Assembly: GCF_030406325.1 (NCBI RefSeq)
Contig: NZ_JAUEQY010000008.1
Span: 248,001 to 312,000 of the forward strand
DNA: 64,000 nucleotides
Source of the DNA: Actinomadura sp. DC4
GTDB taxonomy: Bacteria; Actinomycetota; Actinomycetes; Streptosporangiales; Streptosporangiaceae
Direction: 5' to 3'
Shown here piece after piece: positions 1 to 64,000 of the stretch; the stretch's first letter is position 1, and each line of letters begins with the position of its first letter. A program made the position numbers and the translations under genes. The notes beneath the pieces were generated by a model. It saw nothing but the letters and a program-made list of their open reading frames with translations. It did no database searches and had not been told where the DNA came from.

Positions 1-1
1 T

Positions 2-2584
2 GCCGATCCGGATTACTACGAACCCTGGGACAAAGCCGATCCGGGCCCGCGTTTCGACGCGGGCGTCATGCCGCCCGGCTGGACGCGGCTGGACGATGGC
101 GCGTGGACTCACTGGGGCAGGGCCGGTCTCGTCGTCCCGGACCAGGGGTGGAAGATCCACGTGTCCAGTTCCCTGCCCAACGCGCAGCACGTGCTGGCCG
201 TGGTCTCGGCGGTGGCCGTCGAGTCGGGCGTTCCGTTCAAACACCTGGCCGGCCGCAACACGTTCTTGATGGCGCACGACAAACATGCCAACCGGGTGCA
301 GAGCGGAAAGTTCTGCACTCTCTATCCGCCCACCGAACAGTGCGCGCTGCGGATATTACGCCGGCTGGCCGATGATCTGTCCGGGATCGGCGGGCCTTTC
401 GTGCTTTCCGACCGTCGTTTCGACGCGAGCCAGTGCGTCTCCTACCGGTACGGGGCGTTCCGCGGCCGGTTGCGAATCGACGCGGAGGGCCGGCACATAC
501 CGACCATGGCCGGCTCGGACGGTGCGGAGATCGACGACGTACGCCGGCCGTCGTTCTACCTGCCGCCCGGCGTCTCCGATCCGTTCCGGCAGGCCGTCCC
601 GGACACCGGCGACGGGGCGGTCGCGCTGCACGGCTACACCTTCGAGGCCGTACTCCGGCACAGCAACGCCGGCGGCGCCTACCGGTTCCGCGCCGAGGAC
701 GGCGAGCCGGTGTTCCTCAAAGAGGCCAAGGCGCACAACGGCTACACCGCCGACGGTGCCGACGCGAAGTCGCGGCTGAACGCCGAGTACCTGACCCTGC
801 TCGCGATCCACGCCCGCGAGCCCGGCCTGTGCCCGCGGCCGGTCGAGCTCTTCCACCACTGGGAACACAGCTTTCTCGTCACCGAGTTCGCGTCCGGCAT
901 CCCGCTGTACCGGTGGATGGTCATCAACAACCCGGCGTTGCGCATCGGGCCGCACGTTCACGAGGTCGCCGCGTACCACCGCCGCTGCCTGGCCGTGCTC
1001 GACCGGCTCGACGCCCAGCTCGGCCGGCTGCACGAGTTGGGGTACGTCTTCATCGACCTCAGCCCGACCAACGTCCTGGTCGACGATGACGACGAGGTCC
1101 GGCTGATCGACTTCGAGGCGGTGCAGCCGGTCAAGGCCGTAGGGCGGATCATGGGCACTCCGGGCTACCTGCACCCCGACGCGTTGTCCCTGGCCGGGCG
1201 CGATCCCGTGGAGATCGACCGGTACGGCCTGGCCGCCCTGGCGCTGACACTGGTCTTCCCGCTGCACGAGGTCGCCGAACGCCATCCGCGGGCCCTGGAC
1301 CATCTGCACGCCGACCTGTCCGAGCTCGCCCCGGTCGCCCCCCGGTTATGGCGTAGCGCCATTCGCTGCCATGACCGTGCGGAGGAGTCCCGCCTGCCCA
1401 CGCCGGAGGCCGTACGCGATGACCCGTTGGCCGCGTTACGCGAGCTGGCCGACCGTACGGCGGACACGCTGGAGGCGATGGCCCGGCCCGGCGACCCGGC
1501 GCGGGTCTACCCGACCGGCCCGCTGGGCCACGAGACCGACACCCGTGCGGTGGCGGCCGGGACCGCCGGCGTGCTGTGGGCGCTGCACCGCGCCGGCCGT
1601 AAGTGCGACCCGGTCATCGTCGGCCGGCTGCGGGACGACGCATTGGCCGCGGCCGACACCAGCGCTCCCGGTCTGTTGCACGGCAGCGCGGGGGTCGCCT
1701 GCGTACTGGCCGGTCTTGGGGAGTCCGACGCGGCCGAGACCCTGCTCACCGCGGCGGCGGAACATCCGCTGAACGACGCGTCCGCCGCCCTCGGCGGCGG
1801 TGCGGCCGGGACCGCGCTCGGGCTGTTGGCCCACCACCGGCTCACCGGCGAGCGGCGCTGGCTGGACCTGGCGCAGCGGCTGCTCGACGACGTTCCCGAG
1901 GGCCCCGAGCTCACCTCGCGGCTGAGTTCGACCAGCCAGTCCGGGCTGGTGGGCGGACGGACGGGTGTGGCGCTGGCACTGTACGCGCTCTATCGCCGAA
2001 CCGGAGACTCGCGGCTGTTCGACCGTGGCATGCGGTTGCTGGGGGAGGAACTCGCGTACGCCGAGCCGATTCCGGTGGACGGGCTGGGCTTCAAGACCAC
2101 CCCCGCCGACCGCCGCGTCTATCCGTACCTGTTCGCCGGCAGCGCGGGGTACGCCGCGGTCCTGTCCCGCCATCTCGCGCACCGGCCGGACGCGGAGTTC
2201 GGCGTGGCCACCGATTGGGACGCGTCCGACGCGCTGGAGCGTTGCCTGCGCGCCTGCGCGGTCCGCTTCGCGGTGTTCCCGGGGCTGTTCCCGGGTGTGG
2301 CGGGGCTCGCCGTGACGCTGGCCGGCGCCGGGCGGCGGCTGGGCCGGCCCGAACTCGTGGACGCGGCGTTCACCAGTGCCCGTGGCCTGTTCCGGTACGC
2401 GATCCCGCGCGAGGACGGAGTGGGCTGGCTCGGCGAGCCCGGACAGCGGCTGTCCGCCGACCTGTGGTCCGGCTCGGCCGGAATTCTTCTCGCCCTGCGC
2501 TATCTGCTCCATTTCACCCCCTTTGACACCTCCGGCGGTCAGCCGGGGGAGACGGTGGTCCGTACGTCCGACGAAAGGAGTTGA
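2..2584 (+). CDS. lanKC: Class III lanthionine synthetase LanKC (5'-truncated by window edge)
   Basis: Trifunctional enzyme that phosphorylates Ser/Thr of a precursor peptide, eliminates phosphate and cyclises Cys onto the dehydro residues. The frame is open from base 2, before the first ATG at 68, so the true start lies outside the window. In the visible part the N-terminal region corresponds to the phosphoserine/threonine lyase part of LanKC. A Ser/Thr kinase domain follows, with catalytic loop FIDLSPTNVLV near visible residue 349 and metal-binding DFE about 20 residues later. From about residue 497 a LanC-like toroid shows repeats such as HGSAGVACVLAG, GGRTGVALALYAL, LFAGSAGYAAVL and WSGSAGILLALRYLL. 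I see no LanC-type zinc triad, as is usual in class III. The precursor gene starts 5 nt after its stop codon. No transporter gene is visible downstream; it may lie upstream. Confidence 0.9.
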   Translation, partial: ADPDYYEPWDKADPGPRFDAGVMPPGWTRLDDGAWTHWGRAGLVVPDQGWKIHVSSSLPNAQHVLAVVSAVAVESGVPFKHLAGRNTFLMAHDKHANRVQSGKFCTLYPPTEQCALRILRRLADDLSGIGGPFVLSDRRFDASQCVSYRYGAFRGRLRIDAEGRHIPTMAGSDGAEIDDVRRPSFYLPPGVSDPFRQAVPDTGDGAVALHGYTFEAVLRHSNAGGAYRFRAEDGEPVFLKEAKAHNGYTADGADAKSRLNAEYLTLLAIHAREPGLCPRPVELFHHWEHSFLVTEFASGIPLYRWMVINNPALRIGPHVHEVAAYHRRCLAVLDRLDAQLGRLHELGYVFIDLSPTNVLVDDDDEVRLIDFEAVQPVKAVGRIMGTPGYLHPDALSLAGRDPVEIDRYGLAALALTLVFPLHEVAERHPRALDHLHADLSELAPVAPRLWRSAIRCHDRAEESRLPTPEAVRDDPLAALRELADRTADTLEAMARPGDPARVYPTGPLGHETDTRAVAAGTAGVLWALHRAGRKCDPVIVGRLRDDALAAADTSAPGLLHGSAGVACVLAGLGESDAAETLLTAAAEHPLNDASAALGGGAAGTALGLLAHHRLTGERRWLDLAQRLLDDVPEGPELTSRLSSTSQSGLVGGRTGVALALYALYRRTGDSRLFDRGMRLLGEELAYAEPIPVDGLGFKTTPADRRVYPYLFAGSAGYAAVLSRHLAHRPDAEFGVATDWDASDALERCLRACAVRFAVFPGLFPGVAGLAVTLAGAGRRLGRPELVDAAFTSARGLFRYAIPREDGVGWLGEPGQRLSADLWSGSAGILLALRYLLHFTPFDTSGGQPGETVVRTSDERS

Positions 2585-2589
2585 CCGGT

Positions 2590-2688
2590 ATGGAGGAAGT
2601 TCTGCGTTTGCAGAGCGAGGTCGCGGCCCAGGAGGAACTGGCCTGCGGCGTGCTCACCCTGAGCAGCAGGGGCAGCATCTGCCAGTGA
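2590..2688 (+). CDS. lanA: Putative class III lanthipeptide precursor (32 aa)
   Basis: Small reading frame immediately after lanKC, preceded by AAAGGAG across the lanKC stop region. The N-terminus carries VLRLQ at residues 4-8, matching the (I/L/V)-x-LQ leader helix motif recognised by class III synthetases. The leader continues with acidic/Gln-rich residues. The C-terminus is LTLSSRGSICQ, giving Ser25, Ser26, Ser29 and Cys31 as ring-forming candidates. Cys19 and Thr23 could also take part. It is shorter than most class III precursors (about 38-50 aa) and appears to hold one ring motif, Ser-x2-Ser-x-Cys, tighter than the usual labionin spacing. Position and leader motif make the call; ring topology is inference. 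Confidence 0.75.
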   Translation: MEEVLRLQSEVAAQEELACGVLTLSSRGSICQ

Positions 2689-2793
2689 CCTCGCGGCCTG
2701 CCGGGTACGGCGGCGTCCGTACCCGGCGGGCTTCGCGAATTGCCACGCTCGGATATGCGGAGAGCTCTACGCCCATTCGGGTGGAGACGTATC

Positions 2794-3249
2794 ATGCGTG
2801 GCATGAGCGACCCTTTCCTGCGCTCCTCCGGTGACGTAATTCCACCCGCGATAAGGAGCGTTCCCCCGTCATTTCATGACATGTTGCGCGAAGCGGGTGT
2901 TCCTCAGGAACATATTGACGAATTCGAGGCGCTTCGCGAGCGTTGGAGCGATTTGGTCGCCGATCTTGGCCGAGCGCTGGAGAACTCGGGCTTCGCGCGC
3001 CACGACCCCATGGGCGAGGGCGGCGGCTACTGGATCTGCTGGCACCTGCGCGACGACGGCGTGATGGTGACATGGGCCGTCACCAACGACAGGTCGGTCG
3101 AGTTCGGTGACGCGATGTCCGCCATCATGCATCCGACGCTGATGGCGGTCCTCATCGAGTGCGGCTTCGAGGCCGAACTGATCCCCGAGGGCGACGAGGA
3201 CGCGGGATCCGTCCTGGTGACGGGCCACGCCGGAGCGCCCCCGGAGTAA
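2794..3249 (+). CDS. Conserved-looking hypothetical acidic protein (about 151 aa)
   Basis: I do not recognise the family. The start at 2794 is chosen because GGAG at 2783-2786 lies 7 nt upstream; an in-frame ATG at 2803 (MSDPFLRSS) is the alternative. The protein is soluble and acidic, with a helical first half (EHIDEFEALRERWSDLVADL) and a beta-rich second half (GGGYWICWHLRDDGVMVTWAV) that looks like a small folded domain. No signal peptide or membrane segment is visible. It sits about 105 nt after the lanthipeptide precursor in the same orientation, but nothing in it suggests a role in that pathway. Confidence 0.7.
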   Translation: MRGMSDPFLRSSGDVIPPAIRSVPPSFHDMLREAGVPQEHIDEFEALRERWSDLVADLGRALENSGFARHDPMGEGGGYWICWHLRDDGVMVTWAVTNDRSVEFGDAMSAIMHPTLMAVLIECGFEAELIPEGDEDAGSVLVTGHAGAPPE

Positions 3250-3289
3250 CGGGCCGGGGGTCTGGGGGGCCGCTGGTCGAGGTGCGCTT

Positions 3290-4100
3290 CCCCGGTCGGA
3301 TGCGGTTCGGTGTGCCACACCGGTTCCCCGGTCCCGCGTCGACGCAGAAACCCACCCGATCCCGCCCGAGGGGTCGTAGTAGGTCGCCAGCGCCCGGTCG
3401 CCTCTGACCGGCAGGCCGTTGCGCCGTACCGGCCGGAAGTGTTCGGGCCGCTACGGCGGCGCCGGGGCGCGGCGCTGACCTCGATGACCCCCTCGTAGGA
3501 GAGCCGAACCTCGGGCACGGCGGTGGACCCACAGGCGCCGTCCGGACGTATCGATGCGTTCGACCCTGGCTGCATCGGCCATCACCACGAACGTGCCGAT
3601 CCGTTCGCCCGGCGGCGGCGGCTCGCCGTCCCCGCCGAGGTCGTCTCCTCCGGGGACCGGCCGTCGCAGGTCCGAGTGCCACCGCCGGTCGCCACGCGCA
3701 GGTGACCGGGGAACCGGGGCCCGACGCGGTGGACGTACGCGGCTCCACAGCACGTCGCCGGACGGAGGGGACGGCGCGCAACACGCTCCGCCGCACAGCA
3801 CGTACAGCGCCGCCAGACGGCCGGACCAGCCCGGCAACGCGCGATCGCCGGGCCGGGCCGCTCCTGGTGGGCGCCCAGGGCTACGGGGTGTTCGCGACCG
3901 GGACGGCGGGCTGGCCGCCCGATGGCCCAGCCACGGATCCACGATGGTCGACCACGGGCGAGCCCGCGTCCTGGAAGCGGACGATCAAGGCGGATCCCGC
4001 CGCCTCCGCGAACTGCACCCGGACGGCACGATGGCCGACGGCCCGATCGTGCCCGGCGAGGACACCTGCGGGCGGTCATGAGCGCAACCGGGCGGGCCAC
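3290..4100 (-). pseudogene. Decayed minus-strand gene with several frameshifts
   Basis: No single frame spans this stretch, but coding-like segments appear in successive minus-strand frames, in the order expected for one protein: GERIGTFVVMADAARVERI, then AVPEVRLSYEGVIEVSA, then RNGLPVRGDRALATYYDPSG followed by GIGWVSAS. These have protein-like hydrophobic patterning, unlike the Arg/Pro-rich shadow translations around them. The simplest reading is a gene broken by at least two frameshifts. The ancestral product is not recognised. The stretch from 4100 to the fxsB start at 4403 holds no gene I can support. Confidence 0.45.
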
Positions 4101-4402
4101 CTTCTGGCGTGAGGAAAGGCTCCACCTCGCCGACCCCGACCCACCGTGACCGCGCGGGACGACCACCGGGTTCACGACCTCGGCCCGGGGCTGCCGCTAC
4201 TCGCCGACGCCGGCTCGCGTTCATCCGACATGGCCGCCTGACCTCCGACAACGGCGCCCTAAAACTATGGAAAACTCGGCGTCTCCGAAGATCTGAACGA
4301 CCGGCGGTGTGGTCTGCCGACCACTACGCTTGGGATTTCTCACCGGTCCTTGCCAGGGGGCGCCTCGAGAACTACTGAGTATCTGTGGAAGGCTGATAGA
4401 GC

Positions 4403-5602
4403 GTGTCTTCTGAGTGGCCTGCTTCGCTCGATGTCGCGGGCCTGCTCGCAGGCGGCTGGCGTCCCCTGTCTTTCCGGGAATTCATTCTGAAGATCCACAG
4501 TCGTTGTGACTTGGCCTGCGACTACTGTTACATGTACGAAATGGCGGACCAGAGCTGGCGTGACCGCCCACGCTTTATGTCTGCCGATGTGATTGAGCAC
4601 GCTGCCGCTCGCATTGCCGAGCATGCCCAGACCCATGGTCTGACTTCGATCGATGTGGTCCTCCACGGTGGCGAGCCACTCCTGGCGAGCCACGATCTGA
4701 TCACTCACGTTGTCACGACGATCCGCGACGGCGTCGGACCCGCAGTCGACGTCCGGATGAGTATGCAGACCAACGGGGTGCGCCTGCCGTCATACCTTGC
4801 CCTCCTTGACCGGCTCGGAGTACGGATCGGGGTCAGCATCGACGGCGATGCCGAGGCGAACGACCGGCACCGGCGATATCGCCGCGGGGGAAGCAGCTAC
4901 GAGGCGGTGACCACCGGACTGCGGTTACTGTCCTCCCACTACCGCCATCTCTTCGGTGGTCTGCTCTGCGCGATCGACGTGGCCAACCCGCCGCTGACGG
5001 TGTATGAGGCGCTGCTGCAATTCGAGCCGCCGGCGATCGATTTCCTGCTGCCCCACGCCAACTGGTCTGAGCCGCCCCCAGGACGCGGACCAGGGTCGGA
5101 CGCCACCCCGTACGCGGACTGGCTGATCGAGATCTTTGATCGGTGGTACGGAGCGCCACAGCAGGAGACCAGCGTCCGATTGTTCACTGAAATCATGCAT
5201 CTTCTGCTTGGTGGCACATCGAGCAGCGAGGCGATCGGGCTCTCGCCCGTGACGGTGGTCGTCATCGAGACCGACGGCAGCATCGAACAGTCCGACATGC
5301 TGAAGTCCGCCTATTCCGGTGCGCCGCAGACCGGTCTCCATGTGGCGGCCGACCCACTGGACACCGCGCTCACCCTCCCGTCGATCGCCGCCCGTCAGCT
5401 CGGGGAGTCGGCTCTCGCAGATGAGTGCCGCCGCTGTCCCGTCCACCGTGTCTGCGGCGGCGGCCTGTACGCCCATCGTTACCGTCCTGGGTCGGGCTTT
5501 GCCAACCCGTCGGTCTACGGCCCTGACCTGCACCGGCTGATCTCCCACATCTCAGATGTCCTCACCACTTCTTTGACCGCACGCGCGAACGGAACGGCAT
5601 GA
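4403..5602 (+). CDS. fxsB: FxsB-type radical SAM/SPASM peptide maturase
   Basis: Radical SAM enzyme expected to crosslink the C-terminal Phe and Ser region of the FxSxx precursor into a cyclophane. The SAM [4Fe-4S] motif is C35-x3-C39-x2-C42 (CDLACDYCYMY), followed by the SAM-binding GGEP at 89-92. A C-terminal SPASM/twitch-like cluster is marked by Cys342, Cys345 and Cys351 (ECRRCPVHRVCGGG). The 399 aa length suits the family. The start is GTG with GGAAGG at 4387-4392. The stop overlaps the next gene's ATG (ATGA at 5599-5602), so the two genes are translationally coupled. The precursor is encoded 4 kb away at 9747 rather than beside it. Confidence 0.9.
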   Translation: MSSEWPASLDVAGLLAGGWRPLSFREFILKIHSRCDLACDYCYMYEMADQSWRDRPRFMSADVIEHAAARIAEHAQTHGLTSIDVVLHGGEPLLASHDLITHVVTTIRDGVGPAVDVRMSMQTNGVRLPSYLALLDRLGVRIGVSIDGDAEANDRHRRYRRGGSSYEAVTTGLRLLSSHYRHLFGGLLCAIDVANPPLTVYEALLQFEPPAIDFLLPHANWSEPPPGRGPGSDATPYADWLIEIFDRWYGAPQQETSVRLFTEIMHLLLGGTSSSEAIGLSPVTVVVIETDGSIEQSDMLKSAYSGAPQTGLHVAADPLDTALTLPSIAARQLGESALADECRRCPVHRVCGGGLYAHRYRPGSGFANPSVYGPDLHRLISHISDVLTTSLTARANGTA

Positions 5603-6942
5603 GCGTCGACTACCACCGGCTTTCCGAGAAGGCGTTCACCGCCCTGGCTACGGGCGGTGGAGGTCCGTCCACGATGAGCGTCCTGTCTGACGCCTCGTAC
5701 AGCAAGCTTCTGCTGCTCATGCACGGCGTCCTGCGACGATCGACCGGCCACGCCGACGCGGCCGAGTTCGCATTCGGTTACGACCTGCTCACGAGGGTTC
5801 AGGACACGGCGCCGGTCGAGGCCGAGACGGTCCTTCGGCATCCGGCGGTTCGCGCGTGGGCACGGCACGCAGTGAAGGCCCTGACGGTCGGTGCGCCAGA
5901 CCCTGACCTGGGACGGCTTCCGATTCTTGCCGTCGCGGCCGCCATACGGGCCGGTGTCGCCGGTACGGTCGAGGTCCATGCGCCTGGCGGAGACTTGGTT
6001 CTGCCTACGTTGGGCCGGGCACTCCTGCGCTCAGATCGAGCGGTGGTCGAGGTGACGGCCCACGGCGCCCGGATCCACTGCCTCGCCGGCGCGGCCGGAT
6101 TCACCGCCGAGGATGCGGCGGTCGATTCCGTGACCCTGCCGGCTGATCTTCACCACGACGCACCCGGCTGGCGGGCGATGCGGCGACTCTCGGCGACTTG
6201 CGAGGGCGTCCGGCTCGACTTGACCATTGACGATGTCGACCCGTACCGGCTGCCCGCCGCGACCAATCTGGCGGGATCGCTGACCGACCGACAGGTCCAG
6301 GAGTGGCAGGCCCTTCTCGTCCCCGCCTGGGAGCTGCTCGTCCGTCACCACGAGGTGACCGCCTGCGATGTACGATCGGCCCTGCGAGTGGTCACCCCGC
6401 TGAGGCCGCCGTCGCACGGCCAGGCGAGCGCCACCGGCCGGGACACGTTCGGTGCCATCGGAATGTCCGCCCCGGTCGACCCCCAGTCGTTCGCGGAGAC
6501 GCTGGCCCACGAGGTCCAGCACACCAAACTGACGGGTCTGCTCGACGTCGTCCAGTTGTCGGAACCGGACGATGGCTCGCGCTACTACGCCCCGTGGCGC
6601 GACGATCCTCGGCCGGCCAGCGGATTGCTGCAAGGCGTCTACGCCTATCTCGGGGTCACGGCCTTCTGGCGCCGCGAACGCGCCAACGGCGCGACCGGTC
6701 ATGCCGACACGGAATTCGCTCGATGGCGTGCCTCATCTCTTCTCGGCTGCGAGACATTGCTCGCGAGCGGCCGACTGACCACGGCAGGGAACGAGTTCGT
6801 CTCCCGCGTGCGTGCGACGCTGCTCAGCTGGGCGGATGATCCCGTCCCGGCCGAGGCCATGGCCTCGGCCGCGCGGGAGAACGCCCAGCACCGCGCCGAA
6901 TGGCGGCAGCGGAACGGCGAGATCTTCATCCCGGTCGCGTAA
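5599..6942 (+). CDS. HEXXH motif-containing putative peptide-modification protein
   Basis: 447 aa protein of the HEXXH family that accompanies FxsB radical SAM enzymes, sometimes as a C-terminal fusion to them. The motif is HEVQH at residues 304-308 (ETLAHEVQHTKLTGLLD), consistent with a zinc-binding site and possible protease or hydrolase action on the modified peptide; activity is inferred. The remainder is helical and Ala/Arg-rich with no signal peptide, so it is cytoplasmic. It overlaps fxsB by 4 nt. Its TAA stop (6940-6942) directly abuts the stop codon of the convergent fxsT gene, leaving no intergenic terminator. Confidence 0.85.
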   Translation: MSVDYHRLSEKAFTALATGGGGPSTMSVLSDASYSKLLLLMHGVLRRSTGHADAAEFAFGYDLLTRVQDTAPVEAETVLRHPAVRAWARHAVKALTVGAPDPDLGRLPILAVAAAIRAGVAGTVEVHAPGGDLVLPTLGRALLRSDRAVVEVTAHGARIHCLAGAAGFTAEDAAVDSVTLPADLHHDAPGWRAMRRLSATCEGVRLDLTIDDVDPYRLPAATNLAGSLTDRQVQEWQALLVPAWELLVRHHEVTACDVRSALRVVTPLRPPSHGQASATGRDTFGAIGMSAPVDPQSFAETLAHEVQHTKLTGLLDVVQLSEPDDGSRYYAPWRDDPRPASGLLQGVYAYLGVTAFWRRERANGATGHADTEFARWRASSLLGCETLLASGRLTTAGNEFVSRVRATLLSWADDPVPAEAMASAARENAQHRAEWRQRNGEIFIPVA

Positions 6943-9486
6943 TCAGATCAACGGAGGGTCGAAGTCGAAGTCGAGGTGACGGCCCGCCCGGGCGGTCTTC
7001 ACATCAGGATGCTCCGGGAAGAGCGCCTGCTCGTAGTTCGACAGAGTAACCGCGGCGAACGCCGCCGCCTTGTCTTCCGCACCCAGAGCCCTGAGGTCGA
7101 TGATTAGATTTGCGGCACATCCAAGTGCGACCGGGTGCTTGTCTCCGAGGGCTCCGCGCACGCGCTCCAACGTTTCCTCTCCGAGTGCGCATGCCCGGTC
7201 CAGCTCATGCAGCGCCGCCAGGTCGCTGGCAAGGTTGATCGCCACGTTCAATGAATAGTGGTGGTCTTGACCGACCTTCGCCTTCAGACCGGCCAGGCAC
7301 TTCTCGTCGAGCTCTCGTGCCTTCTCGACCGCGTTCTGCACTCGATGCAGCAGCGCGACGTTGCCTTCACATGCCAAGGTGAACGGATGCGCAGGACCAT
7401 AGACGAGGCTGTAGCGGCGCGCGACGTCCTGGGCGCGGTCGAACGCCTCATCGATATGTCCGACAGTACGCTCCGCATTGGCGAGGCAGGTCGCGGCGGC
7501 CAGGGTGTCGGGATTGTTGAGACCGAACAGCCGCTTACACCGCTGATAGACATCCTGCGCCATGTCCAGAGCTTGCTGCCAGGCGCCTGTCCGGCGTAGC
7601 GCGATCGACAGGTCCCGTCCGGTCCGGAGGGTCCACGGATGCTCGGCGCCGAGTTCTTGCCGGCCGCGCTCCAACGCCTCCTCGCCGATGTCGCGGGCCG
7701 TGCGGTACTCGCCGTGTTGCCGGATCACCCGGGCGAGACCGTTCCAGGAGCCGAGCACCTCCCAGTTGATATCGCCGGCGGCGGCATCACGCTGACCGAT
7801 GAACGCGCGCTTGTGGAGTTCTCTCGCGGCTCCGTACCGGCCGATGAGGCCGTAATCCAGCGCCAGATTATTGATGCTGCGTAGGGTTCGTGGATCGTCT
7901 TCGCCGAAGGCTTGAACATGGCGCGCACGAGACTCCTCGTCCAGTTCGGCCGCGGCGGCGAAGTCACCAAGAGCCCGCAGGTCGCCGCCGAGAGCGCGAG
8001 CGGCCGATAGCGTGGCCGCGTCGTCGTTTCCGAAGATCTCCTTGGCACGGTCGTGTGCCGCCCGATCGGTCTCGGCGGCCAGTGCGTAATCTCCTAGTTC
8101 GCGGAGAATGTCGCCGCGACGCGTCTGTGCGGTCAAGAGCAGACGATCGTTCTGCCCGCCTGGTTCGTCCTCCCAGCGGCGGAGCAGATCCTCGACGATC
8201 GCCTGCGCGGTTTGACGGCCGCCCGACTGGTAGAGATATCTGACGACGTCGAGAACGAAAACGCGTACGTCATGCTCGATGCTCTCCGTCACTCGGGCCG
8301 GCTCGAGGTGGGGCACAAGCGCGGCGAAACGCGGCCACTGTCGGACCTCGTCGGGTCCGCCAGGCACGCTCTTGGAGAGCAGCACGTGAACGTCATGACG
8401 CAACGAGGCCTGATCCTCCGCACTCAGCTGTTCACGGAGCAGAGCCTGGACCAGCCGGTGAATCTGGATGGTCCGGCCCTGAGGATTCACCTTGACGAGC
8501 GCGAAACGGTTCAGTTCGCTTACCGCTCTGGTCAACATGATCGGGTCGCTCAGCACTTCTCTGAGCAAGGGCCTGGCCAGGCCGGCCGAACGTCGTAGTA
8601 CGTCTGGCGGGATGGGATCGGGGCCGAAGAACGCGAGACAGCGCAGAAGCTCGACCGCTTCGGGGAGCCTGGACTCGAGCGTCGTGACCGAGACGCTGCA
8701 TGTCGCGGACATCGACTTCGGATATCCCGCCGCCGGGGTCTGGTCGAGCAGTTCGTCGGCGCGTTCGCCGAGCAGACGGAGGTATTCGTCGACCGAGATC
8801 CCGGTCTCGGCTTTCAGCGCGGCGGCCTGCTCGAGAGCGAGAGGCAGGTCGCCCAGTTCTTCGGCGAGGCGATCGGCGTCGCCTGTTGAGATGGCGGCGG
8901 GAACGCGCCGGAGCAGGAACTCCACGCTCTCCTCTCGCCGGAAAACGTTGATCTCCAGCGTCTCGACGACGCCGCGCCAATTGTAGTTACGGGTCGTGAG
9001 GATCACATGGCCCGGGCCGACCGGGATCAGATCCTTGAGGTCCTTCGGATCGTTCGCGTTGTCGAAGACGAGAAGCCATCGAGCGTAGGGTTCACCCCTG
9101 CTCAAAGCGGCTAAGACCGCTTTGGCCGCCTCGTCGTGGCCGCTGACCGATGGTGGCGGAAGGTTGAGTGACGGCGCGAGGTCCGCGAGAGCCTTGACGG
9201 CGGATGTCGGCTGGTCGGCGGGGATCCACCACACGAGCTCGTATTCGGAGCGATATTGCCAGACGTACTCGATGGCGAGCTGGGTCTTTCCGACTCCGCC
9301 CATGCCCTGCAGCGCGTGGGCGCCTTCGGCCTCGGCGTCACCGCTGGGCACGACCGCCGTCGCCGCGTCGCCGATCCGCGCTCTGAGCAGTTGGAGAAGC
9401 TCGACCCGGCCGGTGAAGTTGCGGTTACGGCCAGGTATGCCACCCCACACCTCTGGCATCGGGCCACGATCGCTTACCTCTGTCAC
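6943..9486 (-). CDS. fxsT: FxsT-like NB-ARC/tetratricopeptide repeat protein
   Basis: 847 aa STAND-class NTPase. The N-terminus contains IPGRNRNFTGR and Walker A GMGGVGKT (about residues 61-68), then the NB-ARC core with WLLVFDNANDP (Walker B region), ILTTRN (sensor) and LGDLPLALEQAAA. From about residue 450 to the end are TPR repeats of the kinesin-light-chain type, with recurring LGxxHPxTL segments. This architecture matches the tetratricopeptide protein of FxSxx-COOH systems. The GTG start is supported by GGAGG 5 nt upstream. It is convergent with fxsB/HEXXH and divergent from fxsA. The role is probably peptide sensing or signalling; the biochemical function is not established. Confidence 0.85.
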   Translation of the reverse strand: MTEVSDRGPMPEVWGGIPGRNRNFTGRVELLQLLRARIGDAATAVVPSGDAEAEGAHALQGMGGVGKTQLAIEYVWQYRSEYELVWWIPADQPTSAVKALADLAPSLNLPPPSVSGHDEAAKAVLAALSRGEPYARWLLVFDNANDPKDLKDLIPVGPGHVILTTRNYNWRGVVETLEINVFRREESVEFLLRRVPAAISTGDADRLAEELGDLPLALEQAAALKAETGISVDEYLRLLGERADELLDQTPAAGYPKSMSATCSVSVTTLESRLPEAVELLRCLAFFGPDPIPPDVLRRSAGLARPLLREVLSDPIMLTRAVSELNRFALVKVNPQGRTIQIHRLVQALLREQLSAEDQASLRHDVHVLLSKSVPGGPDEVRQWPRFAALVPHLEPARVTESIEHDVRVFVLDVVRYLYQSGGRQTAQAIVEDLLRRWEDEPGGQNDRLLLTAQTRRGDILRELGDYALAAETDRAAHDRAKEIFGNDDAATLSAARALGGDLRALGDFAAAAELDEESRARHVQAFGEDDPRTLRSINNLALDYGLIGRYGAARELHKRAFIGQRDAAAGDINWEVLGSWNGLARVIRQHGEYRTARDIGEEALERGRQELGAEHPWTLRTGRDLSIALRRTGAWQQALDMAQDVYQRCKRLFGLNNPDTLAAATCLANAERTVGHIDEAFDRAQDVARRYSLVYGPAHPFTLACEGNVALLHRVQNAVEKARELDEKCLAGLKAKVGQDHHYSLNVAINLASDLAALHELDRACALGEETLERVRGALGDKHPVALGCAANLIIDLRALGAEDKAAAFAAVTLSNYEQALFPEHPDVKTARAGRHLDFDFDPPLI

Positions 9487-9746
9487 GTGTGCCTCCGCGT
9501 CCTGATGGCCCGGCTAGTCAAATTATGAGGGGATCACATGCTGCCGCAACCTGCGGCACGGATGCAGTCTCGCTACCTGTCGAGCGGTGCAGATAGCACA
9601 TAAGGGATCAACCGGAAAGATTGCCCGTACTGATCTTGTCGCACACGCCCTCCACGGCTGCGCTTACGCCGGGGTGGACGTGGGATGCCGTCGAGGTCGG
9701 CCGTACCATACTGGTTACTCTGTTGAGCGTGATTATAGGGGACCAT

Positions 9747-9917
9747 ATGAGTGTCGATATCGACCAGGACGCACGTGAACTTTTGGACCTCACCGGCGAA
9801 ACTCTGCGAGGTCTGGTGAGGCAGGATGGAAATGCGCTCGACATTGCGCTGAGCCGCATGCTCGACGAGGACGATGTCACGACTGAGGTATCGGCGGGTT
9901 TCCAAAGCCGTATTTGA
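9747..9917 (+). CDS. fxsA: FxSxx-COOH RiPP precursor peptide
   Basis: 56-residue peptide ending in AGFQSRI, so its last five residues FQSRI fit the FxSxx-COOH signature where FxsB acts on Phe and Ser. The N-terminal part is an acidic helical leader (DARELLDLTGETLRGL) like other FxsA leaders. The start at 9747 is preceded by AGGGGA at 9737-9742. An in-frame ATG at 9621 would give 98 aa, but that extension is not leader-like. The gene is divergent from fxsT and 0.7 kb upstream of a second NB-ARC/TPR gene. The motif and surrounding fxs genes make the call secure. Confidence 0.88.
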   Translation: MSVDIDQDARELLDLTGETLRGLVRQDGNALDIALSRMLDEDDVTTEVSAGFQSRI

Positions 9918-10610
9918 ATGAAGGGGGCATTCACCGCCGGATCGCGCGGGCCGGAGGCCGAGTGCCATGTGATCGGCGAATGAGCGTTCGAGAGGAGCCA
10001 TGGTCGTCCGGCTGAGGGCGTGGGCCGGACCCGCCTCTTCGAGCTCGCCCGTCGGACCCGCTGAAGGCCGTGTGGCCAGGTCGCCTGAGTCTCTGGAGGT
10101 CAGCCCGGCGCCCTTGCCGGCCTGAGGCTCGCCTTCTTTCCTGGGCGGAGATGGCGAGGGAGCGGGCTGTCCCGGCATGGCGGAGAACCGAGCATGCCTG
10201 ATATCGCCGGCTGTGGCCGCCGGGACGTCTCGCAGTGTCAGCGCTCGGTGCTGCTCGTGGTCTCTGGATCGCCGCGCGCACCGCTCCGGCAGAAAGGCCG
10301 GTCCGATTCCTTTGGTGCATTCGTGTGAACGTTGGCTTCTGGAATTCCGGTCTGACGAAGGAGGGGGCGATCTTCTGTTAGGGGGCGGTCGACGTGGCCA
10401 GATTCGCGTTCGCGAGCAGGAGATATGTTCACCCCCAAATGGTGGCCCTAAAAGAGGTATTTTCTGGCTACATGACCGAATCACTCCACTGTGCATGGCC
10501 TCCTCGGCGGGAGCGTGGCACACTGACGAATGAGTCCGGAGGACTCCGGACGACTCCGAACGACTTCGGCGGGTGCCCCTTCCAGGGTGGTGGCCTTAAG
10601 GCGGGTGTGG
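9918..10610. other. Intergenic region, no supported gene
   Basis: The 693 bp between fxsA and the second NB-ARC/TPR gene contain only short frames without protein-like composition. A purine-rich tract (GAAGGAGGGGGCG, near 10358) and an AT-richer patch near 10438-10470 could belong to a promoter for the downstream gene. No second FxSxx-type C-terminus was found on either strand. Confidence 0.5.
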
Positions 10611-13517
10611 ATGCCGGGTGAGGCCGCTCAGCGGTTCATCTCAGATCTGATCAGGCTGCGCCGCGAGGCGGGAATGCCGAGCTACTCGACGCTCGAGCGT
10701 CTCAGTGACCGCCGACTCAGCCGCTCGACCATGAGCGACATCCTCACGGGAAAACGCGTCCGCCTCCCGGAGTGGCGTTTCGTCGTGGCCTTCGTCGCCG
10801 CGTGCCGTGCCGCCGCGGTCGAGAGCGAGTTGGACCCTGACGGCCTCGGCGCCCCTGCGGCATGGAAACGACGCTGGGACGACGCCGCCTCGGGATTCAC
10901 CGACACCTCTTATCCCGGTCAGGGCGGTGCCGGACTGGCGCGAGGAACCGATGCGGTGCTGCGGCCGGGCCCAGGCGTCGCCATGGTCGGACCGGTCCCC
11001 ACTGCGCCCGCGCCCACCGACTTCCCTGAGCACCCTCCTGCACACCGTGCCTGGGGCCCAGTACCCCCACGCGTACACGAGTTCGTCGGCCGTCGAGAGG
11101 AGCTCGATGCCCTACGCAGATCCCTGGCCACGTGTGGCGACAACAGCGTGATCGCCGTTCAGGGCCTCGGAGGGGTCGGTAAGACCCAGCTCGCCGTCGA
11201 GTACGCCCACCGTTACGAGAGCGAGTACGACTTCGTAGGGTGGGTCTCGGGAGCGACACGAGAGTCGGCCACGGCAGGTTTGGCCGCCGTCGAGTTAGCG
11301 GCCACGTCGAAGCTGCGCACGCACGAGCGAGCGAGCGCCGTGGTCGAGGCGCTGCGGGTCGGCCGTCCCTATGCCCGATGGTTGCTGGTCTTCGACGATG
11401 CGGACGATCCCGACCAGGTGAAGGACCTGATGCCGCCCGGACCGGGGCACATCATCATCACCACGCGGAACAAACGCTGGAATGCCTTCGAGGATCTCCT
11501 CGAGCTCGACGTTCTCACCCGGGACGAGAGTGTGGACTTCCTGCGTCGCCGGATCCGTGGACTCTCCGCGGCCGACGCGCACGGGCTGGCCGAGGCCGCC
11601 GGCGATCTGCCTCTCGTCCTTGAGCACGCGGCCGAGTCGCGCATGCCGGTTCAGGAGTACCTGACGCGGCTGGAGAACGCGCCGCGCGCACTGCTGTCGG
11701 AGAACCCGCCGTCGGGTTACCCGGTACCGGTCACCGAAAGCTGGGAGGTCGCGATCGGGCGTTTGCGGGAGGACTCTCTCGACGCTTGGGAACTGCTCCA
11801 GTGCTGTTCGTTCTTCGGACCGGGACCGATTCCGCTCGAATCACTCGAACGCGGGCGATACCTCCCCCATTCGTCTGTGCACGCCACGCTCCTGGACCCG
11901 ATCCGGCGCGGTCGAGCGACCATCGCCCTCGGCAGGACGGGCCTTGCGCGGGTGAGTTCGGCGCGTCGCACGATCCAGGTCCACTGCCTTGTTCAGAGCG
12001 TCGTGCGTGACGGGCTGAGCGAGGACCGGACACGGCGGTCGCGGCACGACGTCCATCTGCTCTTGGCGGCTGCCGATCCCGGCGACCCTGACGATTTCGA
12101 CAACTGGCCACGCTACGAGGAGCTCCGTGGCCACATAGGCCCTTCCAAGGTGGAGGGTTGTCATGACGTGGCCGTACGGCGGTTCCTTCTGAACATGGTC
12201 CGTTACCTGCGGATCGTCGGCGATCCGGTGGCCGCCCGCGCGCTGGCCGACCAAGGGCTCGGACAGTGGCCTGATTCTGACGACGAAGACCCGGATGCGG
12301 TCGCCATGAATCTGGCGCTCAACCGCTCAAAGGTGGACGCGTTGTGTGCGCTCGGCCTGTATAAGGATGCCTTGGGGCTGTTCCGGACGACCTATGAACG
12401 GATGACGGAGACGCTCGGCGACGAGAACGAAGAGACGGTCATCCTCGGACGCACCAAGGCGACCGAGCTCCGCAGGAGCGGACGTTTCCTCCCGGCCCTC
12501 GAAGCGGACCAGGAGTCCGTGGCAACGCATCGACGGGTGTTCGACAGCGATCACCCACAGACGTTCATGGCGATCAACAACCTCACGATCGACCTCACGC
12601 TGAACGGCACCTACGAGGGAGCGGTCAAGGAAGGGGAGAAGGTCTACCGCGACTGCCTGACCTTCTACGGTCGCAACGACCATCCCGCCGTGCTCGTCTA
12701 CCAGAACGCCATGGCACGCAGCATGCGTCTGGCCGGTCATTACCGTGCGGCCCTCGAAGTCGCGATGCAGGTGCACGAGGGGTACCGCTCGCTGATCCGG
12801 CGCGAGATCCTCAAGGCGGACCATCCGTGGGTGCTGACCCATGCGAACGATCTCGCCGTCGCCAGGATGGCCGCCGGTGCCCCGAACGCGCTCTCGCTGG
12901 CGAAATCCGTTTATTGGGATAGCCGTAGGGTCTTCGGTTTCGGCCATCCGCAGACACTCGCCGCCCAGGTGACGCTCGGCAGCGTGCTCCGTGGCGCGGG
13001 GCGGCTGAGTGAGGCGCTGGAGATGACCGGCGACGCAGCGCGCCACTACGCGACGACGCTGGGCCCCGAACACCCCTACACCCATGCGTGTTCGGCGAAC
13101 CTGGCCGCCGCACGAGGCCAGGGCGGCACCCTGGCCAAAGCGCTCGGCCTGATCGAGACAACGGTGGCCGGCCTGCAGGAAACAGTGGGTGACGATCACC
13201 ACTACACGCTCGCCGCGAAAGTGATCTACGCGAACATCCTTGCGGAGGCCGGCGGCACGGAGACCGCACTGAACGCCACACGCGAGGCACTGAACGGTCT
13301 CCGACAGCTGCTCGGCCCCGACCACCCGCACACTCTTGCGGCCGAAGGGAACCTCAGCCTGGTACTGGCCGAAGTCGGCGACGACGCGGAAGCGACGGTC
13401 ACCCGCGCCGGTCTGCATCCGCGCTTCCAGCAGTCGCTCGGTGAGCGGCACCCCGAGGTATCCCGCTTCGTCGAGCGTCAGCGGCTCGACATCGAGTTCT
13501 TCCCCGTACCGATCTGA
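10611..13517 (+). CDS. HTH-NB-ARC-TPR regulatory ATPase, FxsT paralogue
   Basis: About 968 aa. The N-terminal 75 residues resemble an XRE-type helix-turn-helix (FISDLIRLRREAGMPSYSTL, then LSRSTMSDILTGKRVRLPEW). A Pro-rich linker follows, then NB-ARC with GLGGVGKT (Walker A), WLLVFDDADDP and IIITTRN. TPR repeats with kinesin-light-chain-like LGPDHPHTL units continue to the end. The C-terminal LDIEFFPVPI parallels LDFDFDPPLI of FxsT, supporting paralogy. The start at 10611 has AAGG at 10598-10601; an in-frame ATG at 10530 adds 27 low-complexity residues. Unlike the FxsT here it carries a DNA-binding domain, so it may be a ligand-gated regulator of the locus (inference). Confidence 0.8.
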   Translation: MPGEAAQRFISDLIRLRREAGMPSYSTLERLSDRRLSRSTMSDILTGKRVRLPEWRFVVAFVAACRAAAVESELDPDGLGAPAAWKRRWDDAASGFTDTSYPGQGGAGLARGTDAVLRPGPGVAMVGPVPTAPAPTDFPEHPPAHRAWGPVPPRVHEFVGRREELDALRRSLATCGDNSVIAVQGLGGVGKTQLAVEYAHRYESEYDFVGWVSGATRESATAGLAAVELAATSKLRTHERASAVVEALRVGRPYARWLLVFDDADDPDQVKDLMPPGPGHIIITTRNKRWNAFEDLLELDVLTRDESVDFLRRRIRGLSAADAHGLAEAAGDLPLVLEHAAESRMPVQEYLTRLENAPRALLSENPPSGYPVPVTESWEVAIGRLREDSLDAWELLQCCSFFGPGPIPLESLERGRYLPHSSVHATLLDPIRRGRATIALGRTGLARVSSARRTIQVHCLVQSVVRDGLSEDRTRRSRHDVHLLLAAADPGDPDDFDNWPRYEELRGHIGPSKVEGCHDVAVRRFLLNMVRYLRIVGDPVAARALADQGLGQWPDSDDEDPDAVAMNLALNRSKVDALCALGLYKDALGLFRTTYERMTETLGDENEETVILGRTKATELRRSGRFLPALEADQESVATHRRVFDSDHPQTFMAINNLTIDLTLNGTYEGAVKEGEKVYRDCLTFYGRNDHPAVLVYQNAMARSMRLAGHYRAALEVAMQVHEGYRSLIRREILKADHPWVLTHANDLAVARMAAGAPNALSLAKSVYWDSRRVFGFGHPQTLAAQVTLGSVLRGAGRLSEALEMTGDAARHYATTLGPEHPYTHACSANLAAARGQGGTLAKALGLIETTVAGLQETVGDDHHYTLAAKVIYANILAEAGGTETALNATREALNGLRQLLGPDHPHTLAAEGNLSLVLAEVGDDAEATVTRAGLHPRFQQSLGERHPEVSRFVERQRLDIEFFPVPI

Positions 13518-13649
13518 GTCGGTGGATCGAGGAATCGCGTCCGGGACTTTCCGCCAGGCGGATCCACGATCTGGAACATCTGGGGCGTTTCACCCGTATC
13601 TCTCATACAGCACCCACTCATGGCTGCGACGGCGCAGGAGGTGAGTGCG

Positions 13650-14225
13650 ATGGTTCCCCTGAAGGATCTCCGTTACCCGGCAGGGTCGCTGGTCCTGCTG
13701 GCGGGCCTGCCCGGCGCGGGCAAGAGCACGCTGTTAGCGCGGCTGTACGAGGTGCGCGGCGACGAGACCGGGCCGGTGAGGGCCGGCGGCGTCCGGGTGA
13801 TCGACTCGCGGCAGTCGCGCAACTGGTGGGCGCGCTACCTCGGGCCGGTGCCGCCGCGGATGCGTACGCCGCTGGTGCACGCCACCCACGTCTGGCGCAT
13901 CGCCCGTTCGCTGCTGCAGGGGCATGGCGTCCTCGCGCACACGCGTGGCACGTGGCCGCAGATCCTGTACGGCTTCGCCTGGCTCGCCCGGCGTCGCGGT
14001 ACCGACATGCATCTGATCCTGCTCGACGTCTCCCCGCAGGTAGCGCGCACGGGACAGTACGCGCGGGGCCGCGCGGTCACCGCGATCACCTTCGCCCGGC
14101 AGCGGCGGCGCTGGCGGGTGCTGGTCGACCGCGCCCGTACCGGCGATCTGCCTCCTGCGGCCAGTGTCACGGTGCTGGACCGACCGGCCGCCGATCTGCT
14201 GGACGGTATCCGCTTCGACGCGTGA
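13650..14225 (+). CDS. P-loop ATPase/kinase-like protein (about 191 aa)
   Basis: Single-domain P-loop NTPase with Walker A GLPGAGKSTLLARL near the N-terminus, as in zeta-toxin or adenylylsulfate-kinase-like small kinases. Later segments (VLAHTRGTWPQILYGFAWLA, MHLILLDVSPQVARTGQYAR) fit the core strand and lid of that fold, with several Arg in the lid. The start at 13650 follows AGGAGGTGAG at 13636-13645; the upstream ATG at 13620 lacks such a site. The substrate is unknown. The gene stands alone between the HTH-NB-ARC-TPR gene and a secreted peptidase. Confidence 0.75.
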   Translation: MVPLKDLRYPAGSLVLLAGLPGAGKSTLLARLYEVRGDETGPVRAGGVRVIDSRQSRNWWARYLGPVPPRMRTPLVHATHVWRIARSLLQGHGVLAHTRGTWPQILYGFAWLARRRGTDMHLILLDVSPQVARTGQYARGRAVTAITFARQRRRWRVLVDRARTGDLPPAASVTVLDRPAADLLDGIRFDA

Positions 14226-14333
14226 CGGCGTGAGGACGCGAACCCGGCCGGAACCGGTCGTTCGGCCGCCCGCCCTTGCGTCTCCAATCCTCTTTACATG
14301 CAATGTCGCATACCCCCCTTCTACGGAGCCCCC

Positions 14334-16193
14334 ATGCGACGACGCATGCTCGGCGCGATCGCCCTCACGGGCGCGATCGTCGCCGGCCCGGTCCTGCCGG
14401 CCCATGCCGATCACAAACCCGCGATCAAGATCATCGGCGGCGAGACACAGCCGGTCTTCTCCCGTGCCGACGCGGTCACCCAGACCGTTGATGTCGAGGT
14501 CCCGGTCGACAGCGACGCCGATGGAGTACGCGACCGGGTGCAAATGCGGATCATGCGCCCGAAGGAGACCGACCAGGGGCTCCGGGTGCCGACCATCGTC
14601 GAGCCGAGCCCGTACTGGGCCGGGGGCAACGACGTCCCCAACCACGACGTGGACATCGACGACCTCGCCCTGAACCGCCAGAGCGCCCGCCAGGCCAGCC
14701 CGGCCGACGCCGCCGTCTTCCCGGGCTACTACGACAACTACTTCCTGCCGCGCGGGTACGCCGTCGCCGACGTCGACAGCCTCGGCACCGGCGGCTCCAC
14801 CGGCTGCCCGACCTCCGGCGCACGCAACGAGCAGGCCGGTGCCAAGGCCATCGTCGACTGGCTGACCGGCCGCGCCCGCGGCTGGGCGCCGGACGGCACC
14901 CCCGTCAAGGCGACCTGGTCCACCGGGAACGTCGGCATGATCGGTCAGTCCTACGACGGGACGCTGCCGAACATGGCGGCGGCGACCGGCGTCAAGGGAC
15001 TCAAGGCGATCGTGCCGATCGCGGGCATCTCCTCCTGGTACGACTACTACCGCGCGAACGGCGGTGTCCTCGCGCCCGGCGGATTCCAGGGCGAGGACCT
15101 CGACGTCCTGGCCAAGTACGTCTACACACGCGCCGACCGTGAGATCTGCAAGAAGGTCATCGACGACATCGAGGCACGGCAGGACCGTGACACCGGCGAC
15201 TACAGCCGGTTCTGGAACGAGCGGGACTACGTCCAGGACGCCACCAGGGTCCGCGCGGCCGTCTTCGTCGTGCACGGGCTGAACGACTGGAACGTCAAGA
15301 CCAAGCAGTCGGTGCAGTGGTGGAACGCGCTCGCCCGCGCCGGCGTACCCCGCAAGCTCTGGCTGCACCAGGCGAACCACAACACGCCGTTCCGCTGGCG
15401 GGTCGAGGAGTGGCTGCGGCAGACCCACCACTGGTTCGACCACTACCTGTACGGGATCCAGAACGGCATCACCAAGGAGCCGCGCGTCGACATCGAGCGG
15501 GCCCCGGGCCAGTGGGAACAGCACTCGGACTGGCCCGAGCCGGGCACCCGTACGCTCGACCTGCACCTGAACGCGCCGGGTGAGCTGAGCACGAAGGCGC
15601 GGTCCGGCGCGCCGCAGTCATTCGTCGACGCGGGCCGGACCCGTACGGCCGAGCAGCTCACGGACGCCTGGACCCAGCCGGACCCGAACCGGCTGGCCTA
15701 CCTGACACCCGCACTGACCGCGCCCCTGCGCGTGGGCGGCACCCCGACGATCTCACTGCGCGCCTCTCTGGACGGCCGCTCGCCGTACCTGACCGCCCTG
15801 CTCGTCGACTACGGAACCGACACCAGGCCGACGGGCGTCGTGCAGAGCACGGGGGAGCAGGTCTGTTACGGCGAGAGCGTCCCGGGCGACTCGGGCTGTA
15901 CGACCCGTACGGCGCACGTGACGACGACCCAGCCGTACAAGATCGTGACCCGCGGCTGGCTGGACGCGCGCAACCGGCACGACCCGTCGCGGACGGAGCC
16001 GCTCAAGGCGGGCAGGATGTATGACTTCCGGTGGGACTTCCAGCCGAACGACTACGTCTTCAAGGCCGGCCACCGGCTCGGTGTGGTCGTGATCTCCACG
16101 GACTACGACTACACCCTTCGCTATCCGGCCGGTACGAAGGTGACGCTCAAGCCCGGCCAGAGCGTTCTGCACCTGCCCGTCGCTCCGCGCTGA
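14334..16193 (+). CDS. Secreted X-Pro dipeptidyl-peptidase (S15 family)
   Basis: 619 aa. Residues 1-25 form a signal peptide (RRR, hydrophobic LGAIALTGAIVAGPVLP, then AHA), so the enzyme is exported. The alpha/beta-hydrolase domain has nucleophile Ser206 in GQSYDG, an acid candidate Asp in HGLNDWNV and a His in HQANHNTP. The C-terminal half is a jelly-roll domain typical of S15/CocE enzymes. Family members remove X-Pro dipeptides from peptide N-termini. The start at 14334 is preceded by ACGGAG. A strong hairpin follows the gene at 16258-16293, so it is probably monocistronic. Confidence 0.9.
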   Translation: MRRRMLGAIALTGAIVAGPVLPAHADHKPAIKIIGGETQPVFSRADAVTQTVDVEVPVDSDADGVRDRVQMRIMRPKETDQGLRVPTIVEPSPYWAGGNDVPNHDVDIDDLALNRQSARQASPADAAVFPGYYDNYFLPRGYAVADVDSLGTGGSTGCPTSGARNEQAGAKAIVDWLTGRARGWAPDGTPVKATWSTGNVGMIGQSYDGTLPNMAAATGVKGLKAIVPIAGISSWYDYYRANGGVLAPGGFQGEDLDVLAKYVYTRADREICKKVIDDIEARQDRDTGDYSRFWNERDYVQDATRVRAAVFVVHGLNDWNVKTKQSVQWWNALARAGVPRKLWLHQANHNTPFRWRVEEWLRQTHHWFDHYLYGIQNGITKEPRVDIERAPGQWEQHSDWPEPGTRTLDLHLNAPGELSTKARSGAPQSFVDAGRTRTAEQLTDAWTQPDPNRLAYLTPALTAPLRVGGTPTISLRASLDGRSPYLTALLVDYGTDTRPTGVVQSTGEQVCYGESVPGDSGCTTRTAHVTTTQPYKIVTRGWLDARNRHDPSRTEPLKAGRMYDFRWDFQPNDYVFKAGHRLGVVVISTDYDYTLRYPAGTKVTLKPGQSVLHLPVAPR

Positions 16194-16257
16194 GCCCTGC
16201 GGGTGACGTCGTTCTCGTGAGCGGCGCCCCTCGAAGGGCGGCATGGTGCCGGAAAGC

Positions 16258-16293
16258 GGTGGGGAGGGCCGGGACGTCCCGGCCCTCCCCACC
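16258..16293 (+). terminator. Perfect 18-bp palindromic hairpin after the S15 peptidase gene
   Basis: Two 18-nt arms (first arm GGTGGGGAGGGCCGGGAC) are exact reverse complements with no loop bases between them, 65 nt after the peptidase stop. There is no T-tract, which is common for actinomycete terminators. Confidence 0.75.
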
Positions 16294-17025
16294 GAGGCGA
16301 GCCTGCCGTGGCTCTTCGAGAAATATGCGATGAGACCTTTTTCGGGGTGAAAAGGATCAATTAACTTTCCCATTCCCATTGTCTGCAATGGCGGACGTTG
16401 GACTCGCATCACCGCAGAAAGGCTTCAGTGTCCCTGTCGTACATCTGGCGCTTAATGCGGACCGGCGGCAAACCGCACGTGCCACGCGGCACCGTCACGT
16501 CCCGGTGGACGCCGCCGGATCGGCCGGTCGAAGAGTCGACCGTACATGAGGCGGATGCCTTCGACCCTGCCGGGGAGCGGCCCGGCGATGTTCAAGGGGC
16601 CCGCTCCGGGGACGTCTATGGCATGGGTCGGCTCGGAGAAGCAGGCGTTCTCCGCCAGTGCCGACGTAGTCAAGCCTCTGGCGCGAAGGGGCCTGAAGGC
16701 CGAGGTCGATTCGGCCGGTTCGTGATCGCCACGAACCGGATCGACGTGGTCGGCCCCCGTACGGCACCCGCGAGCACCTGCGCACCGGAGAGATCAGATG
16801 GCGCAGCCCCGGGACACCGGGCGACGGCGAGAGGTGGTCCTCAGCGAGCGGAGGCCGCCTGCCGACCGACTGAGACGCCTGTGAACTGCGCAGTTTTCGA
16901 TACGGACATGCTGATTAACCTGGCCGACCCCGAGCGTCGGTACCCTACCGCCTGACATTACACTGCTGTGACTACGAGTAATGGGCATATGTTCACGGCT
17001 GCGGCAAATGGAAAAGGCGGTTTCT
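16294..17025. other. Gene-poor interval upstream of the methyltransferase
   Basis: No convincing gene. An AT-richer stretch at about 16316-16390 stands out from the GC-rich surroundings and could hold a promoter. A minus-strand frame around 16452-16673 contains NIAGPLPGRVEGIRLMYGRL, which has some protein character and may be a degenerate remnant, but support is weak. Confidence 0.4.
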
Positions 17026-18759
17026 ATGGATATGGCCGAAGCGTCGTACGCACGGACCGGAGCAACGGACACCGGACTGGACGAGGTCGATATTCGGCGT
17101 ATTCTGCAGGTGGTGGAATTCCTCGAATCCCACACCACTGAAGAACTGCTCGCCTGCGTCCTGCCAGGCGACGCGGCGCACGTGGCCGCCGATCTCGCCC
17201 GGCAGTGCCGGTTCGCCCACGGGTCCGTCATGGTCTTCCCGACCGCCGAGGTCGGCGAGCTGCCCGGCGAGCTGATCTCCGGACCGCCGGCGCCCAGCGT
17301 CGTGGTGCGCGGCAGGGTGGCCCGCCGCTACGGCCTTCCCGAGGCCGGCCTGGGGATAAAGATCGTGCACGCGACCCTGCCGTACGGCGCGGTGGGCGAC
17401 GCCGACGACATCGAGATCTTCCTCTGCCCGGCCGGCGCTCAGAAGATGATGGACGACGAACGGAACTCAGGCCACGAGACCCATTTCGCGCTCAAGGTCA
17501 TCGCACCCGACGAGGACCGGCTGGCGCGGCTGTGGGACTTAATCACCGGACCTGGGCAGATGTCGCCCGACGGCGGTGGGTTCAACCCGCACGAGGGGCC
17601 GATCGGCCGTACGGTGCTGTACTTCCGCGCCGACGGCCGGCTCGACCCGCAGGGGTGGCCGCGCCGGCTCGAACTCCTCATCGACGGCGAGCATCGGATC
17701 CTGGCCACTCACCTGCCGGCCGGCTCACCGCAGGAGGAAAGGCTGCCGGAGACCGTCACGCCCGGCGATGAGGAACCCACCCGGCGGATGCTGGAACTGC
17801 TGACCGGAGCCTGGGCCACCCAGGCGCTCTGCGCCGCCGCCGAGCTGGGAGTGGCCGACCACCTGCTGGCCGGGCCCGAGACCAGCGCCTCACTCGCGCG
17901 CCGGGTGGGCGCCGACGCCGACCTGCTGCACCGGGTGCTGCGCTACCTGGGCACCTTGGGCGTCGTACGCGGCGACGACCGGGGCTGGGAGCTCACCGAA
18001 CTCGGCCGTACGCTCCAGACCGGGGCGCTCCGCGACGTGGCGCGCCTGTACGGCGGGGTCTTCTATCGCAGCTTCGGCTCCCTGGCGCATTCCGTCCGTA
18101 CGGGCTCGAACGCCTTCGAACACGCCTTGGGAATGGCGCCGTTCGACTATCTGAACGAGCACCCCGACCAGGCCCAGATCTTCCACGGCGCGATGGCGGC
18201 CGGATCGTCGTGGTTCGGCCGGGTCCCGGAAGTCATCAACTTCAGCGGCGTGCGTACGGTCGTGGACATCGCCGGCGGCCATGGCGACCTCCTGCGGCAC
18301 ATCCTGGCCGCCTCTCCGGGCACCCAGGGCGTGCTGTTCGACCAGCCGGCGGTGGTCAAGGCGGCGCAGGAGAGCCTCGGCCAGACCGACCTCCTCGACC
18401 GGTGCGAGCTCGTCGCCGGGGACTTCACCGAGGAGGTGCCGCACGGCGGCGACGTCTACCTACTCTCGCGAATCCTCCACGACTGGGACGACGAGCAGTG
18501 CGTGAGGATCCTCGCCAACTGCCGGAGGGCCATGCCGGAGACGGCCCTTCTCGTGGTCATCGAACGCCCGATCCCCGCGGACGGCACCCCCTCCCTCGCC
18601 ATCGCCTGGGATGTCCATATGTCCGTCAACAACCTCGGCGGCCGCGAACGCACCCACGAGGAGTACCGCCGGCTCCTGCGTTCCGCCGGCTTCTCCCTGA
18701 TCGACGCGCGCCCCCTCGCCCTGGACATGGCCGCCCTGACGGCCGCGCCCACGTCCTGA
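17026..18759 (+). CDS. SAM-dependent O-methyltransferase with unidentified N-terminal domain
   Basis: 577 aa. Residues from about 250 form a class I O-methyltransferase of the hydroxyneurosporene/plant-type small-molecule family: a winged-helix dimerisation part (ATQALCAAAELGVADHLLAG), SAM-binding VVDIAGGHGDLL, and catalytic base His in SRILHDWDDEQC near residue 484. The first 250 residues are extra. They include a helical start (DEVDIRRILQVVEFLESH) and a beta-rich segment (ETHFALKVIAPDEDRL, IGRTVLYFRADGRL) that I cannot assign. AAAGGCGG at 17012-17019 supports the ATG at 17026. The MFS exporter gene 138 nt downstream suggests they act on the same natural product, but no synthase is present. 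Confidence 0.85.
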   Translation: MDMAEASYARTGATDTGLDEVDIRRILQVVEFLESHTTEELLACVLPGDAAHVAADLARQCRFAHGSVMVFPTAEVGELPGELISGPPAPSVVVRGRVARRYGLPEAGLGIKIVHATLPYGAVGDADDIEIFLCPAGAQKMMDDERNSGHETHFALKVIAPDEDRLARLWDLITGPGQMSPDGGGFNPHEGPIGRTVLYFRADGRLDPQGWPRRLELLIDGEHRILATHLPAGSPQEERLPETVTPGDEEPTRRMLELLTGAWATQALCAAAELGVADHLLAGPETSASLARRVGADADLLHRVLRYLGTLGVVRGDDRGWELTELGRTLQTGALRDVARLYGGVFYRSFGSLAHSVRTGSNAFEHALGMAPFDYLNEHPDQAQIFHGAMAAGSSWFGRVPEVINFSGVRTVVDIAGGHGDLLRHILAASPGTQGVLFDQPAVVKAAQESLGQTDLLDRCELVAGDFTEEVPHGGDVYLLSRILHDWDDEQCVRILANCRRAMPETALLVVIERPIPADGTPSLAIAWDVHMSVNNLGGRERTHEEYRRLLRSAGFSLIDARPLALDMAALTAAPTS

Positions 18760-18897
18760 TCCGTTCGCGGGATCCGAGACCGAGGAGCCCGCCGAGCCGG
18801 ACAACGGTGTCCTGGCTCGCGGTCGCTCACCCGGAAAATCCGGTACCGGACTGTCGGTGGTCGCTGCCAGAATGCTCGGCGGAGGTAAGTAACCACC

Positions 18898-20100
18898 ATG
18901 ACTGTTGAGCCTTACCGCAGAGTGCTGGCCAATCCCGGTGTCCGGCTACTGCTCCTCGTCGGGCTGCTCGCCCGGATCCCGGTGATCGCCGCCGGCCTGA
19001 CCCTGACCCTGCAGGTGGTCAACGGGATGGACCTCGGGTTCCTGCGGGCGGGGCTGGTCGGCGCGGCCTCGACCGCCGGCATCGCCGTCGGTGCCCCCGT
19101 CGCGGGGCGCTTCGTGGACCGGTACGGGCTCCGGCCGGTGCTGGCGGTGACCACGGTCGCCCAGCTCGCGTTCTGGCTGTCGGCCGCGTCACTGCCGTAC
19201 TGGCCCCTGGCCGCGGCGACGTTCGCCGCGGGCGTGCTGATGCTGCCGGTGTTCAGCGTGATCCGCCAGTGCGTGGCGGCGGCCGTCCCGGCCGAGCAGC
19301 GCCGTACCGGATTCACCCTCGACTCGATGCTCGTCGAGGTCTCGTACATGATCGGCCCCGCTGCCGCGGTCTCCTCCACCGCCGCGTTCGGCAGTGGCTG
19401 GACCATGGTCCTCGTCGGACTGGGCCTGGTCGGCGCGGGCGTGGCGCTGCTGGCGGTGAACCCCCCGACCCGTACGGACGAGGAGCGCGAGGTGAAGAGC
19501 CCCGCGGTCTCCAGACGGCAGTGGCTGACGCCGGCGCTCCTGGCCCTGCTGGGCGTCACGCTCGCCGCGACGTTCGTGCTGACCGCCGCCGAGCTCAGCG
19601 TCGTCGCGGTTCTCAAGGCCGACGACGCCACGAGGTGGACCGGCCTGGTCATCGGCCTCATAGCGCTGTCGTCGCTGGTGGGAGGCTTCGTGTACGGCGC
19701 CCTGCCTCGAGGCTTCTCCCCGCTGGTGATGGTCGGCGGCATCGCCGTCCTCACCGTCCCGCTGGGCCTGGTGGGCGACTGGCAGTGGCTGTGCCTGGCC
19801 CTGATCCCGTCGGGCCTGTTCTGCGCCCCGGCCCTGTCCGCGACGGTCGACGCCGTCAGCCGGCGGGTCCCCACCGCCGCGCGCGGGGAGGCCATGGGTC
19901 TGCACGGCACCGCCCTGACCTTGGGTCTCGCCGCCTCCGGCCCGGTCACCGGCCTGGTCATCGACCACTGGGGCACGGACTGGTCCTTCGCGGTGGCGGG
20001 CGTCATCAGCCTCCTCCTGATCGTGCTGGCCACCCCGTTCTGGCGCCACGGCCGGCCGCCCCGCCCGGCCGTGGAAGCCGCCCTGTCCGTTCCGCGCTAG
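18898..20100 (+). CDS. MFS transporter
   Basis: 400 aa integral membrane protein with about 12 hydrophobic segments and a charged central loop (NPPTRTDEEREVKSPAVSRR, ending near residue 200) separating two six-helix halves. After the second helix comes GRFVDRYGLRPVL, the MFS loop 2-3 signature. It is similar in size and pattern to sugar or drug efflux members; the substrate is unknown. GGAGG at 18881-18885 precedes the ATG. It may be co-transcribed with the methyltransferase gene. It ends 40 nt from the convergent acyl-CoA synthetase gene. Confidence 0.88.
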   Translation: MTVEPYRRVLANPGVRLLLLVGLLARIPVIAAGLTLTLQVVNGMDLGFLRAGLVGAASTAGIAVGAPVAGRFVDRYGLRPVLAVTTVAQLAFWLSAASLPYWPLAAATFAAGVLMLPVFSVIRQCVAAAVPAEQRRTGFTLDSMLVEVSYMIGPAAAVSSTAAFGSGWTMVLVGLGLVGAGVALLAVNPPTRTDEEREVKSPAVSRRQWLTPALLALLGVTLAATFVLTAAELSVVAVLKADDATRWTGLVIGLIALSSLVGGFVYGALPRGFSPLVMVGGIAVLTVPLGLVGDWQWLCLALIPSGLFCAPALSATVDAVSRRVPTAARGEAMGLHGTALTLGLAASGPVTGLVIDHWGTDWSFAVAGVISLLLIVLATPFWRHGRPPRPAVEAALSVPR

Positions 20101-20140
20101 CCGCTCGGCGGACACCCTGGAGGCGATGGCCCGGCAGGCG

Positions 20141-21691
20141 CTATCCGCCCGGCTCGGCTTGGCGCAGGAGGAAACGCTGGACCTTGCCGCTCGGCGTCTT
20201 CGGGAGAGAGTCGACGAACCGGACGCGCCTCGGGTACGCGTGGGCCGCGTACTCGGTCCTGACCAGATCCTGCAGTTCGGCTTCGAGTCGCGGGCCCGGA
20301 GTCGCGCCGTCGGCCGGCACGACGTGGGCGACGACGACCTCGCCGCGCAGCTCGTCCGGCTCGCCGACCACCGCCACCTCGGCGACCGCCGGGTGGGCGG
20401 TCAGCACCGACTCGACGTCGAAGGGCCCGATGCGGTAACCGGCGGCGAGGATGACGTCGTCGTCGCGGGCGGTGAAGTAGAAGAAGCCGTCCGCGTCGAC
20501 CCGTCCGGTGTCGGCCGTGAGGTACCACCGTCCGTCCGGCGTGAAGCGTTCCGCGGTTCGCTCGGGCGCCTCGACATATCCCTTGAACCACATGAGCGGG
20601 CTGTCCGTGGTGTCCAGCGCGAGCTCGTCGTCGACGACCGCGGGCGTGAACCCCGGCAGCGCCCGGCCCATGGACCCCGGTCTGACGGCCGTACGGACGG
20701 CCTCGTGCCAGCCGTTGACGATCACCATGCCCTGTTCGGTCTGGCCGTAGTGGTCACGGACCTCAGTGCCGAGCGCGCCGGGGGCCCACGTGGTCACGTC
20801 GGGGGTCAGGGGCTCTCCGGCCGACGACGCCCGGCGCAGCCGGGCCGCCGGGCCGACCGTGACGTTCATCAGCGATCGATACATCGTGGGGGCGCCGGCG
20901 AAGTTGCTGACCTTGAACTTCTCGATGACGGCGTACGTCCGCCGCGGATCGAACCCGCCCTCCAGCAGCACGTTCGCGCGCCCTGCGGCGAGCGGGCCCA
21001 GGACGGCGTAGTAGAGACCGTACGCCCAGCCCGGGTCCGCCGCGTTCCAGAGAACGTCTTCCTCGGCGACGTCCAGGCCGTAGTGCATGTACGAGCGGAA
21101 CGCGGCGAGCGCGCGTACGGGCACGGGGACCGCCTTGGGAGCCCCGGTCGTGCCGCTCGTGTAGAGCTCGATCAGCTGACCGTGCCCGCCGACCGGAGTC
21201 CGGCCCTCCAGCGGCGCGGAGCGGTCGATCCGCGCGTCCAAGGCGGCGCCGGTCTCCAGCACGCTCACGCCGTCGACGGACTGCGGCTTCGCGCTCTGCG
21301 AGGGTTCGCTGATGACGAGCCGTACCCGGCTGGAGCGCAGCCGCATGCTGATCGCTCCCGGCGCGAACGCGGTGAACAGCGGCACGTGGACGGCGCCGAG
21401 ACGCCAGATCGCCAGCAGGGAGACGACCAGTTCGAGCCGTTTGCCCATCAGCACGGCCACCCGGTGCCCGCGCTCGACGCCGAGGTCCTGGAGCACCGTG
21501 GCCATCCGCCGTGACCGGTCCGCGAGCTCGCCGTAGGTGATCACGCGCGCCGACAGGTCCGAGGCGACGAACGTGAACGCGTGCGCGCCGGGGTCGTGCC
21601 GGTCGCACAGCAGCCACGCGGCGTCGGCGTCGTCCGCCGCGGCCTCGCGCAGCCACGCGTCGATGGTGTGGGAAACCTCGGCAGCGGTCAC
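20141..21691 (-). CDS. AMP-dependent acyl-CoA synthetase (acetyl/medium-chain CoA ligase-like)
   Basis: 516 aa ANL-superfamily adenylating enzyme that activates a carboxylic acid as acyl-AMP and then acyl-CoA. The P-loop motif is LYTSGTTGAPKAV, the A5 region DHYGQTEQGM, the A7 region WYLTADTGRVDADGFFYFTARDD without the first residues, the hinge after GYRIGPFDVES, and the C-terminal catalytic Lys in PKTPSGKVQRFLLR. The overall pattern (WFKGYVEAPERTAERF, ARDDDVILAAGYRIG) is like acetyl- or medium-chain acyl-CoA synthetases. The GTG start overlaps the stop of the upstream ligase gene (GTGA at 21688-21691), so the pair is translationally coupled. Confidence 0.88.
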   Translation of the reverse strand: MTAAEVSHTIDAWLREAAADDADAAWLLCDRHDPGAHAFTFVASDLSARVITYGELADRSRRMATVLQDLGVERGHRVAVLMGKRLELVVSLLAIWRLGAVHVPLFTAFAPGAISMRLRSSRVRLVISEPSQSAKPQSVDGVSVLETGAALDARIDRSAPLEGRTPVGGHGQLIELYTSGTTGAPKAVPVPVRALAAFRSYMHYGLDVAEEDVLWNAADPGWAYGLYYAVLGPLAAGRANVLLEGGFDPRRTYAVIEKFKVSNFAGAPTMYRSLMNVTVGPAARLRRASSAGEPLTPDVTTWAPGALGTEVRDHYGQTEQGMVIVNGWHEAVRTAVRPGSMGRALPGFTPAVVDDELALDTTDSPLMWFKGYVEAPERTAERFTPDGRWYLTADTGRVDADGFFYFTARDDDVILAAGYRIGPFDVESVLTAHPAVAEVAVVGEPDELRGEVVVAHVVPADGATPGPRLEAELQDLVRTEYAAHAYPRRVRFVDSLPKTPSGKVQRFLLRQAEPGG

Positions 21692-23247
21692 CGCTCCTCC
21701 TCAGGGACGGGTGTGTTGGGGGCAAGCCGGTCGTCGCGCAGCGCGAATCGGCGGATCTTGCCCACGCTGGTACGCGGGAGCTCGTCGATGATGTGCCACT
21801 CCCGCGGCCGGGCGGCGGACGCGAGCTGGTGCTCGGCCCACGCGGCCAGTGCGTCCGGTTCGGGGGGAGCGGCGGGGTCGCGGGGGACGACGTGGGCGAC
21901 GGTGAGGTGGTCGCGGACCGGATCGGGCCGGGCGGTGACGGCCACTTCGAGGACGCCGGGCGCCTCGCTCAGCACCGCCTCCGTCTCGCTGAGGCTGACG
22001 TTCTCGCCGGCGATCTTGACGATGTCGTCGGAGCGGCCCAGGAAACGCAGGGCGCCGTCGGGCTCCTCCCGGGCGACGTCGCCCGTACGGAACCAGGCCC
22101 CCTGCTCGAAGGCCGCGTTCGTCAGGTCGGGCGCGTCGAGATAGCCGGCGAACAGGTCCACGCCGCGGGTGCCGCGTACCGTGATCACGCCCTCCTGGCC
22201 GCCGGACAGGCGCACGGCACGCCCGGGCAGCGGCGGGCCGATGAGATCGTGACGAGGCGGGTCGTGGTCGTCGGCGGTCACGACGGCGAGCGTCTCGGTC
22301 ATGCCGTAGAGCTGACGAGGCGGCGTGCCCGCCAGCCGTCCGAACTCCTGGTGCTGGTCCGACCCGACATTCTGGGCGAACCACACGTGCTGGAGCCGGG
22401 CCGGCTCGGTGCCGGGCGGCGTCCGCGCGAGGATCATCCGCATCGGCGCGGCGAACAGGCTGGCGTGCGTCGCGCCGAGCCGATCGGCCTGGCGGACCCA
22501 GCGGCTCGCGCTGAACGTGGCCGTCAACGCGACACTCGCCCCGGTGAGGATCGCGGGAGCGAAGCAGTAGAACTGCGCGTTGGCGTGGAACAGCGGCAGG
22601 ACCACGAGCCACCGGTGCGTGGGCGCGAGACCCGCCGCACGCGCCATGGCCCCGGCGACGTGGGCGTAGTTCGCCTGGGTGAGGACGACGCCCTTGGGCT
22701 CGGACGTCGTGCCGGACGTCCACATCACGGCCAGCCGGTCGGCCGGCCCGGGAGCCGCCGTACGGACCGCCGGGTCCTCGGGCGCGTCGAGCGGCCCGCC
22801 GGCGCGGACGTCGTCGGCGGTCTCGTCGAGGACGACCACCGGGACCCCGGCCGGCGACAGCGCCCGGTGGTAGGTCTCCGCGCGGGCGCCGGCGCAGAAC
22901 CCGATGGCCGGGCCGGTGCGCTCGGCCTGCCGGCGCAGGTCACGCTCGGTGGCCGCGGGGTCGGCCGGTACGATCCAGGCGCCGATCCGCGCGGCGGCGA
23001 GCCAGAGCGCGACGAACGCCGGGCTGTTGCGCAACGCCAGATGAACGGCGTCGCCCTTCCCGACGCCGCGCGCGGTCAGCAGCCGGCAGGACGCGGCGAC
23101 GGCCCGGTCGAACTCCCCATAGCTCCAGGTGTGCGTGCCGTCGTCGGTGCTGAACACCAGGAACGGTGCGTCCGGTGACCGCGTGACCGTGGCCGACCAC
23201 ATCGCCGCGAACGTCGCCTCGTACGCCCCATCCACGCCGGCCTCCAT
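21688..23247 (-). CDS. AMP-dependent acyl-CoA synthetase (long-chain/CaiC-like)
   Basis: 519 aa ANL enzyme with P-loop VMWTSGTTSEPKGVV, A5 region QLYGMTETLAV, A7 region WFRTGDVAREEPDGALRFLG, hinge SDDIVKIAGENVS and C-terminal Lys in PRTSVGKIRRFALR. It resembles crotonobetaine/carnitine- or long-chain fatty-acid-CoA ligases. It is the first gene of the minus-strand ligase pair, and a CGTCGA-n6-TCGACG palindrome lies about 58 nt upstream of its start, so TetR control is likely. Two different ligases in one operon suggest activation of two acids, or of one substrate before and after chain cleavage. Confidence 0.88.
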   Translation of the reverse strand: MEAGVDGAYEATFAAMWSATVTRSPDAPFLVFSTDDGTHTWSYGEFDRAVAASCRLLTARGVGKGDAVHLALRNSPAFVALWLAAARIGAWIVPADPAATERDLRRQAERTGPAIGFCAGARAETYHRALSPAGVPVVVLDETADDVRAGGPLDAPEDPAVRTAAPGPADRLAVMWTSGTTSEPKGVVLTQANYAHVAGAMARAAGLAPTHRWLVVLPLFHANAQFYCFAPAILTGASVALTATFSASRWVRQADRLGATHASLFAAPMRMILARTPPGTEPARLQHVWFAQNVGSDQHQEFGRLAGTPPRQLYGMTETLAVVTADDHDPPRHDLIGPPLPGRAVRLSGGQEGVITVRGTRGVDLFAGYLDAPDLTNAAFEQGAWFRTGDVAREEPDGALRFLGRSDDIVKIAGENVSLSETEAVLSEAPGVLEVAVTARPDPVRDHLTVAHVVPRDPAAPPEPDALAAWAEHQLASAARPREWHIIDELPRTSVGKIRRFALRDDRLAPNTPVPEEER

Positions 23248-23304
23248 GCGGTAACCGCGATCGTGGCGCCAGGTTCGCCGACGACGAACGAATTGTCAAC
23301 ACTC

Positions 23305-23322
23305 CGTCGATTTTTGTCGACG
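23305..23322. promoter_or_regulatory. Probable TetR operator upstream of the ligase operon
   Basis: CGTCGATTTTTGTCGACG: perfect 6-bp arms with a 6-nt spacer, in the gap between the tetR stop and the first ligase start. It has the same arms and spacing as the palindrome in front of tetR/P450, so both are probably bound by the adjacent TetR protein. Confidence 0.7.
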
Positions 23323-23339
23323 CTGTGACGAGAAAGGAC

Positions 23340-24005
23340 CTACATGTCGGGGTCGATCCCGACGACACGCAGCATGGCGACCGTCAGCGCCTCGACGAGG
23401 TCGGTGATGTCGGCGTCGTCGCGCGGGCGCGAGTAGTGCATGAACAGGTTGCGCTCGACCATCCAGCACGCGATCTCGGCGGCCGCCCGCGAACCGCCGA
23501 GGGCGGCGACGGCGGGGGTGCAGGCCGGCTCTTGGTCGATGCGCTCCGCCATGGCGTCGGCGAAGCGCCCCATGATCGACCGCCAGTGGTCCGTGGCCTC
23601 GTCGGCGTGGGCCGACCGCTCCGTCGCCGCCAGGAAGACCGCGCGGTGCTCGCGCCAGCCGACCGCCGCCGACACGACCATCGCGCGCAGGTACGACGCG
23701 AGGTCGGGCGCCTCGGCGAGGGCGACGTTCCGCTCGAACATCTCCTCCGACGCCTGCTCGATCAGCTGGTCGACGATCGCCCACTTCCCCTGGAAGTAGA
23801 AGTAGAGGCTGGAGCGGGAGACGCCCGCCGCGCGGGCGACGCGCTCGATGGTGAGCTCGCTCGGCGAGTGGGTCTGGAGCAGGTGCTCGGCGACGTCGAG
23901 AAGCTGCTCGCGACGTCGGTCGCCCTTGCGCAACGAGTCGTCGAAACGGCGCGGCCGGGTCGCCGCGGCGTCGCTCCCGGCCGTGTCGCGGGCTCCTGAA
24001 GTCAT
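23340..24005 (-). CDS. TetR family transcriptional repressor
   Basis: 221 aa. The N-terminal helix-turn-helix is clear: RREQLLDVAEHLLQTHSPSE and then RVARAAGVSRSSLYFYFQGK. The C-terminal ligand-binding domain is helical, with segments such as LASYLRAMVVSAAVGWREH of the kind seen in TetR proteins of lipid and aromatic catabolism. The ATG at 24005 is used; longer upstream readings run into the operator region. It is divergent from the P450 operon and lies behind the ligase operon promoter, with near-identical palindromes on both sides. It probably represses both operons and itself until a pathway acyl-CoA or substrate binds (inference). Confidence 0.9.
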   Translation of the reverse strand: MTSGARDTAGSDAAATRPRRFDDSLRKGDRRREQLLDVAEHLLQTHSPSELTIERVARAAGVSRSSLYFYFQGKWAIVDQLIEQASEEMFERNVALAEAPDLASYLRAMVVSAAVGWREHRAVFLAATERSAHADEATDHWRSIMGRFADAMAERIDQEPACTPAVAALGGSRAAAEIACWMVERNLFMHYSRPRDDADITDLVEALTVAMLRVVGIDPDM

Positions 24006-24052
24006 GGTCCGAACGCTACCCGCGGACCCGGTGGCGGTGGGCCGCCCGGCAG

Positions 24053-24082
24053 TCTCGACATACCGTCGAGAATTCTCGACGG
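24053..24082. promoter_or_regulatory. TetR operator, overlapping palindromes between tetR and the P450 gene
   Basis: CCGTCGAGAATTCTCGACGG at 24063-24082 is a perfect 20-bp palindrome. It overlaps a second inverted repeat, TCTCGAC-n5-GTCGAGA at 24053-24071, making three consecutive half-sites. It lies about 48 nt from the tetR start and 70 nt from the P450 start, a position that can control both directions. Confidence 0.8.
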
Positions 24083-24152
24083 ACCGTTGACTTCGGCCGG
24101 TCGCGTCCGCACACTGCTCGTAATCCACGTCACAGTCGACTCGGGAGGCGCC

Positions 24153-25412
24153 ATGGCAGGCGAGACCACCGCAGCGAAGAGCGGCACGAGACCGGCCGAG
24201 CGAATACTCGCGGACCTCTTCGGCGGTGTGGTCCAGGACCCGTTCCCGCTGTACGACGAACTGCGCGAGACCGGCGACGGCGTGCACTACTCGCCGCTGC
24301 TGCAGAGCTTCTTCGTCACCCGCTACGCCGACGTACGGCGGATCGCCACCGACCACGGCACGTTCTCCAGCGACCTGTTCGACGTCACGCCGGCCGGCAC
24401 GCACGACCCGGCCGACGCAGAGCACCGGCGGTTCGCCGAGATCGCCTCACGGCTGTTCATGTTCGCCGACCCGCCGGTGCACAGCCGGATCCGCTCGACG
24501 TTCCGTACGGCGTTCACGCCCGACGCCGTCGAGCGCTGGCGTGGTGCGGTGCTGGGCGCGACCGCGTCCCTGCTCGAGGACTTCGAGCCCGGCAGCGAGG
24601 TCGACATCATGCCGAGGTTCGCGGCGGACGTGCCCGTGGCCGTGATCGCCTCGATCCTCGGCGTCCCCCGCGACGCCTGGGGCAGCTTCCGCACCTGGTC
24701 GTTCGCCTACGCCTCGACGTTCGACCCGATGGTGCAGGGTGAGCGGCGGGACGAGGCGATCCGCACCAGCCTGGTGCTCTTCGACTTCCTCGCCGGCCTC
24801 GCCGAGCAGCGCCGGGCCCACCCCGCCGACGACCTGATCTCCACCATCGTGCACACGAAGACCGACGACGGCGACGTGCTGGGCGAGGTCGAACTCATCG
24901 CACAGATCGCGCTGCTCCTGGTCGCGGGCAACGAGACGACCACCAACCTCATCGGCAACGGCGTCACTCTCCTGCTCGACAATCCCGGGGCGCGCGCCGA
25001 GATCACCGCCGCGCACGGACTCCTGCCGAAGGCCATCGAGGAGATGCTGCGGATCGACCCGCCGCTGCACCTCACCTTCCGGCTGCTCACGAAGGACGCC
25101 ACCGTCGGCGAGCGGCACCTGCCGGCCGGGACGCTCGTGGCGCCGTGCATCGCCGCGGCCAACCGTGACCCGCGCGCCTTCCCCGACCCCGGCCGCTTCG
25201 ACATCCACCGGGCCGAGAACGGCAAGCACCTCGCGTTCCTGCACGGCATCCACTTCTGCGTCGGCGCCGCGCTGGCCCGCCTGGAGGGACAGGTGGTGTT
25301 CGAAGAGCTGCTGCGGCACTATCCCGGCTTCGGCAGCGGCGCCGAACCCGCCGTACGCCGGACGCTCAACGCCGTCTCCCGCGGCTGGGAGAAACGGCCG
25401 GTGCTCCTGTGA
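24153..25412 (+). CDS. Cytochrome P450
   Basis: 419 aa soluble bacterial P450 monooxygenase. The I-helix has AGNETTTN (about residues 257-264), the K-helix ExxR is EEMLR (about 296-300), and the haem loop is FLHGIHFCVG with Cys369 as thiolate ligand. The start at 24153 is supported by GGAGG at 24144-24148. Its stop overlaps the GTG of the ferredoxin gene (GTGA), indicating a coupled electron-transfer pair. No ferredoxin reductase gene is present. Genes for an FAH hydrolase, an MBL hydrolase and acyl-CoA ligases nearby point to oxidative breakdown of an organic acid or terpenoid-like compound. Confidence 0.93.
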   Translation: MAGETTAAKSGTRPAERILADLFGGVVQDPFPLYDELRETGDGVHYSPLLQSFFVTRYADVRRIATDHGTFSSDLFDVTPAGTHDPADAEHRRFAEIASRLFMFADPPVHSRIRSTFRTAFTPDAVERWRGAVLGATASLLEDFEPGSEVDIMPRFAADVPVAVIASILGVPRDAWGSFRTWSFAYASTFDPMVQGERRDEAIRTSLVLFDFLAGLAEQRRAHPADDLISTIVHTKTDDGDVLGEVELIAQIALLLVAGNETTTNLIGNGVTLLLDNPGARAEITAAHGLLPKAIEEMLRIDPPLHLTFRLLTKDATVGERHLPAGTLVAPCIAAANRDPRAFPDPGRFDIHRAENGKHLAFLHGIHFCVGAALARLEGQVVFEELLRHYPGFGSGAEPAVRRTLNAVSRGWEKRPVLL

Positions 25413-25621
25413 GCGGCATCGACATCGCGGTCCACCCCGAGCGGTGCATGGCGATGGGGCTGTGCCGGGCCGTTGCGCCCGACGTCTTCGGCACCGACGA
25501 TGACGGCTGGGTCCGGCTGCTGGAGCCAGGACCCGTGGCGGATCGTATCGACGACGTCCTCGACGCCGCCGAGTCCTGCCCGGTCTCGGCGATCGACGTC
25601 GACATACCCCCAAGGAGGTAA
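25409..25621 (+). CDS. 3Fe-4S-type ferredoxin
   Basis: 70 aa electron carrier. Cys13, Cys19 and Cys57 (CMAMGLC, then CP) give the three-Cys pattern of [3Fe-4S] ferredoxins that serve actinobacterial P450s; the second Cys of a four-Cys cluster is replaced by Met16. Acidic overall, no signal peptide. The GTG start overlaps the P450 stop by 4 nt. A strong AAGGAGG for the next gene lies inside its 3' end. Confidence 0.92.
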   Translation: MSGIDIAVHPERCMAMGLCRAVAPDVFGTDDDGWVRLLEPGPVADRIDDVLDAAESCPVSAIDVDIPPRR

Positions 25622-25623
25622 CG

Positions 25624-26565
25624 ATGCCCTGGACGACAGTGCGGCACGACGGGCGAGAACGGCTCGGGCTGGTCGCCGGAGACGAGATCGTGCTGGCCGA
25701 CGACGACCGGACCATGCTCGGCCTGGTCGCGGCCGGCCGGACGGCGATGTCGGAGTTCGCCGGCGAGCTGCGCCGTACGAGCACCGACGTCATCCCCCTG
25801 AAGGGAGCCTCACTGGCGGCACCGGTGCCGCGCCCGCCGTCGATCCGCGACGCGCTGTGCTTCCTGGAGCACATGCGCGGGTGCATGCGCGCCCTCGGGC
25901 GCAGCCCTGACCTGCCCGAGGTCTGGGACCAGGTGCCCGCCTTCTACTTCGGCAACCCGGCCGACGTCTACGGTCCCGGCGATGACGTGGCGATCGCACC
26001 AGGTTCGGCGTGGTTCGACTACGAGCTCGAGATCGGGGCGGTGATCGGCCCCGGCGGACGCGACCTCGATCCCGTGGCCGCGGAGGACCACATCGCCGGC
26101 TACACGTTCTACTGCGACTGGTCCGCCCGCGACCTGCAGCTGAAGGACCTCGCGCAGGGACTCGGGCAGGCCAAGGGCAAGGACTCGGGCACGACGCTCG
26201 GGCCGTGGCTCGTCACGGCCGACGAACTCGCCGACCACCGCGTCGGCGGCCGGCTCGCCCTCGACGTCGCCGCCTCCGTGAACGGTGAGCAGGTGGCGAA
26301 GGGCACGACCGCCGACATGGACTGGAGCTTCGGCGAGGTCGTCTCCTACTGCTCACGCGGCGTCGACCTGCGTCCCGGCGACGTCATCGGCTCCGGGACG
26401 ATCCCGGGCGGCTGCCTGCTCGAACACGTGACGGGCGACCCGGCGACCTACGACGGCTGGCTCAAGGCCGGTGACGTCGTGTCCCTGTACGGGCCCGAGC
26501 TCGGGCGCACCCGGCAGACCATCGTGCCCGGCGCCCGGGTCCACCGGCTCCGCTCCGGCCACTAG
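25624..26565 (+). CDS. Fumarylacetoacetate hydrolase (FAH) family protein
   Basis: 313 aa. FAH-fold enzymes hydrolyse or isomerise C-C bonds of diketo or oxo acids in aromatic catabolism. The metal-binding Glu-x-Glu lies in WFDYELEIGAVIG, with the usual later elements (GYTFYCDWSARDLQ, GPWLVTADEL, GDVIGSGTIPGGCLLE). An N-terminal small domain (about 75 residues) precedes the catalytic domain. AAGGAGG just before the ATG supports the start. It follows the ferredoxin gene by 2 nt in the TetR-controlled operon, so it probably acts on a product of P450 oxidation. Confidence 0.88.
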   Translation: MPWTTVRHDGRERLGLVAGDEIVLADDDRTMLGLVAAGRTAMSEFAGELRRTSTDVIPLKGASLAAPVPRPPSIRDALCFLEHMRGCMRALGRSPDLPEVWDQVPAFYFGNPADVYGPGDDVAIAPGSAWFDYELEIGAVIGPGGRDLDPVAAEDHIAGYTFYCDWSARDLQLKDLAQGLGQAKGKDSGTTLGPWLVTADELADHRVGGRLALDVAASVNGEQVAKGTTADMDWSFGEVVSYCSRGVDLRPGDVIGSGTIPGGCLLEHVTGDPATYDGWLKAGDVVSLYGPELGRTRQTIVPGARVHRLRSGH

Positions 26566-26598
26566 CCACGCCGCTCATACGAAGAAGGACAGGCGACC

Positions 26599-27555
26599 AT
26601 GACCGAGTACACCAAGGGGCTGCACGAGGTGGCCGACCACGTCTGGGGGTGGCTCGCGCCCGACGGCAGCTGGGGCTGGAGCAACGCGGGCCTCATCGAG
26701 GGTGACCGGGCGAGCTTCCTCGTCGACACGCTCTTCGACCTGCCGCTCACCGCGGAGATGCTGGCCGCGATGTCGGAGATCACGGACCGCAGCCCGATCA
26801 CCGACGCACTCAACACGCACGCCAACGGCGATCACTGCTACGGCAACCAGTTGCTGGCGCCGGAGGTACGGATCCACGCGACGCCGCTCTGCCGGCACGA
26901 GATCCACGACGTCCCGCCGGCGATGCTGCACCAGCTCACGACCACCGACCTGGGGCCGGAGCTGACGCCGTACGTGCGGCGCATGTTCGGGGCGTTCGAC
27001 TTCTCCGACATCACGCTGCGCGAGCCCGACGCCGGGTTCGAGACCGAGGCGACCGTCACCGCAGGGGGACGCGAGGTCCGGCTCGTCCCGCTCGGGCCGG
27101 CCCACACCGGCGGGGACGCGGTCGCGTACGTCCCGGACGCCGGCGTGGTGTTCGCGGGGGACCTGCTCTTCATCGGCGGCACCCCGGTGACCTGGTCCGG
27201 CGACCTGAACGGATGGATCGCCGCCTGCGACACGATGGTGGGCTGGGATCCCGCCGTCGTCGTCCCCGGCCACGGGCCGGTCACCGACGCGAGCGGCGTC
27301 CTGGAGGTGCGCGGCTACCTCACGCACGTACGCGACGGCCTCGACGCCTCGATCAGGGCCGGATGGTCGTGGCAGGAAGCGGCCGACCGGATCGACCTCG
27401 GGCCCTACGCCCGGCTGCCGGACTCCGAACGCATCGTCATCACGGCCTACAACGTGTACCGGACCCGCGGAGTCGACCAGGACGAGTCCAGCGTGATGGA
27501 CCTGGTCGTACAGATGTCCGCCTGGCTGCGCGGGCGGGACGCGGCCCTGTCCTGA
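26599..27555 (+). CDS. MBL-fold metallo-hydrolase
   Basis: 318 aa metallo-beta-lactamase fold. The first metal motif is HANGDH (H74-A-N76-G-D78-H79), so the second His of the canonical HxHxDH is Asn. Later ligands are present in GPAHTGGD, FAGDLLF and VPGHGP. A helical C-terminal tail of about 90 residues follows. Family members hydrolyse thioesters, lactones or related bonds. It lies 33 nt after the FAH gene, probably the last gene of the operon, and converges on the vWA gene 18 nt away. The Asn variant occurs in active MBL subfamilies, so it need not mean loss of activity. Confidence 0.87.
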   Translation: MTEYTKGLHEVADHVWGWLAPDGSWGWSNAGLIEGDRASFLVDTLFDLPLTAEMLAAMSEITDRSPITDALNTHANGDHCYGNQLLAPEVRIHATPLCRHEIHDVPPAMLHQLTTTDLGPELTPYVRRMFGAFDFSDITLREPDAGFETEATVTAGGREVRLVPLGPAHTGGDAVAYVPDAGVVFAGDLLFIGGTPVTWSGDLNGWIAACDTMVGWDPAVVVPGHGPVTDASGVLEVRGYLTHVRDGLDASIRAGWSWQEAADRIDLGPYARLPDSERIVITAYNVYRTRGVDQDESSVMDLVVQMSAWLRGRDAALS

Positions 27556-27573
27556 TCGCGGACCGGCGGCGCG

Positions 27574-28746
27574 TCAGGCGGTCGGGGAAACGCGAATCGC
27601 CTCGACCCAGGCCGGCGGGGGTGACGCGCCCGCGCCGATGAGCGCGGCGATGAGGCGGGACGACGACGGTGCCTCGGGCCACGGAGTGAACCCGTCCGTC
27701 AGCACGATCACGACGCCGGGCCGCTCGGGCAGGGCGAGGGCGGCCCGGATGCCGACGCGCATGTCGGTGCCGCCGCCGCCGGTGAGCGTGACCTGCTGTG
27801 CGGACGTCACCCGGGCCGCCGTCTGCACGTCGGCGTCGCAGGCGAGCACGGTGATCCGGTTGCCGCCGACGCCGACCTCCCGCAGCACGCCGGTGACCTC
27901 CGCGAGGGCCTCGGCGAGGTCGTCCTTGCCCATCGACCCGGAGGTGTCGATGACGATCGCGACGGCCGGCAGCGGGCGGCGCAGGCTCGGCAGCACGACG
28001 CCGCGCAGCGCGGCGGTGCGGCGGGACGGGCGGCGATAGGTGTAGTCGACCGCCCCGGCGGCCCAGGCGACCGCCTCCCGTACGGCGCCCGCGAGCACGC
28101 GCCGCCAGTCGACCGTCGGTTCGAGGATCTCGTTCGCCCAGCGTTGCCAGCCGCCCGGGAGGGAGCCGCGGTTGCGCTGGTGGGCGCGCATCGCCTCGGC
28201 GGTGTGCCGGCGCAGCGCCTCGGCCTCGACCGTGCTGACGCCACCGGGCTCTGCGGCGATCTCCCAGTCACCCGGCGAGCCGTGGGCGCCGGAGCCGCAG
28301 TCGGAGCAGACGACCGACGGAGGAAGATCGGGGAGGTACTCCTCGAACAGCCGCCCGGTCGCCAGCCCGAAGGCGCCGGGCTCCACCCGGCCCTCCGGCA
28401 GCGCCAGCCCGTCGGCGAGCAGGTCGTCGTTGATCTCGCAGTCCTGGGCGACGTTCACGCGCGGCCGGTCGCGCTGGTCGGCGGCCGCCAGCCGGTCCGT
28501 ACGGCCGTGGTGGTCGCGCAGCAGGTGCGCCACCTCGTGGATCCAGACGCCCGCGAGCTCGGGAACGGGCGTCGCCGCGACGAACGCCGGTGACACGTAG
28601 CACCGCCAGTGCCGGTCGACGCCCATCGTCGGCACGCCGTCGCTCGGCACGACCGTCAGGGAGTACAGCGCCGATGCGAGGTACGGCCGTTCGTTCGCGG
28701 CGCGGTACCGCGCCGCGAGCAGCTTGACCCGGTCGAGCTCGGCCAT
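27574..28746 (-). CDS. vWA-like protein with HEVAH metallopeptidase-like domain (DUF2201 type)
   Basis: 390 aa, two regions. Residues 1-150 carry HEVAH at 70-74 in a putative zinc-peptidase-like domain, and CSDC at 147-150, which may bind another metal. Residues about 255-385 form a von Willebrand A-like domain with MIDAS motif DTSGSMG at 267-273, a Thr in GGGGTDMRVG and an Asp in VIVLTDGF. vWA proteins of this type are partners of MoxR AAA+ ATPases, and the MoxR gene is 3 nt upstream. It is the last gene of the minus-strand operon that begins with the SDR-like gene. The pair probably remodels or activates a target; which one is unknown. Confidence 0.85.
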   Translation of the reverse strand: MAELDRVKLLAARYRAANERPYLASALYSLTVVPSDGVPTMGVDRHWRCYVSPAFVAATPVPELAGVWIHEVAHLLRDHHGRTDRLAAADQRDRPRVNVAQDCEINDDLLADGLALPEGRVEPGAFGLATGRLFEEYLPDLPPSVVCSDCGSGAHGSPGDWEIAAEPGGVSTVEAEALRRHTAEAMRAHQRNRGSLPGGWQRWANEILEPTVDWRRVLAGAVREAVAWAAGAVDYTYRRPSRRTAALRGVVLPSLRRPLPAVAIVIDTSGSMGKDDLAEALAEVTGVLREVGVGGNRITVLACDADVQTAARVTSAQQVTLTGGGGTDMRVGIRAALALPERPGVVIVLTDGFTPWPEAPSSSRLIAALIGAGASPPPAWVEAIRVSPTA

Positions 28747-28749
28747 GGG

Positions 28750-29970
28750 TCAGGAGCCGCCCGGCAGGGCGCCCGACAATCGGAGCAGGTCGAGGAACGC
28801 GTCGATGCCGTCCGGGACCGGCCAGCGGGTGTCGCGCAGGGCGGCCAGGTCCGCGGCGGCCCGGGCGGCGACGTCGGGTATTCCGGCGTCGACGGCCTTG
28901 GCCAGCACCGCCCAGCCCGCCTCCCAACGCCGCCGCGTGAGGTCGCTCTGCACCGCCGAGACGACGGCCGTCAGGAAGGCGAGCTGCCGATCGCCCCGTT
29001 TCGGCAGCGCGAACGCGGCCGGATCGGCCAGGACGCGGTCCGGGTCGGGCAGGTCGAGCTGTTCGAGGTAGGTCAGCAGCTCCAGCCCCGCGCCGTCGCC
29101 GACCGCGCCGATCACCGCCGCCGCGACCGCCTTCTGGTCCGCGTCGGCGGCGTACCCGACCGCCAGCAGCCGCAGCGCCATCTCCCAGGTGCGCGGCGAC
29201 GGCCAGGCGCCACCCCGGCTCTCCGCGTCGCCGGGCAGGTGGTGAGCCAGGCCGGGCCGGGCGGTGAGGAACCCGGAGATCACCCCGCGGGCGCGCGCGA
29301 CCGCACTGGGCACCCGGGCCGGGTCGACGATCGGTACGGGCACGGCCGGCCAGGTCCCGGCCATGCCTCGCGCGACCGTACGCGGGTCGTGCGTCCACCG
29401 CAGGTGCACGAACCGGTTCGCGAGCGGCGGGCTGAGATGCCAGCCGTCCGCCGCGCTGGACGGCGGGTTCGCCGCGGCGACCACCCGCACCGTTTCCGGC
29501 AGCGCCAGGCTGCCGACCCGCCGTTCGAGGACGACCCGCAGGAGAGCCGCCTGGACGGCGGGGGGAGCGGAGGACAGTTCGTCGAAGAACACCATGCCGC
29601 GCCCGGCCACGGACAGCCGTACCGCCCAGTCCGGCGGCGCCATCGGCACTCCGGTGGTGGCCGGATCGGCACCGATGATCGGCAGGCCGGCGAAGTCGGA
29701 CGGCTCGTGCACGCTGGCGATCACCGTCTCCAGCGGGACGCCGAGGCCGGTGGCCAGTTGCTGGAGGCCGGCGGACTTGCCGATCCCCGGCTCGCCCCAG
29801 AGCAGCACGGGCAGGTTCGCGGACACCGCGAGCGCCAGCGCCTCCAGCTGCGGGTTCGCGGCCGGCTCCGTACGCGGGGACGTGAGCCGGCGGCCCAGCT
29901 CGTCGGCGGCGGCCAGCGGGTCGGTCGCGGAGCCCTCATCGGCGGCGTTCAGCGGTCCTCGTCCTTTCAC
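28750..29970 (-). CDS. MoxR-type AAA+ ATPase
   Basis: 406 aa. Walker A is GEPGIGKS at residues 59-66, Walker B is MVFFDE ending at 131, sensor 1 is RVVAAANPPSS, and an arginine-finger region is ANRFVHLRW. A helical C-terminal lid follows. MoxR ATPases act as chaperones with vWA proteins, encoded here immediately downstream. The GTG start overlaps the stop of the ankyrin gene (GTGA at 29967-29970), so its synthesis is coupled to the ankyrin protein. Confidence 0.9.
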   Translation of the reverse strand: MKGRGPLNAADEGSATDPLAAADELGRRLTSPRTEPAANPQLEALALAVSANLPVLLWGEPGIGKSAGLQQLATGLGVPLETVIASVHEPSDFAGLPIIGADPATTGVPMAPPDWAVRLSVAGRGMVFFDELSSAPPAVQAALLRVVLERRVGSLALPETVRVVAAANPPSSAADGWHLSPPLANRFVHLRWTHDPRTVARGMAGTWPAVPVPIVDPARVPSAVARARGVISGFLTARPGLAHHLPGDAESRGGAWPSPRTWEMALRLLAVGYAADADQKAVAAAVIGAVGDGAGLELLTYLEQLDLPDPDRVLADPAAFALPKRGDRQLAFLTAVVSAVQSDLTRRRWEAGWAVLAKAVDAGIPDVAARAAADLAALRDTRWPVPDGIDAFLDLLRLSGALPGGS

Positions 29971-31607
29971 GACAGTGAGTCCAGGTCCAGATCGGTGCGC
30001 TTCCAGATGCGGATGAGATCGTGGAGCGACCGGCCCTCGTCGTCGATGACGTCGGGGTGTGCTCCGGCGGCCAGCAGCGCCCGGACCAGCGAGGCGGAGC
30101 CGTTGTCCCCGACCGCCACGTGGAGCGCCGTACGCTGGTTGTGGTCCACGGCCTCGAGGTCGACTCCGGCCTCCAGCAGCCGCGGCAGCAGGATCTCGTG
30201 GTCCAGGTGGATCAGGGCGTGCAGGAGCGTACGGCGCCGCCCGTCACGGAAGCGCGGGTCGACCCCGGCGTCCAGCAGTGCCAGGACTCCGGGTGTGTCA
30301 CCGTGCTGGACGCGGGCGTACAGCTCCCGCCGCTGCTCCTTGAGGGCCTTCGGCAGCCGGCCTTCGCCGGAGGTCATCGCCTGCGCCACGGCGAAGCACC
30401 CGGCGACCGCCCCGCCGAACGCCCGCATCGCCTGCTCCCGCCGCTGCTCGTCCTCGCTGTGCGGCATCCCCAGCGCGCCGTCCTGGAAGCACACCTCGTG
30501 CCACTCGCCCCGGCACCGTACGCGGACCGGGGCCGGGAGCTGCGGATCCGGCGGTCCGGCCGGGCCGGCGGGGTCCTCCCGCAGGGGGAAGAGCGCGGCA
30601 CGGACCAGCGGGTGCAGCCGGTCCGGATCCGCGTCGCCCTGCCGGAGCACGTCGAGATCCGGCAGCCGCCGCCAGGCCGCCTCGGGCAGTATCGGCGTAC
30701 CGCCGGTCTCCTCGGAGCGGACCGCCCGGACCAGCAGGCCGCGGTCCCGTTCCCGGTTCTCCAGCAGCACCCCGCTGCCCCAGAAGCACCGGATCAGGAA
30801 GCGACGCCCGATGCCCTCCTCGGTGAGCCGCCGGACCTCCGGCTCCAGCGTGGTCAACGCCAGAGCGGGTTTTTCCAGGACCCGCCGCATGGTGATCTCG
30901 CCGTACCAGTTGAACACGAGCGGTGCCGGGTCCAGCTCGATCCCCGCCGCGGCGAACGCCGCCTCGATCTCGCCGCGTTCGTGCAGCGACGTGACCCATT
31001 CGGCGTGGGCCGCCGGGTCGGCGGGACCGGGGTCGGCGGTGGGCAGGTCCCCGGCGGCGCGCGAGGTTCCATCCGCGTCGAGGAACGGTGGCCGGTCCCC
31101 GCCGCCACAGCGTTCCAGCAGCGCACCGGTGTGCCGTACGTCCCACAGATGCCGCAGCGTGCTCCAGTGATGGACGCCTGAGATGTCGGCATGGTCGATC
31201 CGGCCGTAGGACAGGCGCAACCGCTGCGGCCCGTCCGCCATGGTGGGCGTGGTGACGTGGAGGTACCGCGCGCCGGCGTAGCCGCGCAGTGCGATCGTCA
31301 GGCCGGTGCGCATCGTCGTACGCCCTCCCAGGATGCGTGGCAGATGCCAGCGCAGCAGGTCGGGCGCGAGATGGAGGAGGTCGTCCTCGACCGCGCCGCG
31401 ATGCCTCCGGGGGAGGTCGGCCAGGTCGAACGCCACCTCGACGTTCGCGGCGGCACAGGCACCGCGCCAGTCCCCGGCGAGGCGCCGCTCCGTGGCCCGC
31501 TCGATCATCCACCGGGGCACGGCGTACCGCAGGATCCGCCGGCGGCTCGACGCCTCGTCCGGTGGATACGTCCGCGTAAGGCGCGGCGGGGAGTCGATGG
31601 CGTTCAC
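29967..31607 (-). CDS. Ankyrin-repeat protein A with conserved N-terminal domain
   Basis: 546 aa, start GTG at 31607 overlapping the stop of its paralogue (GTGA). The N-terminal part begins YPPDEASSRRRILRYAVPRW and contains ERRLAGDWRGACAAANVEVA, nearly the same as in the next gene. A middle region (about 60-380) has DLLHLAPDLLRWHLPRILGG and VRVRCRGEWHEVCFQDG. Ankyrin repeats occupy about 410-530 (DGRRRTLLHALIHLDHEILL, NQRTALHVAVGDNGSASLVR, ALLAAGAHPDVIDDEGRSL). Cytoplasmic, no signal peptide. The N-terminal and middle domains are not recognised. The ankyrin part suggests protein binding, perhaps as adaptor or substrate receptor for the MoxR/vWA pair. Confidence 0.85.
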   Translation of the reverse strand: MNAIDSPPRLTRTYPPDEASSRRRILRYAVPRWMIERATERRLAGDWRGACAAANVEVAFDLADLPRRHRGAVEDDLLHLAPDLLRWHLPRILGGRTTMRTGLTIALRGYAGARYLHVTTPTMADGPQRLRLSYGRIDHADISGVHHWSTLRHLWDVRHTGALLERCGGGDRPPFLDADGTSRAAGDLPTADPGPADPAAHAEWVTSLHERGEIEAAFAAAGIELDPAPLVFNWYGEITMRRVLEKPALALTTLEPEVRRLTEEGIGRRFLIRCFWGSGVLLENRERDRGLLVRAVRSEETGGTPILPEAAWRRLPDLDVLRQGDADPDRLHPLVRAALFPLREDPAGPAGPPDPQLPAPVRVRCRGEWHEVCFQDGALGMPHSEDEQRREQAMRAFGGAVAGCFAVAQAMTSGEGRLPKALKEQRRELYARVQHGDTPGVLALLDAGVDPRFRDGRRRTLLHALIHLDHEILLPRLLEAGVDLEAVDHNQRTALHVAVGDNGSASLVRALLAAGAHPDVIDDEGRSLHDLIRIWKRTDLDLDSLS

Positions 31608-33406
31608 TCTTCCTCGAGGAGTTCCGGGTGCTCGTGTTCGATCCGGTCCGCGATGAAGTCCAGCTCGTCGCGCTGGAGCAGGTTGATCAGCCGGTGGAGC
31701 GACACGTCCTCGCCGTGGATCTCGCCGGTCACGTCGATCCGAGCCCCGGCGTCGAGCAGTGCCCGTACGAGCGCCACCGAGCCGTGGCCGCAGATCGCGG
31801 CGAACAGCGGCGTGCGGTTCTCCGCGTCCGTGGCGTCGATGTCCAGGCCCGCGGCCAGCAGACGGGCGAGCAGGCCGTCGTGGTCGAGGTGCCGCAGCCG
31901 GTGGGCCAGCTCGCGCCGCAGGCGGCCGTGTACGTCCGGATCGGCGCCGGTGTCGAGCAGGTGCAGCATGTGGAGCAGGGTGCGCCGCCGGCCGTCGCGT
32001 ACGCGCGGATCCACGCCGCTGTCCAGCAGCCGCAGGACCCCGGGGAGGTCGCCGTGCTGGACCCGCGAGAACAGCTCTCTCCGCCGGTCGCGCAGGGCCT
32101 TGGGCAGCCGCCCCGTTCCGGAGGTCCACGTGTGGCCTACGGCGAAGCAGCCGGCGACCGCGCCGCCGAACGCCCGCATGGCGGTCTCCCGCTGCTGCTC
32201 CTCCGCGCTGTGCGGGATGTCGAGGCGGCCGTCGCGGAAGGAGACCTCGTGCCACTCGCCCCGGCAGCGGACCCGTACGGGCTCGGAGCGTTCCGGATCG
32301 GGCGGCCGCACCGGGTCGCCGGCGCGACCCGGGGTCAGGGCGTCGCGGACCAGCGGGTGCAGCCGCTCGGGCGGGTAACCGTCCCGCAGGAGGTCCAGAT
32401 CGGGCAGGCGGCGCCAGGACGACTCGGGCAGCACCGCGTCCCCGGGCTCCGAGCCCATCTCGAACTCGACGATCCGTACGCGCAGCCCCGATCCACCGCT
32501 CTCGAAGGAGAGCGCCGCGTACTGCCGGTAGGGGATCCAGAACCGGCCGGTTCCCAGTGCCGCCGAGAGACGGCGGACCTCCGTCTCCACCCGGGCCAGG
32601 TCGAGGGGCATGCGCGCGAGAACGTCGAGCGGGTCGACGCCGTTCACGCTGTAGGACGGATCGACCTCGACCGGCGCGGCGTCCAGCTCGATGCCGGCGG
32701 CCGCGAACGCCGCCTCGACCTCGCCGCGCTCGTGCAGCAGCGTGACCCATTCGGCGAACGCCGCCGGATCGGCGCGGCCGGGGTCCTCGGCCGGAAGCTC
32801 TTCCGCCGAACGCGGCGTGCCGTCGCCGCGCAGGAACGGGGCGCGGTCCTCGCCGCCGCCGCAGCGTTCCCGCAGCTCGCCGGCGTGGCGCACGTCCCAC
32901 AGGTGACGTGACGTGCTCCAGTCCTGGACGACGTTCCGCCAGAACGCGCAGTAGGCCCAGTCGGTCTCCAGGTAGGCGCCCCCGCCGGGGACCGGCCCGG
33001 CGCGCAGGGACAGCCGCTGCGGGCCGTGGACCATCCAGTGAGGTGTCCACAGGTACAGGCGGGGAGCCTCCGGGTGCCCGCCCGGCCGCCCCAGGACCAT
33101 CACCTGGTCGGGCACGATCGTCGTACGCCCGCGGTCCAGGCGGGGCAGGTGCCAGCGCAGCAGGTCCGGGGCGAAGTGGGACAGGTCGTCCTCGACCGCC
33201 GCCGCGACGGCGTCGCCGTGGGTGTTCGCGACGTCGGCCAGGTCGACGGCGACATCGATGTTGGCGGCGGCGCAGGCGCCGCGCCAGTCGCCGGCGAGGC
33301 GCCGTACGGTCGCCTGCTCGATCATCCACTCGGGCACCGCGTACCGCCGGATCCGCCGCAACCGCGATGCCTCGTGCGGCGGATACGAACGGGAGGTGGC
33401 GCTCAC
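31604..33406 (-). CDS. Ankyrin-repeat protein B, paralogue of protein A
   Basis: 600 aa, GTG start at 33406 overlapping the LRR gene stop (GTGA). The layout is the same as protein A: N-terminal YPPHEASRLRRIRRYAVPEW and RRLAGDWRGACAAANIDVAV, middle DLSHFAPDLLRWHLPRLDRG and VRVRCRGEWHEVSFRDG, and C-terminal ankyrin repeats (GRRRTLLHMLHLLDTGADPD, ENRTPLFAAICGHGSVALVR). It has an additional insert before the ankyrin part and about one more repeat. The proteins are clearly homologous but diverged, so this is an old tandem duplication with two retained functions, not a recent copy. Confidence 0.85.
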   Translation of the reverse strand: MSATSRSYPPHEASRLRRIRRYAVPEWMIEQATVRRLAGDWRGACAAANIDVAVDLADVANTHGDAVAAAVEDDLSHFAPDLLRWHLPRLDRGRTTIVPDQVMVLGRPGGHPEAPRLYLWTPHWMVHGPQRLSLRAGPVPGGGAYLETDWAYCAFWRNVVQDWSTSRHLWDVRHAGELRERCGGGEDRAPFLRGDGTPRSAEELPAEDPGRADPAAFAEWVTLLHERGEVEAAFAAAGIELDAAPVEVDPSYSVNGVDPLDVLARMPLDLARVETEVRRLSAALGTGRFWIPYRQYAALSFESGGSGLRVRIVEFEMGSEPGDAVLPESSWRRLPDLDLLRDGYPPERLHPLVRDALTPGRAGDPVRPPDPERSEPVRVRCRGEWHEVSFRDGRLDIPHSAEEQQRETAMRAFGGAVAGCFAVGHTWTSGTGRLPKALRDRRRELFSRVQHGDLPGVLRLLDSGVDPRVRDGRRRTLLHMLHLLDTGADPDVHGRLRRELAHRLRHLDHDGLLARLLAAGLDIDATDAENRTPLFAAICGHGSVALVRALLDAGARIDVTGEIHGEDVSLHRLINLLQRDELDFIADRIEHEHPELLEEE

Positions 33407-34539
33407 CGGTAGAGGCTTCCGATCGCGTGCAGGTCCGGATGGGGCCGGGCGGCGGGACGGAGGCGCGGCGCGAGCGCCCGCTTCACCCGGCGGGGCACGC
33501 CGGGGCCGAAGCCGACGTACTCCAGACGGGTGTCGTCGGGAACGGCGTCCAGCAGGGTCTTGGCGCCACGGCCGGTGACCCCGGTACGGCGCAGCTCCAG
33601 CCGCCGCAAGGGGCTGCCGGGCAGCGCCGCGGCCAGCGCGGCCGCGCCCGTGTCCCCGGTGGCGTTCGCGGGCGCGCCGAGACTCCGCTCGGACGGCGGA
33701 CGCCCCAGGTCGAGCGCCTCGATGCCGCCGAGGGCGTCGGCCAGCGCGCGGGCGCCGTCCGGGCCGATGCCGTTGCCGCCGAGGCCCAGGCGTACGGGCC
33801 GGGCGGGGTCGGCCGCCGCGGCGAGGGTCGCCACGCCGGCGTCGCCGAGATGGTTCGCCGGAAGGTAGAGCTCGCGGACGCCCGCGTCCCGGATCAGCGC
33901 GGCCAGCAGGTCCGCCGACTCCGTTCCCAGCCCGTTGCCGCCGACGAACAGCCGCTCGACGGGTTCCGGCCGCTCGGTGAGCACGGCCAGCAGCACCCGC
34001 AGTCCGTCCCGGGTGAGCCCGGTGTTGACCAGGTCGAGGGTGCGGACCGTCGTGTTCCGCCGCAACATCGCGGCGAGCGCGCGGGCTCCGGCGTCGCCCA
34101 CCGGGTTCCGCTTGAGCCATACCGCCCGTACGGTCGCGTCCCCGGCGAGGCGGTCGGCGAGCGCCCCGGCACCGTCCGCGTCGATGCGGTTGCAGCCGAG
34201 GTACAGCGTCTCCAGGCCGTGGCCGGGGACGAGCGAGCCGGCGACGGCCCGTGCCCCGTCGCTCCCGATGGCGTTGGTGCCGAGGAGCAGATGGACGGCG
34301 TGCGGCGAGGTCGTCGCGACCGGGAGCAATCGCGCGGCCCCGGCCGGGCCGAGGCCCTGCTTGCACAGGTCGACCCGGCCGCCGGGCCGTACGGTGCCGA
34401 GCGGGAAGGTCTCGTCGCGCGTCACCGGGGCCTCACCGGCCAGCCGCGCGAGCAGCGGGTCGAGGTCCGCCGGATCGGCCGGCGGCACGTCGGGGTGCTC
34501 GATCGCGGGGCAGCGTACGGGCGTCGGCTCCATCATCAC
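33403..34539 (-). CDS. Leucine-rich repeat protein (ribonuclease-inhibitor type)
   Basis: 378 aa. About ten LRRs of the RI type run through residues 55-330, with recurrent units such as LETLYLGCNRIDADGAGALA, VERLFVGGNGLGTESADLLA, VRELYLPANHLGDAGVATLA and PVRLGLGGNGIGPDGARALA. The final repeat is LRRLELRRTGVTGRGAKTLL, followed by a basic, Pro-rich tail. No signal peptide, so an intracellular protein-binding solenoid. The start is taken at GTG 34539 because it overlaps the SDR-like gene's stop as GTGA, the pattern of the other junctions in this operon; TTG 34542 and ATG 34536 are alternatives. Confidence 0.83.
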   Translation of the reverse strand: MMMEPTPVRCPAIEHPDVPPADPADLDPLLARLAGEAPVTRDETFPLGTVRPGGRVDLCKQGLGPAGAARLLPVATTSPHAVHLLLGTNAIGSDGARAVAGSLVPGHGLETLYLGCNRIDADGAGALADRLAGDATVRAVWLKRNPVGDAGARALAAMLRRNTTVRTLDLVNTGLTRDGLRVLLAVLTERPEPVERLFVGGNGLGTESADLLAALIRDAGVRELYLPANHLGDAGVATLAAAADPARPVRLGLGGNGIGPDGARALADALGGIEALDLGRPPSERSLGAPANATGDTGAAALAAALPGSPLRRLELRRTGVTGRGAKTLLDAVPDDTRLEYVGFGPGVPRRVKRALAPRLRPAARPHPDLHAIGSLYR

Positions 34540-35939
34540 CAATCCACCGGTCGGTAGTCCTTCAGGAACAGGCCGGCCATCCGGTCGCCGCCGACACCGC
34601 GCACGATCGGGTCATAGACCCGGGCGGCGCCGTCGATGACGTCCAGCGGCGGCCGGAACCCCGCCTCCCGCTGCGCGGTCTTGTCCGGGTGGGGGCGTTC
34701 GTCGGTGACCCAGCCGGTGTCCACGCTGTTCATGTGGATACCCGAGGCCGCGTAGTCGGCGGCGGCCGTACGGGTCAGCATGTTCAGGGCGGCCTTGGCC
34801 ATGTTGGTGTGCGGGTGGCGGACGGTCTTGTACTCCCGGGAGAAGCTGCCCTCCATCGCCGAGACCTGCACGACGTACCGGTCCGGGCTCCTCGCGGCCT
34901 CCAGCAGGCCGCGCAGCCGCGACGTCAGCAGGAACGGCGCGAAGGAGTTCACCAGTTGCACCTCCATCCACTCGGCCGGGTCCACCTCGTGCAGCCGGAG
35001 ACTCCAGCTGTTGCGGTCGCGCAGGTCGAGCGGCTGACCGGTCTCGTCCGTACGGCCTGCGGGGAACAGCGCCTCCACGGGCTTCGCCGGGACGGGTGCG
35101 TGGCCGGCGGCCGGTATCGCCCGGATCGGCGTGTCCGCCACGTCGATCCGGGCGGTCGGGCCGGTCAGGGGGACGCTCTCCGCCGCACGGACCTCACGGT
35201 GGTACGCGGCGGGCCGCCGGATCGTCTGGGCCGCGTTGTTGACGAGGATGTCGAGAGAGTCGAACCGCTGGTGGACGGCCTCCAGGAGACCGGCCACGGC
35301 CGCCACGTCGAGCAGGTCGACCCCGTGAACGTGCACCCGATCCAGCCACTCTCCGGCGTCGGGCACGGCGGCGAACCTTCGTGCGGCGTCCCGGGGGAAA
35401 CGGGTGGTGACCAGGACCTCCGCGCCGTCGCGCAGCAGCTTCAGCGCCAGCTGAAAACCGATCTTCACCCGGCCACCGGTCACGACCGCCCGGCGGCCGC
35501 TCAGATCGCACCGGGCGTACCGGCGGGCCAGATTCTCCTCGGCGCAGTCCGGGCAGAGCAGGTGGTATTCGGGATGCACTCGCCCGTAGGCGGCCTTGCA
35601 GACGTAACAGGACCGCGTCCCCGCCAGCGAACGCCACGCCGTCGCGGGCCGACCCTGGTCGGCCGCCGGGCCGGGATCCTGCTCCCGGTAGCGGACCGAG
35701 CCCGCCGTGGCCACCTGATCACGCCGCCTGCGTTCGGCGTGCCGCGCCGCCTTGCGCGCCTTCTTCCCCGCCCGGTACAGCTGCGCCGCGGCCTCGTGCA
35801 CGGCCGCCCACCGGGGATCACCGGGTTCCGCCGCGCGGGCCTGGGCCATGATCTCCAGGCAGGCCGCGATCTCAGCCGGGGCGCCTTCGCCGGGCGAGGG
35901 CGTCTCAGCCAGGTCGGTATCGACCACCGCCACCGACAC
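34536..35939 (-). CDS. SDR-like protein with N-terminal CxxC zinc-ribbon and missing catalytic Tyr
   Basis: 467 aa, first gene of the operon. Residues 1-100 are helical and basic. CYVC and CPDC about 20 residues apart suggest a zinc ribbon. From about residue 150 a Rossmann fold begins, but the usual TGxxxGIG is TGGRVKIG. NNAA and a Ser-containing VVQVSAMEGS are present. Where YxxxK is expected the sequence is TNMAK (in PHTNMAKAALNM), so the catalytic Tyr is replaced by Thr. It may bind a nucleotide without classical dehydrogenase chemistry. The start is GTG at 35939. A tRNA-like element lies just upstream. Confidence 0.8.
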   Translation of the reverse strand: MSVAVVDTDLAETPSPGEGAPAEIAACLEIMAQARAAEPGDPRWAAVHEAAAQLYRAGKKARKAARHAERRRRDQVATAGSVRYREQDPGPAADQGRPATAWRSLAGTRSCYVCKAAYGRVHPEYHLLCPDCAEENLARRYARCDLSGRRAVVTGGRVKIGFQLALKLLRDGAEVLVTTRFPRDAARRFAAVPDAGEWLDRVHVHGVDLLDVAAVAGLLEAVHQRFDSLDILVNNAAQTIRRPAAYHREVRAAESVPLTGPTARIDVADTPIRAIPAAGHAPVPAKPVEALFPAGRTDETGQPLDLRDRNSWSLRLHEVDPAEWMEVQLVNSFAPFLLTSRLRGLLEAARSPDRYVVQVSAMEGSFSREYKTVRHPHTNMAKAALNMLTRTAAADYAASGIHMNSVDTGWVTDERPHPDKTAQREAGFRPPLDVIDGAARVYDPIVRGVGGDRMAGLFLKDYRPVDW

Positions 35940-35964
35940 CCCCGCCGATCACTTCCAGGATTTG

Positions 35965-36039
35965 GGGCAAGGCTGGTCGGATTCGAACCGACGTCCTCCA
36001 ACCCGCTGTAAGGCGCGACGACCTCTGCGCTACAGCCTT
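35965..36039 (-). tRNA. tRNA-like sequence, probably degenerate
   Basis: Read on the minus strand, AAGGCTG pairs perfectly with CAGCCTT as a 7-bp acceptor stem (extendable to 10 bp). GCGC/GCGC forms a D stem, and GTCGG-TTCGAAT-CCGAC is a canonical T arm. No CCA is encoded. Only 20 nt lie between the D and T stems, and they do not fold into a 5-bp anticodon stem with a 7-nt loop, so no anticodon can be assigned. It may be a pseudo-tRNA, an attachment-site relic or an unusual tRNA. The rest of the gap to the helicase gene (36040-36188) shows nothing. Confidence 0.45.
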
Positions 36040-36188
36040 GCCGCGGCAGAGCCTAGCGAAGAGGGCGGACATTTCATGGCAAATAGACGGCGAACCATTC
36101 GCTCGGACCAACCCGTAGGCGTGCGTCAGAACTCCTCCCACCGGACCTGGTCCGGATGACCAGCGGCCATCCGGTGGATATCTCGGAG

Positions 36189-37529
36189 TCAAACGGCGCG
36201 TACGCGGTGGTCGGACAGGTGGGCGAGGATCGCCTGGTTGGCCTCCCAGCCGTCGGGGAACTTGGCCGGGACGTTCAGATGGACCGGTTCGGTGGAGGGA
36301 TGGGCGTCGAGGAGGTCGGCGATGCCGGCGCGGGCCACGACGATGCAGGACTGCCGGTGGCGGGACGCGAGCACGCACAGCCGCCCGGCTTCGAGGTGGA
36401 ACGCGGTGGCGTCGCGGCGGCCCGACAGGGGATGGACCACGATCGTGACTTCGAACTCCCGGCCCTGCAGCCGGTTCGCGGTGTCCACGGTGATCTGCGC
36501 CGCGCCGGGGATGCGTGCGAGCGCCCGGCGGATCTGGTCGGCCTGGTCGCGGTGGGCGACTCCGATCGCGATGCGCGACGGGCCGATGTCCTGGCCTCCG
36601 GGACGGCGTTCGCAGACGCCGACCGCTCCCAGGGTCAGCAGGCGTGCGGCGATCTGGGCCGCGGCGTCGGCGGCCTCCGCGTCGGTGCGCAGCGTATGGC
36701 GGGCGGGCAGTTCGTGGAGGGCCCAGCCCGTACGGGCGGCCATCGCCAGGGTCTCATCGACCGCGCTCCCGAACCCGGCCGCGGTGAACTCCAGGCGGCG
36801 CGTGCCGTCGGCGGTGGCCGCGCTGAAGCCGGCGAACGGATAGAACGCGGCGGAGACGATCGGGGCCGCCGAGGAGGGAAGCCGCCAGGAGACCGGGAGG
36901 CGGTGCGGCGGGGCCAGCTCGGGGTTCTGGGCGAGCACCACGGCCACCGCGCTCTGCATCGGGTCGTACGGCAGGCCGATCCAGCGTGAGGTGTCGATGA
37001 TCGAGAACGGGTCCAGCTGCCCGGGATCACCGACGAACAGGGCGCGTTCGAAGCGGCCGGCGATGGACAGCAGCATGTCGGAGCGCATCTGGTACGCCTC
37101 GTCCACGATCGCCCAGGCCCAGCGGTGGTCCTTCACGGTGGCCCATTTGGCCGCGGTGGCCAGCACCACGTCGGCGTGGCCCAGGTCGTCCGCCTTCCGG
37201 GCGATCGTGATGTTGGGCAGGGCCAGCAGGGGGGCCGGTGCGGTGTACTCCGTGGCCGACAGGCGGCCGATGCGCAGCGTCGGATGCTCGGCGGCGAGCC
37301 GTAGGACGAGGTCGTCGATCTGGTTGTTGGTCTGCGCGACGATCATGCAGCGCTCGCCGCCCTCGACCAGCGTGATCGCGGCCCGTACGACGAGGGTGGT
37401 CTTTCCCGCGCCCGGCGGGGAGTCGACGACGAGGCCGCGCCGGGGACCGGCCGCCATGGTCGCCATGTCGGCGAGGATCGTCCGTACGGCGGTCTCCGCC
37501 GCGGCCACCGGATCGGCGATGCTCACCAT
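36189..37529 (-). CDS. SF1 (UPF1/DNA2-like) helicase/ATPase
   Basis: 446 aa. Helicase motifs appear in order: I (Walker A) SPPGAGKTT about 37-45, Ia AQTNNQIDDLV, II IVDEAYQMR about 141-149, III GDPGQLDPF, IV GVAHRDQADQIRRAL, V VDTANRLQGREFEVTIVVHP and VI LCVLASRHRQ. It is compact for the family, without large accessory insertions. ATG at 37529 overlaps the upstream stop by 7 nt, and a GTG at 37526 gives a GTGA overlap. It is the last gene of a four-gene operon with a RecB-like Fe-S nuclease, so a coupled DNA or RNA unwinding and cleavage role is likely, perhaps in phage defence. Confidence 0.85.
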   Translation of the reverse strand: MVSIADPVAAAETAVRTILADMATMAAGPRRGLVVDSPPGAGKTTLVVRAAITLVEGGERCMIVAQTNNQIDDLVLRLAAEHPTLRIGRLSATEYTAPAPLLALPNITIARKADDLGHADVVLATAAKWATVKDHRWAWAIVDEAYQMRSDMLLSIAGRFERALFVGDPGQLDPFSIIDTSRWIGLPYDPMQSAVAVVLAQNPELAPPHRLPVSWRLPSSAAPIVSAAFYPFAGFSAATADGTRRLEFTAAGFGSAVDETLAMAARTGWALHELPARHTLRTDAEAADAAAQIAARLLTLGAVGVCERRPGGQDIGPSRIAIGVAHRDQADQIRRALARIPGAAQITVDTANRLQGREFEVTIVVHPLSGRRDATAFHLEAGRLCVLASRHRQSCIVVARAGIADLLDAHPSTEPVHLNVPAKFPDGWEANQAILAHLSDHRVRAV

Positions 37530-39025
37530 GACTCCTCGACACCGTCGTCACGGGAATCGTTGAGGGCCGGCGGGCCGCCGTGCGTCCACGGCGTCTCCTC
37601 GATCGGCGGGAACTCGCGCGGGCTCGACCAGCCGGGGTCGTGGGTGTAGAGGACCTCGTCGCCGCGTTCGGGCACGGCCTCGGTGCGCGGTTTGCCGGGT
37701 GTGCCCATCCCGCTGGTCACCTCCAGGACGACCAGCCAGGCGTCGTCGTCCTGGGTGACGCTGGAGATCCGCACTTTGTCCTTGGGGCGTTCCGGGCGGA
37801 CGACCGGGCTCCCGGGTTCGATGCGCATCGGGTCATCCGTACGGACGGTGAACCGGGGCCGTAGCATGGGGCGGCCCTTGTCGCTGGCCGAGGTCCGCGT
37901 CGGCTCGCGGTCCACGACCGTACCGCCGAAGGCCTCGCCGACGGTGCGGAGCTCGGCCATGACGAACGGGTCCTCCAGCGCACGTTGCGCGTCGTACGCG
38001 GCCTGCGCGCGCTCCAGGCGGTGCAGCCGGGCGGCCGCGGTGGTCGCACGGTCGCGGCTCGGCTGAGGCCGCCCGCCCCCGGCGACGTAGGCGCTGAACG
38101 AGGTGAACTCCTGCCGGTCGAACCGCCACCGGGTCTCCGCGCTCGGCGCCTCGCCGATGGCGCGTAGCCGGTCGATTCCGCGCCACATCAGGTCCCAGGT
38201 CGGCCTCAGCTGAGTCTTCAGCTCACGGGACAGGGCGGCGACGGCTCGCTGGACGGCGCTCGGATCGCCGCCGTTGACGGCCTGTTCGTACCTCTCGATG
38301 GCCGGATTGAGGATCACTCCGTCGAACCCCGGATCGGTGGCCGGCCCCGCCGGCGGACACTGGAGCGGGTCCTCGGCGACCCGCGCCGCCTGCAGCCCGC
38401 TCATCCCGGCGGGCGGGTCGATCCAGCCGAGCAGCGCCGCGAGGTTGGCGTCCTCCAGCGGGCTCTGCCCGGTGGCCCACTGCGCCCTCAGCAGGTCGGT
38501 CAGGGGCAGGAGCATGGCCGAGTCGGGGTGCTCGGCGCGTTCGGCCAGGAAGGTCAGCCACTGGCCGAGCAGCGGGACCGAGGCGTCGACCGGGTTGGGT
38601 CCGTCGGCACGCCGGAACCGGGTCGACCGGCCCAGGAGCCCGAGGTAGGACAGGGCCACCCGGTTGGGGACGATCGTCTGCGGAGCGTCGAGGTAGATGT
38701 CCTGTTCCTCGCGGTTCCTGGTCGCGGGCAGGGCCTCGGTCTGCGCCCGGCACGCCTCGATGTAGGGCATGACGATTCGGGCCAGGTCGGCGAAGAAGCC
38801 GAAGCGCAGCCCGCGGTTGCGCGGCTGCGGCACGGTCAGCAGCGTCGGCTCACGGCGGTCGGTGCCGACCATCGCGGCGAGCGGAGCGGCCGCCTCTCCG
38901 GCGAGGTTCAACGGCACGATGACCAGCGGCCGGTCGGAGAGGTGCCGGTGCCGTACGGTGCTGAGGCGCTCGGCGTGCCCGGTCTGTGCCGCGTTCAGGT
39001 GGGCCAGCGTGGTGAGCAGGGTCAT
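37523..39025 (-). CDS. Unidentified 500-aa protein of the helicase-nuclease operon
   Basis: I do not recognise the family. The ATG at 39025 overlaps the nuclease gene stop (ATGA at 39022-39025). The N-terminal half is alpha/beta (LVIVPLNLAGEAAAPLAAMV, LRFGFFADLARIVMPYIEAC). A middle part is helical (AVAALSRELKTQLRPTWDLM, ARLHRLERAQAAYDAQRALE). A C-terminal beta-rich domain (about 400-490) contains PRFTVRTDDPMRIEPGSPVV and DDAWLVVLEVTSGMG. No catalytic signature, signal peptide or membrane segment is seen. It is translationally coupled on both sides, so it is probably a structural or targeting subunit of the same complex. Confidence 0.75.
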   Translation of the reverse strand: MTLLTTLAHLNAAQTGHAERLSTVRHRHLSDRPLVIVPLNLAGEAAAPLAAMVGTDRREPTLLTVPQPRNRGLRFGFFADLARIVMPYIEACRAQTEALPATRNREEQDIYLDAPQTIVPNRVALSYLGLLGRSTRFRRADGPNPVDASVPLLGQWLTFLAERAEHPDSAMLLPLTDLLRAQWATGQSPLEDANLAALLGWIDPPAGMSGLQAARVAEDPLQCPPAGPATDPGFDGVILNPAIERYEQAVNGGDPSAVQRAVAALSRELKTQLRPTWDLMWRGIDRLRAIGEAPSAETRWRFDRQEFTSFSAYVAGGGRPQPSRDRATTAAARLHRLERAQAAYDAQRALEDPFVMAELRTVGEAFGGTVVDREPTRTSASDKGRPMLRPRFTVRTDDPMRIEPGSPVVRPERPKDKVRISSVTQDDDAWLVVLEVTSGMGTPGKPRTEAVPERGDEVLYTHDPGWSSPREFPPIEETPWTHGGPPALNDSRDDGVEESW

Positions 39026-40179
39026 GCCGCGCCGCCCAGGAGCGCGTCCCGTAGGCGGGCGGCGTGCCGCAGCGCACGGGTGACCTCCCGCTGGTCCGCC
39101 GAGGGAGCGCGCTTGCCCCGGGCCAGGTCGAGCGCCGTACCGATCGTGTCCAGACCTCCGAGGTCGTCGCGTACGGTCGGCCCGAGCACGTCGACGGACT
39201 GGGCGGTGCGTGCCTCGTCGCGGCAGAAGCCTGCGAGCTCGCAGTTGGCCAGGCAACTCGGCTGGTAGCGGGAGTCCACGCTGCCGAGCGCGTCGACGAG
39301 TTCCTCGCTCGGGCGGGTGGGCGTGCCGTCGGCGTCCGGCGCGAGGTCGAGGGTGACGCCGTCCGGCAGCGCGTCCAGCAGTGTGTCGATACGGGTCAGC
39401 CGGGACAGCTGGCGGCGTACGACGTCGATCTGCTGGCGCGCGTCGATCATCGTGGCGGTGGCGCGGAAGGAGAAGTTCTCCGGCGTCACCAGGATGACGT
39501 CGTGGGAGACCGCCTCGGGGGGCACGCCCACCTCGGCCAGCAGTTCGCGCAGCGCGAGGATGTACACGGCGGCCTGCTTGGTGGCGGCGGCGACCTGGTC
39601 TCCGTCCGCCTGACCGTCGATGACCGCGAACGACTTGATCTCGATGACGTGGAACCGGCCGCCGAGCTGGAAGGTGACCACATCGGGTTCGAGGAAGACG
39701 TCGTGGCCGCCGACCCGGAGCCGCAGCATAGGGTGGTCGAACAACGTGCGCGGTTCGTCGCCGTCGCTCTGCGCGGCCTGCAGCAGCTCGTTGCGGGTGC
39801 GCCGGTAGCGGACGTTGCGGTCGACCAGGTCACCGACGACGTCGAGCGGGATGTAGGAGACCTCCGGGATGGGCAGCGCGAGCTTGTCCCGCAGCAGCCG
39901 CAGGAGCTCGGCACAGCCGTTCGCCTTGACCTGAGCCTCGAACGCGTTGCCGTGGGCGAGCGCGAACGGGGACATTCCAAAGGGAGCGGGGAAACCCGTC
40001 TGGGCGGCGATCCGTGTCTTGTCGACACCGGCGGCGTCCATCACGGCGCGGCGTCCGCATCCGGGGTTGATGGTCAGTGCGGCCACGGCGCGCGCGTTGT
40101 AATTGAGCGGCCGGACAGTCCCACGCAGTGCGTCGAGTCGGTCATCTAGGGGATTCACGTCGGTCCTTGGGGAAGTCAC
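39022..40179 (-). CDS. PD-(D/E)XK nuclease with Fe-S cluster (Cas4/AddB-like)
   Basis: 385 aa, GTG start at 40179. Nuclease residues: E81 region (HGNAFEAQ), Asp166 in FLEPDVVTF, E180-I-K182 in FHVIEIKSF, and Q202-x3-Y206 (QAAVY), the RecB-family QxxxY motif. Cys41 in the N-terminal part together with Cys309, Cys313 and Cys319 (PSCLANCELAGFC) gives the split four-Cys arrangement that holds a [4Fe-4S] cluster in Cas4 and AddB-type nucleases. No cas genes or CRISPR repeats are nearby. The gene lies between the coiled-coil and 500-aa genes, so it probably works with the SF1 helicase encoded in the same operon. Confidence 0.83.
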   Translation of the reverse strand: MTSPRTDVNPLDDRLDALRGTVRPLNYNARAVAALTINPGCGRRAVMDAAGVDKTRIAAQTGFPAPFGMSPFALAHGNAFEAQVKANGCAELLRLLRDKLALPIPEVSYIPLDVVGDLVDRNVRYRRTRNELLQAAQSDGDEPRTLFDHPMLRLRVGGHDVFLEPDVVTFQLGGRFHVIEIKSFAVIDGQADGDQVAAATKQAAVYILALRELLAEVGVPPEAVSHDVILVTPENFSFRATATMIDARQQIDVVRRQLSRLTRIDTLLDALPDGVTLDLAPDADGTPTRPSEELVDALGSVDSRYQPSCLANCELAGFCRDEARTAQSVDVLGPTVRDDLGGLDTIGTALDLARGKRAPSADQREVTRALRHAARLRDALLGGAA

Positions 40180-40185
40180 AGTCGG

Positions 40186-41034
40186 TCAGCCCTGACGGGC
40201 GGCACCGCGAATGGTTTTCAAGCGCGTTCCGAACAACTGCCCGGCATCGTCCAGTTGCCGCCGGGCGCGCCGGGCCGTGGTGACCCGGGTGTCATGATCG
40301 GCGTCATAGTGCACGTCCAGTTCGGCTTGAGCGGCGGCCCGTACGAGGCCGGGATCCATGCCCGTCTTCGACGCGCCCGCGTCGGCGATGGTTGCCCCCG
40401 GAATGTTCACGGCGAACTGTTGTAGCAGCCGCCCGGCTCCGACCGGTGCCGGCTCGCCGCTCTCGGCGACGGCGGGCAAAGTGGTCACGGCCTCGGCGAT
40501 GCTGATGGCGGCGGCGAGGAAGTGAACGCGGGGACTCAGCGGGCCGACGACACGCTCTTCCATCGGCCACGTGCTCACGGTCAGCAGCGCGCGGGCCGGC
40601 GCGAGATGGTCATAGGTCAGCGCGGGGCACAGGTAGTACGGCCTGGCCCCGGGAGAGGACCGGTAGGAGCGCTCCTCGTCCCGGCGCAGGCTGGTGAGCC
40701 GCGACGCGGGCAGCGTGCCGGTGAAGAACGCCTCGTGCACGGCGCCGATCAGTTTCGGCGCCGCGGGTACGCCGAGCAGCGTGAGTGCCTGGTGGACCTG
40801 TTCACGTACCGGGAGCATCGATGTCGCGACCGATCCGCCGGACGCGGTGCCGGCCTCCGTCCGGGATTCGTCGGCCTCGGGTGGGCTGATCAGGGTGTCC
40901 CAGGCGCGTTCCGTACGACGCAATTCCGCCCGCAGCTCTTTGGCGCGCCCGGAATCTCGCTGGGCCACGGCCTCGCGCACCGCTTGGCGCAGTTGCGCGA
41001 TGCGGCGCTCGAGAGCGTCGAGTGCGTCCTCCAT
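40186..41034 (-). CDS. Coiled-coil protein, first gene of the helicase-nuclease operon
   Basis: 282 aa, family not recognised. Residues 1-50 form a charged coiled coil (LERRIAQLRQAVREAVAQRD, then GRAKELRAELRRTERAW). A linker of about 25 residues and a mixed domain follow, with VHQALTLLGVPAAPKLIGAV and YYLCPALTYDHLAPARALLT. A Gly/Ala-rich segment (NIPGATIADAGASKTGMDPG) and a basic C-terminus close the protein. No enzyme motif is visible. It is 6 nt upstream of the nuclease gene and is the operon's promoter-proximal gene. The domain before the C-terminus contains VHEAFFTGTLPASRLTSLRR, which could be DNA-binding, but that is a guess. Confidence 0.75.
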   Translation of the reverse strand: MEDALDALERRIAQLRQAVREAVAQRDSGRAKELRAELRRTERAWDTLISPPEADESRTEAGTASGGSVATSMLPVREQVHQALTLLGVPAAPKLIGAVHEAFFTGTLPASRLTSLRRDEERSYRSSPGARPYYLCPALTYDHLAPARALLTVSTWPMEERVVGPLSPRVHFLAAAISIAEAVTTLPAVAESGEPAPVGAGRLLQQFAVNIPGATIADAGASKTGMDPGLVRAAAQAELDVHYDADHDTRVTTARRARRQLDDAGQLFGTRLKTIRGAARQG

Positions 41035-41104
41035 GGGGCCAGAGTAATACCAAGCTTCCAGTGTTTTCCAGCAAACTCCAGAGACGCGTGTTTCCGAAGC
41101 GGCG

Positions 41105-41974
41105 TCAATCCGTACCGGCCGCGAATCGGTCGGTGCCCAGAACCGTGAGCAGGGCGAGTTTCTCGTGGCTTTCCGTGCCCGGGGTGGCCGTGAAGATGAG
41201 CAGCGACTGTCCTTGGTCCGGATCGAGCAGGAGCTGGCAGAAGAGGTCCAGCCGTCCGAGCTCGGGATGGACGAATCGTTTGGTGTCGCTCCACCGAAGG
41301 CCGACCTCGTGGCGTTCCCACAGCCGGGCGAACTCCTCGCTGGCGTTCCGCAGGACGCCGGCGAGATCCGCCGCGGGGGAGCCGGGCCCGTTCCGGGTGA
41401 CGGCGTCGCGAAGCTGCGCGACGTTGACGCGGCTGTTCTCGCCGTGGTCCTCGGGGTGGTACCGCTCGCGGGCGGCCGGATCGGTGAACCAGCGGTACGG
41501 CGCGCTGCGCGCGTTGCCGGTGTACCGCGTCTGGTCGCCGAGGAGTGCCACGGCGGGCGGTGTCTGCAGCAACGTCTCGCCCAGCGGGCCCATGACCTGC
41601 GCGGTCGTACGGGTCAGGCCGTCCATGACGCGCATCAGCCCGGGGCTCACGTGCCGGGCCCGCACGTCGCGGCGGGCGGCGCGGTGGCCGGCGAGCAGGA
41701 ACAGGTGGTCGCGCTCGTCCGGGGTCAGCCGCAGGCCGCGGGCGATGGCCGCGACCATGGACTCCGACGGCTGCGGCCCGTCGCCGCGCTCCAGGCGGGC
41801 GAAGTAGTCCGCGGACATGCTGCACAGCTCCGCCACCTCCTCGCGCCGCAGGCCGGGGGCGCGCCGGCGCTGTCCCCGGCGAAGCCCGACGTCCTCCGGT
41901 TGCAGCGCCGCCCGCCGGGTGCGGAGGAAGGCGCCCAGGGACGAGCGGTCGAACGTACCGTCCATGGTTCTCAT
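41105..41974 (-). CDS. XRE-family regulator with MmyB-like C-terminal domain
   Basis: 289 aa. An N-terminal helix-turn-helix spans about residues 12-85 (LGAFLRTRRAALQPEDVGL, then GLRREEVAELCSMSADYFAR). The C-terminal domain (RYTGNARSAPYRWFTDPAAR, FVHPELGRLDLFCQLLLDPD) is the MmyB-like ligand-binding module, which may bind fatty-acid-like molecules. It is divergent from an SDR gene 123 nt away, a very common arrangement in actinomycetes in which the regulator controls the SDR. ATG at 41974 or, three codons on, at 41965. Confidence 0.92.
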   Translation of the reverse strand: MRTMDGTFDRSSLGAFLRTRRAALQPEDVGLRRGQRRRAPGLRREEVAELCSMSADYFARLERGDGPQPSESMVAAIARGLRLTPDERDHLFLLAGHRAARRDVRARHVSPGLMRVMDGLTRTTAQVMGPLGETLLQTPPAVALLGDQTRYTGNARSAPYRWFTDPAARERYHPEDHGENSRVNVAQLRDAVTRNGPGSPAADLAGVLRNASEEFARLWERHEVGLRWSDTKRFVHPELGRLDLFCQLLLDPDQGQSLLIFTATPGTESHEKLALLTVLGTDRFAAGTD

Positions 41975-42097
41975 CGTTGGTCATCCGGGGCGTTTCAGCC
42001 ACGACCCGCCGTTCAGTGGTTGAGCGTGTCCTTCCTCCGCCCGCCGCCCGGTGCGTTCACTGGTCGCCTCTGAACCGCGAACAACGGAGCCAAGACG

Positions 42098-42955
42098 ATG
42101 CCATGGACAGGGAACGACCTCCCGGACCTGAACGGCCGTACGGTGGTGATCACCGGGGCGGGCCGCGGCCTCGGCCTGATAACGGCGCGTGAGCTGGCGC
42201 GGGCCGGAGCCCGCGTCGTGCTGGGCGTACGCGACACGGGCAAGGCCCGCTGCGCCGTCGCCGGCCTGCCCGGTGTCTTCGACGTCCGGCCGCTCGACGT
42301 GGCGGACCTCACCTCGGTGCGCGCCTTCGCCGGCTCCTGGTCCGGCGACCTCGACATTCTGATCAACAACGCCGGTGTGATGGACGTCCCCGGCACGCGT
42401 ACGGCGGACGGTCTCGATCTGCAGACGGCCACCAACTACACCGGTCCCTTCGTGCTGACCAACCTCCTTCTCGAACACCTCACCGACCGGGTCGTGCACG
42501 TGACCAGCCAGCTGCACCGTCGGGGCGCGATCTCCCTGGACGACCTCGACTGGCGTACGCGCGAGTACAACGGGATGAGCGCCTACCAGGCGTCGAAGCT
42601 GGCCGTCGTGCTGTTCTCCCTCGAACTGCAGCGCCGGCTGACCGCCGAGGGCAGTCCGGTCCGGTCGGTGCTCGCCAGCCCGGGCATCGCGCGTACCTCT
42701 CTGGCCGCCCATTCACGGTCGAACATCGTCAACCGCTTCACGTTCCTCACCAACCCCCCGGAACGCGGGGCGCTGTCGGTGCTCTATGCCGCCACCCAGG
42801 ACGTCCCCGGCAATTCCTATGTCGGGCCCGACGGCCTGGGCGGTCTCCGTGGCCATCCGGCCGTTCGCCGGCAGGGCGACATCGGTCTCGATGAGGACCT
42901 GGCCGCTCGCCTGTGGACCGCGACCACCGACCTCGTCGGGAAAGTGGCCCGATAG
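42098..42955 (+). CDS. SDR family NAD(P)-dependent oxidoreductase
   Basis: 285 aa classical/atypical short-chain dehydrogenase. Cofactor motif TGAGRGLG near residue 19, Asp in LDVADL, NNAG at about 90-93, catalytic Ser in VHVTSQLH, and YQASK (Tyr-x3-Lys) at about 167. The overall pattern resembles retinol/protochlorophyllide-type SDRs (WxxxxYxxSKLA). CGGAG upstream of the ATG supports the start. It is divergent from the MmyB-like regulator gene, its probable controller. The substrate is unknown. Confidence 0.92.
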   Translation: MPWTGNDLPDLNGRTVVITGAGRGLGLITARELARAGARVVLGVRDTGKARCAVAGLPGVFDVRPLDVADLTSVRAFAGSWSGDLDILINNAGVMDVPGTRTADGLDLQTATNYTGPFVLTNLLLEHLTDRVVHVTSQLHRRGAISLDDLDWRTREYNGMSAYQASKLAVVLFSLELQRRLTAEGSPVRSVLASPGIARTSLAAHSRSNIVNRFTFLTNPPERGALSVLYAATQDVPGNSYVGPDGLGGLRGHPAVRRQGDIGLDEDLAARLWTATTDLVGKVAR

Positions 42956-43255
42956 GGCAGGCCTGCCGCAGACGGTGCGGGTGGTGGCGCGGAATCGGCT
43001 TAGGAATCGATTTCACGAGGAGCTGCGCCGCGATCCCGGTGCTGCTGGAGGACGTCCGGCTGCCTCCGCCGGTGGAGCTCAGTCGCTCAGGGGAGACCAT
43101 CCCCGACCTGTCCTACCTGCTGCGCTGGCTGCGGGAGGTCCCCGGCGTCGGGCGACCGGCTTCGTTCCGCCGACGCGATCCGCTGGCGAACCCACCGATG
43201 GATCTTCTATTCGGAGGCCGGGCTGATCTAGCCCCGGAAGGATCATCCTTTCGTC
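42956..43255. other. Short interval with a possible coding remnant
   Basis: A plus-strand frame contains LPPPVELSRSGETIPDLSYL and LLRWLREVPGVGRPASF, which has protein-like patterning but no start context or recognisable family. It could be the tail of a decayed gene. No terminator hairpin was identified for the SDR gene. Confidence 0.35.
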
Positions 43256-45589
43256 TCATCGTCCCAGGAAGCGTGCGATAGCGGATGCGCGACCCGTCCC
43301 ACGAATCGGGAAGATCCGGCTCTTGGGAGAGTTGAAGGTCGAGAGCCGGCGCCGCAAATCCTCTTCTCCTGGCAGATCGAGCTCCGACAGGATCTCCAGC
43401 CCATGGCGCCAGGTCTCCTTGGCTTCTCGGGTCATCCCGGAGTTGGCGTACACTTCACCCAGATAACGAAGGCTGGCGGCTTCGGCGGGGAAGTTGCCGA
43501 CGACACCGTAAAGACGTATTGCTTGGTTATATGCGTCGATTGACTTAGCGTATTCACCTAGCTTGGCGTAGGCGTAGCCGAGGCTGTCCAATGTGTCCGC
43601 CTCGCCCTGGCGGTCGCTGAGTGAGCGGAGTAACTCGAGTGCGCGTTCGCAGATCATGACAGCCTCGGCGTGGCGTCCAAGGAGTGTGTAGCACCAGCCT
43701 TCGGCGTTCAGCCCGCGCGCCGCGCCGCTCGGGTCATTCGCCAACTGGTAAAATGGAAGAGCGAGCTTGACGAGCCTCAGTTCCTCTTCGTAGTTTTGCG
43801 TCGCCTCCTCTAGGAGCGCGAGATGATGGTGACCGCGAGCCTGCTCGCTCCAGTCCTCGATGGACGCAGAAAGCGACAGCGCGTGGACGAAATCCGCACG
43901 GGCCGCGGCGTAATTTCCGAGCTTTAGATGAGCTCTCCCCAGCCATCTTCTCGTGAACGCCTGCCCTTGGACGTCGCCACTTCTCTCTGCGGCTCTGTAC
44001 GCCGTCTGCATTGCGACGACAAGCTTCTGCCAGTGAGTATTCCGGTCGATCGAGTCGCCTACTGCCCAGGCGATCTGCCAGGCATAGGTGTCGAGCGACT
44101 CCGCGTAAGCGACACTGATCACTTCAAGGAGAAGCAGATAGTTCTTGTCGAGCCAGCTCGCGGCATCGCCGTACGTGGAAAACTTCTCCGCCGTCACCTT
44201 GCCGACCGGCTCCTGTATATGGATTCGAGCGCGCAGCGGATTATTCATGGCAGATGCGGAGCTCGCACTTTGGAGATAGTAATCGACCATGCGCTGCCGT
44301 GCTTCGGTGACGGCGGCGGCGGTACTCTCGGTATTGCGAAGCCCGATGGAGAACTCACGTATCAAGTCGTGGAATATGTATTCATCGGATGCGGTCCGTA
44401 TTATCATGTAAACGTTGCTCAGCTCGCTGAGCTGCGATGTCGCATCATCGATGGTCACGCCAAGGATCCCGGCTGCGGCCGCCGGGGTAAAGGGAAAGGC
44501 GGGATGCAGGCTCAGCAGACGGAAGGTGCTTGCATGTCTGCTGTCCAGTGTGTCGTACGACCAGAGAAACACGGATTCGGTTCCGGGCTCAGCTTGTGGG
44601 TCGCTGCTCAGGCCGCGCCGGGAGCGGCGGATTTCGTCGGCGATCCGCGCGAGTGGAGTGGTAGGTGTCCTGGCTGCCCTGGCGCTGACTATTGTCAGCG
44701 CCAGGGGAAGGCGCGCGCAAAGTTCGACGAGGTCGTCCAGTGCGCGAAGGTTCGCCTTGACCCTGCTGCTGCCAAGATGGCTGGCGACAAGGCCCTTCGC
44801 CTCTTCATGGGACAGCAGACTCAGAGATATCGGGCGTACGTCTCCCATCTTGTCGATACGGCCGAGGTGTTTACGGCTGGTGATAACGGTCATGCTGGTT
44901 GAACTCGGCGGCAGCAGAGGTATGATCTGTTCTTCGTCCCGTACGTTGTCCAGGACGACGAGTATCCGTCTTCCCGACAAGAGTTTCACATAGATCTTTC
45001 TTAGGCCGGCGAGATTCAGGTGTAACGATGTCCGCTCCATTCCCAGGGCGCCCAAGAGTCTGATAAGAGCTTCTCGGGGAGCCACGGGTGCTTCCAGTGA
45101 AAATCCTTGAAGATCAACGTAGAGCTGTCCGTCGGGATAGTAGTCGCGGATCATGTTTGCCCACTGAACGGCCAGCGCGGTCTTCCCGACACCGGCCATT
45201 CCGTGGATTGCGGCGATCGTTATTATTTCGGCGTGAGAATGAGGGTTGATGAGCGCCCATAGGCGGTCCAGCTCCTTATTGCGGCCTACGAAGTGACGCG
45301 ATGCCGCCGGAAGTAGATCGAGGATCGAATATTCTGGTCCCTCGTTTCGTGCCGGTGAAGAGATCGAGGTGTGGCGGCTGTTTCTTGTGTGGGAAATGGA
45401 CTCTGCTGCTACGGTGAGAAAACCGCCGAAGATAATAAAGGCGGTGCCGAGTAGATATTCGCCACGCTGGACGATGATTCCCGCAATTCCTGCGGTGATA
45501 ACACTGAGGCCGACTATTGTGGGGGCGAACGAGCGTCCGTGTTTGAGTTTTGTGCGGCGTGGCCGGGAACTCGGTAATAGCATTCTCAC
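43256..45589 (-). CDS. Membrane-anchored NB-ARC/TPR protein
   Basis: 777 aa. Two hydrophobic segments near residues 20-65 (IVGLSVITAGIAGIIVQRG and LLGTAFIIFGGFLTVAA) should anchor it in the membrane. NB-ARC follows with HFVGRNKELDRLW, Walker A GMAGVGKT, ILVVLDNV (Walker B region), VITSRKH and LCARLPLALTIV. The C-terminal 300 residues are TPRs (GRAHLKLGNYAAARADFVHA, GYAYAKLGEYAKSIDAYNQA). This is the AfsR/SARP-like NB-ARC plus TPR layout without a DNA-binding domain. Start GTG 45589 or ATG 45583. Base composition is clearly less GC-rich than neighbouring genes, suggesting recent acquisition. Confidence 0.87.
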   Translation of the reverse strand: MRMLLPSSRPRRTKLKHGRSFAPTIVGLSVITAGIAGIIVQRGEYLLGTAFIIFGGFLTVAAESISHTRNSRHTSISSPARNEGPEYSILDLLPAASRHFVGRNKELDRLWALINPHSHAEIITIAAIHGMAGVGKTALAVQWANMIRDYYPDGQLYVDLQGFSLEAPVAPREALIRLLGALGMERTSLHLNLAGLRKIYVKLLSGRRILVVLDNVRDEEQIIPLLPPSSTSMTVITSRKHLGRIDKMGDVRPISLSLLSHEEAKGLVASHLGSSRVKANLRALDDLVELCARLPLALTIVSARAARTPTTPLARIADEIRRSRRGLSSDPQAEPGTESVFLWSYDTLDSRHASTFRLLSLHPAFPFTPAAAAGILGVTIDDATSQLSELSNVYMIIRTASDEYIFHDLIREFSIGLRNTESTAAAVTEARQRMVDYYLQSASSASAMNNPLRARIHIQEPVGKVTAEKFSTYGDAASWLDKNYLLLLEVISVAYAESLDTYAWQIAWAVGDSIDRNTHWQKLVVAMQTAYRAAERSGDVQGQAFTRRWLGRAHLKLGNYAAARADFVHALSLSASIEDWSEQARGHHHLALLEEATQNYEEELRLVKLALPFYQLANDPSGAARGLNAEGWCYTLLGRHAEAVMICERALELLRSLSDRQGEADTLDSLGYAYAKLGEYAKSIDAYNQAIRLYGVVGNFPAEAASLRYLGEVYANSGMTREAKETWRHGLEILSELDLPGEEDLRRRLSTFNSPKSRIFPIRGTGRASAIARFLGR

Positions 45590-45939
45590 GATAAGCCTTA
45601 TCGCATGCGATGTGGAAAACTCGCTGAGTTATCAGTATTCAGTTCGATCTTCCCGGACGGCTTCGGCCGGACTGGACATGTTGATATCCGGAACAGCAAG
45701 AGAGCTACCCGATCCAGGGCACGAGATAACGCCTTCCATCGGACTCGTTAAGTGATCAAGCGTGCGGCTACGGGTCGCGTCGGGCATGTCGACCTGTGCG
45801 GCCGGCGCATCACCTGGACGCACTCTGTCCTGGGCGCTGTCCGGAAACGGAGCACGTGTCGTGGGTGCCATGACCCGTGGGAGACCGGGTGCAGTCCCCT
45901 GGGATCCAGCGACCGGCAGGGACTCGCCGATCGCGTGCC

Positions 45940-46393
45940 CACGAAAGGCCCGGCCAAGGCCGCTGCCACGGCTTGTCCGCGACGGCGGTCTCCAGCAGGG
46001 CGTCGAGTTGCGTCGGCTTTCCCGTCCTTACGTCGACCGAGGCCGATCCGAGGTGGTGGTAGGTGCGCGAGTCGATGATGATCTGCGTCCGAAAATCGTC
46101 ACTGCCCGAAAGGGACGTGAAAGCGTCCCCGCGCCGTCCCGCCGCGTCGAGGACGCCGTGCTGGAGACCCACGCCGTCGAGCTTCGGGAAGACCCGGAAA
46201 GGCCCGCCCTCACCCTGGACGGCAGGCTTCGCCGGAACGCGGCGAGGAAGGTCTCCGCGACGATGTCGTCGGCGGCATCGATCCCCAGCCGCCGAGCGAC
46301 ATAGCGGTGAATCTGCTGTACGTAGCGGTCGAACAGTCCGGCGAAAGCCTCCGGGTCCTGCCACGAACGCCGGATGAGTAAGGGGGTACTCAT
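45940..46393 (-). pseudogene. Remnant of an ECF sigma factor fused by deletion to a CU044_5270-like tail
   Basis: From ATG 46393 the frame encodes sigma region 2 (SWQDPEAFAGLFDRYVQQIH, RRLGIDAADDIVAETFLAAF) and then degenerates near 46235. In another minus frame, CU044_5270-type C-terminal sequence follows (FPKLDGVGLQHGVLDAAG, FRTQIIIDSRTYHHLGS, LLETAVADK). The order sigma then CU044_5270 is the order of the intact pair at 56917-58730. The missing sigma C-terminus and CU044_5270 N-terminus imply an internal deletion plus frame loss. The neighbouring stretch 45590-45940 holds no gene I can support. Confidence 0.7.
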
Positions 46394-46427
46394 GTGGTCG
46401 GCGCCCGCCGGGCGAAGGGTGGGCGGT

Positions 46428-48986
46428 ATGCGCCGAATCCTTACCGTTGTCCTGCTGATGATGTCGGGCCTGTACGCCCTCGATGGGGCGGCGCGGGCCG
46501 ACGTCGGGTATTTCGACTATTCGACGGTGAAGCAGCCGGACAACGTCGTCGAACTACGCGGTGCCCGGGAGCAGTACCGCGTACCGCCGCTGCTGGCTCA
46601 GGCGTGCAAGCCGTTACCGGCCGCATGGGGAGAGGACTACCCGGCCGTGGTCCTCGCCCAGGTGGGGCTACTGCGGATGCTGGACACCGACATCGGCACG
46701 TCGTCGGTCCAGCGTGTGATGAACGGCGGCGATGACGGCAAGGGCACCACGTACCCGCCGATCACCCAGGACGGCGCCCGGACGTGCCTGACGGCGCTGG
46801 CCCCGGACTGGGAGACGCCGTTCGCGGACGTGGTGTTCGACGGCAAGACGCGGCGGAGCGCGTCTGGCTGGGAGACCGTCTCCGACGAGCTGCTGCACAT
46901 GCCACAGTTGACCGGGCGGCCGGGCACCAAGTCCGGCCCTCCGTGCTTCGACGGCGACGCCGATCTCGCGATGGCGATGGCCCTGCGGGTCTGGGTACTG
47001 GCCCGCTACCACTACCCGGCGGCACGGGCCGAGGGGCTTGACGCGGCGATGGCCCGCGTGGCGTGGCTGGAGGGCGGCCCGGTGCCGGCCGACACCGTCA
47101 ACTGCAACCTCGGGCCTTTCCCGGTGCCCGAGACCGAGAACCATCAGCTGATGATCGAGTCGACCCGGTACCTGCACAACGCCCTGCTCCCCATGCTCAC
47201 CGGCGACGTGTACGAGGCCGGCACGAACAGCGCCCTGACGACGTACGTCCGCAATGACAACGCCGACAACGCCGCCAACGGCCTGCGGGCGAGGCTCGAC
47301 GCCATGCTGAGCGCCTGGATCGCCCACGACTTCGTGGAGTACAACTCCCGTGTCTACGCGCGGCTGCAGATGATCGGCCTGCTCAACCTGTACGACCTGG
47401 CGCCGCTGGAGGACCCGCTGCGCCCGAAGGTACGCGCCGTACTGGACCTGATCGTGGCCAAGGCGGCCACCGAGTCGATGGGCGAGCTGCGCAACACCAC
47501 GTTCCGGCGGCGGGCCGAGTACCGTACCGACCGGCTGTTCGACTCCGACGAGGTCAGCCCGATGATGCAGGTCTGGACGGGCGACCTCGCCCCCGTGCCG
47601 CACTCCCGGATCAACTTCGCCGAAGAGGGCACGATCGCCGCCTCCGCCCGTTACCGGCCGCCCGAGCTGCTGACCGACTTGATGATCAACCAGCGGCACC
47701 ACAGTTACCTGCAGGGCTTCAACGGCCGTGGCCAGGGCGAGCTGGCCTTCGGCGCCCCCGGGCTGACCATCTCCGGCGGCGGGTGGCGGACCCCGTGCGC
47801 GTACGGCGAGGTCGCGGGGATCTGCTTCGGCTCGGGCAATGATCCGGGCCACCCCGAGCGGCTGCTGCTGATGCCGCAACGCACCCGGATGGACGGCGAC
47901 GCTCTCCCGGTGGAGTCCTGGATGCTGCGCGGCGACCAGAGCGACAACGCCTGCCTGGCCCGCGGTGTGGCGTGCTCGTCGTCCTGGACGCTCGGCTCCT
48001 ACGCACCCGCCGCCACCACCGAGTGCCGCCGTGAGTTCAGCCAGGGCGCGGACCGGATCCGCGCCTACCGGTTCGACCCGGCGTGCATGAAGGACCAGGG
48101 CACCTGGCCGTCGGCGTCCTGCTTCTACGCGTACGTACGCGACCTGGGAAACCGGCGCGACAATCCCGCGCAGTCCTACCTGGTCGTCCACACCTGTACG
48201 CCCGACGAGGGCGCCACCGGCTTCGCGCCGTTCGTCGACTACCTCACCACCGGCCCTGGCCGTCCGGGCCCGGCGACCAGTTCCTGCGGCCGCGAGCACG
48301 GCAAGCACCCGGGCGGCACCTGCCGCGGCTGGAAGTTCACCTTCCGCCCGCCGCCGGTGACCGGCCCGCTCACCCCGGCCGCCCCCGTCACGCTCACCGC
48401 CCAGACGACCGGCAACGGGCCCGCCGCCTATACGGCGAGCGCCGCCCCGTACGGCACCGGCTCGGCCGGCGGCGACATCGCCCAGACCCTCGACGGTCTC
48501 CGGCTGCGCTTCACCAACCCGGCCACCGGGGAGAGCTTCACGGACACTCCCACGGGCACCGCCGCCACCCCCGGCACCCCGCGCCCGTTCACCCTGACCG
48601 GCGCCGTCACCGTCTCCACCACCGGTCCGGGCGACGCCCTGGCCACGATCACCGGAGTCCCCTATCCCGACCTGGTCCGGGACGTGAACGTCACGGTCAT
48701 CGACAAGACCCTGGCCGACGAATGCGCCGGCACCGCCGGCTGCGTCCCGTTCCCGCCGATCTCACTCGGCCACTGGACGTACTACTACCGCGGCACCCCC
48801 TTCGAGACCGGACCCGCGAAGTTCACCGACGAGCTGTACGCCCGCCCAGGCGACACCTACCGCTTCGAGGCCTGCGTCACCTGGCAGCACCTGCTCACCT
48901 CGGCCGACTTCTGGACCGACCCCTACGGCGTCAACACCCCCGACGCCCACCGCACCTGCCAGACCACCGACACGACGCCGTCATGA
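46428..48986 (+). CDS. Large secreted protein of unknown function
   Basis: 852 aa from ATG 46428 (upstream AAGGGTGGG). A signal peptide is clear: RRILTVVLLMMSGLYALDG, then AARA. The mature part is Cys-containing, as expected for an exported protein. Residues about 130-480 are mostly helical with pairs such as LAMAMALRVWVLARYHYPAA and RVYARLQMIGLLNLYDLAPL, a pattern like an alpha/alpha toroid. The C-terminal third is Thr/Pro/Gly-rich and beta-like (TGAVTVSTTGPGDALATI). I do not recognise the family; a polysaccharide-active toroid is possible but unproven. Its stop overlaps that of the convergent beta-propeller gene by 6 nt. Confidence 0.8.
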   Translation: MRRILTVVLLMMSGLYALDGAARADVGYFDYSTVKQPDNVVELRGAREQYRVPPLLAQACKPLPAAWGEDYPAVVLAQVGLLRMLDTDIGTSSVQRVMNGGDDGKGTTYPPITQDGARTCLTALAPDWETPFADVVFDGKTRRSASGWETVSDELLHMPQLTGRPGTKSGPPCFDGDADLAMAMALRVWVLARYHYPAARAEGLDAAMARVAWLEGGPVPADTVNCNLGPFPVPETENHQLMIESTRYLHNALLPMLTGDVYEAGTNSALTTYVRNDNADNAANGLRARLDAMLSAWIAHDFVEYNSRVYARLQMIGLLNLYDLAPLEDPLRPKVRAVLDLIVAKAATESMGELRNTTFRRRAEYRTDRLFDSDEVSPMMQVWTGDLAPVPHSRINFAEEGTIAASARYRPPELLTDLMINQRHHSYLQGFNGRGQGELAFGAPGLTISGGGWRTPCAYGEVAGICFGSGNDPGHPERLLLMPQRTRMDGDALPVESWMLRGDQSDNACLARGVACSSSWTLGSYAPAATTECRREFSQGADRIRAYRFDPACMKDQGTWPSASCFYAYVRDLGNRRDNPAQSYLVVHTCTPDEGATGFAPFVDYLTTGPGRPGPATSSCGREHGKHPGGTCRGWKFTFRPPPVTGPLTPAAPVTLTAQTTGNGPAAYTASAAPYGTGSAGGDIAQTLDGLRLRFTNPATGESFTDTPTGTAATPGTPRPFTLTGAVTVSTTGPGDALATITGVPYPDLVRDVNVTVIDKTLADECAGTAGCVPFPPISLGHWTYYYRGTPFETGPAKFTDELYARPGDTYRFEACVTWQHLLTSADFWTDPYGVNTPDAHRTCQTTDTTPS

Positions 48987-50072
48987 CGGATCGAGGATCC
49001 ACAGGTGTCCCGGGGCCGCCGTGTAGATCCGGCCGAGGCGGTCGAGGGCGGGGCGGTACGTCAGGGGTGCCGGGGCGCGCCAGGTCCAGCGTTCGGCGCC
49101 GGACGGGTCCAGCCGCCGGACGAAACACTCCTCCGAGAGGTCGTACCACTGGTGGTAGTTCCGCCAGCGGTCGAGCGTCGGGCTGCAGAACAGCAGCACG
49201 TCGCCGCCGGTCGTGGCCAGGAGGACGCGTGGTTCGGCGGCGCTGCGGTGCGTCCAGATCACCCGGCCGTCCAGGTCGACCAGCACGACCGCCCAGGTGT
49301 TCTCCCCGGTCGGGCCCAGCGCGACCAGGCCACCGCCGGGCCGGTCGACCGGGGTCGGCGTTCCGTGGATGGGGATCGCCGGTTCCAGCCGTACGGTCGT
49401 CGCCGATCTGGGGTGGAAGAGGTACCGGCCCGCGCCGGAGTCCCACCTCAGCTCGGCCAGCAGCGCGTCGCCGAGGGCCACGACCGGTCCCTCGATCTCG
49501 CCGTCGCCGGCGGCCGGCGCATCGGGCCGCCCGGTGGCGTGGACACCGTCGCGGTCCGCCGTCCAGCGCGGCGTCCCGTTCAGGTCGAAGGCGCGCAGGC
49601 GTGGGCCGTCGCCGACGATGACGACGTTGCGCTGGACGAGCGGAGCCGCCGAGAGCCGCCGGGACAGCGGAAGGGACCATCGCGTCGTCCCGTCCGGTCC
49701 GGCCTTCTTCAGCTCGCCCCCGCCCTCCGCGGTCCAACGGCAGAAGACGAGGTCGCCATCCGGGGCGGCCGCCGGCGCGGACATCGCCGGCTCCGGCCAG
49801 GCCGCCGTGGTCTCGCCGGTACGCACGTCCCGTACGACCAGGATCCCGTCTTCCGGCCGGGCGACCAGGTCACCGGGGAGCAGCACCGGAGTGCCGGGAA
49901 AGAGTGTCTCCTTCTCGGCCGACCAGGCGACGCCGTCCTCGGAGGAGGTCAGGCACATGTACGCCGGTGTGGCGACGACGCAGGCCGTGTCGAGGGCCGG
50001 CAACAGTGTTCCACCGGGGGCGTCCGGCAGGGGAGACGACCAGCGGACACGGTCGCTCGGCTCGTCGCTCAT
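48981..50072 (-). CDS. PQQ-like beta-propeller repeat protein
   Basis: 363 aa from ATG 50072. Repeated blade-like units with Trp/Asp-Gly turns run throughout: DGILVVRDVRTGETTAAWPE, GPDGTTRWSLPLSRRLSAAP, LRAFDLNGTPRWTADRDG, VDLDGRVIWTHRSA and DPSGAERWTWRAPAPLTYRP. These are quinoprotein-type (PQQ-like) repeats, about six or seven blades. No signal peptide is visible, so it is probably cytoplasmic. It starts 37 nt after the stop of the polymorphic-toxin gene in the same orientation and is the natural candidate for that toxin's immunity or accessory protein (inference from position). Confidence 0.82.
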   Translation of the reverse strand: MSDEPSDRVRWSSPLPDAPGGTLLPALDTACVVATPAYMCLTSSEDGVAWSAEKETLFPGTPVLLPGDLVARPEDGILVVRDVRTGETTAAWPEPAMSAPAAAPDGDLVFCRWTAEGGGELKKAGPDGTTRWSLPLSRRLSAAPLVQRNVVIVGDGPRLRAFDLNGTPRWTADRDGVHATGRPDAPAAGDGEIEGPVVALGDALLAELRWDSGAGRYLFHPRSATTVRLEPAIPIHGTPTPVDRPGGGLVALGPTGENTWAVVLVDLDGRVIWTHRSAAEPRVLLATTGGDVLLFCSPTLDRWRNYHQWYDLSEECFVRRLDPSGAERWTWRAPAPLTYRPALDRLGRIYTAAPGHLWILDPS

Positions 50073-50109
50073 GTGATCGTCCTCCTCGGCGCACGCCGGT
50101 CGTTCGCGG

Positions 50110-52755
50110 TCACAACAGGCCGAGCTCACGTAGCTGGTCCGTCGCCACGCCCCTGCGGGCCCGCAGCTCGTGCTCCGGCATGGCCTGGGCAAGTTTCGGG
50201 GCGTTGACGATGGTGTGCACCGAATCGTGCACGGCGGAGAACCGGTAGGCGACGTCGGGAATGGCCGGTCCGCCGGCCGCGGTGTAGCTCGCCTGGAAGT
50301 GGCGCCACAACTCGGCGAAGTCGGACTTCGGCAGGTCGAACATCCGGGAGTACACCTCCAGATCGTGCCGGAACATCTCGACGTCACGGCTCGGTGGAGC
50401 GATGCCCGCTCCGTCCGCGTCCATCGACTTGTCGGAGTTCCCAAGGTCGATGAACGTGACACTGCCGTCCGTCTTGTCGTAGAAGAAGTTGCCGGGGTTC
50501 GGGTCGCCGTGCAAGACGGACGCGGGGCCGGGATCGCGGCGCATCTCGTCCAGCACCTGCCGGATGCCGTCGTGCAGCCGGTCCACCGGGATGCCCTGCG
50601 ACTCGTAGGCCTGGCGGTGGGTCACGAGGTGGTCGGCGAAGCCGCTGAGGTTGTCCATGTACTCGCCGAGGTACTCCGGGCGGGCCGTACGCCCCTCGAC
50701 AAGGGTGTTGGAATGCAGGTCGGCGAGGCCTTCGGCGATCTTGCCGGTCGCCTGGCGGAGGGTCTCGAACTCGGCCGCCCGATCGCCGGCGGGTGCGTCG
50801 CGTACGGACTGGAAGTGGTCGACCAGCGCGTCTCCGGGTGCGACGGAGAAGGTGGCCACACCCGCCGGAACCCCCTCTCCGACATGCGCCGCGCCGACGT
50901 CGAGCACCTCCGGTACCCGGAACCGGGTGAACTCGGGGCGGTCGAAGCGCTCGGTCACCGACATCTCGCGGATGAACTCCTCGGGCTTCGGGAACAGCTT
51001 GGTGATCGCCGCGACGCCTTCTCCGGCGGTGTCGCGTACGAGGAACACCGGTGCTCCCGAACGGCCGCGCGGGCCGTCGCCCCCGCCGACGCGGTCGATG
51101 GTGACGCGGTCGGACGGGATGCCGGCGGACCGCCCGGAGAAGTCGGTCAGCGCCGACCGTACCTCCGCCCCCGGGCTCCTGGGCGGGCCTGCGGCCATGG
51201 CGGCCAGGGTGCTCGCATCGGATGCGCCGCCGAGGCCGGGCACCGGCGGCAGCCCGTCCATGTAGGCCCGTACCTGCGGCGCGGCGAGCACGCCGTCGTC
51301 GGAGCGAAGGTGCGTCGCCCCTTCCATGGCCGAGTGCGCCGCGGGCGGGGGCCCGGTGTCGGTGTGCCCGGCAAGCGCTGTGTGGTCGGATGAGGACGTC
51401 TCAGGCATTGGCAGGCCGCCGTCGTGATCGGACCCGAGCAGGGGGCCGTCGCCCACCGTCTCCTGGGGTGTCCGGAAGGCGCCCAAGGCCTCGGCGTTGA
51501 CGGCCATCCCACCGGCCATGAGCAGGTCCCTGCCCCAGTCGACGCGACCGTCGTTGAGCGCCGCGTCGGCGCCCACGTTGGCCCCGAAGCCGAGCGCGGT
51601 GTTGGTGACGATCCGGCCGGGCAGGCGGTTGGCCAGGAAGTCGGCGAACGGATCGCCCGCGGCCGCCGCGTTCGCCAGCCGGACGTTCGCGGCGCCCATC
51701 AGGCCGCCGCCGAGGGCGGCCAGACCCGTGGACTCGGTGAGGTTCTTCCAGTCGAACTCGGTCTGCAGGCCGTAGTGCTCGCGGGTGAGCTGCCCGACGG
51801 TGTTGAGGCCGCCCACGTACACCGCGGCCGCGGCGGCGGTGCGCACGGCCGCGCTGCGCATCATCCGGACCAGCGCCACGCCGACGTTCCTGGTCTCCAT
51901 GAGCGCCGGGAGCTGGGCGAGCGCGCCTCCGGGCGCCATCGAGAGGAGCCGTGCCGTCGCCCACAGCGCGGCGAGGAGTACGACCGAGGCCGTGAACTGC
52001 GTCTTCGCCGACCTGATCTCGACGGCCAGGTGACGGCAGTACGCGGCGATCGCCCGGCACGCCCTGGCGATATCGATCAGATGACCGGACCCTGTCTGGG
52101 CGAGCCGGGCGAACGACACGGCGAACCCCTCGATGCCCGCCCCGGCGTTGTTCGAGGTGATGGCCTTCGCGTGTGCGGTCGCCTCGCCGGTGACGTAGTC
52201 GACGACGTCGGCCATGGCGTCGAAGGCCGTCGCCACGGCGTCCATGCCCGCAGCGTCGCCGGCGGGCGGCTTGCAGCCCACGACGAGTTCTTCGAGCAGC
52301 CCGAACAGCCACTCGGTCCCCGGCGGGGGCGGGTCGTCATGGACCAGACCGGCCGTGAACCCGCCGGCGGGCGGCGGCGTCTGCGGCGACCGGGCGCCGC
52401 CGAGGTGGAGGTTGAACGCCGGGTTGTCGCCGTCCGGCTCGGCCTCGGCGTAGATCTGGGCCATCCGCACCGCTTTGACGGCGTGACCGCGCAGAGCCAG
52501 CGACAGTTGCCACAATCCGTCGACGGTCGCGTCGCGGGCGTCGCGGAAACCGATCGACCGGCCCTCGCCGTTGAAGAACACCTGTCCCAGGCTGTCGTTT
52601 CCCCAGGGAGAGCCGAGGCCGTGCAGTGCGGTGACCAGGGTCGACAGCCCGGACGCCAACGCCAGCCCGGCGTCGTCGATGCCCACGGCCGAGGTGACGA
52701 TCTTGGCCGGCGTCACGTCCAGATAGTGACCACCGGCCGGGTTCGCTCCGCCCAT
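50110..52755 (-). CDS. WXG/CpnT-like polymorphic toxin with APH-type kinase C-terminal domain
   Basis: 881 aa from ATG 52755 (upstream GAAGGA). The N-terminal 350 residues are helical and resemble the WXG100/CpnT-like export domain of actinobacterial polymorphic toxins (VTALHGLGSPWGNDSLGQVF, AYCRHLAVEIRSAKTQF). A hydrophobic stretch (SVVLLAALWATARLLSMAPG) and a Gly/Ala-rich linker follow. The last 330 residues form an aminoglycoside-phosphotransferase/fructosamine-kinase-like domain, with Brenner motif VLHGDPNPGNFF near 746-757 and metal-binding FIDLGNS near 768. This layout suggests a secreted kinase effector delivered by a type VII-like route. No ESX genes are in the window. Confidence 0.78.
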   Translation of the reverse strand: MGGANPAGGHYLDVTPAKIVTSAVGIDDAGLALASGLSTLVTALHGLGSPWGNDSLGQVFFNGEGRSIGFRDARDATVDGLWQLSLALRGHAVKAVRMAQIYAEAEPDGDNPAFNLHLGGARSPQTPPPAGGFTAGLVHDDPPPPGTEWLFGLLEELVVGCKPPAGDAAGMDAVATAFDAMADVVDYVTGEATAHAKAITSNNAGAGIEGFAVSFARLAQTGSGHLIDIARACRAIAAYCRHLAVEIRSAKTQFTASVVLLAALWATARLLSMAPGGALAQLPALMETRNVGVALVRMMRSAAVRTAAAAAVYVGGLNTVGQLTREHYGLQTEFDWKNLTESTGLAALGGGLMGAANVRLANAAAAGDPFADFLANRLPGRIVTNTALGFGANVGADAALNDGRVDWGRDLLMAGGMAVNAEALGAFRTPQETVGDGPLLGSDHDGGLPMPETSSSDHTALAGHTDTGPPPAAHSAMEGATHLRSDDGVLAAPQVRAYMDGLPPVPGLGGASDASTLAAMAAGPPRSPGAEVRSALTDFSGRSAGIPSDRVTIDRVGGGDGPRGRSGAPVFLVRDTAGEGVAAITKLFPKPEEFIREMSVTERFDRPEFTRFRVPEVLDVGAAHVGEGVPAGVATFSVAPGDALVDHFQSVRDAPAGDRAAEFETLRQATGKIAEGLADLHSNTLVEGRTARPEYLGEYMDNLSGFADHLVTHRQAYESQGIPVDRLHDGIRQVLDEMRRDPGPASVLHGDPNPGNFFYDKTDGSVTFIDLGNSDKSMDADGAGIAPPSRDVEMFRHDLEVYSRMFDLPKSDFAELWRHFQASYTAAGGPAIPDVAYRFSAVHDSVHTIVNAPKLAQAMPEHELRARRGVATDQLRELGLL

Positions 52756-53116
52756 CCAGGTCCTTCCGTCTTCCCCCCGTGCATGTCGATGCTCGGGAGC
52801 AGACTCCGGCAGCAGGCGGCACCTTACCGTCAAGTCGCTCTTGCCGACTCAAACGATCAGCGGAAACCTGAGAAATGGTCAGCGGACGTCGACGTGATCT
52901 CTTCGGGCTTGAAGTCCACGCGGATGGTCCTGCCGGCGTAGGAGACGTACCACGGAGCGCTGCCGAATTAGGCTGAAACGCATCCGGCGCCGAGGCTGTG
53001 GGGCTCGCCGGCCTTGGCGGTCTCGGCGGAGACCGTCTCGCCGGTGCCTTCCCTCGCGCCACCACTGAGAACGAGGTCCTCGACCGGCGGTTGCCGGGCG
53101 GGGACTTCGTGTGGGG
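52756..53116. other. Interval upstream of the toxin gene with coding-like minus-strand fragments
   Basis: Minus-strand frames show short protein-like pieces, SAPWYVSYAGRTIRVDFKPE in one frame and EDLVLSGGAREGTGETVSAE in another, but no complete gene with a start and ribosome site. They may be decayed remains of one or two small genes. Confidence 0.35.
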
Positions 53117-53560
53117 TCAGCCACGAGCGGTGGCGTCCCGATGGCGGGGCCGCCCGGGAGCCCGGGCCGGGCCGCACTCCTGGCGGGCATCGAGGACCAG
53201 TCCGACCACGATGACGGCCGCGACCGCCAGGTGCAGCGCGACCAGCACCAGCTTCGCCGTCGTCCCGACCGCGTCACCGAGCGGGCCCGAGAGGGAGGCG
53301 GCGAGCACAGGCACGGTGATGATCGCCATGACCCGGCCCGGCCGGACCACCCGGCGTTCCAAGACGGCCAGGAGGACCCGGCTCACGACTGCGGCCAGCA
53401 GACTCGCCGCCACGATCGACGCCGGTCCCACCGTCTGCGTGCCGTCACCCGCCCGCACGGTCAAGGTGGCTCCGGCCAGCGGCACCGCCACCACCCAGAC
53501 CGCCAGGGCCGCCGCCGGGGCGCCGATCACCGCGAGGACTCTTTCGCGTGAGATGTTCAT
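53117..53560 (-). CDS. Small four-helix membrane protein (DUF6069-like)
   Basis: 147 aa from ATG 53560. Four hydrophobic segments: VLAVIGAPAAALAVWVVAVP, ASIVAASLLAAVVSRVLLAV, VMAIITVPVLAASLSGPLG and LVLVALHLAVAAVIVVGLVL. The short basic N-terminus suggests an N-in topology. The arrangement matches the small actinobacterial DUF6069 membrane family; function unknown. The longer upstream reading to 53641 overlaps repeat sequence and is less likely. Confidence 0.75.
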   Translation of the reverse strand: MNISRERVLAVIGAPAAALAVWVVAVPLAGATLTVRAGDGTQTVGPASIVAASLLAAVVSRVLLAVLERRVVRPGRVMAIITVPVLAASLSGPLGDAVGTTAKLVLVALHLAVAAVIVVGLVLDARQECGPARAPGRPRHRDATARG

Positions 53561-53668
53561 ACCGCAAAGCCTGGCCCGGCGGGGCGGCCCGCCACATCGG
53601 GCATACGGTCGGACCTTCCACTGCCCGAGTCGGAGCGGCATCCGACTTTAGTAGGTGACGCCATGGAC

Positions 53669-53698
53669 GGTAGGGCGCCCGGGGCTCGAATCCGGAAC
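53669..53698 (-). repeat. tRNA-Lys-like 3' fragment, copy 1
   Basis: On the plus strand GGTAGGGCGCCCGGGGCTCG runs on into AATCCGGAAC. The minus strand is the T arm and acceptor 3' strand of a tRNA, the same as copy 2 at 55801 except for one T-stem base (AATCC for AACCC). No 5' half is present. It probably marks a former integration (att) site. GAGCGAACATGCCTCGTTCG follows at 53700-53719. Confidence 0.7.
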
Positions 53699-53719
53699 GG
53701 AGCGAACATGCCTCGTTCG

Positions 53720-54110
53720 TCCGCGACCACTACCGTGTCATGGTCCCGATCAGGCCCTCGCCTGCGGACTTGGACACGCGGCAGGTCAGTGACCGGTTTC
53801 TGAGCAGGACAGGGGTAAACCTGCTTAACGATCAAGGCGTCTCACGATTGGAAGTCCCGGCCTTCGTCTGTTCGTCGTCTAGTGATCGAGTCTTCGTGCG
53901 TTCCTCCTCTCCGCTGCGGCGCAGTGCGGTCGTGCGGTTTCGACGGTGCCGCGACATCGGAGGACGGCTATCCGGGTCCCGCGTCGACGGCGAAATGGCG
54001 CCGGCGGCCGACGCGACCAGGCGACGGTTCGACGAAGAGTTCCTCGCCGGGGACGAATTTCGTGGCCGATCGGACCTACGGCACGAATGGCCAGTTCAAG
54101 GAGTAAAAGA
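53720..54110. other. Gene-poor interval with dispersed repeat copy 1
   Basis: It contains GACCACTACCGTGTCATGGT from about 53725, the first of three related repeat copies in this end of the window. No supported gene lies before the secreted protein at 54111. Confidence 0.5.
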
Positions 54111-54659
54111 ATGATGTCGAAAATGCTCGCCGTCGGCGTCGCGACCACCTTCCTGACTTACGCAGGAACGGTCGTGGCGGGCGAGTCTGCGGCCGAAGCG
54201 TCCACGGTTTGCCGCGAGGGCGCGATCAGCGCACCGTTCAACCACTCGATCCCGACCGCGCACCGTGCCGGCCAGGCCGTCACCGTCCACACCACCCTGC
54301 ACGACAAAACCGGCACCACCTTCAAAGGCGTGTTCTTCGACTACAGCATCGCCGTCCCCGCCAACCACAATCACTGGGGACCGGCCCCCACCGTTAGTTG
54401 GCGCTGGGGCAGCGGCTCCTGGCACCACCTCGCCCTAACCCGGAATAATGCGAGCCCTGACCACGAGTGGTACAGCCAAGACCAGACCCTTGGCACCCTC
54501 AAAGCCCATAAGTCCAAGGCCCTGCAATTCAAGATCGCTTTTCACAAGGGCGATCCCACCGGGACGTACGACGGAGTTGCCCTCATCGGCGCACGCACCA
54601 CCTGTGGACAGACACTGCTTGCTGTGGCCGGCGGTCTCGAACCTGCCTACCGTCCTTAG
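54111..54659 (+). CDS. Small secreted protein, unknown
   Basis: 182 aa, ATG at 54111 with AAGGAG at 54098-54103. The signal peptide is KMLAVGVATTFLTYAGTVVA followed by an Ala-rich cleavage region. The mature part is beta-rich with Trp and His (WGPAPTVSWRWGSGSWHHLA, FKGVFFDYSIAVPANHNHW) and two Cys (CREGAISAPF and TTCGQT) that could form a disulfide. The spacing of beta strands suggests a single beta-sandwich domain. No enzyme motif. The family is not recognised. Confidence 0.8.
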   Translation: MMSKMLAVGVATTFLTYAGTVVAGESAAEASTVCREGAISAPFNHSIPTAHRAGQAVTVHTTLHDKTGTTFKGVFFDYSIAVPANHNHWGPAPTVSWRWGSGSWHHLALTRNNASPDHEWYSQDQTLGTLKAHKSKALQFKIAFHKGDPTGTYDGVALIGARTTCGQTLLAVAGGLEPAYRP

Positions 54660-55026
54660 TCTGCAGCCTCGAAACGGTATAAGGTATTGTACGGTTTTTC
54701 GGTCTGGGCCCGCCAAGGCACTCACCAGTTTGGCACAGGAGATTCGCGCCGGTTCGGGCAGACCGAGGCCGAGCCGTACGGCCGTCACCGCTGGAGCAGG
54801 TGAAGGGCAACGCCGTCCGGTCCGGAAGGATCGCTCGCCTGGCCGGCACACGGTCTCGCACCGAACCGAAATCCTTCTCGCCCCGCCGTTAGATGGCGGA
54901 CGGCGGAGGATGGTTCCGTCCTTTTTCGGCCACGGGCCACGAAAAGTAATGAGCAAACACGATCCTCCGGAAACTGTTACCGTCTCTGGCTGTTACCCCC
55001 CCTTTTTTTCATCACGGAGGAAATCG
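54660..55026. other. Interval between two secreted-protein genes
   Basis: No gene supported. An AT-rich patch at about 54672-54698 (GGTATAAGGTATTGTACGG) resembles a promoter region, and a C7/T7 tract (near 54996-55010) precedes the ribosome site of the next gene. Confidence 0.4.
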
Positions 55027-55509
55027 ATGCGTCATATAGCGGCTCTTCTCGCGACGGGGGCCGTCGCAGCAATTGCGGCCATCACAGTTGCCGCCTCGCC
55101 CGCCGTCGCCGCCACCAACACGTTCGGTGGCACCGCCAGCACCACTGCGGGAGGATCCGACCTGTCGGCCGCCGCGACGACCCACGGCTGGAAGACGCAC
55201 TACACCACGCCGGCGGGCGTCTCGGGCAAGGGCTCCTACTCGTTCACGAAAGCGAAGCATCTGAAGCTTTCGGGAACCGTCACCGACAAGCGGACCGGCA
55301 ACTACTACGCGTGCGTTCGTTTCAAGGCGGTCGACGCTCACGGCAACGGCGTCATCCTGGCCATCAGGAACCCCGAGCACGGCACGACAGGAATGTTCAA
55401 AACATACACGACCAGCTTCCGCACATACCACCTGTACATCGCCAAGTGCGATATCACGAAGACCTCCAAGAAGCCGAAGGTCACCGGCAAGTGGTTCAAG
55501 CGTTTCTGA
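55027..55509 (+). CDS. Small secreted protein, unknown
   Basis: 160 aa, ATG at 55027 after GGAGGA at 55015-55020. Signal peptide: MRHIAALLATGAVAAIAAIT, then VAASPAVAA with a clear AxA site. The mature protein is Thr/Lys-rich and basic, with two Cys (YYACVRF and IAKCDI) and alternating beta-like segments (GVILAIRNPEHGTTGMF). It is probably a small beta-sandwich. It is followed by a hairpin terminator at 55526-55557. Not recognised as a family; similar proteins are frequent in actinomycete secretomes. Confidence 0.82.
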   Translation: MRHIAALLATGAVAAIAAITVAASPAVAATNTFGGTASTTAGGSDLSAAATTHGWKTHYTTPAGVSGKGSYSFTKAKHLKLSGTVTDKRTGNYYACVRFKAVDAHGNGVILAIRNPEHGTTGMFKTYTTSFRTYHLYIAKCDITKTSKKPKVTGKWFKRF

Positions 55510-55525
55510 CGCAGATCTGCTGAGC

Positions 55526-55557
55526 AGGGGCCCTCGCCCAACGGCGGGGGCCCTTTC
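55526..55557 (+). terminator. Hairpin terminator after the secreted-protein gene
   Basis: AGGGGCCCTCGCC pairs with GGCGGGGGCCCTT across a CAAC loop, 13 bp with two G-T wobbles, followed by TTCTC. It lies 17 nt after the stop. Confidence 0.8.
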
Positions 55558-55800
55558 TCATTCTCGTTCGCACAACGCGGGGGAAGTACGATTCCACGCC
55601 GCTCGGCACGCGGCCGCAGGCGGGAACGCACCGCCTACGACTGTCTGTGGACTTTCCCGCCTGTACCGCTCCAGAACTCGTCGCAGTGGCGGTGCTGCGG
55701 CGTCAGGTCGCCCAGATCCGGCCCCCACAACGGCCGCACCCTGGCCCCACCACGAAGACCACAGCTCCGCCCATACCGACGAAACAGCAGGTCAAGACTG

Positions 55801-55853
55801 GTAGGGCGCCCGGGGCTCGAACCCGGAACCTATGGATTAAAAGCCGCAGCTGT
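55801..55853 (-). repeat. tRNA-Lys-like 3' half, copy 2 (att-site relic)
   Basis: The minus strand reads CAGCTGCGGCTTTTAATCC, then CATAGGTTCCGGGTTCGAGC and CCCGGGCGCCCTAC, the anticodon loop to acceptor end of a tRNA-Lys(TTT)-type gene. No D arm or 5' acceptor strand follows, so it is not a functional tRNA. Site-specific integrases typically recombine in this part of tRNA genes. Confidence 0.75.
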
Positions 55854-56916
55854 GGAGTAATTACCGGGTTTGATCTGGAGAAGGGCGTGCCGGACGATGT
55901 TGCTTGATGTCACTACATGCCATTTGGTCCGTGTCCATTGCTCTATTCCCGCTCAGTCACTCTAGTGCGGTGTCGCGTGCTGCCGGGTTTTACCGCGGCG
56001 TACGAGCAAACACCGAGCAAACATGCCTCGTTCGCCTTCCGGTCCTGATCCGAGGCTGTCGCAAAGGTGAGCGCAGCAGAGCACGGTTGTTGTCTGTGAT
56101 CGTTCTGTCTGAGACGACGTTCGGTAGCTGCGTTATCGGCTTTGTCCGGCGCGCGGGGGGACGGCTCTGGTGAATCAGATCCCCGACGGTCTCCGCTTCA
56201 GGAGGGACCGCCAGATCATCCGTGTCCGACGATCCAGCGAGCCGGTGGACCATCACCGCGCGTGCCGACCGCGGCGAGGTCCGGGCCGCGCGTCGTTAGA
56301 CGAGTCGTTCCGTGACCTGCATCTTTACCAGGGCCAACTTGTGGGGATTGGGTCTTTCGTTGCTGGTGGATGGCCTCTACCGTGTCGAGGTCGTTCCTAT
56401 CAATGGCTGACCTCCGGTTTCTCGAGGCGCCGCAGGTCAGCGCCGTACGCTGATGTGCATTGGCGCCCGGCGGGGGTGTGGCAATCGAGTGTCGACTAAA
56501 TGCCCAGACCCCTCCCGTCTGAACCTGCAGGTTAGCACTCGAATCCAATATTCGAGCGGCACAGCATCAGGCCAGTCCGCTTAAGGCGCACCTGATCTTG
56601 TGGACCTAGACCCACTCACGGTCCGGCGCCGTGATCGCCTCGGCGGCATCCTGCATACGCACGCACGTCCGGACGTGGATGACATTTTCGGCACGCACAG
56701 CCTTCCTGGCCGACGCTGCAACGTCGGCCTACTCGATGAACTTCAATCGACCACTCGGGAAGGTAGGCCCTCCCGAGCCCGATCCACAGGTCATGAGCAT
56801 TGCTTCCGGCTCGGTGACGAGCACGCTGTTCTGCCCTGGACACGGCACGGATTGGGACGAGGGGCGCCGAGAAGGGGTTGCGGGGCTGCGGGCGAGTAGG
56901 GGTATGACAAATTCTC
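55854..56916. other. Gene-poor recombination zone with repeats
   Basis: No supported gene. It contains GAGCAAACATGCCTCGTTCG at 56015-56034 (19/20 identical to 53700-53719) preceded by a tandem GAGCAAACA. Repeat copy 2 (CTACCGTGTCGAGGTCGTTC) starts near 56378. Frames are short and broken, consistent with decayed mobile DNA. Confidence 0.55.
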
Positions 56917-57582
56917 ATGACCAGTCGAGGGGATCCGCTGGTGCACTGCCCCCCCGATAACACGGAACTGACGGTGACAGACCTGACTCGTATGCTGCGG
57001 GAGGAACACGCGAAAACCGATGCTGAGTTGATCGAGGCGTCCCGTCAGGAGCCTGACCGGTTCACCGAGATTTTCGACCGGTACTACGCAGAGATCCACC
57101 GCTACGTGGACCGCCGGTTGGGCGCCGACGCCGCCGACGACATCGCCTCGGAGACGTTCCTGGTCGCTTTCCGCAAGCGTGCAGGGTTCGACGCCGATCA
57201 GGGCTTGGCGCGGTCGTGGCTGTACGGCATCGCCACCCGGTTGGTGAGCCGGCACCGCAGGAACGAGGTGCGGCGCTACCGAGCATTGGCCCGGATCGGC
57301 GGCGACCCGGCTATCGAGGGCCATGAGGATCGGGTGGCCGCTCGGGTTACGGCCGCCGGGGTCGGGGCCCGGCTTGGAACTGCGCTGGCCGATCTGTCCC
57401 GGGGTGACCGTGACGTGCTGCTGCTGGTGGCTCTGGCCGATCTCACCTATCCCGAGGTGGCCCAAGCGCTCGGGGTGAAGTACGGCACCGTGTGCTCTCG
57501 GCTGAGCAGAGCCCGTAAACAGATAAGCGCGGCGTTGGGTGGCGCTGATCCGTCGACGCAAATCGACCGTGAAGGGGCATGA
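56917..57582 (+). CDS. ECF-type RNA polymerase sigma factor
   Basis: 221 aa at most. Sigma region 2 is FDRYYAEIHRYVDRRLGADA then DDIASETFLVAF. Region 4 is LADLTYPEVAQALGVKYGTV then CSRLSRARKQI. It belongs with the ECF sigma factors that pair with CU044_5270 proteins, encoded here by the next gene with a 4-nt overlap. The start is uncertain: ATG 56917 is given, but GTG 56974 or ATG 56992 would place the sigma domain nearer the N-terminus as in relatives; none has a strong ribosome site. Confidence 0.88.
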   Translation: MTSRGDPLVHCPPDNTELTVTDLTRMLREEHAKTDAELIEASRQEPDRFTEIFDRYYAEIHRYVDRRLGADAADDIASETFLVAFRKRAGFDADQGLARSWLYGIATRLVSRHRRNEVRRYRALARIGGDPAIEGHEDRVAARVTAAGVGARLGTALADLSRGDRDVLLLVALADLTYPEVAQALGVKYGTVCSRLSRARKQISAALGGADPSTQIDREGA

Positions 57583-58730
57583 CGATGGATGAGCTGACAG
57601 TGGTGGGCGAATTCTTGAGCGAGGAGCGGCCGGCTCCTGCGCGAACCATCGCCGAGGCCCGGCGGCGCCTGACGGACGAGACCATCAAACGCCGTCCTCG
57701 CCTCTACCGGCGGGACAAGCCGAGCCCGAGGATCGCGGTGATCGCGGTGGCGACCGCGGCCGTGGTCACGGTCGCTGCCGGTGTTCACTACGCGTGGACG
57801 ACCCGCCCCTTGTATCACCCCGAGCCGCTCGCCGGACAGACCGGACCGGCCAGCCGTTTCTTGCTCGCGGCGGCCGACGCCAAGGCCCGTCACGTCACCG
57901 AAGGACGGCTGTGGTACGTGCACACGGTGAACGAACGCGCCGGGGTGGTGCACTCCGAGCATGAGCCTGGGGTCCGCTACACCCTTGAACTCGTCCAGGG
58001 GCATTACCTGATTGCAGCCAAGACCGAGGACGGCCTCGGCAAGAACTGGTCCGCCGAAAGCTGGGCCGACCGCGAAGAACAGCTGCACGTCAGGCCGGCC
58101 AGTGCCGCCGACCGCACGGCATGGGACCACGACAAGAGACCTCCTGGGGTGACCCCCGTGGGGCCGACCGATGACGAGGATCCGGATGAGCCGAGGCGCG
58201 GACCGACAAGGTCGGAGGGAGCCGTACTCGATTTCGGCGTCACCCAGGCCCGCAGGCTTCCCTCCGACCCGGCGAAGCTGCGCGCGTGGCTGCTCAACTA
58301 CGCGACCAAGTTCGACCACAAACGACTGCGGTACCCGGACCTGTACCTGTTTACGAACGCCTCCTCGCTCCTCATCGACGAGCCGGTCCCTGACCAGGTG
58401 CGAATCGCCACGTACCGGGTCCTCGCCAGCTTGAAGGGTGTGCGCATCGTCACGGCCACCGACGCCTCCGGCCGTACCGGCCAGGCGGTCACCATGCGAG
58501 AGACGACCCGGGAGAACGGAACCATCGACTGGCAACTCTTCATCGACCCCTCGACGGGACAGCTCACCGCCAGCCAGGCCGTCGTCGTGAGACCCGGCAC
58601 CGAGAACTCCGAGCTACGGCCAGGTACCCGGCAGTTCTCCGAAGTGGTGAAGCAGGCCGAATGGACCAACGCGCCGGCCGACCAGTTGAGGCCAGCGTGG
58701 GTACGCGCGAACGAGCCACGAAATCCCTAG
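57579..58730 (+). CDS. CU044_5270 family membrane protein, partner of the sigma factor
   Basis: 383 aa. The N-terminal cytoplasmic part (about 50 residues, basic) is followed by one transmembrane segment (IAVIAVATAAVVTVAAGVHY) and a large extracytoplasmic domain. The C-terminal LRYPDLYLFTNASSLLIDEP, VLASLKGVRIVTATDASG and QLFIDPSTGQL are typical of the family. The arrangement sigma gene then CU044_5270 gene with overlapping ends is standard and suggests an anti-sigma or sensor role, although that role is not well established. A hairpin follows at 58761-58800. Confidence 0.87.
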   Translation: MTMDELTVVGEFLSEERPAPARTIAEARRRLTDETIKRRPRLYRRDKPSPRIAVIAVATAAVVTVAAGVHYAWTTRPLYHPEPLAGQTGPASRFLLAAADAKARHVTEGRLWYVHTVNERAGVVHSEHEPGVRYTLELVQGHYLIAAKTEDGLGKNWSAESWADREEQLHVRPASAADRTAWDHDKRPPGVTPVGPTDDEDPDEPRRGPTRSEGAVLDFGVTQARRLPSDPAKLRAWLLNYATKFDHKRLRYPDLYLFTNASSLLIDEPVPDQVRIATYRVLASLKGVRIVTATDASGRTGQAVTMRETTRENGTIDWQLFIDPSTGQLTASQAVVVRPGTENSELRPGTRQFSEVVKQAEWTNAPADQLRPAWVRANEPRNP

Positions 58731-58760
58731 GGATAGCTCAGAACGTCCGAATAGGGGCGC

Positions 58761-58800
58761 CCGTAAGGCTCGTGTGTCCTTGGTCACGCGAGCCTTACGG
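58761..58800. terminator. Bidirectional hairpin terminator
   Basis: CCGTAAGGCTCG and CGAGCCTTACGG are exact inverted repeats, with an extra GTG/CAC pairing inside. It lies between the CU044_5270 gene and the convergent NlpC/P60 remnant and could serve both. Confidence 0.75.
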
Positions 58801-58814
58801 CGCGATCCATCGGT

Positions 58815-59269
58815 TCACTCGGGTCGGCCAAGTATCGGACTCCGGCCGGCCGGCGGGAGATCTCGGTCAGTCGTCGGGGGAGTCGTACGCCGGGTGTACC
58901 ACGCCTCGCTCAGGCTGGAGACCTTCACCACATCACCGGTGTGCGGCGCCTGGAGGAACTTGCCGTTCCCGATGTAAAGGCCGAGGTGCCCAAGGCTGTG
59001 GAAGAAGACCAGGTCTCCCGGCTGCAGTTGCGACTTGGAGATGTGCCGACTGACGTCGTACTGGTCGGGCACCCAGTGGTTGAGGTTCATGCCCACCTGC
59101 TTGTAGGCCATCATCGTCAACCCCGAGCAGTCGAATGAGTTCGGCCCGGCACCGCCCACGACGTACGGCTTGCCGAGCTGCGCGCAGGCGTACTTCAGCA
59201 CCTGTGGGGCTTCAATATTCGGGTTGGGCCGTGAGCAGGAGGTTCGCGTCGATCTCAGGGCGGTGCGCG
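58815..59269 (-). pseudogene. NlpC/P60 peptidoglycan hydrolase, 5' end lost to an IS
   Basis: The NlpC/P60 domain is intact: catalytic Cys in SFDCSGLTMMAYKQVG, His in SLGHLGLYIGNGKF, and a polar third residue in FLQAPHTGD. It begins VLKYACAQLGKPYVVGGAG. Upstream of NPNIEAPQ the frame runs into the end of the insertion sequence, with no signal peptide, so the exported N-terminus is missing. NlpC/P60 enzymes cleave peptidoglycan stem peptides outside the cell, so an unexported fragment is probably useless. An ATG at 59275 fuses IS-derived residues to it. Confidence 0.78.
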
Positions 59270-60337
59270 TCATGCGGCGTTGCGGTATTCGTTGATCAGA
59301 CCGCCGAGTAGTCGCGTCCCGTGGATGGTGACGTTGTCGTCGGTCGAGATCATTTGTGGTGGGGGAGCGGGCGGTCGCTGGGCGAGGGAACGATGCGGGC
59401 GGCGACCGTTGAAATGGCCCTCGTAGATCTTCCGGACGGCTTCCAAGTGGCGCTGGGAGAAGATCAGTAGCCGGTCGGTGCACTCGCGGCGGACACTCAA
59501 GATCCACCGTTCGGCGAAGGCGTTAGCTTTCGGAGCCTGGGGAGGAGTGCGTAGCACTCTGATGTCGGCTGCGGTGAAAACGGTGTCGAAGGCGTTGGTG
59601 AATTTGGTGTCCCGGTCGCGGATGAGGAAGCGGAAACCTTGAGCGCGCTCGTCCAGGTCCATCAGCAGATTCCGGGCTTGCTGCGTCACCCACGCACCGG
59701 TTGGGTGGCGGTTGACGCCCAGGACGTGGACACGGCGACTAGCGATCTCGACCACGAAGAACACATAGATTCGCTGGAGGAAGACGGTGTCGACGGTGAA
59801 GAAATCACAGGCCAGGACACCGGCCGCCTGAGCGCGCAGGAAGGTGATCCAGGAGGTGTCGGTCCTGCGTGGCGCGGGGTCGACACCGGCTTGATGCAGG
59901 ATCCGCCAGACGGTCGCGGCCCCGACCCGGTAACCCAGCCCGAGCAGCTCACCCTGGATCCGCCTATGTCCCCAGGACGGATTTTCCGCGGCTAGGCGCA
60001 GCACGAGCTGGCGGATCTCGGCGCGGATCGGTGGTCGTCCCGGTGTCTTGTGCGGGTAGGCCCATTTTCTGGCGATTAGTTCGCGGTGCCACCGCAACAA
60101 CGTTGCCGGCGTTACGACGAATGCGTTCCAGCGGACCCGTGGCAACAGTCGCGATGAGGCGGCGAGCAGCGCTCGGTCCGCGGGCTCAAGAGCTGGACGG
60201 TTGACTTGCCGGCGCAACACCGCGAGTTGATGGCGCAGCACGAGGATCTCGGTGTCCTTGGCGGCGTCACCGCGGATCCGCAGCAACATCACACCGAGAG
60301 TGTTCCGCGTCAGGCCGTACAACAGCGACCACACCAT
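59270..60337 (-). mobile_element. Insertion sequence transposase (rve/integrase-core DDE type)
   Basis: Intact 355 aa transposase. N-terminal HTH region (ILVLRHQLAVLRRQVNRPAL), a linker with NPSWGHRRIQGELLGLGYRV, then the DDE core: first Asp in ACDFFTVDTVFL, second in FLIRDRDTKF, Glu in ANAFAERWILSVRREC. It ends GGLINEYRNAA. It belongs to the integrase-core family common in actinomycetes. Terminal inverted repeats could not be defined by eye. Its left end lies in the NlpC/P60 gene. Two decayed relatives lie at 63188-64000. Confidence 0.88.
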
Positions 60338-61336
60338 GGCGATCCAGCCTGCCCGACGTTCGCGTGATCTCGCTGAGAAACCAGCAGGTCAGTGCTCAAA
60401 TCGGGGTTCTGGAGCCCCACAAGCACAGCCCAGATTGAGCTCGTGCTCCGTGGCTTAGCCATCGCGATTGTTCCTCTGCACGCCGATGCTCAAATATGCA
60501 TCACAACCTGCACCAATGCCAGAAAACAGGAGGTCACATGAGCCGTTCACCGTTGCGCCCACACGACATGCCCAAGGGCGCGCTTGCGGAGCTCGAGCGA
60601 GCCGAACCGGCGACGGCTACGACGGCGAGGGGACCGGCGAGACCCTCGATGCCGCGGCACTCGCGGCCATCCGCTACGCCGACAAAGCATGAGTAACGGG
60701 GCGCCGTACGGGAGGTAACTAGAGAACCGGCGTTCTCGCTAGTCGCCGTCCGTGAACATTTTGGGCCCCGGCGCAGTCGTCGACCTCGAGCCCTCGCTGG
60801 TGCCGCCAGGTCGTCTACCGACCCGCGCCCTGCAATGGAGGCCTCCCTAAAAGAACAGTGTAAGTTGGACGAGCCTCGTGATGGTGAATCTGGTGATCGT
60901 GGCACGCCTGTGATGACCACTACCGTGTCAACGTCGTCCCCATCAATTGCTGACCTGCGGATTTTCGAGGTGTCGCACGTCGGCGGTGATTGATGGCACT
61001 TCTTCACGTCCGTTCGAGACGGTTGAGGAATGGTTCGTGCTCCCGGTGCTCCGTGCTTCCAACGGGAGCACGGAGCACGAATCGAGGAGCGGCCGGGGCG
61101 GCGTCGCGCTGGCAGACCTGGTGGTGGATGTGTCGATGGGCGTCTCAACCAATGAAACGGCGCTGACCCGACCGGCTTGCGGCGTGAGATCTGGGCGACC
61201 GCCGATTATGTTTGGTGCCCCATCCTAGTGCTCTCATCGATCGACTCTTTGCGGGTGCGCCCAGCGCGGATCCGCCGAGGTCTGCCGGGCTGTCTTGGTC
61301 GAAAGTGAACTAAGGGCGTCAGGTGCAAACGGTTCC
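60338..61336. other. Gene-poor interval with repeat copy 3 and an inverted repeat
   Basis: A short plus frame ends RTGDGYDGEGTGETLDAAAL and AAIRYADKA before a stop at 60692; it looks like the tail of a real protein but has no supported start. Repeat copy 3 (CTACCGTGTCAACGTCGTCC) begins near 60919. A 12-bp inverted repeat lies at 61046-61078. Confidence 0.5.
61046..61078. repeat. 12-bp perfect inverted repeat
   Basis: GTGCTCCGTGCT and AGCACGGAGCAC flank a 9-nt loop. The flanking TCGTGCTCC and GGAGCACGA allow an alternative pairing. It could be a terminator or part of a mobile element end; no gene ends nearby. Confidence 0.65.
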
Positions 61337-62314
61337 TCAGAGACCGGCCAGGACAGAGGTTGCCACCGCGCGCGCCACCTGGTTCTCGAACTTCGCTCCC
61401 CACGCGGGGTCGAGACCCAGCGAGTATTCGCGAGCATCTCCTTCGATGAAGAAGTAGCCCATGGTGGATTGGTGCCTTGTAACAGAGCTGAGCTGCCACG
61501 CGACGGCCTGTGGGCGAGGTGCTACGAAGATGAGACGCTTGCCGGTCACGACGAGAAGGCAAGACGTCGGGGCGTCCTTTTGGGTCGCAGCGGGAGAGAT
61601 ATGACGCACCGTCTCATCGGGGTTGAGATTGGTGTTAAGGAATTCTAGAGATTGACTGCAGGACGTGAGCGCTTCTTGTTTCATGTTCGGGGGGAGTTCG
61701 TCGAGCGCGTTTTGGATGTCTGGCCTCATCTGGGCCTCCTCGATCATAGCTATCATGCGAACGCCGGTATCTCTAGGTGTCGCGGGCACAGGGGTTTCTC
61801 TAGACTGAGGTGGACTCGTATCCCCCGGCTCGTGAGAGAAGAAGCGATCCAGATCGCGCATGGGTCGTTCACCGGCGGGAGCATGGGGGGCTGGGATCGT
61901 GCGGTGACCGGACGACCGGTCGGGAAACACCTCGTCCAAGTTGCGCATGGGTCGCTCTCTGCTGGTAGGCGGCGGGGGGCGGCTCATGCGTTGATCAGCC
62001 GGCGCGTCGGGGAAGAGCTCGTTTAGGTCCCTCATCGCTGGCTGCTTGATCGGTGGGTGGGGGTAGCTCATGGCGGTGGTTGAGGGCCGGGCAAGGGGGT
62101 GAGGATTGTGGCGAGGGTGGTTGCACTGGTTTGGTTTCTGGACCGAACGTAAGAAGATCGTGACGGGCCAGGCCAACCCGATTTGGCCCGCCCAGGACAA
62201 GCCAGGCTCGCCCTGCCTGGGCAGAACGCCGTGACGACGCAAGTAATAACGTTTCGCCGTTATGGATGCGACGATCAGGTAGCCGAGCAGCAAGATCAAG
62301 ATAAGCCACCCCAT
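61337..62314 (-). CDS. Membrane protein with threefold MRDLDxxFPD motif and PH-like C-terminal domain
   Basis: 325 aa. Residues 1-20 are a transmembrane helix (GWLILILLLGYLIVASITA), with a second hydrophobic patch at about 44-56. A Pro-rich disordered region follows with three copies of a motif, MRDLNELFPD (94-103), MRNLDEVFPD (123-132) and MRDLDRFFSH (152-161), spaced exactly 29 residues. The C-terminal 120 residues contain CLLVVTGKRLIFVAPRPQAV and GYFFIEGDAREYSLGLDPAW, the pattern of bacterial PH-like domains. The motif copies look like docking sites for a partner. Unknown function, single gene. Confidence 0.78.
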   Translation of the reverse strand: MGWLILILLLGYLIVASITAKRYYLRRHGVLPRQGEPGLSWAGQIGLAWPVTIFLRSVQKPNQCNHPRHNPHPLARPSTTAMSYPHPPIKQPAMRDLNELFPDAPADQRMSRPPPPTSRERPMRNLDEVFPDRSSGHRTIPAPHAPAGERPMRDLDRFFSHEPGDTSPPQSRETPVPATPRDTGVRMIAMIEEAQMRPDIQNALDELPPNMKQEALTSCSQSLEFLNTNLNPDETVRHISPAATQKDAPTSCLLVVTGKRLIFVAPRPQAVAWQLSSVTRHQSTMGYFFIEGDAREYSLGLDPAWGAKFENQVARAVATSVLAGL

Positions 62315-62686
62315 GGAGCCCCCTTCGCCATAAAGGACCTGTTTGTCCAGTCTTATAGATGACTTCCGGCAACGACGAGCAGATGGCCGGATTGGGATCC
62401 AAAATCTTCTGTCGCCACGGTCACTACGTAGCTCGATCGCTGTATAGCCATCGGGAACCTACCTCTACCTGCGGAGATGCGTCCACCGTTGTCCAGGGTA
62501 TCCACGGAAGTCTAGAGTCGTTGTCACGCAGTTGGTCGATCAAAAGTGGCCACTCTCGGTCTGACCTATGACCCCGGGTTGTGTCCTAATAGCCGGTGGC
62601 GTTGACTCTGGACGCGAAACAACGGTGGGGCAAGTGTGCCGTGCAGTGTCATATCACCTAGCGCGACCAGCGGTGCAGGTTGAGAT
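62315..62686. other. Interval without a supported gene
   Basis: Base composition is less GC-rich than average. Short frames only; no tRNA, hairpin or repeat that I could identify. Confidence 0.5.
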
Positions 62687-62917
62687 TTAGTGTTCGCCTC
62701 TTCGTTTTCGCTCCTCGTACTGTCTAGCGAGACGTTGTCTCCTCTCCGTTTCCGCGTTCCTTTCCTCTATATATGACAATGCTCGGGTGTAGATCTCTAG
62801 GTCGATGCCTGTACGAGGCCAGGTCTCCTTGTCGCTATCGTGATCTCCGGCATGGAGCTCCTCCTTTTTACATCTACCGAATAGTATTCCTCGTCGTGCG
62901 TCGCAGCGATCCGACAT
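62687..62917 (-). CDS. Small Cys/His-containing charged protein (76 aa)
   Basis: Start ATG 62917. The N-terminal third has CDARRGILFGRCKKEELHAG then DHD, giving Cys5, Cys16, His22 and His26, a spacing typical of small zinc-binding or phage-like actinobacterial proteins. The rest is a charged helix (RALSYIEERNAETERRQRLA, RQYEERKRRG). An open frame continues upstream into the transposase remnant, but the internal ATG marks the plausible gene. Family not recognised; its neighbourhood is mobile DNA. Confidence 0.55.
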   Translation of the reverse strand: MSDRCDARRGILFGRCKKEELHAGDHDSDKETWPRTGIDLEIYTRALSYIEERNAETERRQRLARQYEERKRRGEH

Positions 62918-63187
62918 AACGCTCGCCCATCTCGGCGGCCTTCGGAACGGCGTATGATTAAAACTACGCGTGTTGCCGACAGTAAGTGGAGCACCCAACT
63001 GACGCAATCCCCGAACTCGGGGTAACTGGCCGCACCGGACTCGCGCAGCCAGTTTGGACGATTTCGGACTGTGATCTTGTGAGTTTCTGTCGTGCAGCTC
63101 GGGGGGCGGTAAACGCGTGTCCGTGACTCCCTGTGAATCCCCTCGATCGCCTATCTGACGGTGTGGGGCTCGAACTCTGATTACGTA

Positions 63188-63478
63188 CGCGACCTGCGAG
63201 TATTCATTGATCAGGCCGCCGAGGATCTTTCGGCGGGTGACCCTTGTGTGTTGGATGTTCGCCACACAGGGGCGAGGTTCTGGCGCGGTTTGTCGGAGCG
63301 ATCGGTGGGGGCGGTGCTGGTTGTAACGCTGGATGCATTCGGTGAGCACGACCCGCAGGTGGCGTTCGCCGAAGATCAGAATTCGGTCGGTGCATTCGCG
63401 GCGGGCGGTGCCCACCCAGCGTTCGGCGATCGCGTTCGCCTGCGGTGCCTGTGGTGGCTGTGGGTGCCCGTAACTCGG
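63188..63478 (-). pseudogene. C-terminal remnant of an IS transposase
   Basis: The minus frame reads PPQAPQANAIAERWVGTARR, then ECTDRILIFGERHLRVVL, RYNQHRPHRSLRQTAPEP and GGLINEYSQVA, the DDE glutamate to C-terminus of the integrase-core family. The stop codon expected after QVA is missing and the frame runs on. The 5' part is cut off where a second transposase remnant begins near 63480, so one element seems to have inserted into another. Confidence 0.8.
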
Positions 63479-63484
63479 CTACCC

Positions 63485-64000
63485 CTATGCGACCTGGGTG
63501 TATTCGTGGAGGAGGCCGCCGAGTCTGTCTCGTCGTGTGATCTTGATGTCGGCGTCGATGGGGTCTGGAAGTGCGCGAAGCGGACTGGCGTGGTTCAGGG
63601 TCCGGTGTGGGCGGTGGCTATTGAAATGGGACTCATACTCGGCGAGGACCTTGCGTAGGTGGTGGGCGTTCATGATGAGGATCCGGTCCAGGAGTTCACG
63701 TCGTACGCTGCCGACCCAACGTTCCATGATCGCGTTCATCCGTGGAGCCTGCGGTGCGGTGAGTACGACCCGGATCCCCTCGGCCCGGAAGACGAACATT
63801 GCGGTGAACTTCGCGTCGCGGTCACGAATCAAGAACCCTGAAGCCGCCAGCCCGATCACCCAGCTCAAGAATCAGATTCTTAGCCTGCTGGGCGACCCAG
63901 TCGGCGGTCGGGTTGGCGGTGACACCCAGGACATGGACGCGGCGAGTGGAGTGCTCCACGACGGCGAGGCAGTACAGCCGGGCGAGGGTGATCGTGTCGG
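63485..64000 (-). pseudogene. IS transposase, frameshifted, 5' end beyond the window
   Basis: Integrase-core transposase C-terminal two thirds. From the window edge the frame reads [20 protein letters not shown] and [20 protein letters not shown], then stops. In the next frame it resumes as [40 protein letters not shown] and GGLLHEYTQVA with a TAG stop. One extra C in the run CCC at 63836-63838 (plus strand) restores the frame if removed, so a single 1-nt insertion separates the halves. This could be a real mutation or a sequencing error. Confidence 0.8.

What the first reader, a model, noticed from the sequence alone, without database searches (positions are those of the whole stretch)
27574..35939. 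Coupled operon: SDR-like, LRR, two ankyrin proteins, MoxR ATPase and vWA/HEVAH protein
Six genes in a row, with four consecutive stop/start overlaps from the SDR-like gene to the MoxR gene, all readable as GTGA, and only a 3-nt gap to the last gene. MoxR-vWA pairs are known remodelling machines, and here they are joined to two kinds of repeat scaffold proteins and a putative metallopeptidase domain. NTP-dependent MoxR-vWA conflict systems are known in multicellular bacteria; this composition may be an undescribed variant.
Basis: partly seen in the sequence, partly recalled or inferred. Interest (0 to 1): 0.72.

Follow-up and report, generated by a model that had tools for sequence, protein, structure and literature searches.

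The report
tRNA-mimic RNA heads MoxR-vWA operon
Soil bacteria related to Streptomyces carry a conserved gene cluster for an ATP-driven protein-remodelling machine that starts with a tRNA look-alike RNA gene, a pairing I could not find described and whose job is not yet known.

Summary
The six-gene operon is real at the stated coordinates: four GTGA overlaps and a 3-nt last gap. Among loci chosen by the LRR protein alone (best 80 of 172 relatives), 80 of 80 have such an RNA upstream (65-97 bits), and 73 of 80 hold ANK, MoxR and DUF2201/vWA too. The RNA shows strong covariation, keeps tRNA-type D- and T-loops, has a 9-bp acceptor stem and an anticodon arm that mostly cannot form the canonical stem-loop. 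A -10-like box precedes it in 80 of 80. The SDR is optional (29 of 80); 39 of the 51 loci without it keep a scar of its end. Flanking DNA differs between many loci. Motifs suggest an active MoxR ATPase with a vWA-metallopeptidase partner. I infer an RNP conflict or quality-control machine that senses the tRNA mimic; function is untested. PADLOC has no matching system; ten paper searches showed no description.

The parts
36050..36055 (-). -10-like box TAGGCT, 8 nt before the first base of the RNA
   Evidence: TANNNT ends 7-10 nt before nt 1 in 80 of 80 related loci; 55 of 16000 random positions
35967..36041 (-). tRNA-like RNA gene, 75 nt, 9-bp acceptor stem, degenerate anticodon arm
   Evidence: ARAGORN tRNA-Cys(aca) at 35965-36040; Rfam tRNA 41.4 bits; model R1 84.1 bits, the 20 other matches listed in the same genome 62.5 or less; covariation
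34536..35939 (-). SDR-like protein, 467 aa, N-terminal four-Cys motif, catalytic Tyr place taken by Thr
   Evidence: Pfam adh_short 3.2e-20; alignments; optional, 29 of 80 loci
33403..34539 (-). leucine-rich repeat protein, 378 aa
   Evidence: Pfam LRR_6 4.5e-16; 14-row alignment A2, 66-87% identity to the window protein
31604..33406 (-). ANK1: N-domain of about 430 aa without a family match, plus ankyrin repeats (600 aa)
   Evidence: Pfam Ank_4 2e-9; duplicate of ANK2
29967..31607 (-). ANK2: the same architecture, 546 aa
   Evidence: Pfam Ank_2 1.8e-9; AlphaFold2 model, mean pLDDT 92.0
28750..29970 (-). MoxR-type AAA+ ATPase, 406 aa
   Evidence: Pfam AAA_5 3.1e-7; Walker A and the Walker B DE conserved in 74 of 74 sequences, with one S to T at the last Walker A place
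27574..28746 (-). DUF2201 protein: putative HExxH metallopeptidase domain plus vWA domain, 390 aa
   Evidence: Pfam DUF2201_N 8.9e-34 and DUF2201 2.8e-18; H, E, H of HExxH and MIDAS D, S, S, T, D invariant in 74 of 74 sequences

Best explanation
What it is (shown by sequence): a chromosomal cassette of actinomycetes made of a tRNA-like RNA, an optional SDR-like protein, an LRR protein, one or two N-domain/ankyrin proteins, a MoxR AAA+ ATPase and a DUF2201 metallopeptidase/vWA protein. The RNA comes first, behind a promoter-like box, and the protein genes follow in overlapping or closely spaced order. How it probably works (inferred): the RNA folds as a tRNA mimic that is unlikely to decode, and the LRR and ankyrin proteins hold it or what binds to it. 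When the mimic is cut, modified or occupied, for example by an invader's or stress-activated tRNA-targeting enzyme, the MoxR-vWA pair uses ATP to remodel the complex and releases or positions the HExxH protease to limit the cell or the invader. The steps from 'the proteins bind the RNA' onward have no direct evidence.
For: RNA upstream of the LRR in 80 of 80 loci chosen by the LRR protein. Of 107 R1 matches in these 1.59 Mb, 96 of 65 bits or more lie within 2.6 kb upstream of the LRR, four lie about 3.3 kb upstream (three of these just ahead of an extra ankyrin gene), and the other seven, all in L216, are 57 bits or less. Class sample: 14 of 394 genomes have the main-clade LRR; 13 have the RNA beside it at E up to 2e-13, and the 14th has a weaker RNA (63 bits) beside an operon in which ANK and MoxR were not found and only vWA fragments remain. 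Covariation score 0.439 against at most 0.131 when slid. In 41 proximal copies aligned, the canonical inner anticodon pairs are broken in 33, 29 and 25 of 41, while an alternative inner pair set holds in 38 and 39 of 41. ATPase, MIDAS and HExxH residues conserved. Cassette in differing flanks. RNA and LRR distances correlate, Mantel r 0.57, 0 of 999 permutations as high.
Against: No evidence that any protein binds the RNA, that the RNA accumulates as a separate molecule, or that the locus protects against anything. Proximal anticodon arms are similar within genera, which is less than expected for a fast arms race. In the 69 of 80 loci with one copy a purely cis role is equally natural. A related N-domain-MoxR-DUF2201 operon exists without the RNA upstream, so the ATPase core can occur without it. 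Planotetraspora L219 keeps RNA, SDR and LRR without the machine. Single-sequence folding is weak evidence: z from -0.95 to -2.56 in four sequences, and the window RNA's minimum-energy fold is not the cloverleaf. PADLOC holds no such system.
Confidence: 0.38

Rival explanations
1. Cis-acting leader. The tRNA-like fold is the 5' end of the operon mRNA and controls its processing or translation, for instance through RNase P or RNase Z cleavage, so that the operon responds to the state of tRNA processing. The RNA has no partner among the proteins.
For: The -10-like box puts the likely start at or near nt 1 of the fold, and there is little room for a second promoter: 27 nt to the SDR gene in the window, 26-166 nt to the LRR in loci without an SDR. 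One copy within 2.6 kb in 69 of 80 loci.
Against: Two to six copies in 11 of 80 loci; 16 of the 20 further copies have their own -10-like box; solitary relatives of the RNA elsewhere in genomes, away from these genes; tRNA-type D- and T-loops kept beyond what a simple leader needs.
Confidence: 0.27
2. RNP scaffold for RNA quality control, working like Ro60 with Y RNA: the tRNA-like RNA tethers or gates the protein machine, which handles damaged tRNA or rRNA as a housekeeping or stress function rather than in conflicts.
For: Bacterial Ro60 proteins and Y RNAs are encoded in RNA-repair operons, and YrlA has a tRNA-like domain (passages of PMC7790460); that Ro60 also holds a vWA domain is recalled. 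No LRR relatives in the plasmid or phage collections.
Against: No Ro, RtcB or PNPase gene among the window proteins scanned; patchy distribution, 14 of 394 genomes of the class.
Confidence: 0.17
3. Protein-only MoxR-vWA maturation chaperone (as NorQ/NorD) or MoxR-vWA ternary conflict system; the RNA is a regulatory extra.
For: Conserved ATPase and MIDAS residues; a related N-domain-MoxR-DUF2201 operon without the RNA upstream.
Against: No client enzyme gene in the six-gene operon; the RNA is kept in 80 of 80 loci while the SDR comes and goes.
Confidence: 0.12
4. A true minor tRNA or aminoacyl donor used by the SDR-like protein or another partner.
For: ARAGORN calls tRNAs; of the upstream copies with a 17-nt arm, 9 of 15 have U33 and 10 of 15 five canonical pairs.
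Against: Operon-proximal copies: 7 of 67 17-nt arms have a canonical 5-bp stem and 3 of 67 have U33; 9-bp acceptor stem; the triplet in the loop differs between lineages.
Confidence: 0.04
5. A tRNA-type integration site that happens to lie beside a mobile cassette.
For: Flanks differ between many loci.
Against: 0 of 80 loci have a 20-nt exact repeat of the RNA's 3' half elsewhere in the fetched stretch; covariation and a -10-like box are kept; the window RNA matches 13 other tRNAs of its genome at 53 of 74 places or fewer (other tRNAs were not compared).
Confidence: 0.02

Closest known systems
MoxR-vWA ternary conflict systems (VMAP, iSTAND, FtsH, beta-propeller; Kaur et al. 2020, PMC7159879, passages seen)
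   Same: MoxR AAA+ ATPase plus vWA partner plus a third conserved protein; reported from multicellular bacteria including actinobacteria.
   Different: The third component here is an N-domain/ankyrin protein; 43 of them gave no Pfam match other than ankyrin repeats and five single weak hits. The vWA protein is of DUF2201 type with an HExxH domain; an LRR protein and a tRNA-like RNA are added. The words DUF2201 and ankyrin do not occur in that main text.
Ro60 (Rsr) and Y RNA in RNA-repair operons (PMC7790460, passages seen)
   Same: A small RNA with a tRNA-like domain encoded next to its protein machine.
   Different: No Ro, RtcB or RtcA gene in the operon here; the RNA here is a whole tRNA-like molecule with a 9-bp acceptor stem.
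NorQ/NorD and RavA/ViaA chaperone pairs (starts of abstracts in a search listing)
   Same: MoxR ATPase with a vWA partner.
   Different: No client metalloenzyme or decarboxylase gene in the six-gene operon; repeat proteins, HExxH domain and RNA instead.
Anticodon-nuclease arms race (phage tRNAs with altered anticodon loops; abstract of PMC10264068)
   Same: tRNA-shaped RNAs with changed anticodon loops.
   Different: Here the RNA is part of a bacterial chromosomal operon; no phage match at the sensitivity used.

Membership tests
MoxR-vWA pair (general) | MoxR-type AAA+ ATPase with intact Walker A and B next to a vWA gene | tested here: met
MoxR-vWA pair (general) | vWA domain with complete MIDAS motif | tested here: met
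   74 of 74 sequences, window included
MoxR-vWA ternary conflict systems (VMAP, iSTAND, FtsH, beta-propeller) | third component VMAP, inactive STAND, FtsH or beta-propeller | tested here: inconclusive
   43 ANK proteins scanned against Pfam gave ankyrin families and five single weak hits; profile-profile comparison not tried
MoxR-vWA ternary conflict systems (VMAP, iSTAND, FtsH, beta-propeller) | beta-propeller class only: MoxR of the bpMoxR family | tested here: not met
   PF20030 18.8 bits, cut-off 27
Known anti-phage systems in PADLOC-DB 2.0.0 | match to system proteins beyond generic ankyrin or AAA+ similarity | tested here: not met
   Only ankyrin and weak AAA+ similarities; no hit for SDR, LRR or vWA
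Canonical decoding tRNA | 5-bp anticodon stem, 7-nt loop with U33 | tested here: not met
   Proximal copies: 7 of 67 and 3 of 67 17-nt arms; the window arm has 16 nt and is identical to those of L182 and L184, which form 2 of 5 canonical pairs
tRNA-like fold | cloverleaf with covarying stems and conserved D- and T-loops | tested here: met
   thermodynamic folding alone is weak
Ro60-Y RNA system | TROVE/Ro protein gene | tested here: not met
   None among 20 window proteins scanned with Pfam; relatives' flanks were not scanned for it
Classical SDR oxidoreductase | catalytic Ser, Tyr and Lys | tested here: not met
   Ser and Lys 29 of 29, Thr at the Tyr place 29 of 29 (window plus 28 loci)
tRNA-targeted integrative element | direct repeat of the tRNA 3' end at the other boundary | tested here: not met
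   0 of 80 within the fetched stretches of at most about 21 kb; exact 20-mers only

The most novel reading that the evidence does not exclude
A new kind of RNA-armed AAA+ machine: a MoxR-vWA-metallopeptidase complex that carries its own tRNA mimic as bait, with tandem copies offering different anticodon loops, so that attack on tRNA-like RNA by an invader or a stress nuclease is converted by ATP-driven remodelling into proteolysis.
Probability: 0.3. Interest if true: 0.95.

Novelty: new variant of a known kind. Interest (0 to 1): 0.8.

Why it matters
MoxR-vWA machines are widespread but their triggers are mostly unknown (recalled). A fixed partner RNA shaped like a tRNA gives a concrete, testable trigger for one of them, and would link AAA+ remodelling systems to tRNA-targeted conflicts or tRNA surveillance in Streptomyces and relatives, which are easy to manipulate. 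It also means that some genes called as odd tRNAs by annotation programs in these genomes are parts of such operons.
Full report
Observation. The window holds six minus-strand genes as described, with four GTGA overlaps and a 3-nt last gap. Pfam names them SDR-like, LRR, two ankyrin proteins, MoxR-like AAA+, and DUF2201_N plus DUF2201, a putative metallopeptidase domain fused to a vWA domain. The two ankyrin genes are a tandem duplication; each has an N-domain of roughly 430 residues without a Pfam match in front of the repeats. PADLOC-DB has no corresponding system.

What was missed. ARAGORN and Rfam call a tRNA just upstream of the SDR gene. SDR relatives were found in 27 of 120 related genomes; of 28 SDR loci scanned, window included, 13 have one to three ARAGORN tRNA calls, with odd and changing anticodons. 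A pattern search found 22 such RNAs upstream of 13 SDR genes (one ordinary tRNA dropped). Nineteen of the 22 were aligned; with a 9-bp acceptor stem 94.0% of cells pair and the covariation score is 0.439, against at most 0.131 for slid versions. A covariance model, R1, scores the window RNA at 84.1 bits; the 20 other matches listed in the same genome are at 62.5 bits or less (150 of 18957 first-look candidates were scored). Twelve of those 20 were fetched and each holds an ordinary tRNA call at that place.

Test without selection on the RNA. A scan of named genomes with the LRR alignment gave 172 relatives, of which the best 80 were kept: Streptomyces, Kitasatospora, Actinomadura, Nonomuraea, Planotetraspora, Herbidospora, Actinoallomurus, Nocardiopsis and others. 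All 80 have an R1 match (65.3-97.4 bits) upstream of the LRR gene, either directly or upstream of the SDR. R1 found 107 matches in these 1.59 Mb: 80 proximal RNAs, 20 further copies upstream, and 7 of 37-57 bits in L216. ANK, MoxR and vWA are all found in 73 of 80. Of the seven exceptions, L239, L243 and L247 end with the contig and L242 with the fetched stretch, L214 and L219 (Planotetraspora) show none of the three genes, and L255 shows only ANK. In L199, L222 and L225 a second RNA sits just ahead of an additional ankyrin gene; L212 has a second RNA without one. L242 has six copies in a row.

Genome-level view. In 394 genomes of the class, 18 have an LRR match: 14 of the main clade (E below 1e-130) and 4 of a second clade. 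Of the 14, 13 have the RNA beside it at E up to 2e-13. The 14th, G414, has an RNA of 63 bits, not listed at that threshold and not called by ARAGORN, beside an operon in which ANK and MoxR were not found and only vWA fragments remain. The N-domain occurs in 40 of 394 genomes; by comparison, 28 of these 40 lack a main-clade LRR. Six loci of this sort were fetched with the N-domain beside MoxR and DUF2201 (L091, L093-L097), and R1 finds nothing in them at E up to 0.001; in a seventh, L263, there is a 39-bit match about 4 kb beyond the vWA gene, not upstream. So an N-domain-MoxR-DUF2201 core exists on its own, and the version with RNA, LRR and ankyrin repeats looks like an elaboration of it.

The RNA. 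On 41 of the 67 proximal copies with a 17-nt arm, the bases that correspond to U8, A9, G18 and G19 are invariant and the T-loop TTCGAAT nearly so. Variation lies in the acceptor stem, where it is compensatory, and in the anticodon arm. Of 67 proximal arms of 17 nt, 7 can form five canonical pairs and 3 have U33; 72 of all 80 can form two outer pairs, an internal loop, two inner pairs and a pentaloop. On the 41 aligned, the canonical inner pairs fail in 33, 29 and 25 of 41, and the alternative inner pairs hold in 38 and 39 of 41 with a few compensatory changes. Further upstream copies are more canonical: of 15 17-nt arms, 10 have five pairs and 9 have U33. Thermodynamic folding of four single sequences is only modestly better than shuffles (z -0.95 to -2.56), and the minimum-energy fold of the window RNA (folded one base short at the 5' end) is not the cloverleaf; the case rests on covariation. 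In five loci tested, Rfam reports only the tRNA family (33.6-57.6 bits).

Expression layout. TANNNT ends 7 to 10 nt before nt 1 in 80 of 80 loci, against 55 of 16000 random positions; this is a weak control, since most random positions are coding. The first coding sequence follows soon after the RNA. Hence the RNA is probably the 5' end of the operon transcript and is either processed out or stays as a leader; sequence cannot tell which. No RNA data were available.

Evolution. The SDR is present in 29 of 80 loci and in none of the Streptomyces loci among the 80. In 39 of the 51 loci without it, a reading frame before the LRR still ends in W-stop with the overlap to the LRR start, as the SDR does. 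Its catalytic Tyr place holds Thr in 29 of 29 aligned sequences, while Ser, Lys and four Cys are kept. At the threshold used (1.5 kb shared at 65% or more), upstream flanks have no partner in 37 of 76 loci and downstream flanks in 40 of 71, so the cassette is found in many places and the RNA goes with it. RNA and LRR distances correlate (Mantel r 0.57), as co-inheritance predicts. No LRR relative was found in the plasmid or phage collections, nor the RNA in phages.

Proteins. The HExxH and MIDAS residues and the core of Walker A and B are conserved in 74 of 74 sequences (window and 73 loci), with single substitutions at secondary places, as expected for an active ATPase with a metal-binding adaptor and a possible protease. 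AlphaFold2 gives a confident model of ANK2 (mean pLDDT 92.0); by the order of its elements the N-domain seems to hold two similar alpha+beta units. No solved structure matches that domain convincingly.

Mechanism. The repeat proteins, a tRNA-shaped RNA, an AAA+ motor and a putative protease fit best with a ribonucleoprotein that watches for something acting on tRNA. I put 0.38 on a trans-acting mimic as sensor or bait, 0.27 on a cis-acting leader, 0.17 on an RNA quality-control RNP and 0.12 on a protein-only machine. What is shown: the cassette, its RNA fold, its conservation and its layout. What is inferred: binding, triggering, proteolysis and the biological purpose.

Comparison and novelty. 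The engine belongs to the MoxR-vWA kind. The ternary systems described for that kind (PMC7159879, passages) are defined by other third components, and the words DUF2201 and ankyrin are not in that main text. Ten searches of an open-access library showed no paper that connects these parts. I therefore rate it a new variant of a known kind, with the RNA as the new element.

Noticed in passing
L147, L151, L154, L155, L158, L161-L163, L165 (near 10 kb of each): Solitary relatives of the tRNA-like RNA in f20/g85 genomes, eight of these nine with a Trp (CCA) call, without LRR, ANK or MoxR matches in the 20 kb fetched and next to assorted other genes.
   Followed up: partly
L073, L078, L086, L169, L170, L171, L173: A second SDR clade, in six of these seven with a divergent LRR (43-46% identity), preceded by one to three tRNA-like genes with mostly canonical-looking loops (Cys, Asp, Glu, Ala, Gly, Ser and others), without MoxR-vWA matches in the stretches fetched.
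   Followed up: partly
L091, L093-L097, L263: N-domain protein (open frames of about 430-470 aa where seen), MoxR and DUF2201 in a row without LRR or an upstream tRNA-like RNA: possibly an undescribed MoxR-vWA ternary core. Pfam was not run on these proteins.
   Followed up: partly
window 43256-45589: NB-ARC/TPR STAND-like protein on the minus strand about 7 kb from the operon.
   Followed up: no
window 36189-37529 and 37523-39256: AAA_11/AAA_12 helicase-like protein with partial similarity to PADLOC MkoA and NCBIfam PLuB models (far below the NCBIfam cut-off), overlapping a 577-aa ORF without Pfam match; 0 of 80 related loci have either.
   Followed up: partly
L103 (G000:C34:94685-95360): Array of seven tRNA genes in the window's own genome, including an odd Cys(aca) call.
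   Followed up: no
L242, 2635-3452: Six tandem tRNA-like RNAs upstream of the LRR in a Nocardiopsis, each with a different anticodon arm.
   Followed up: partly
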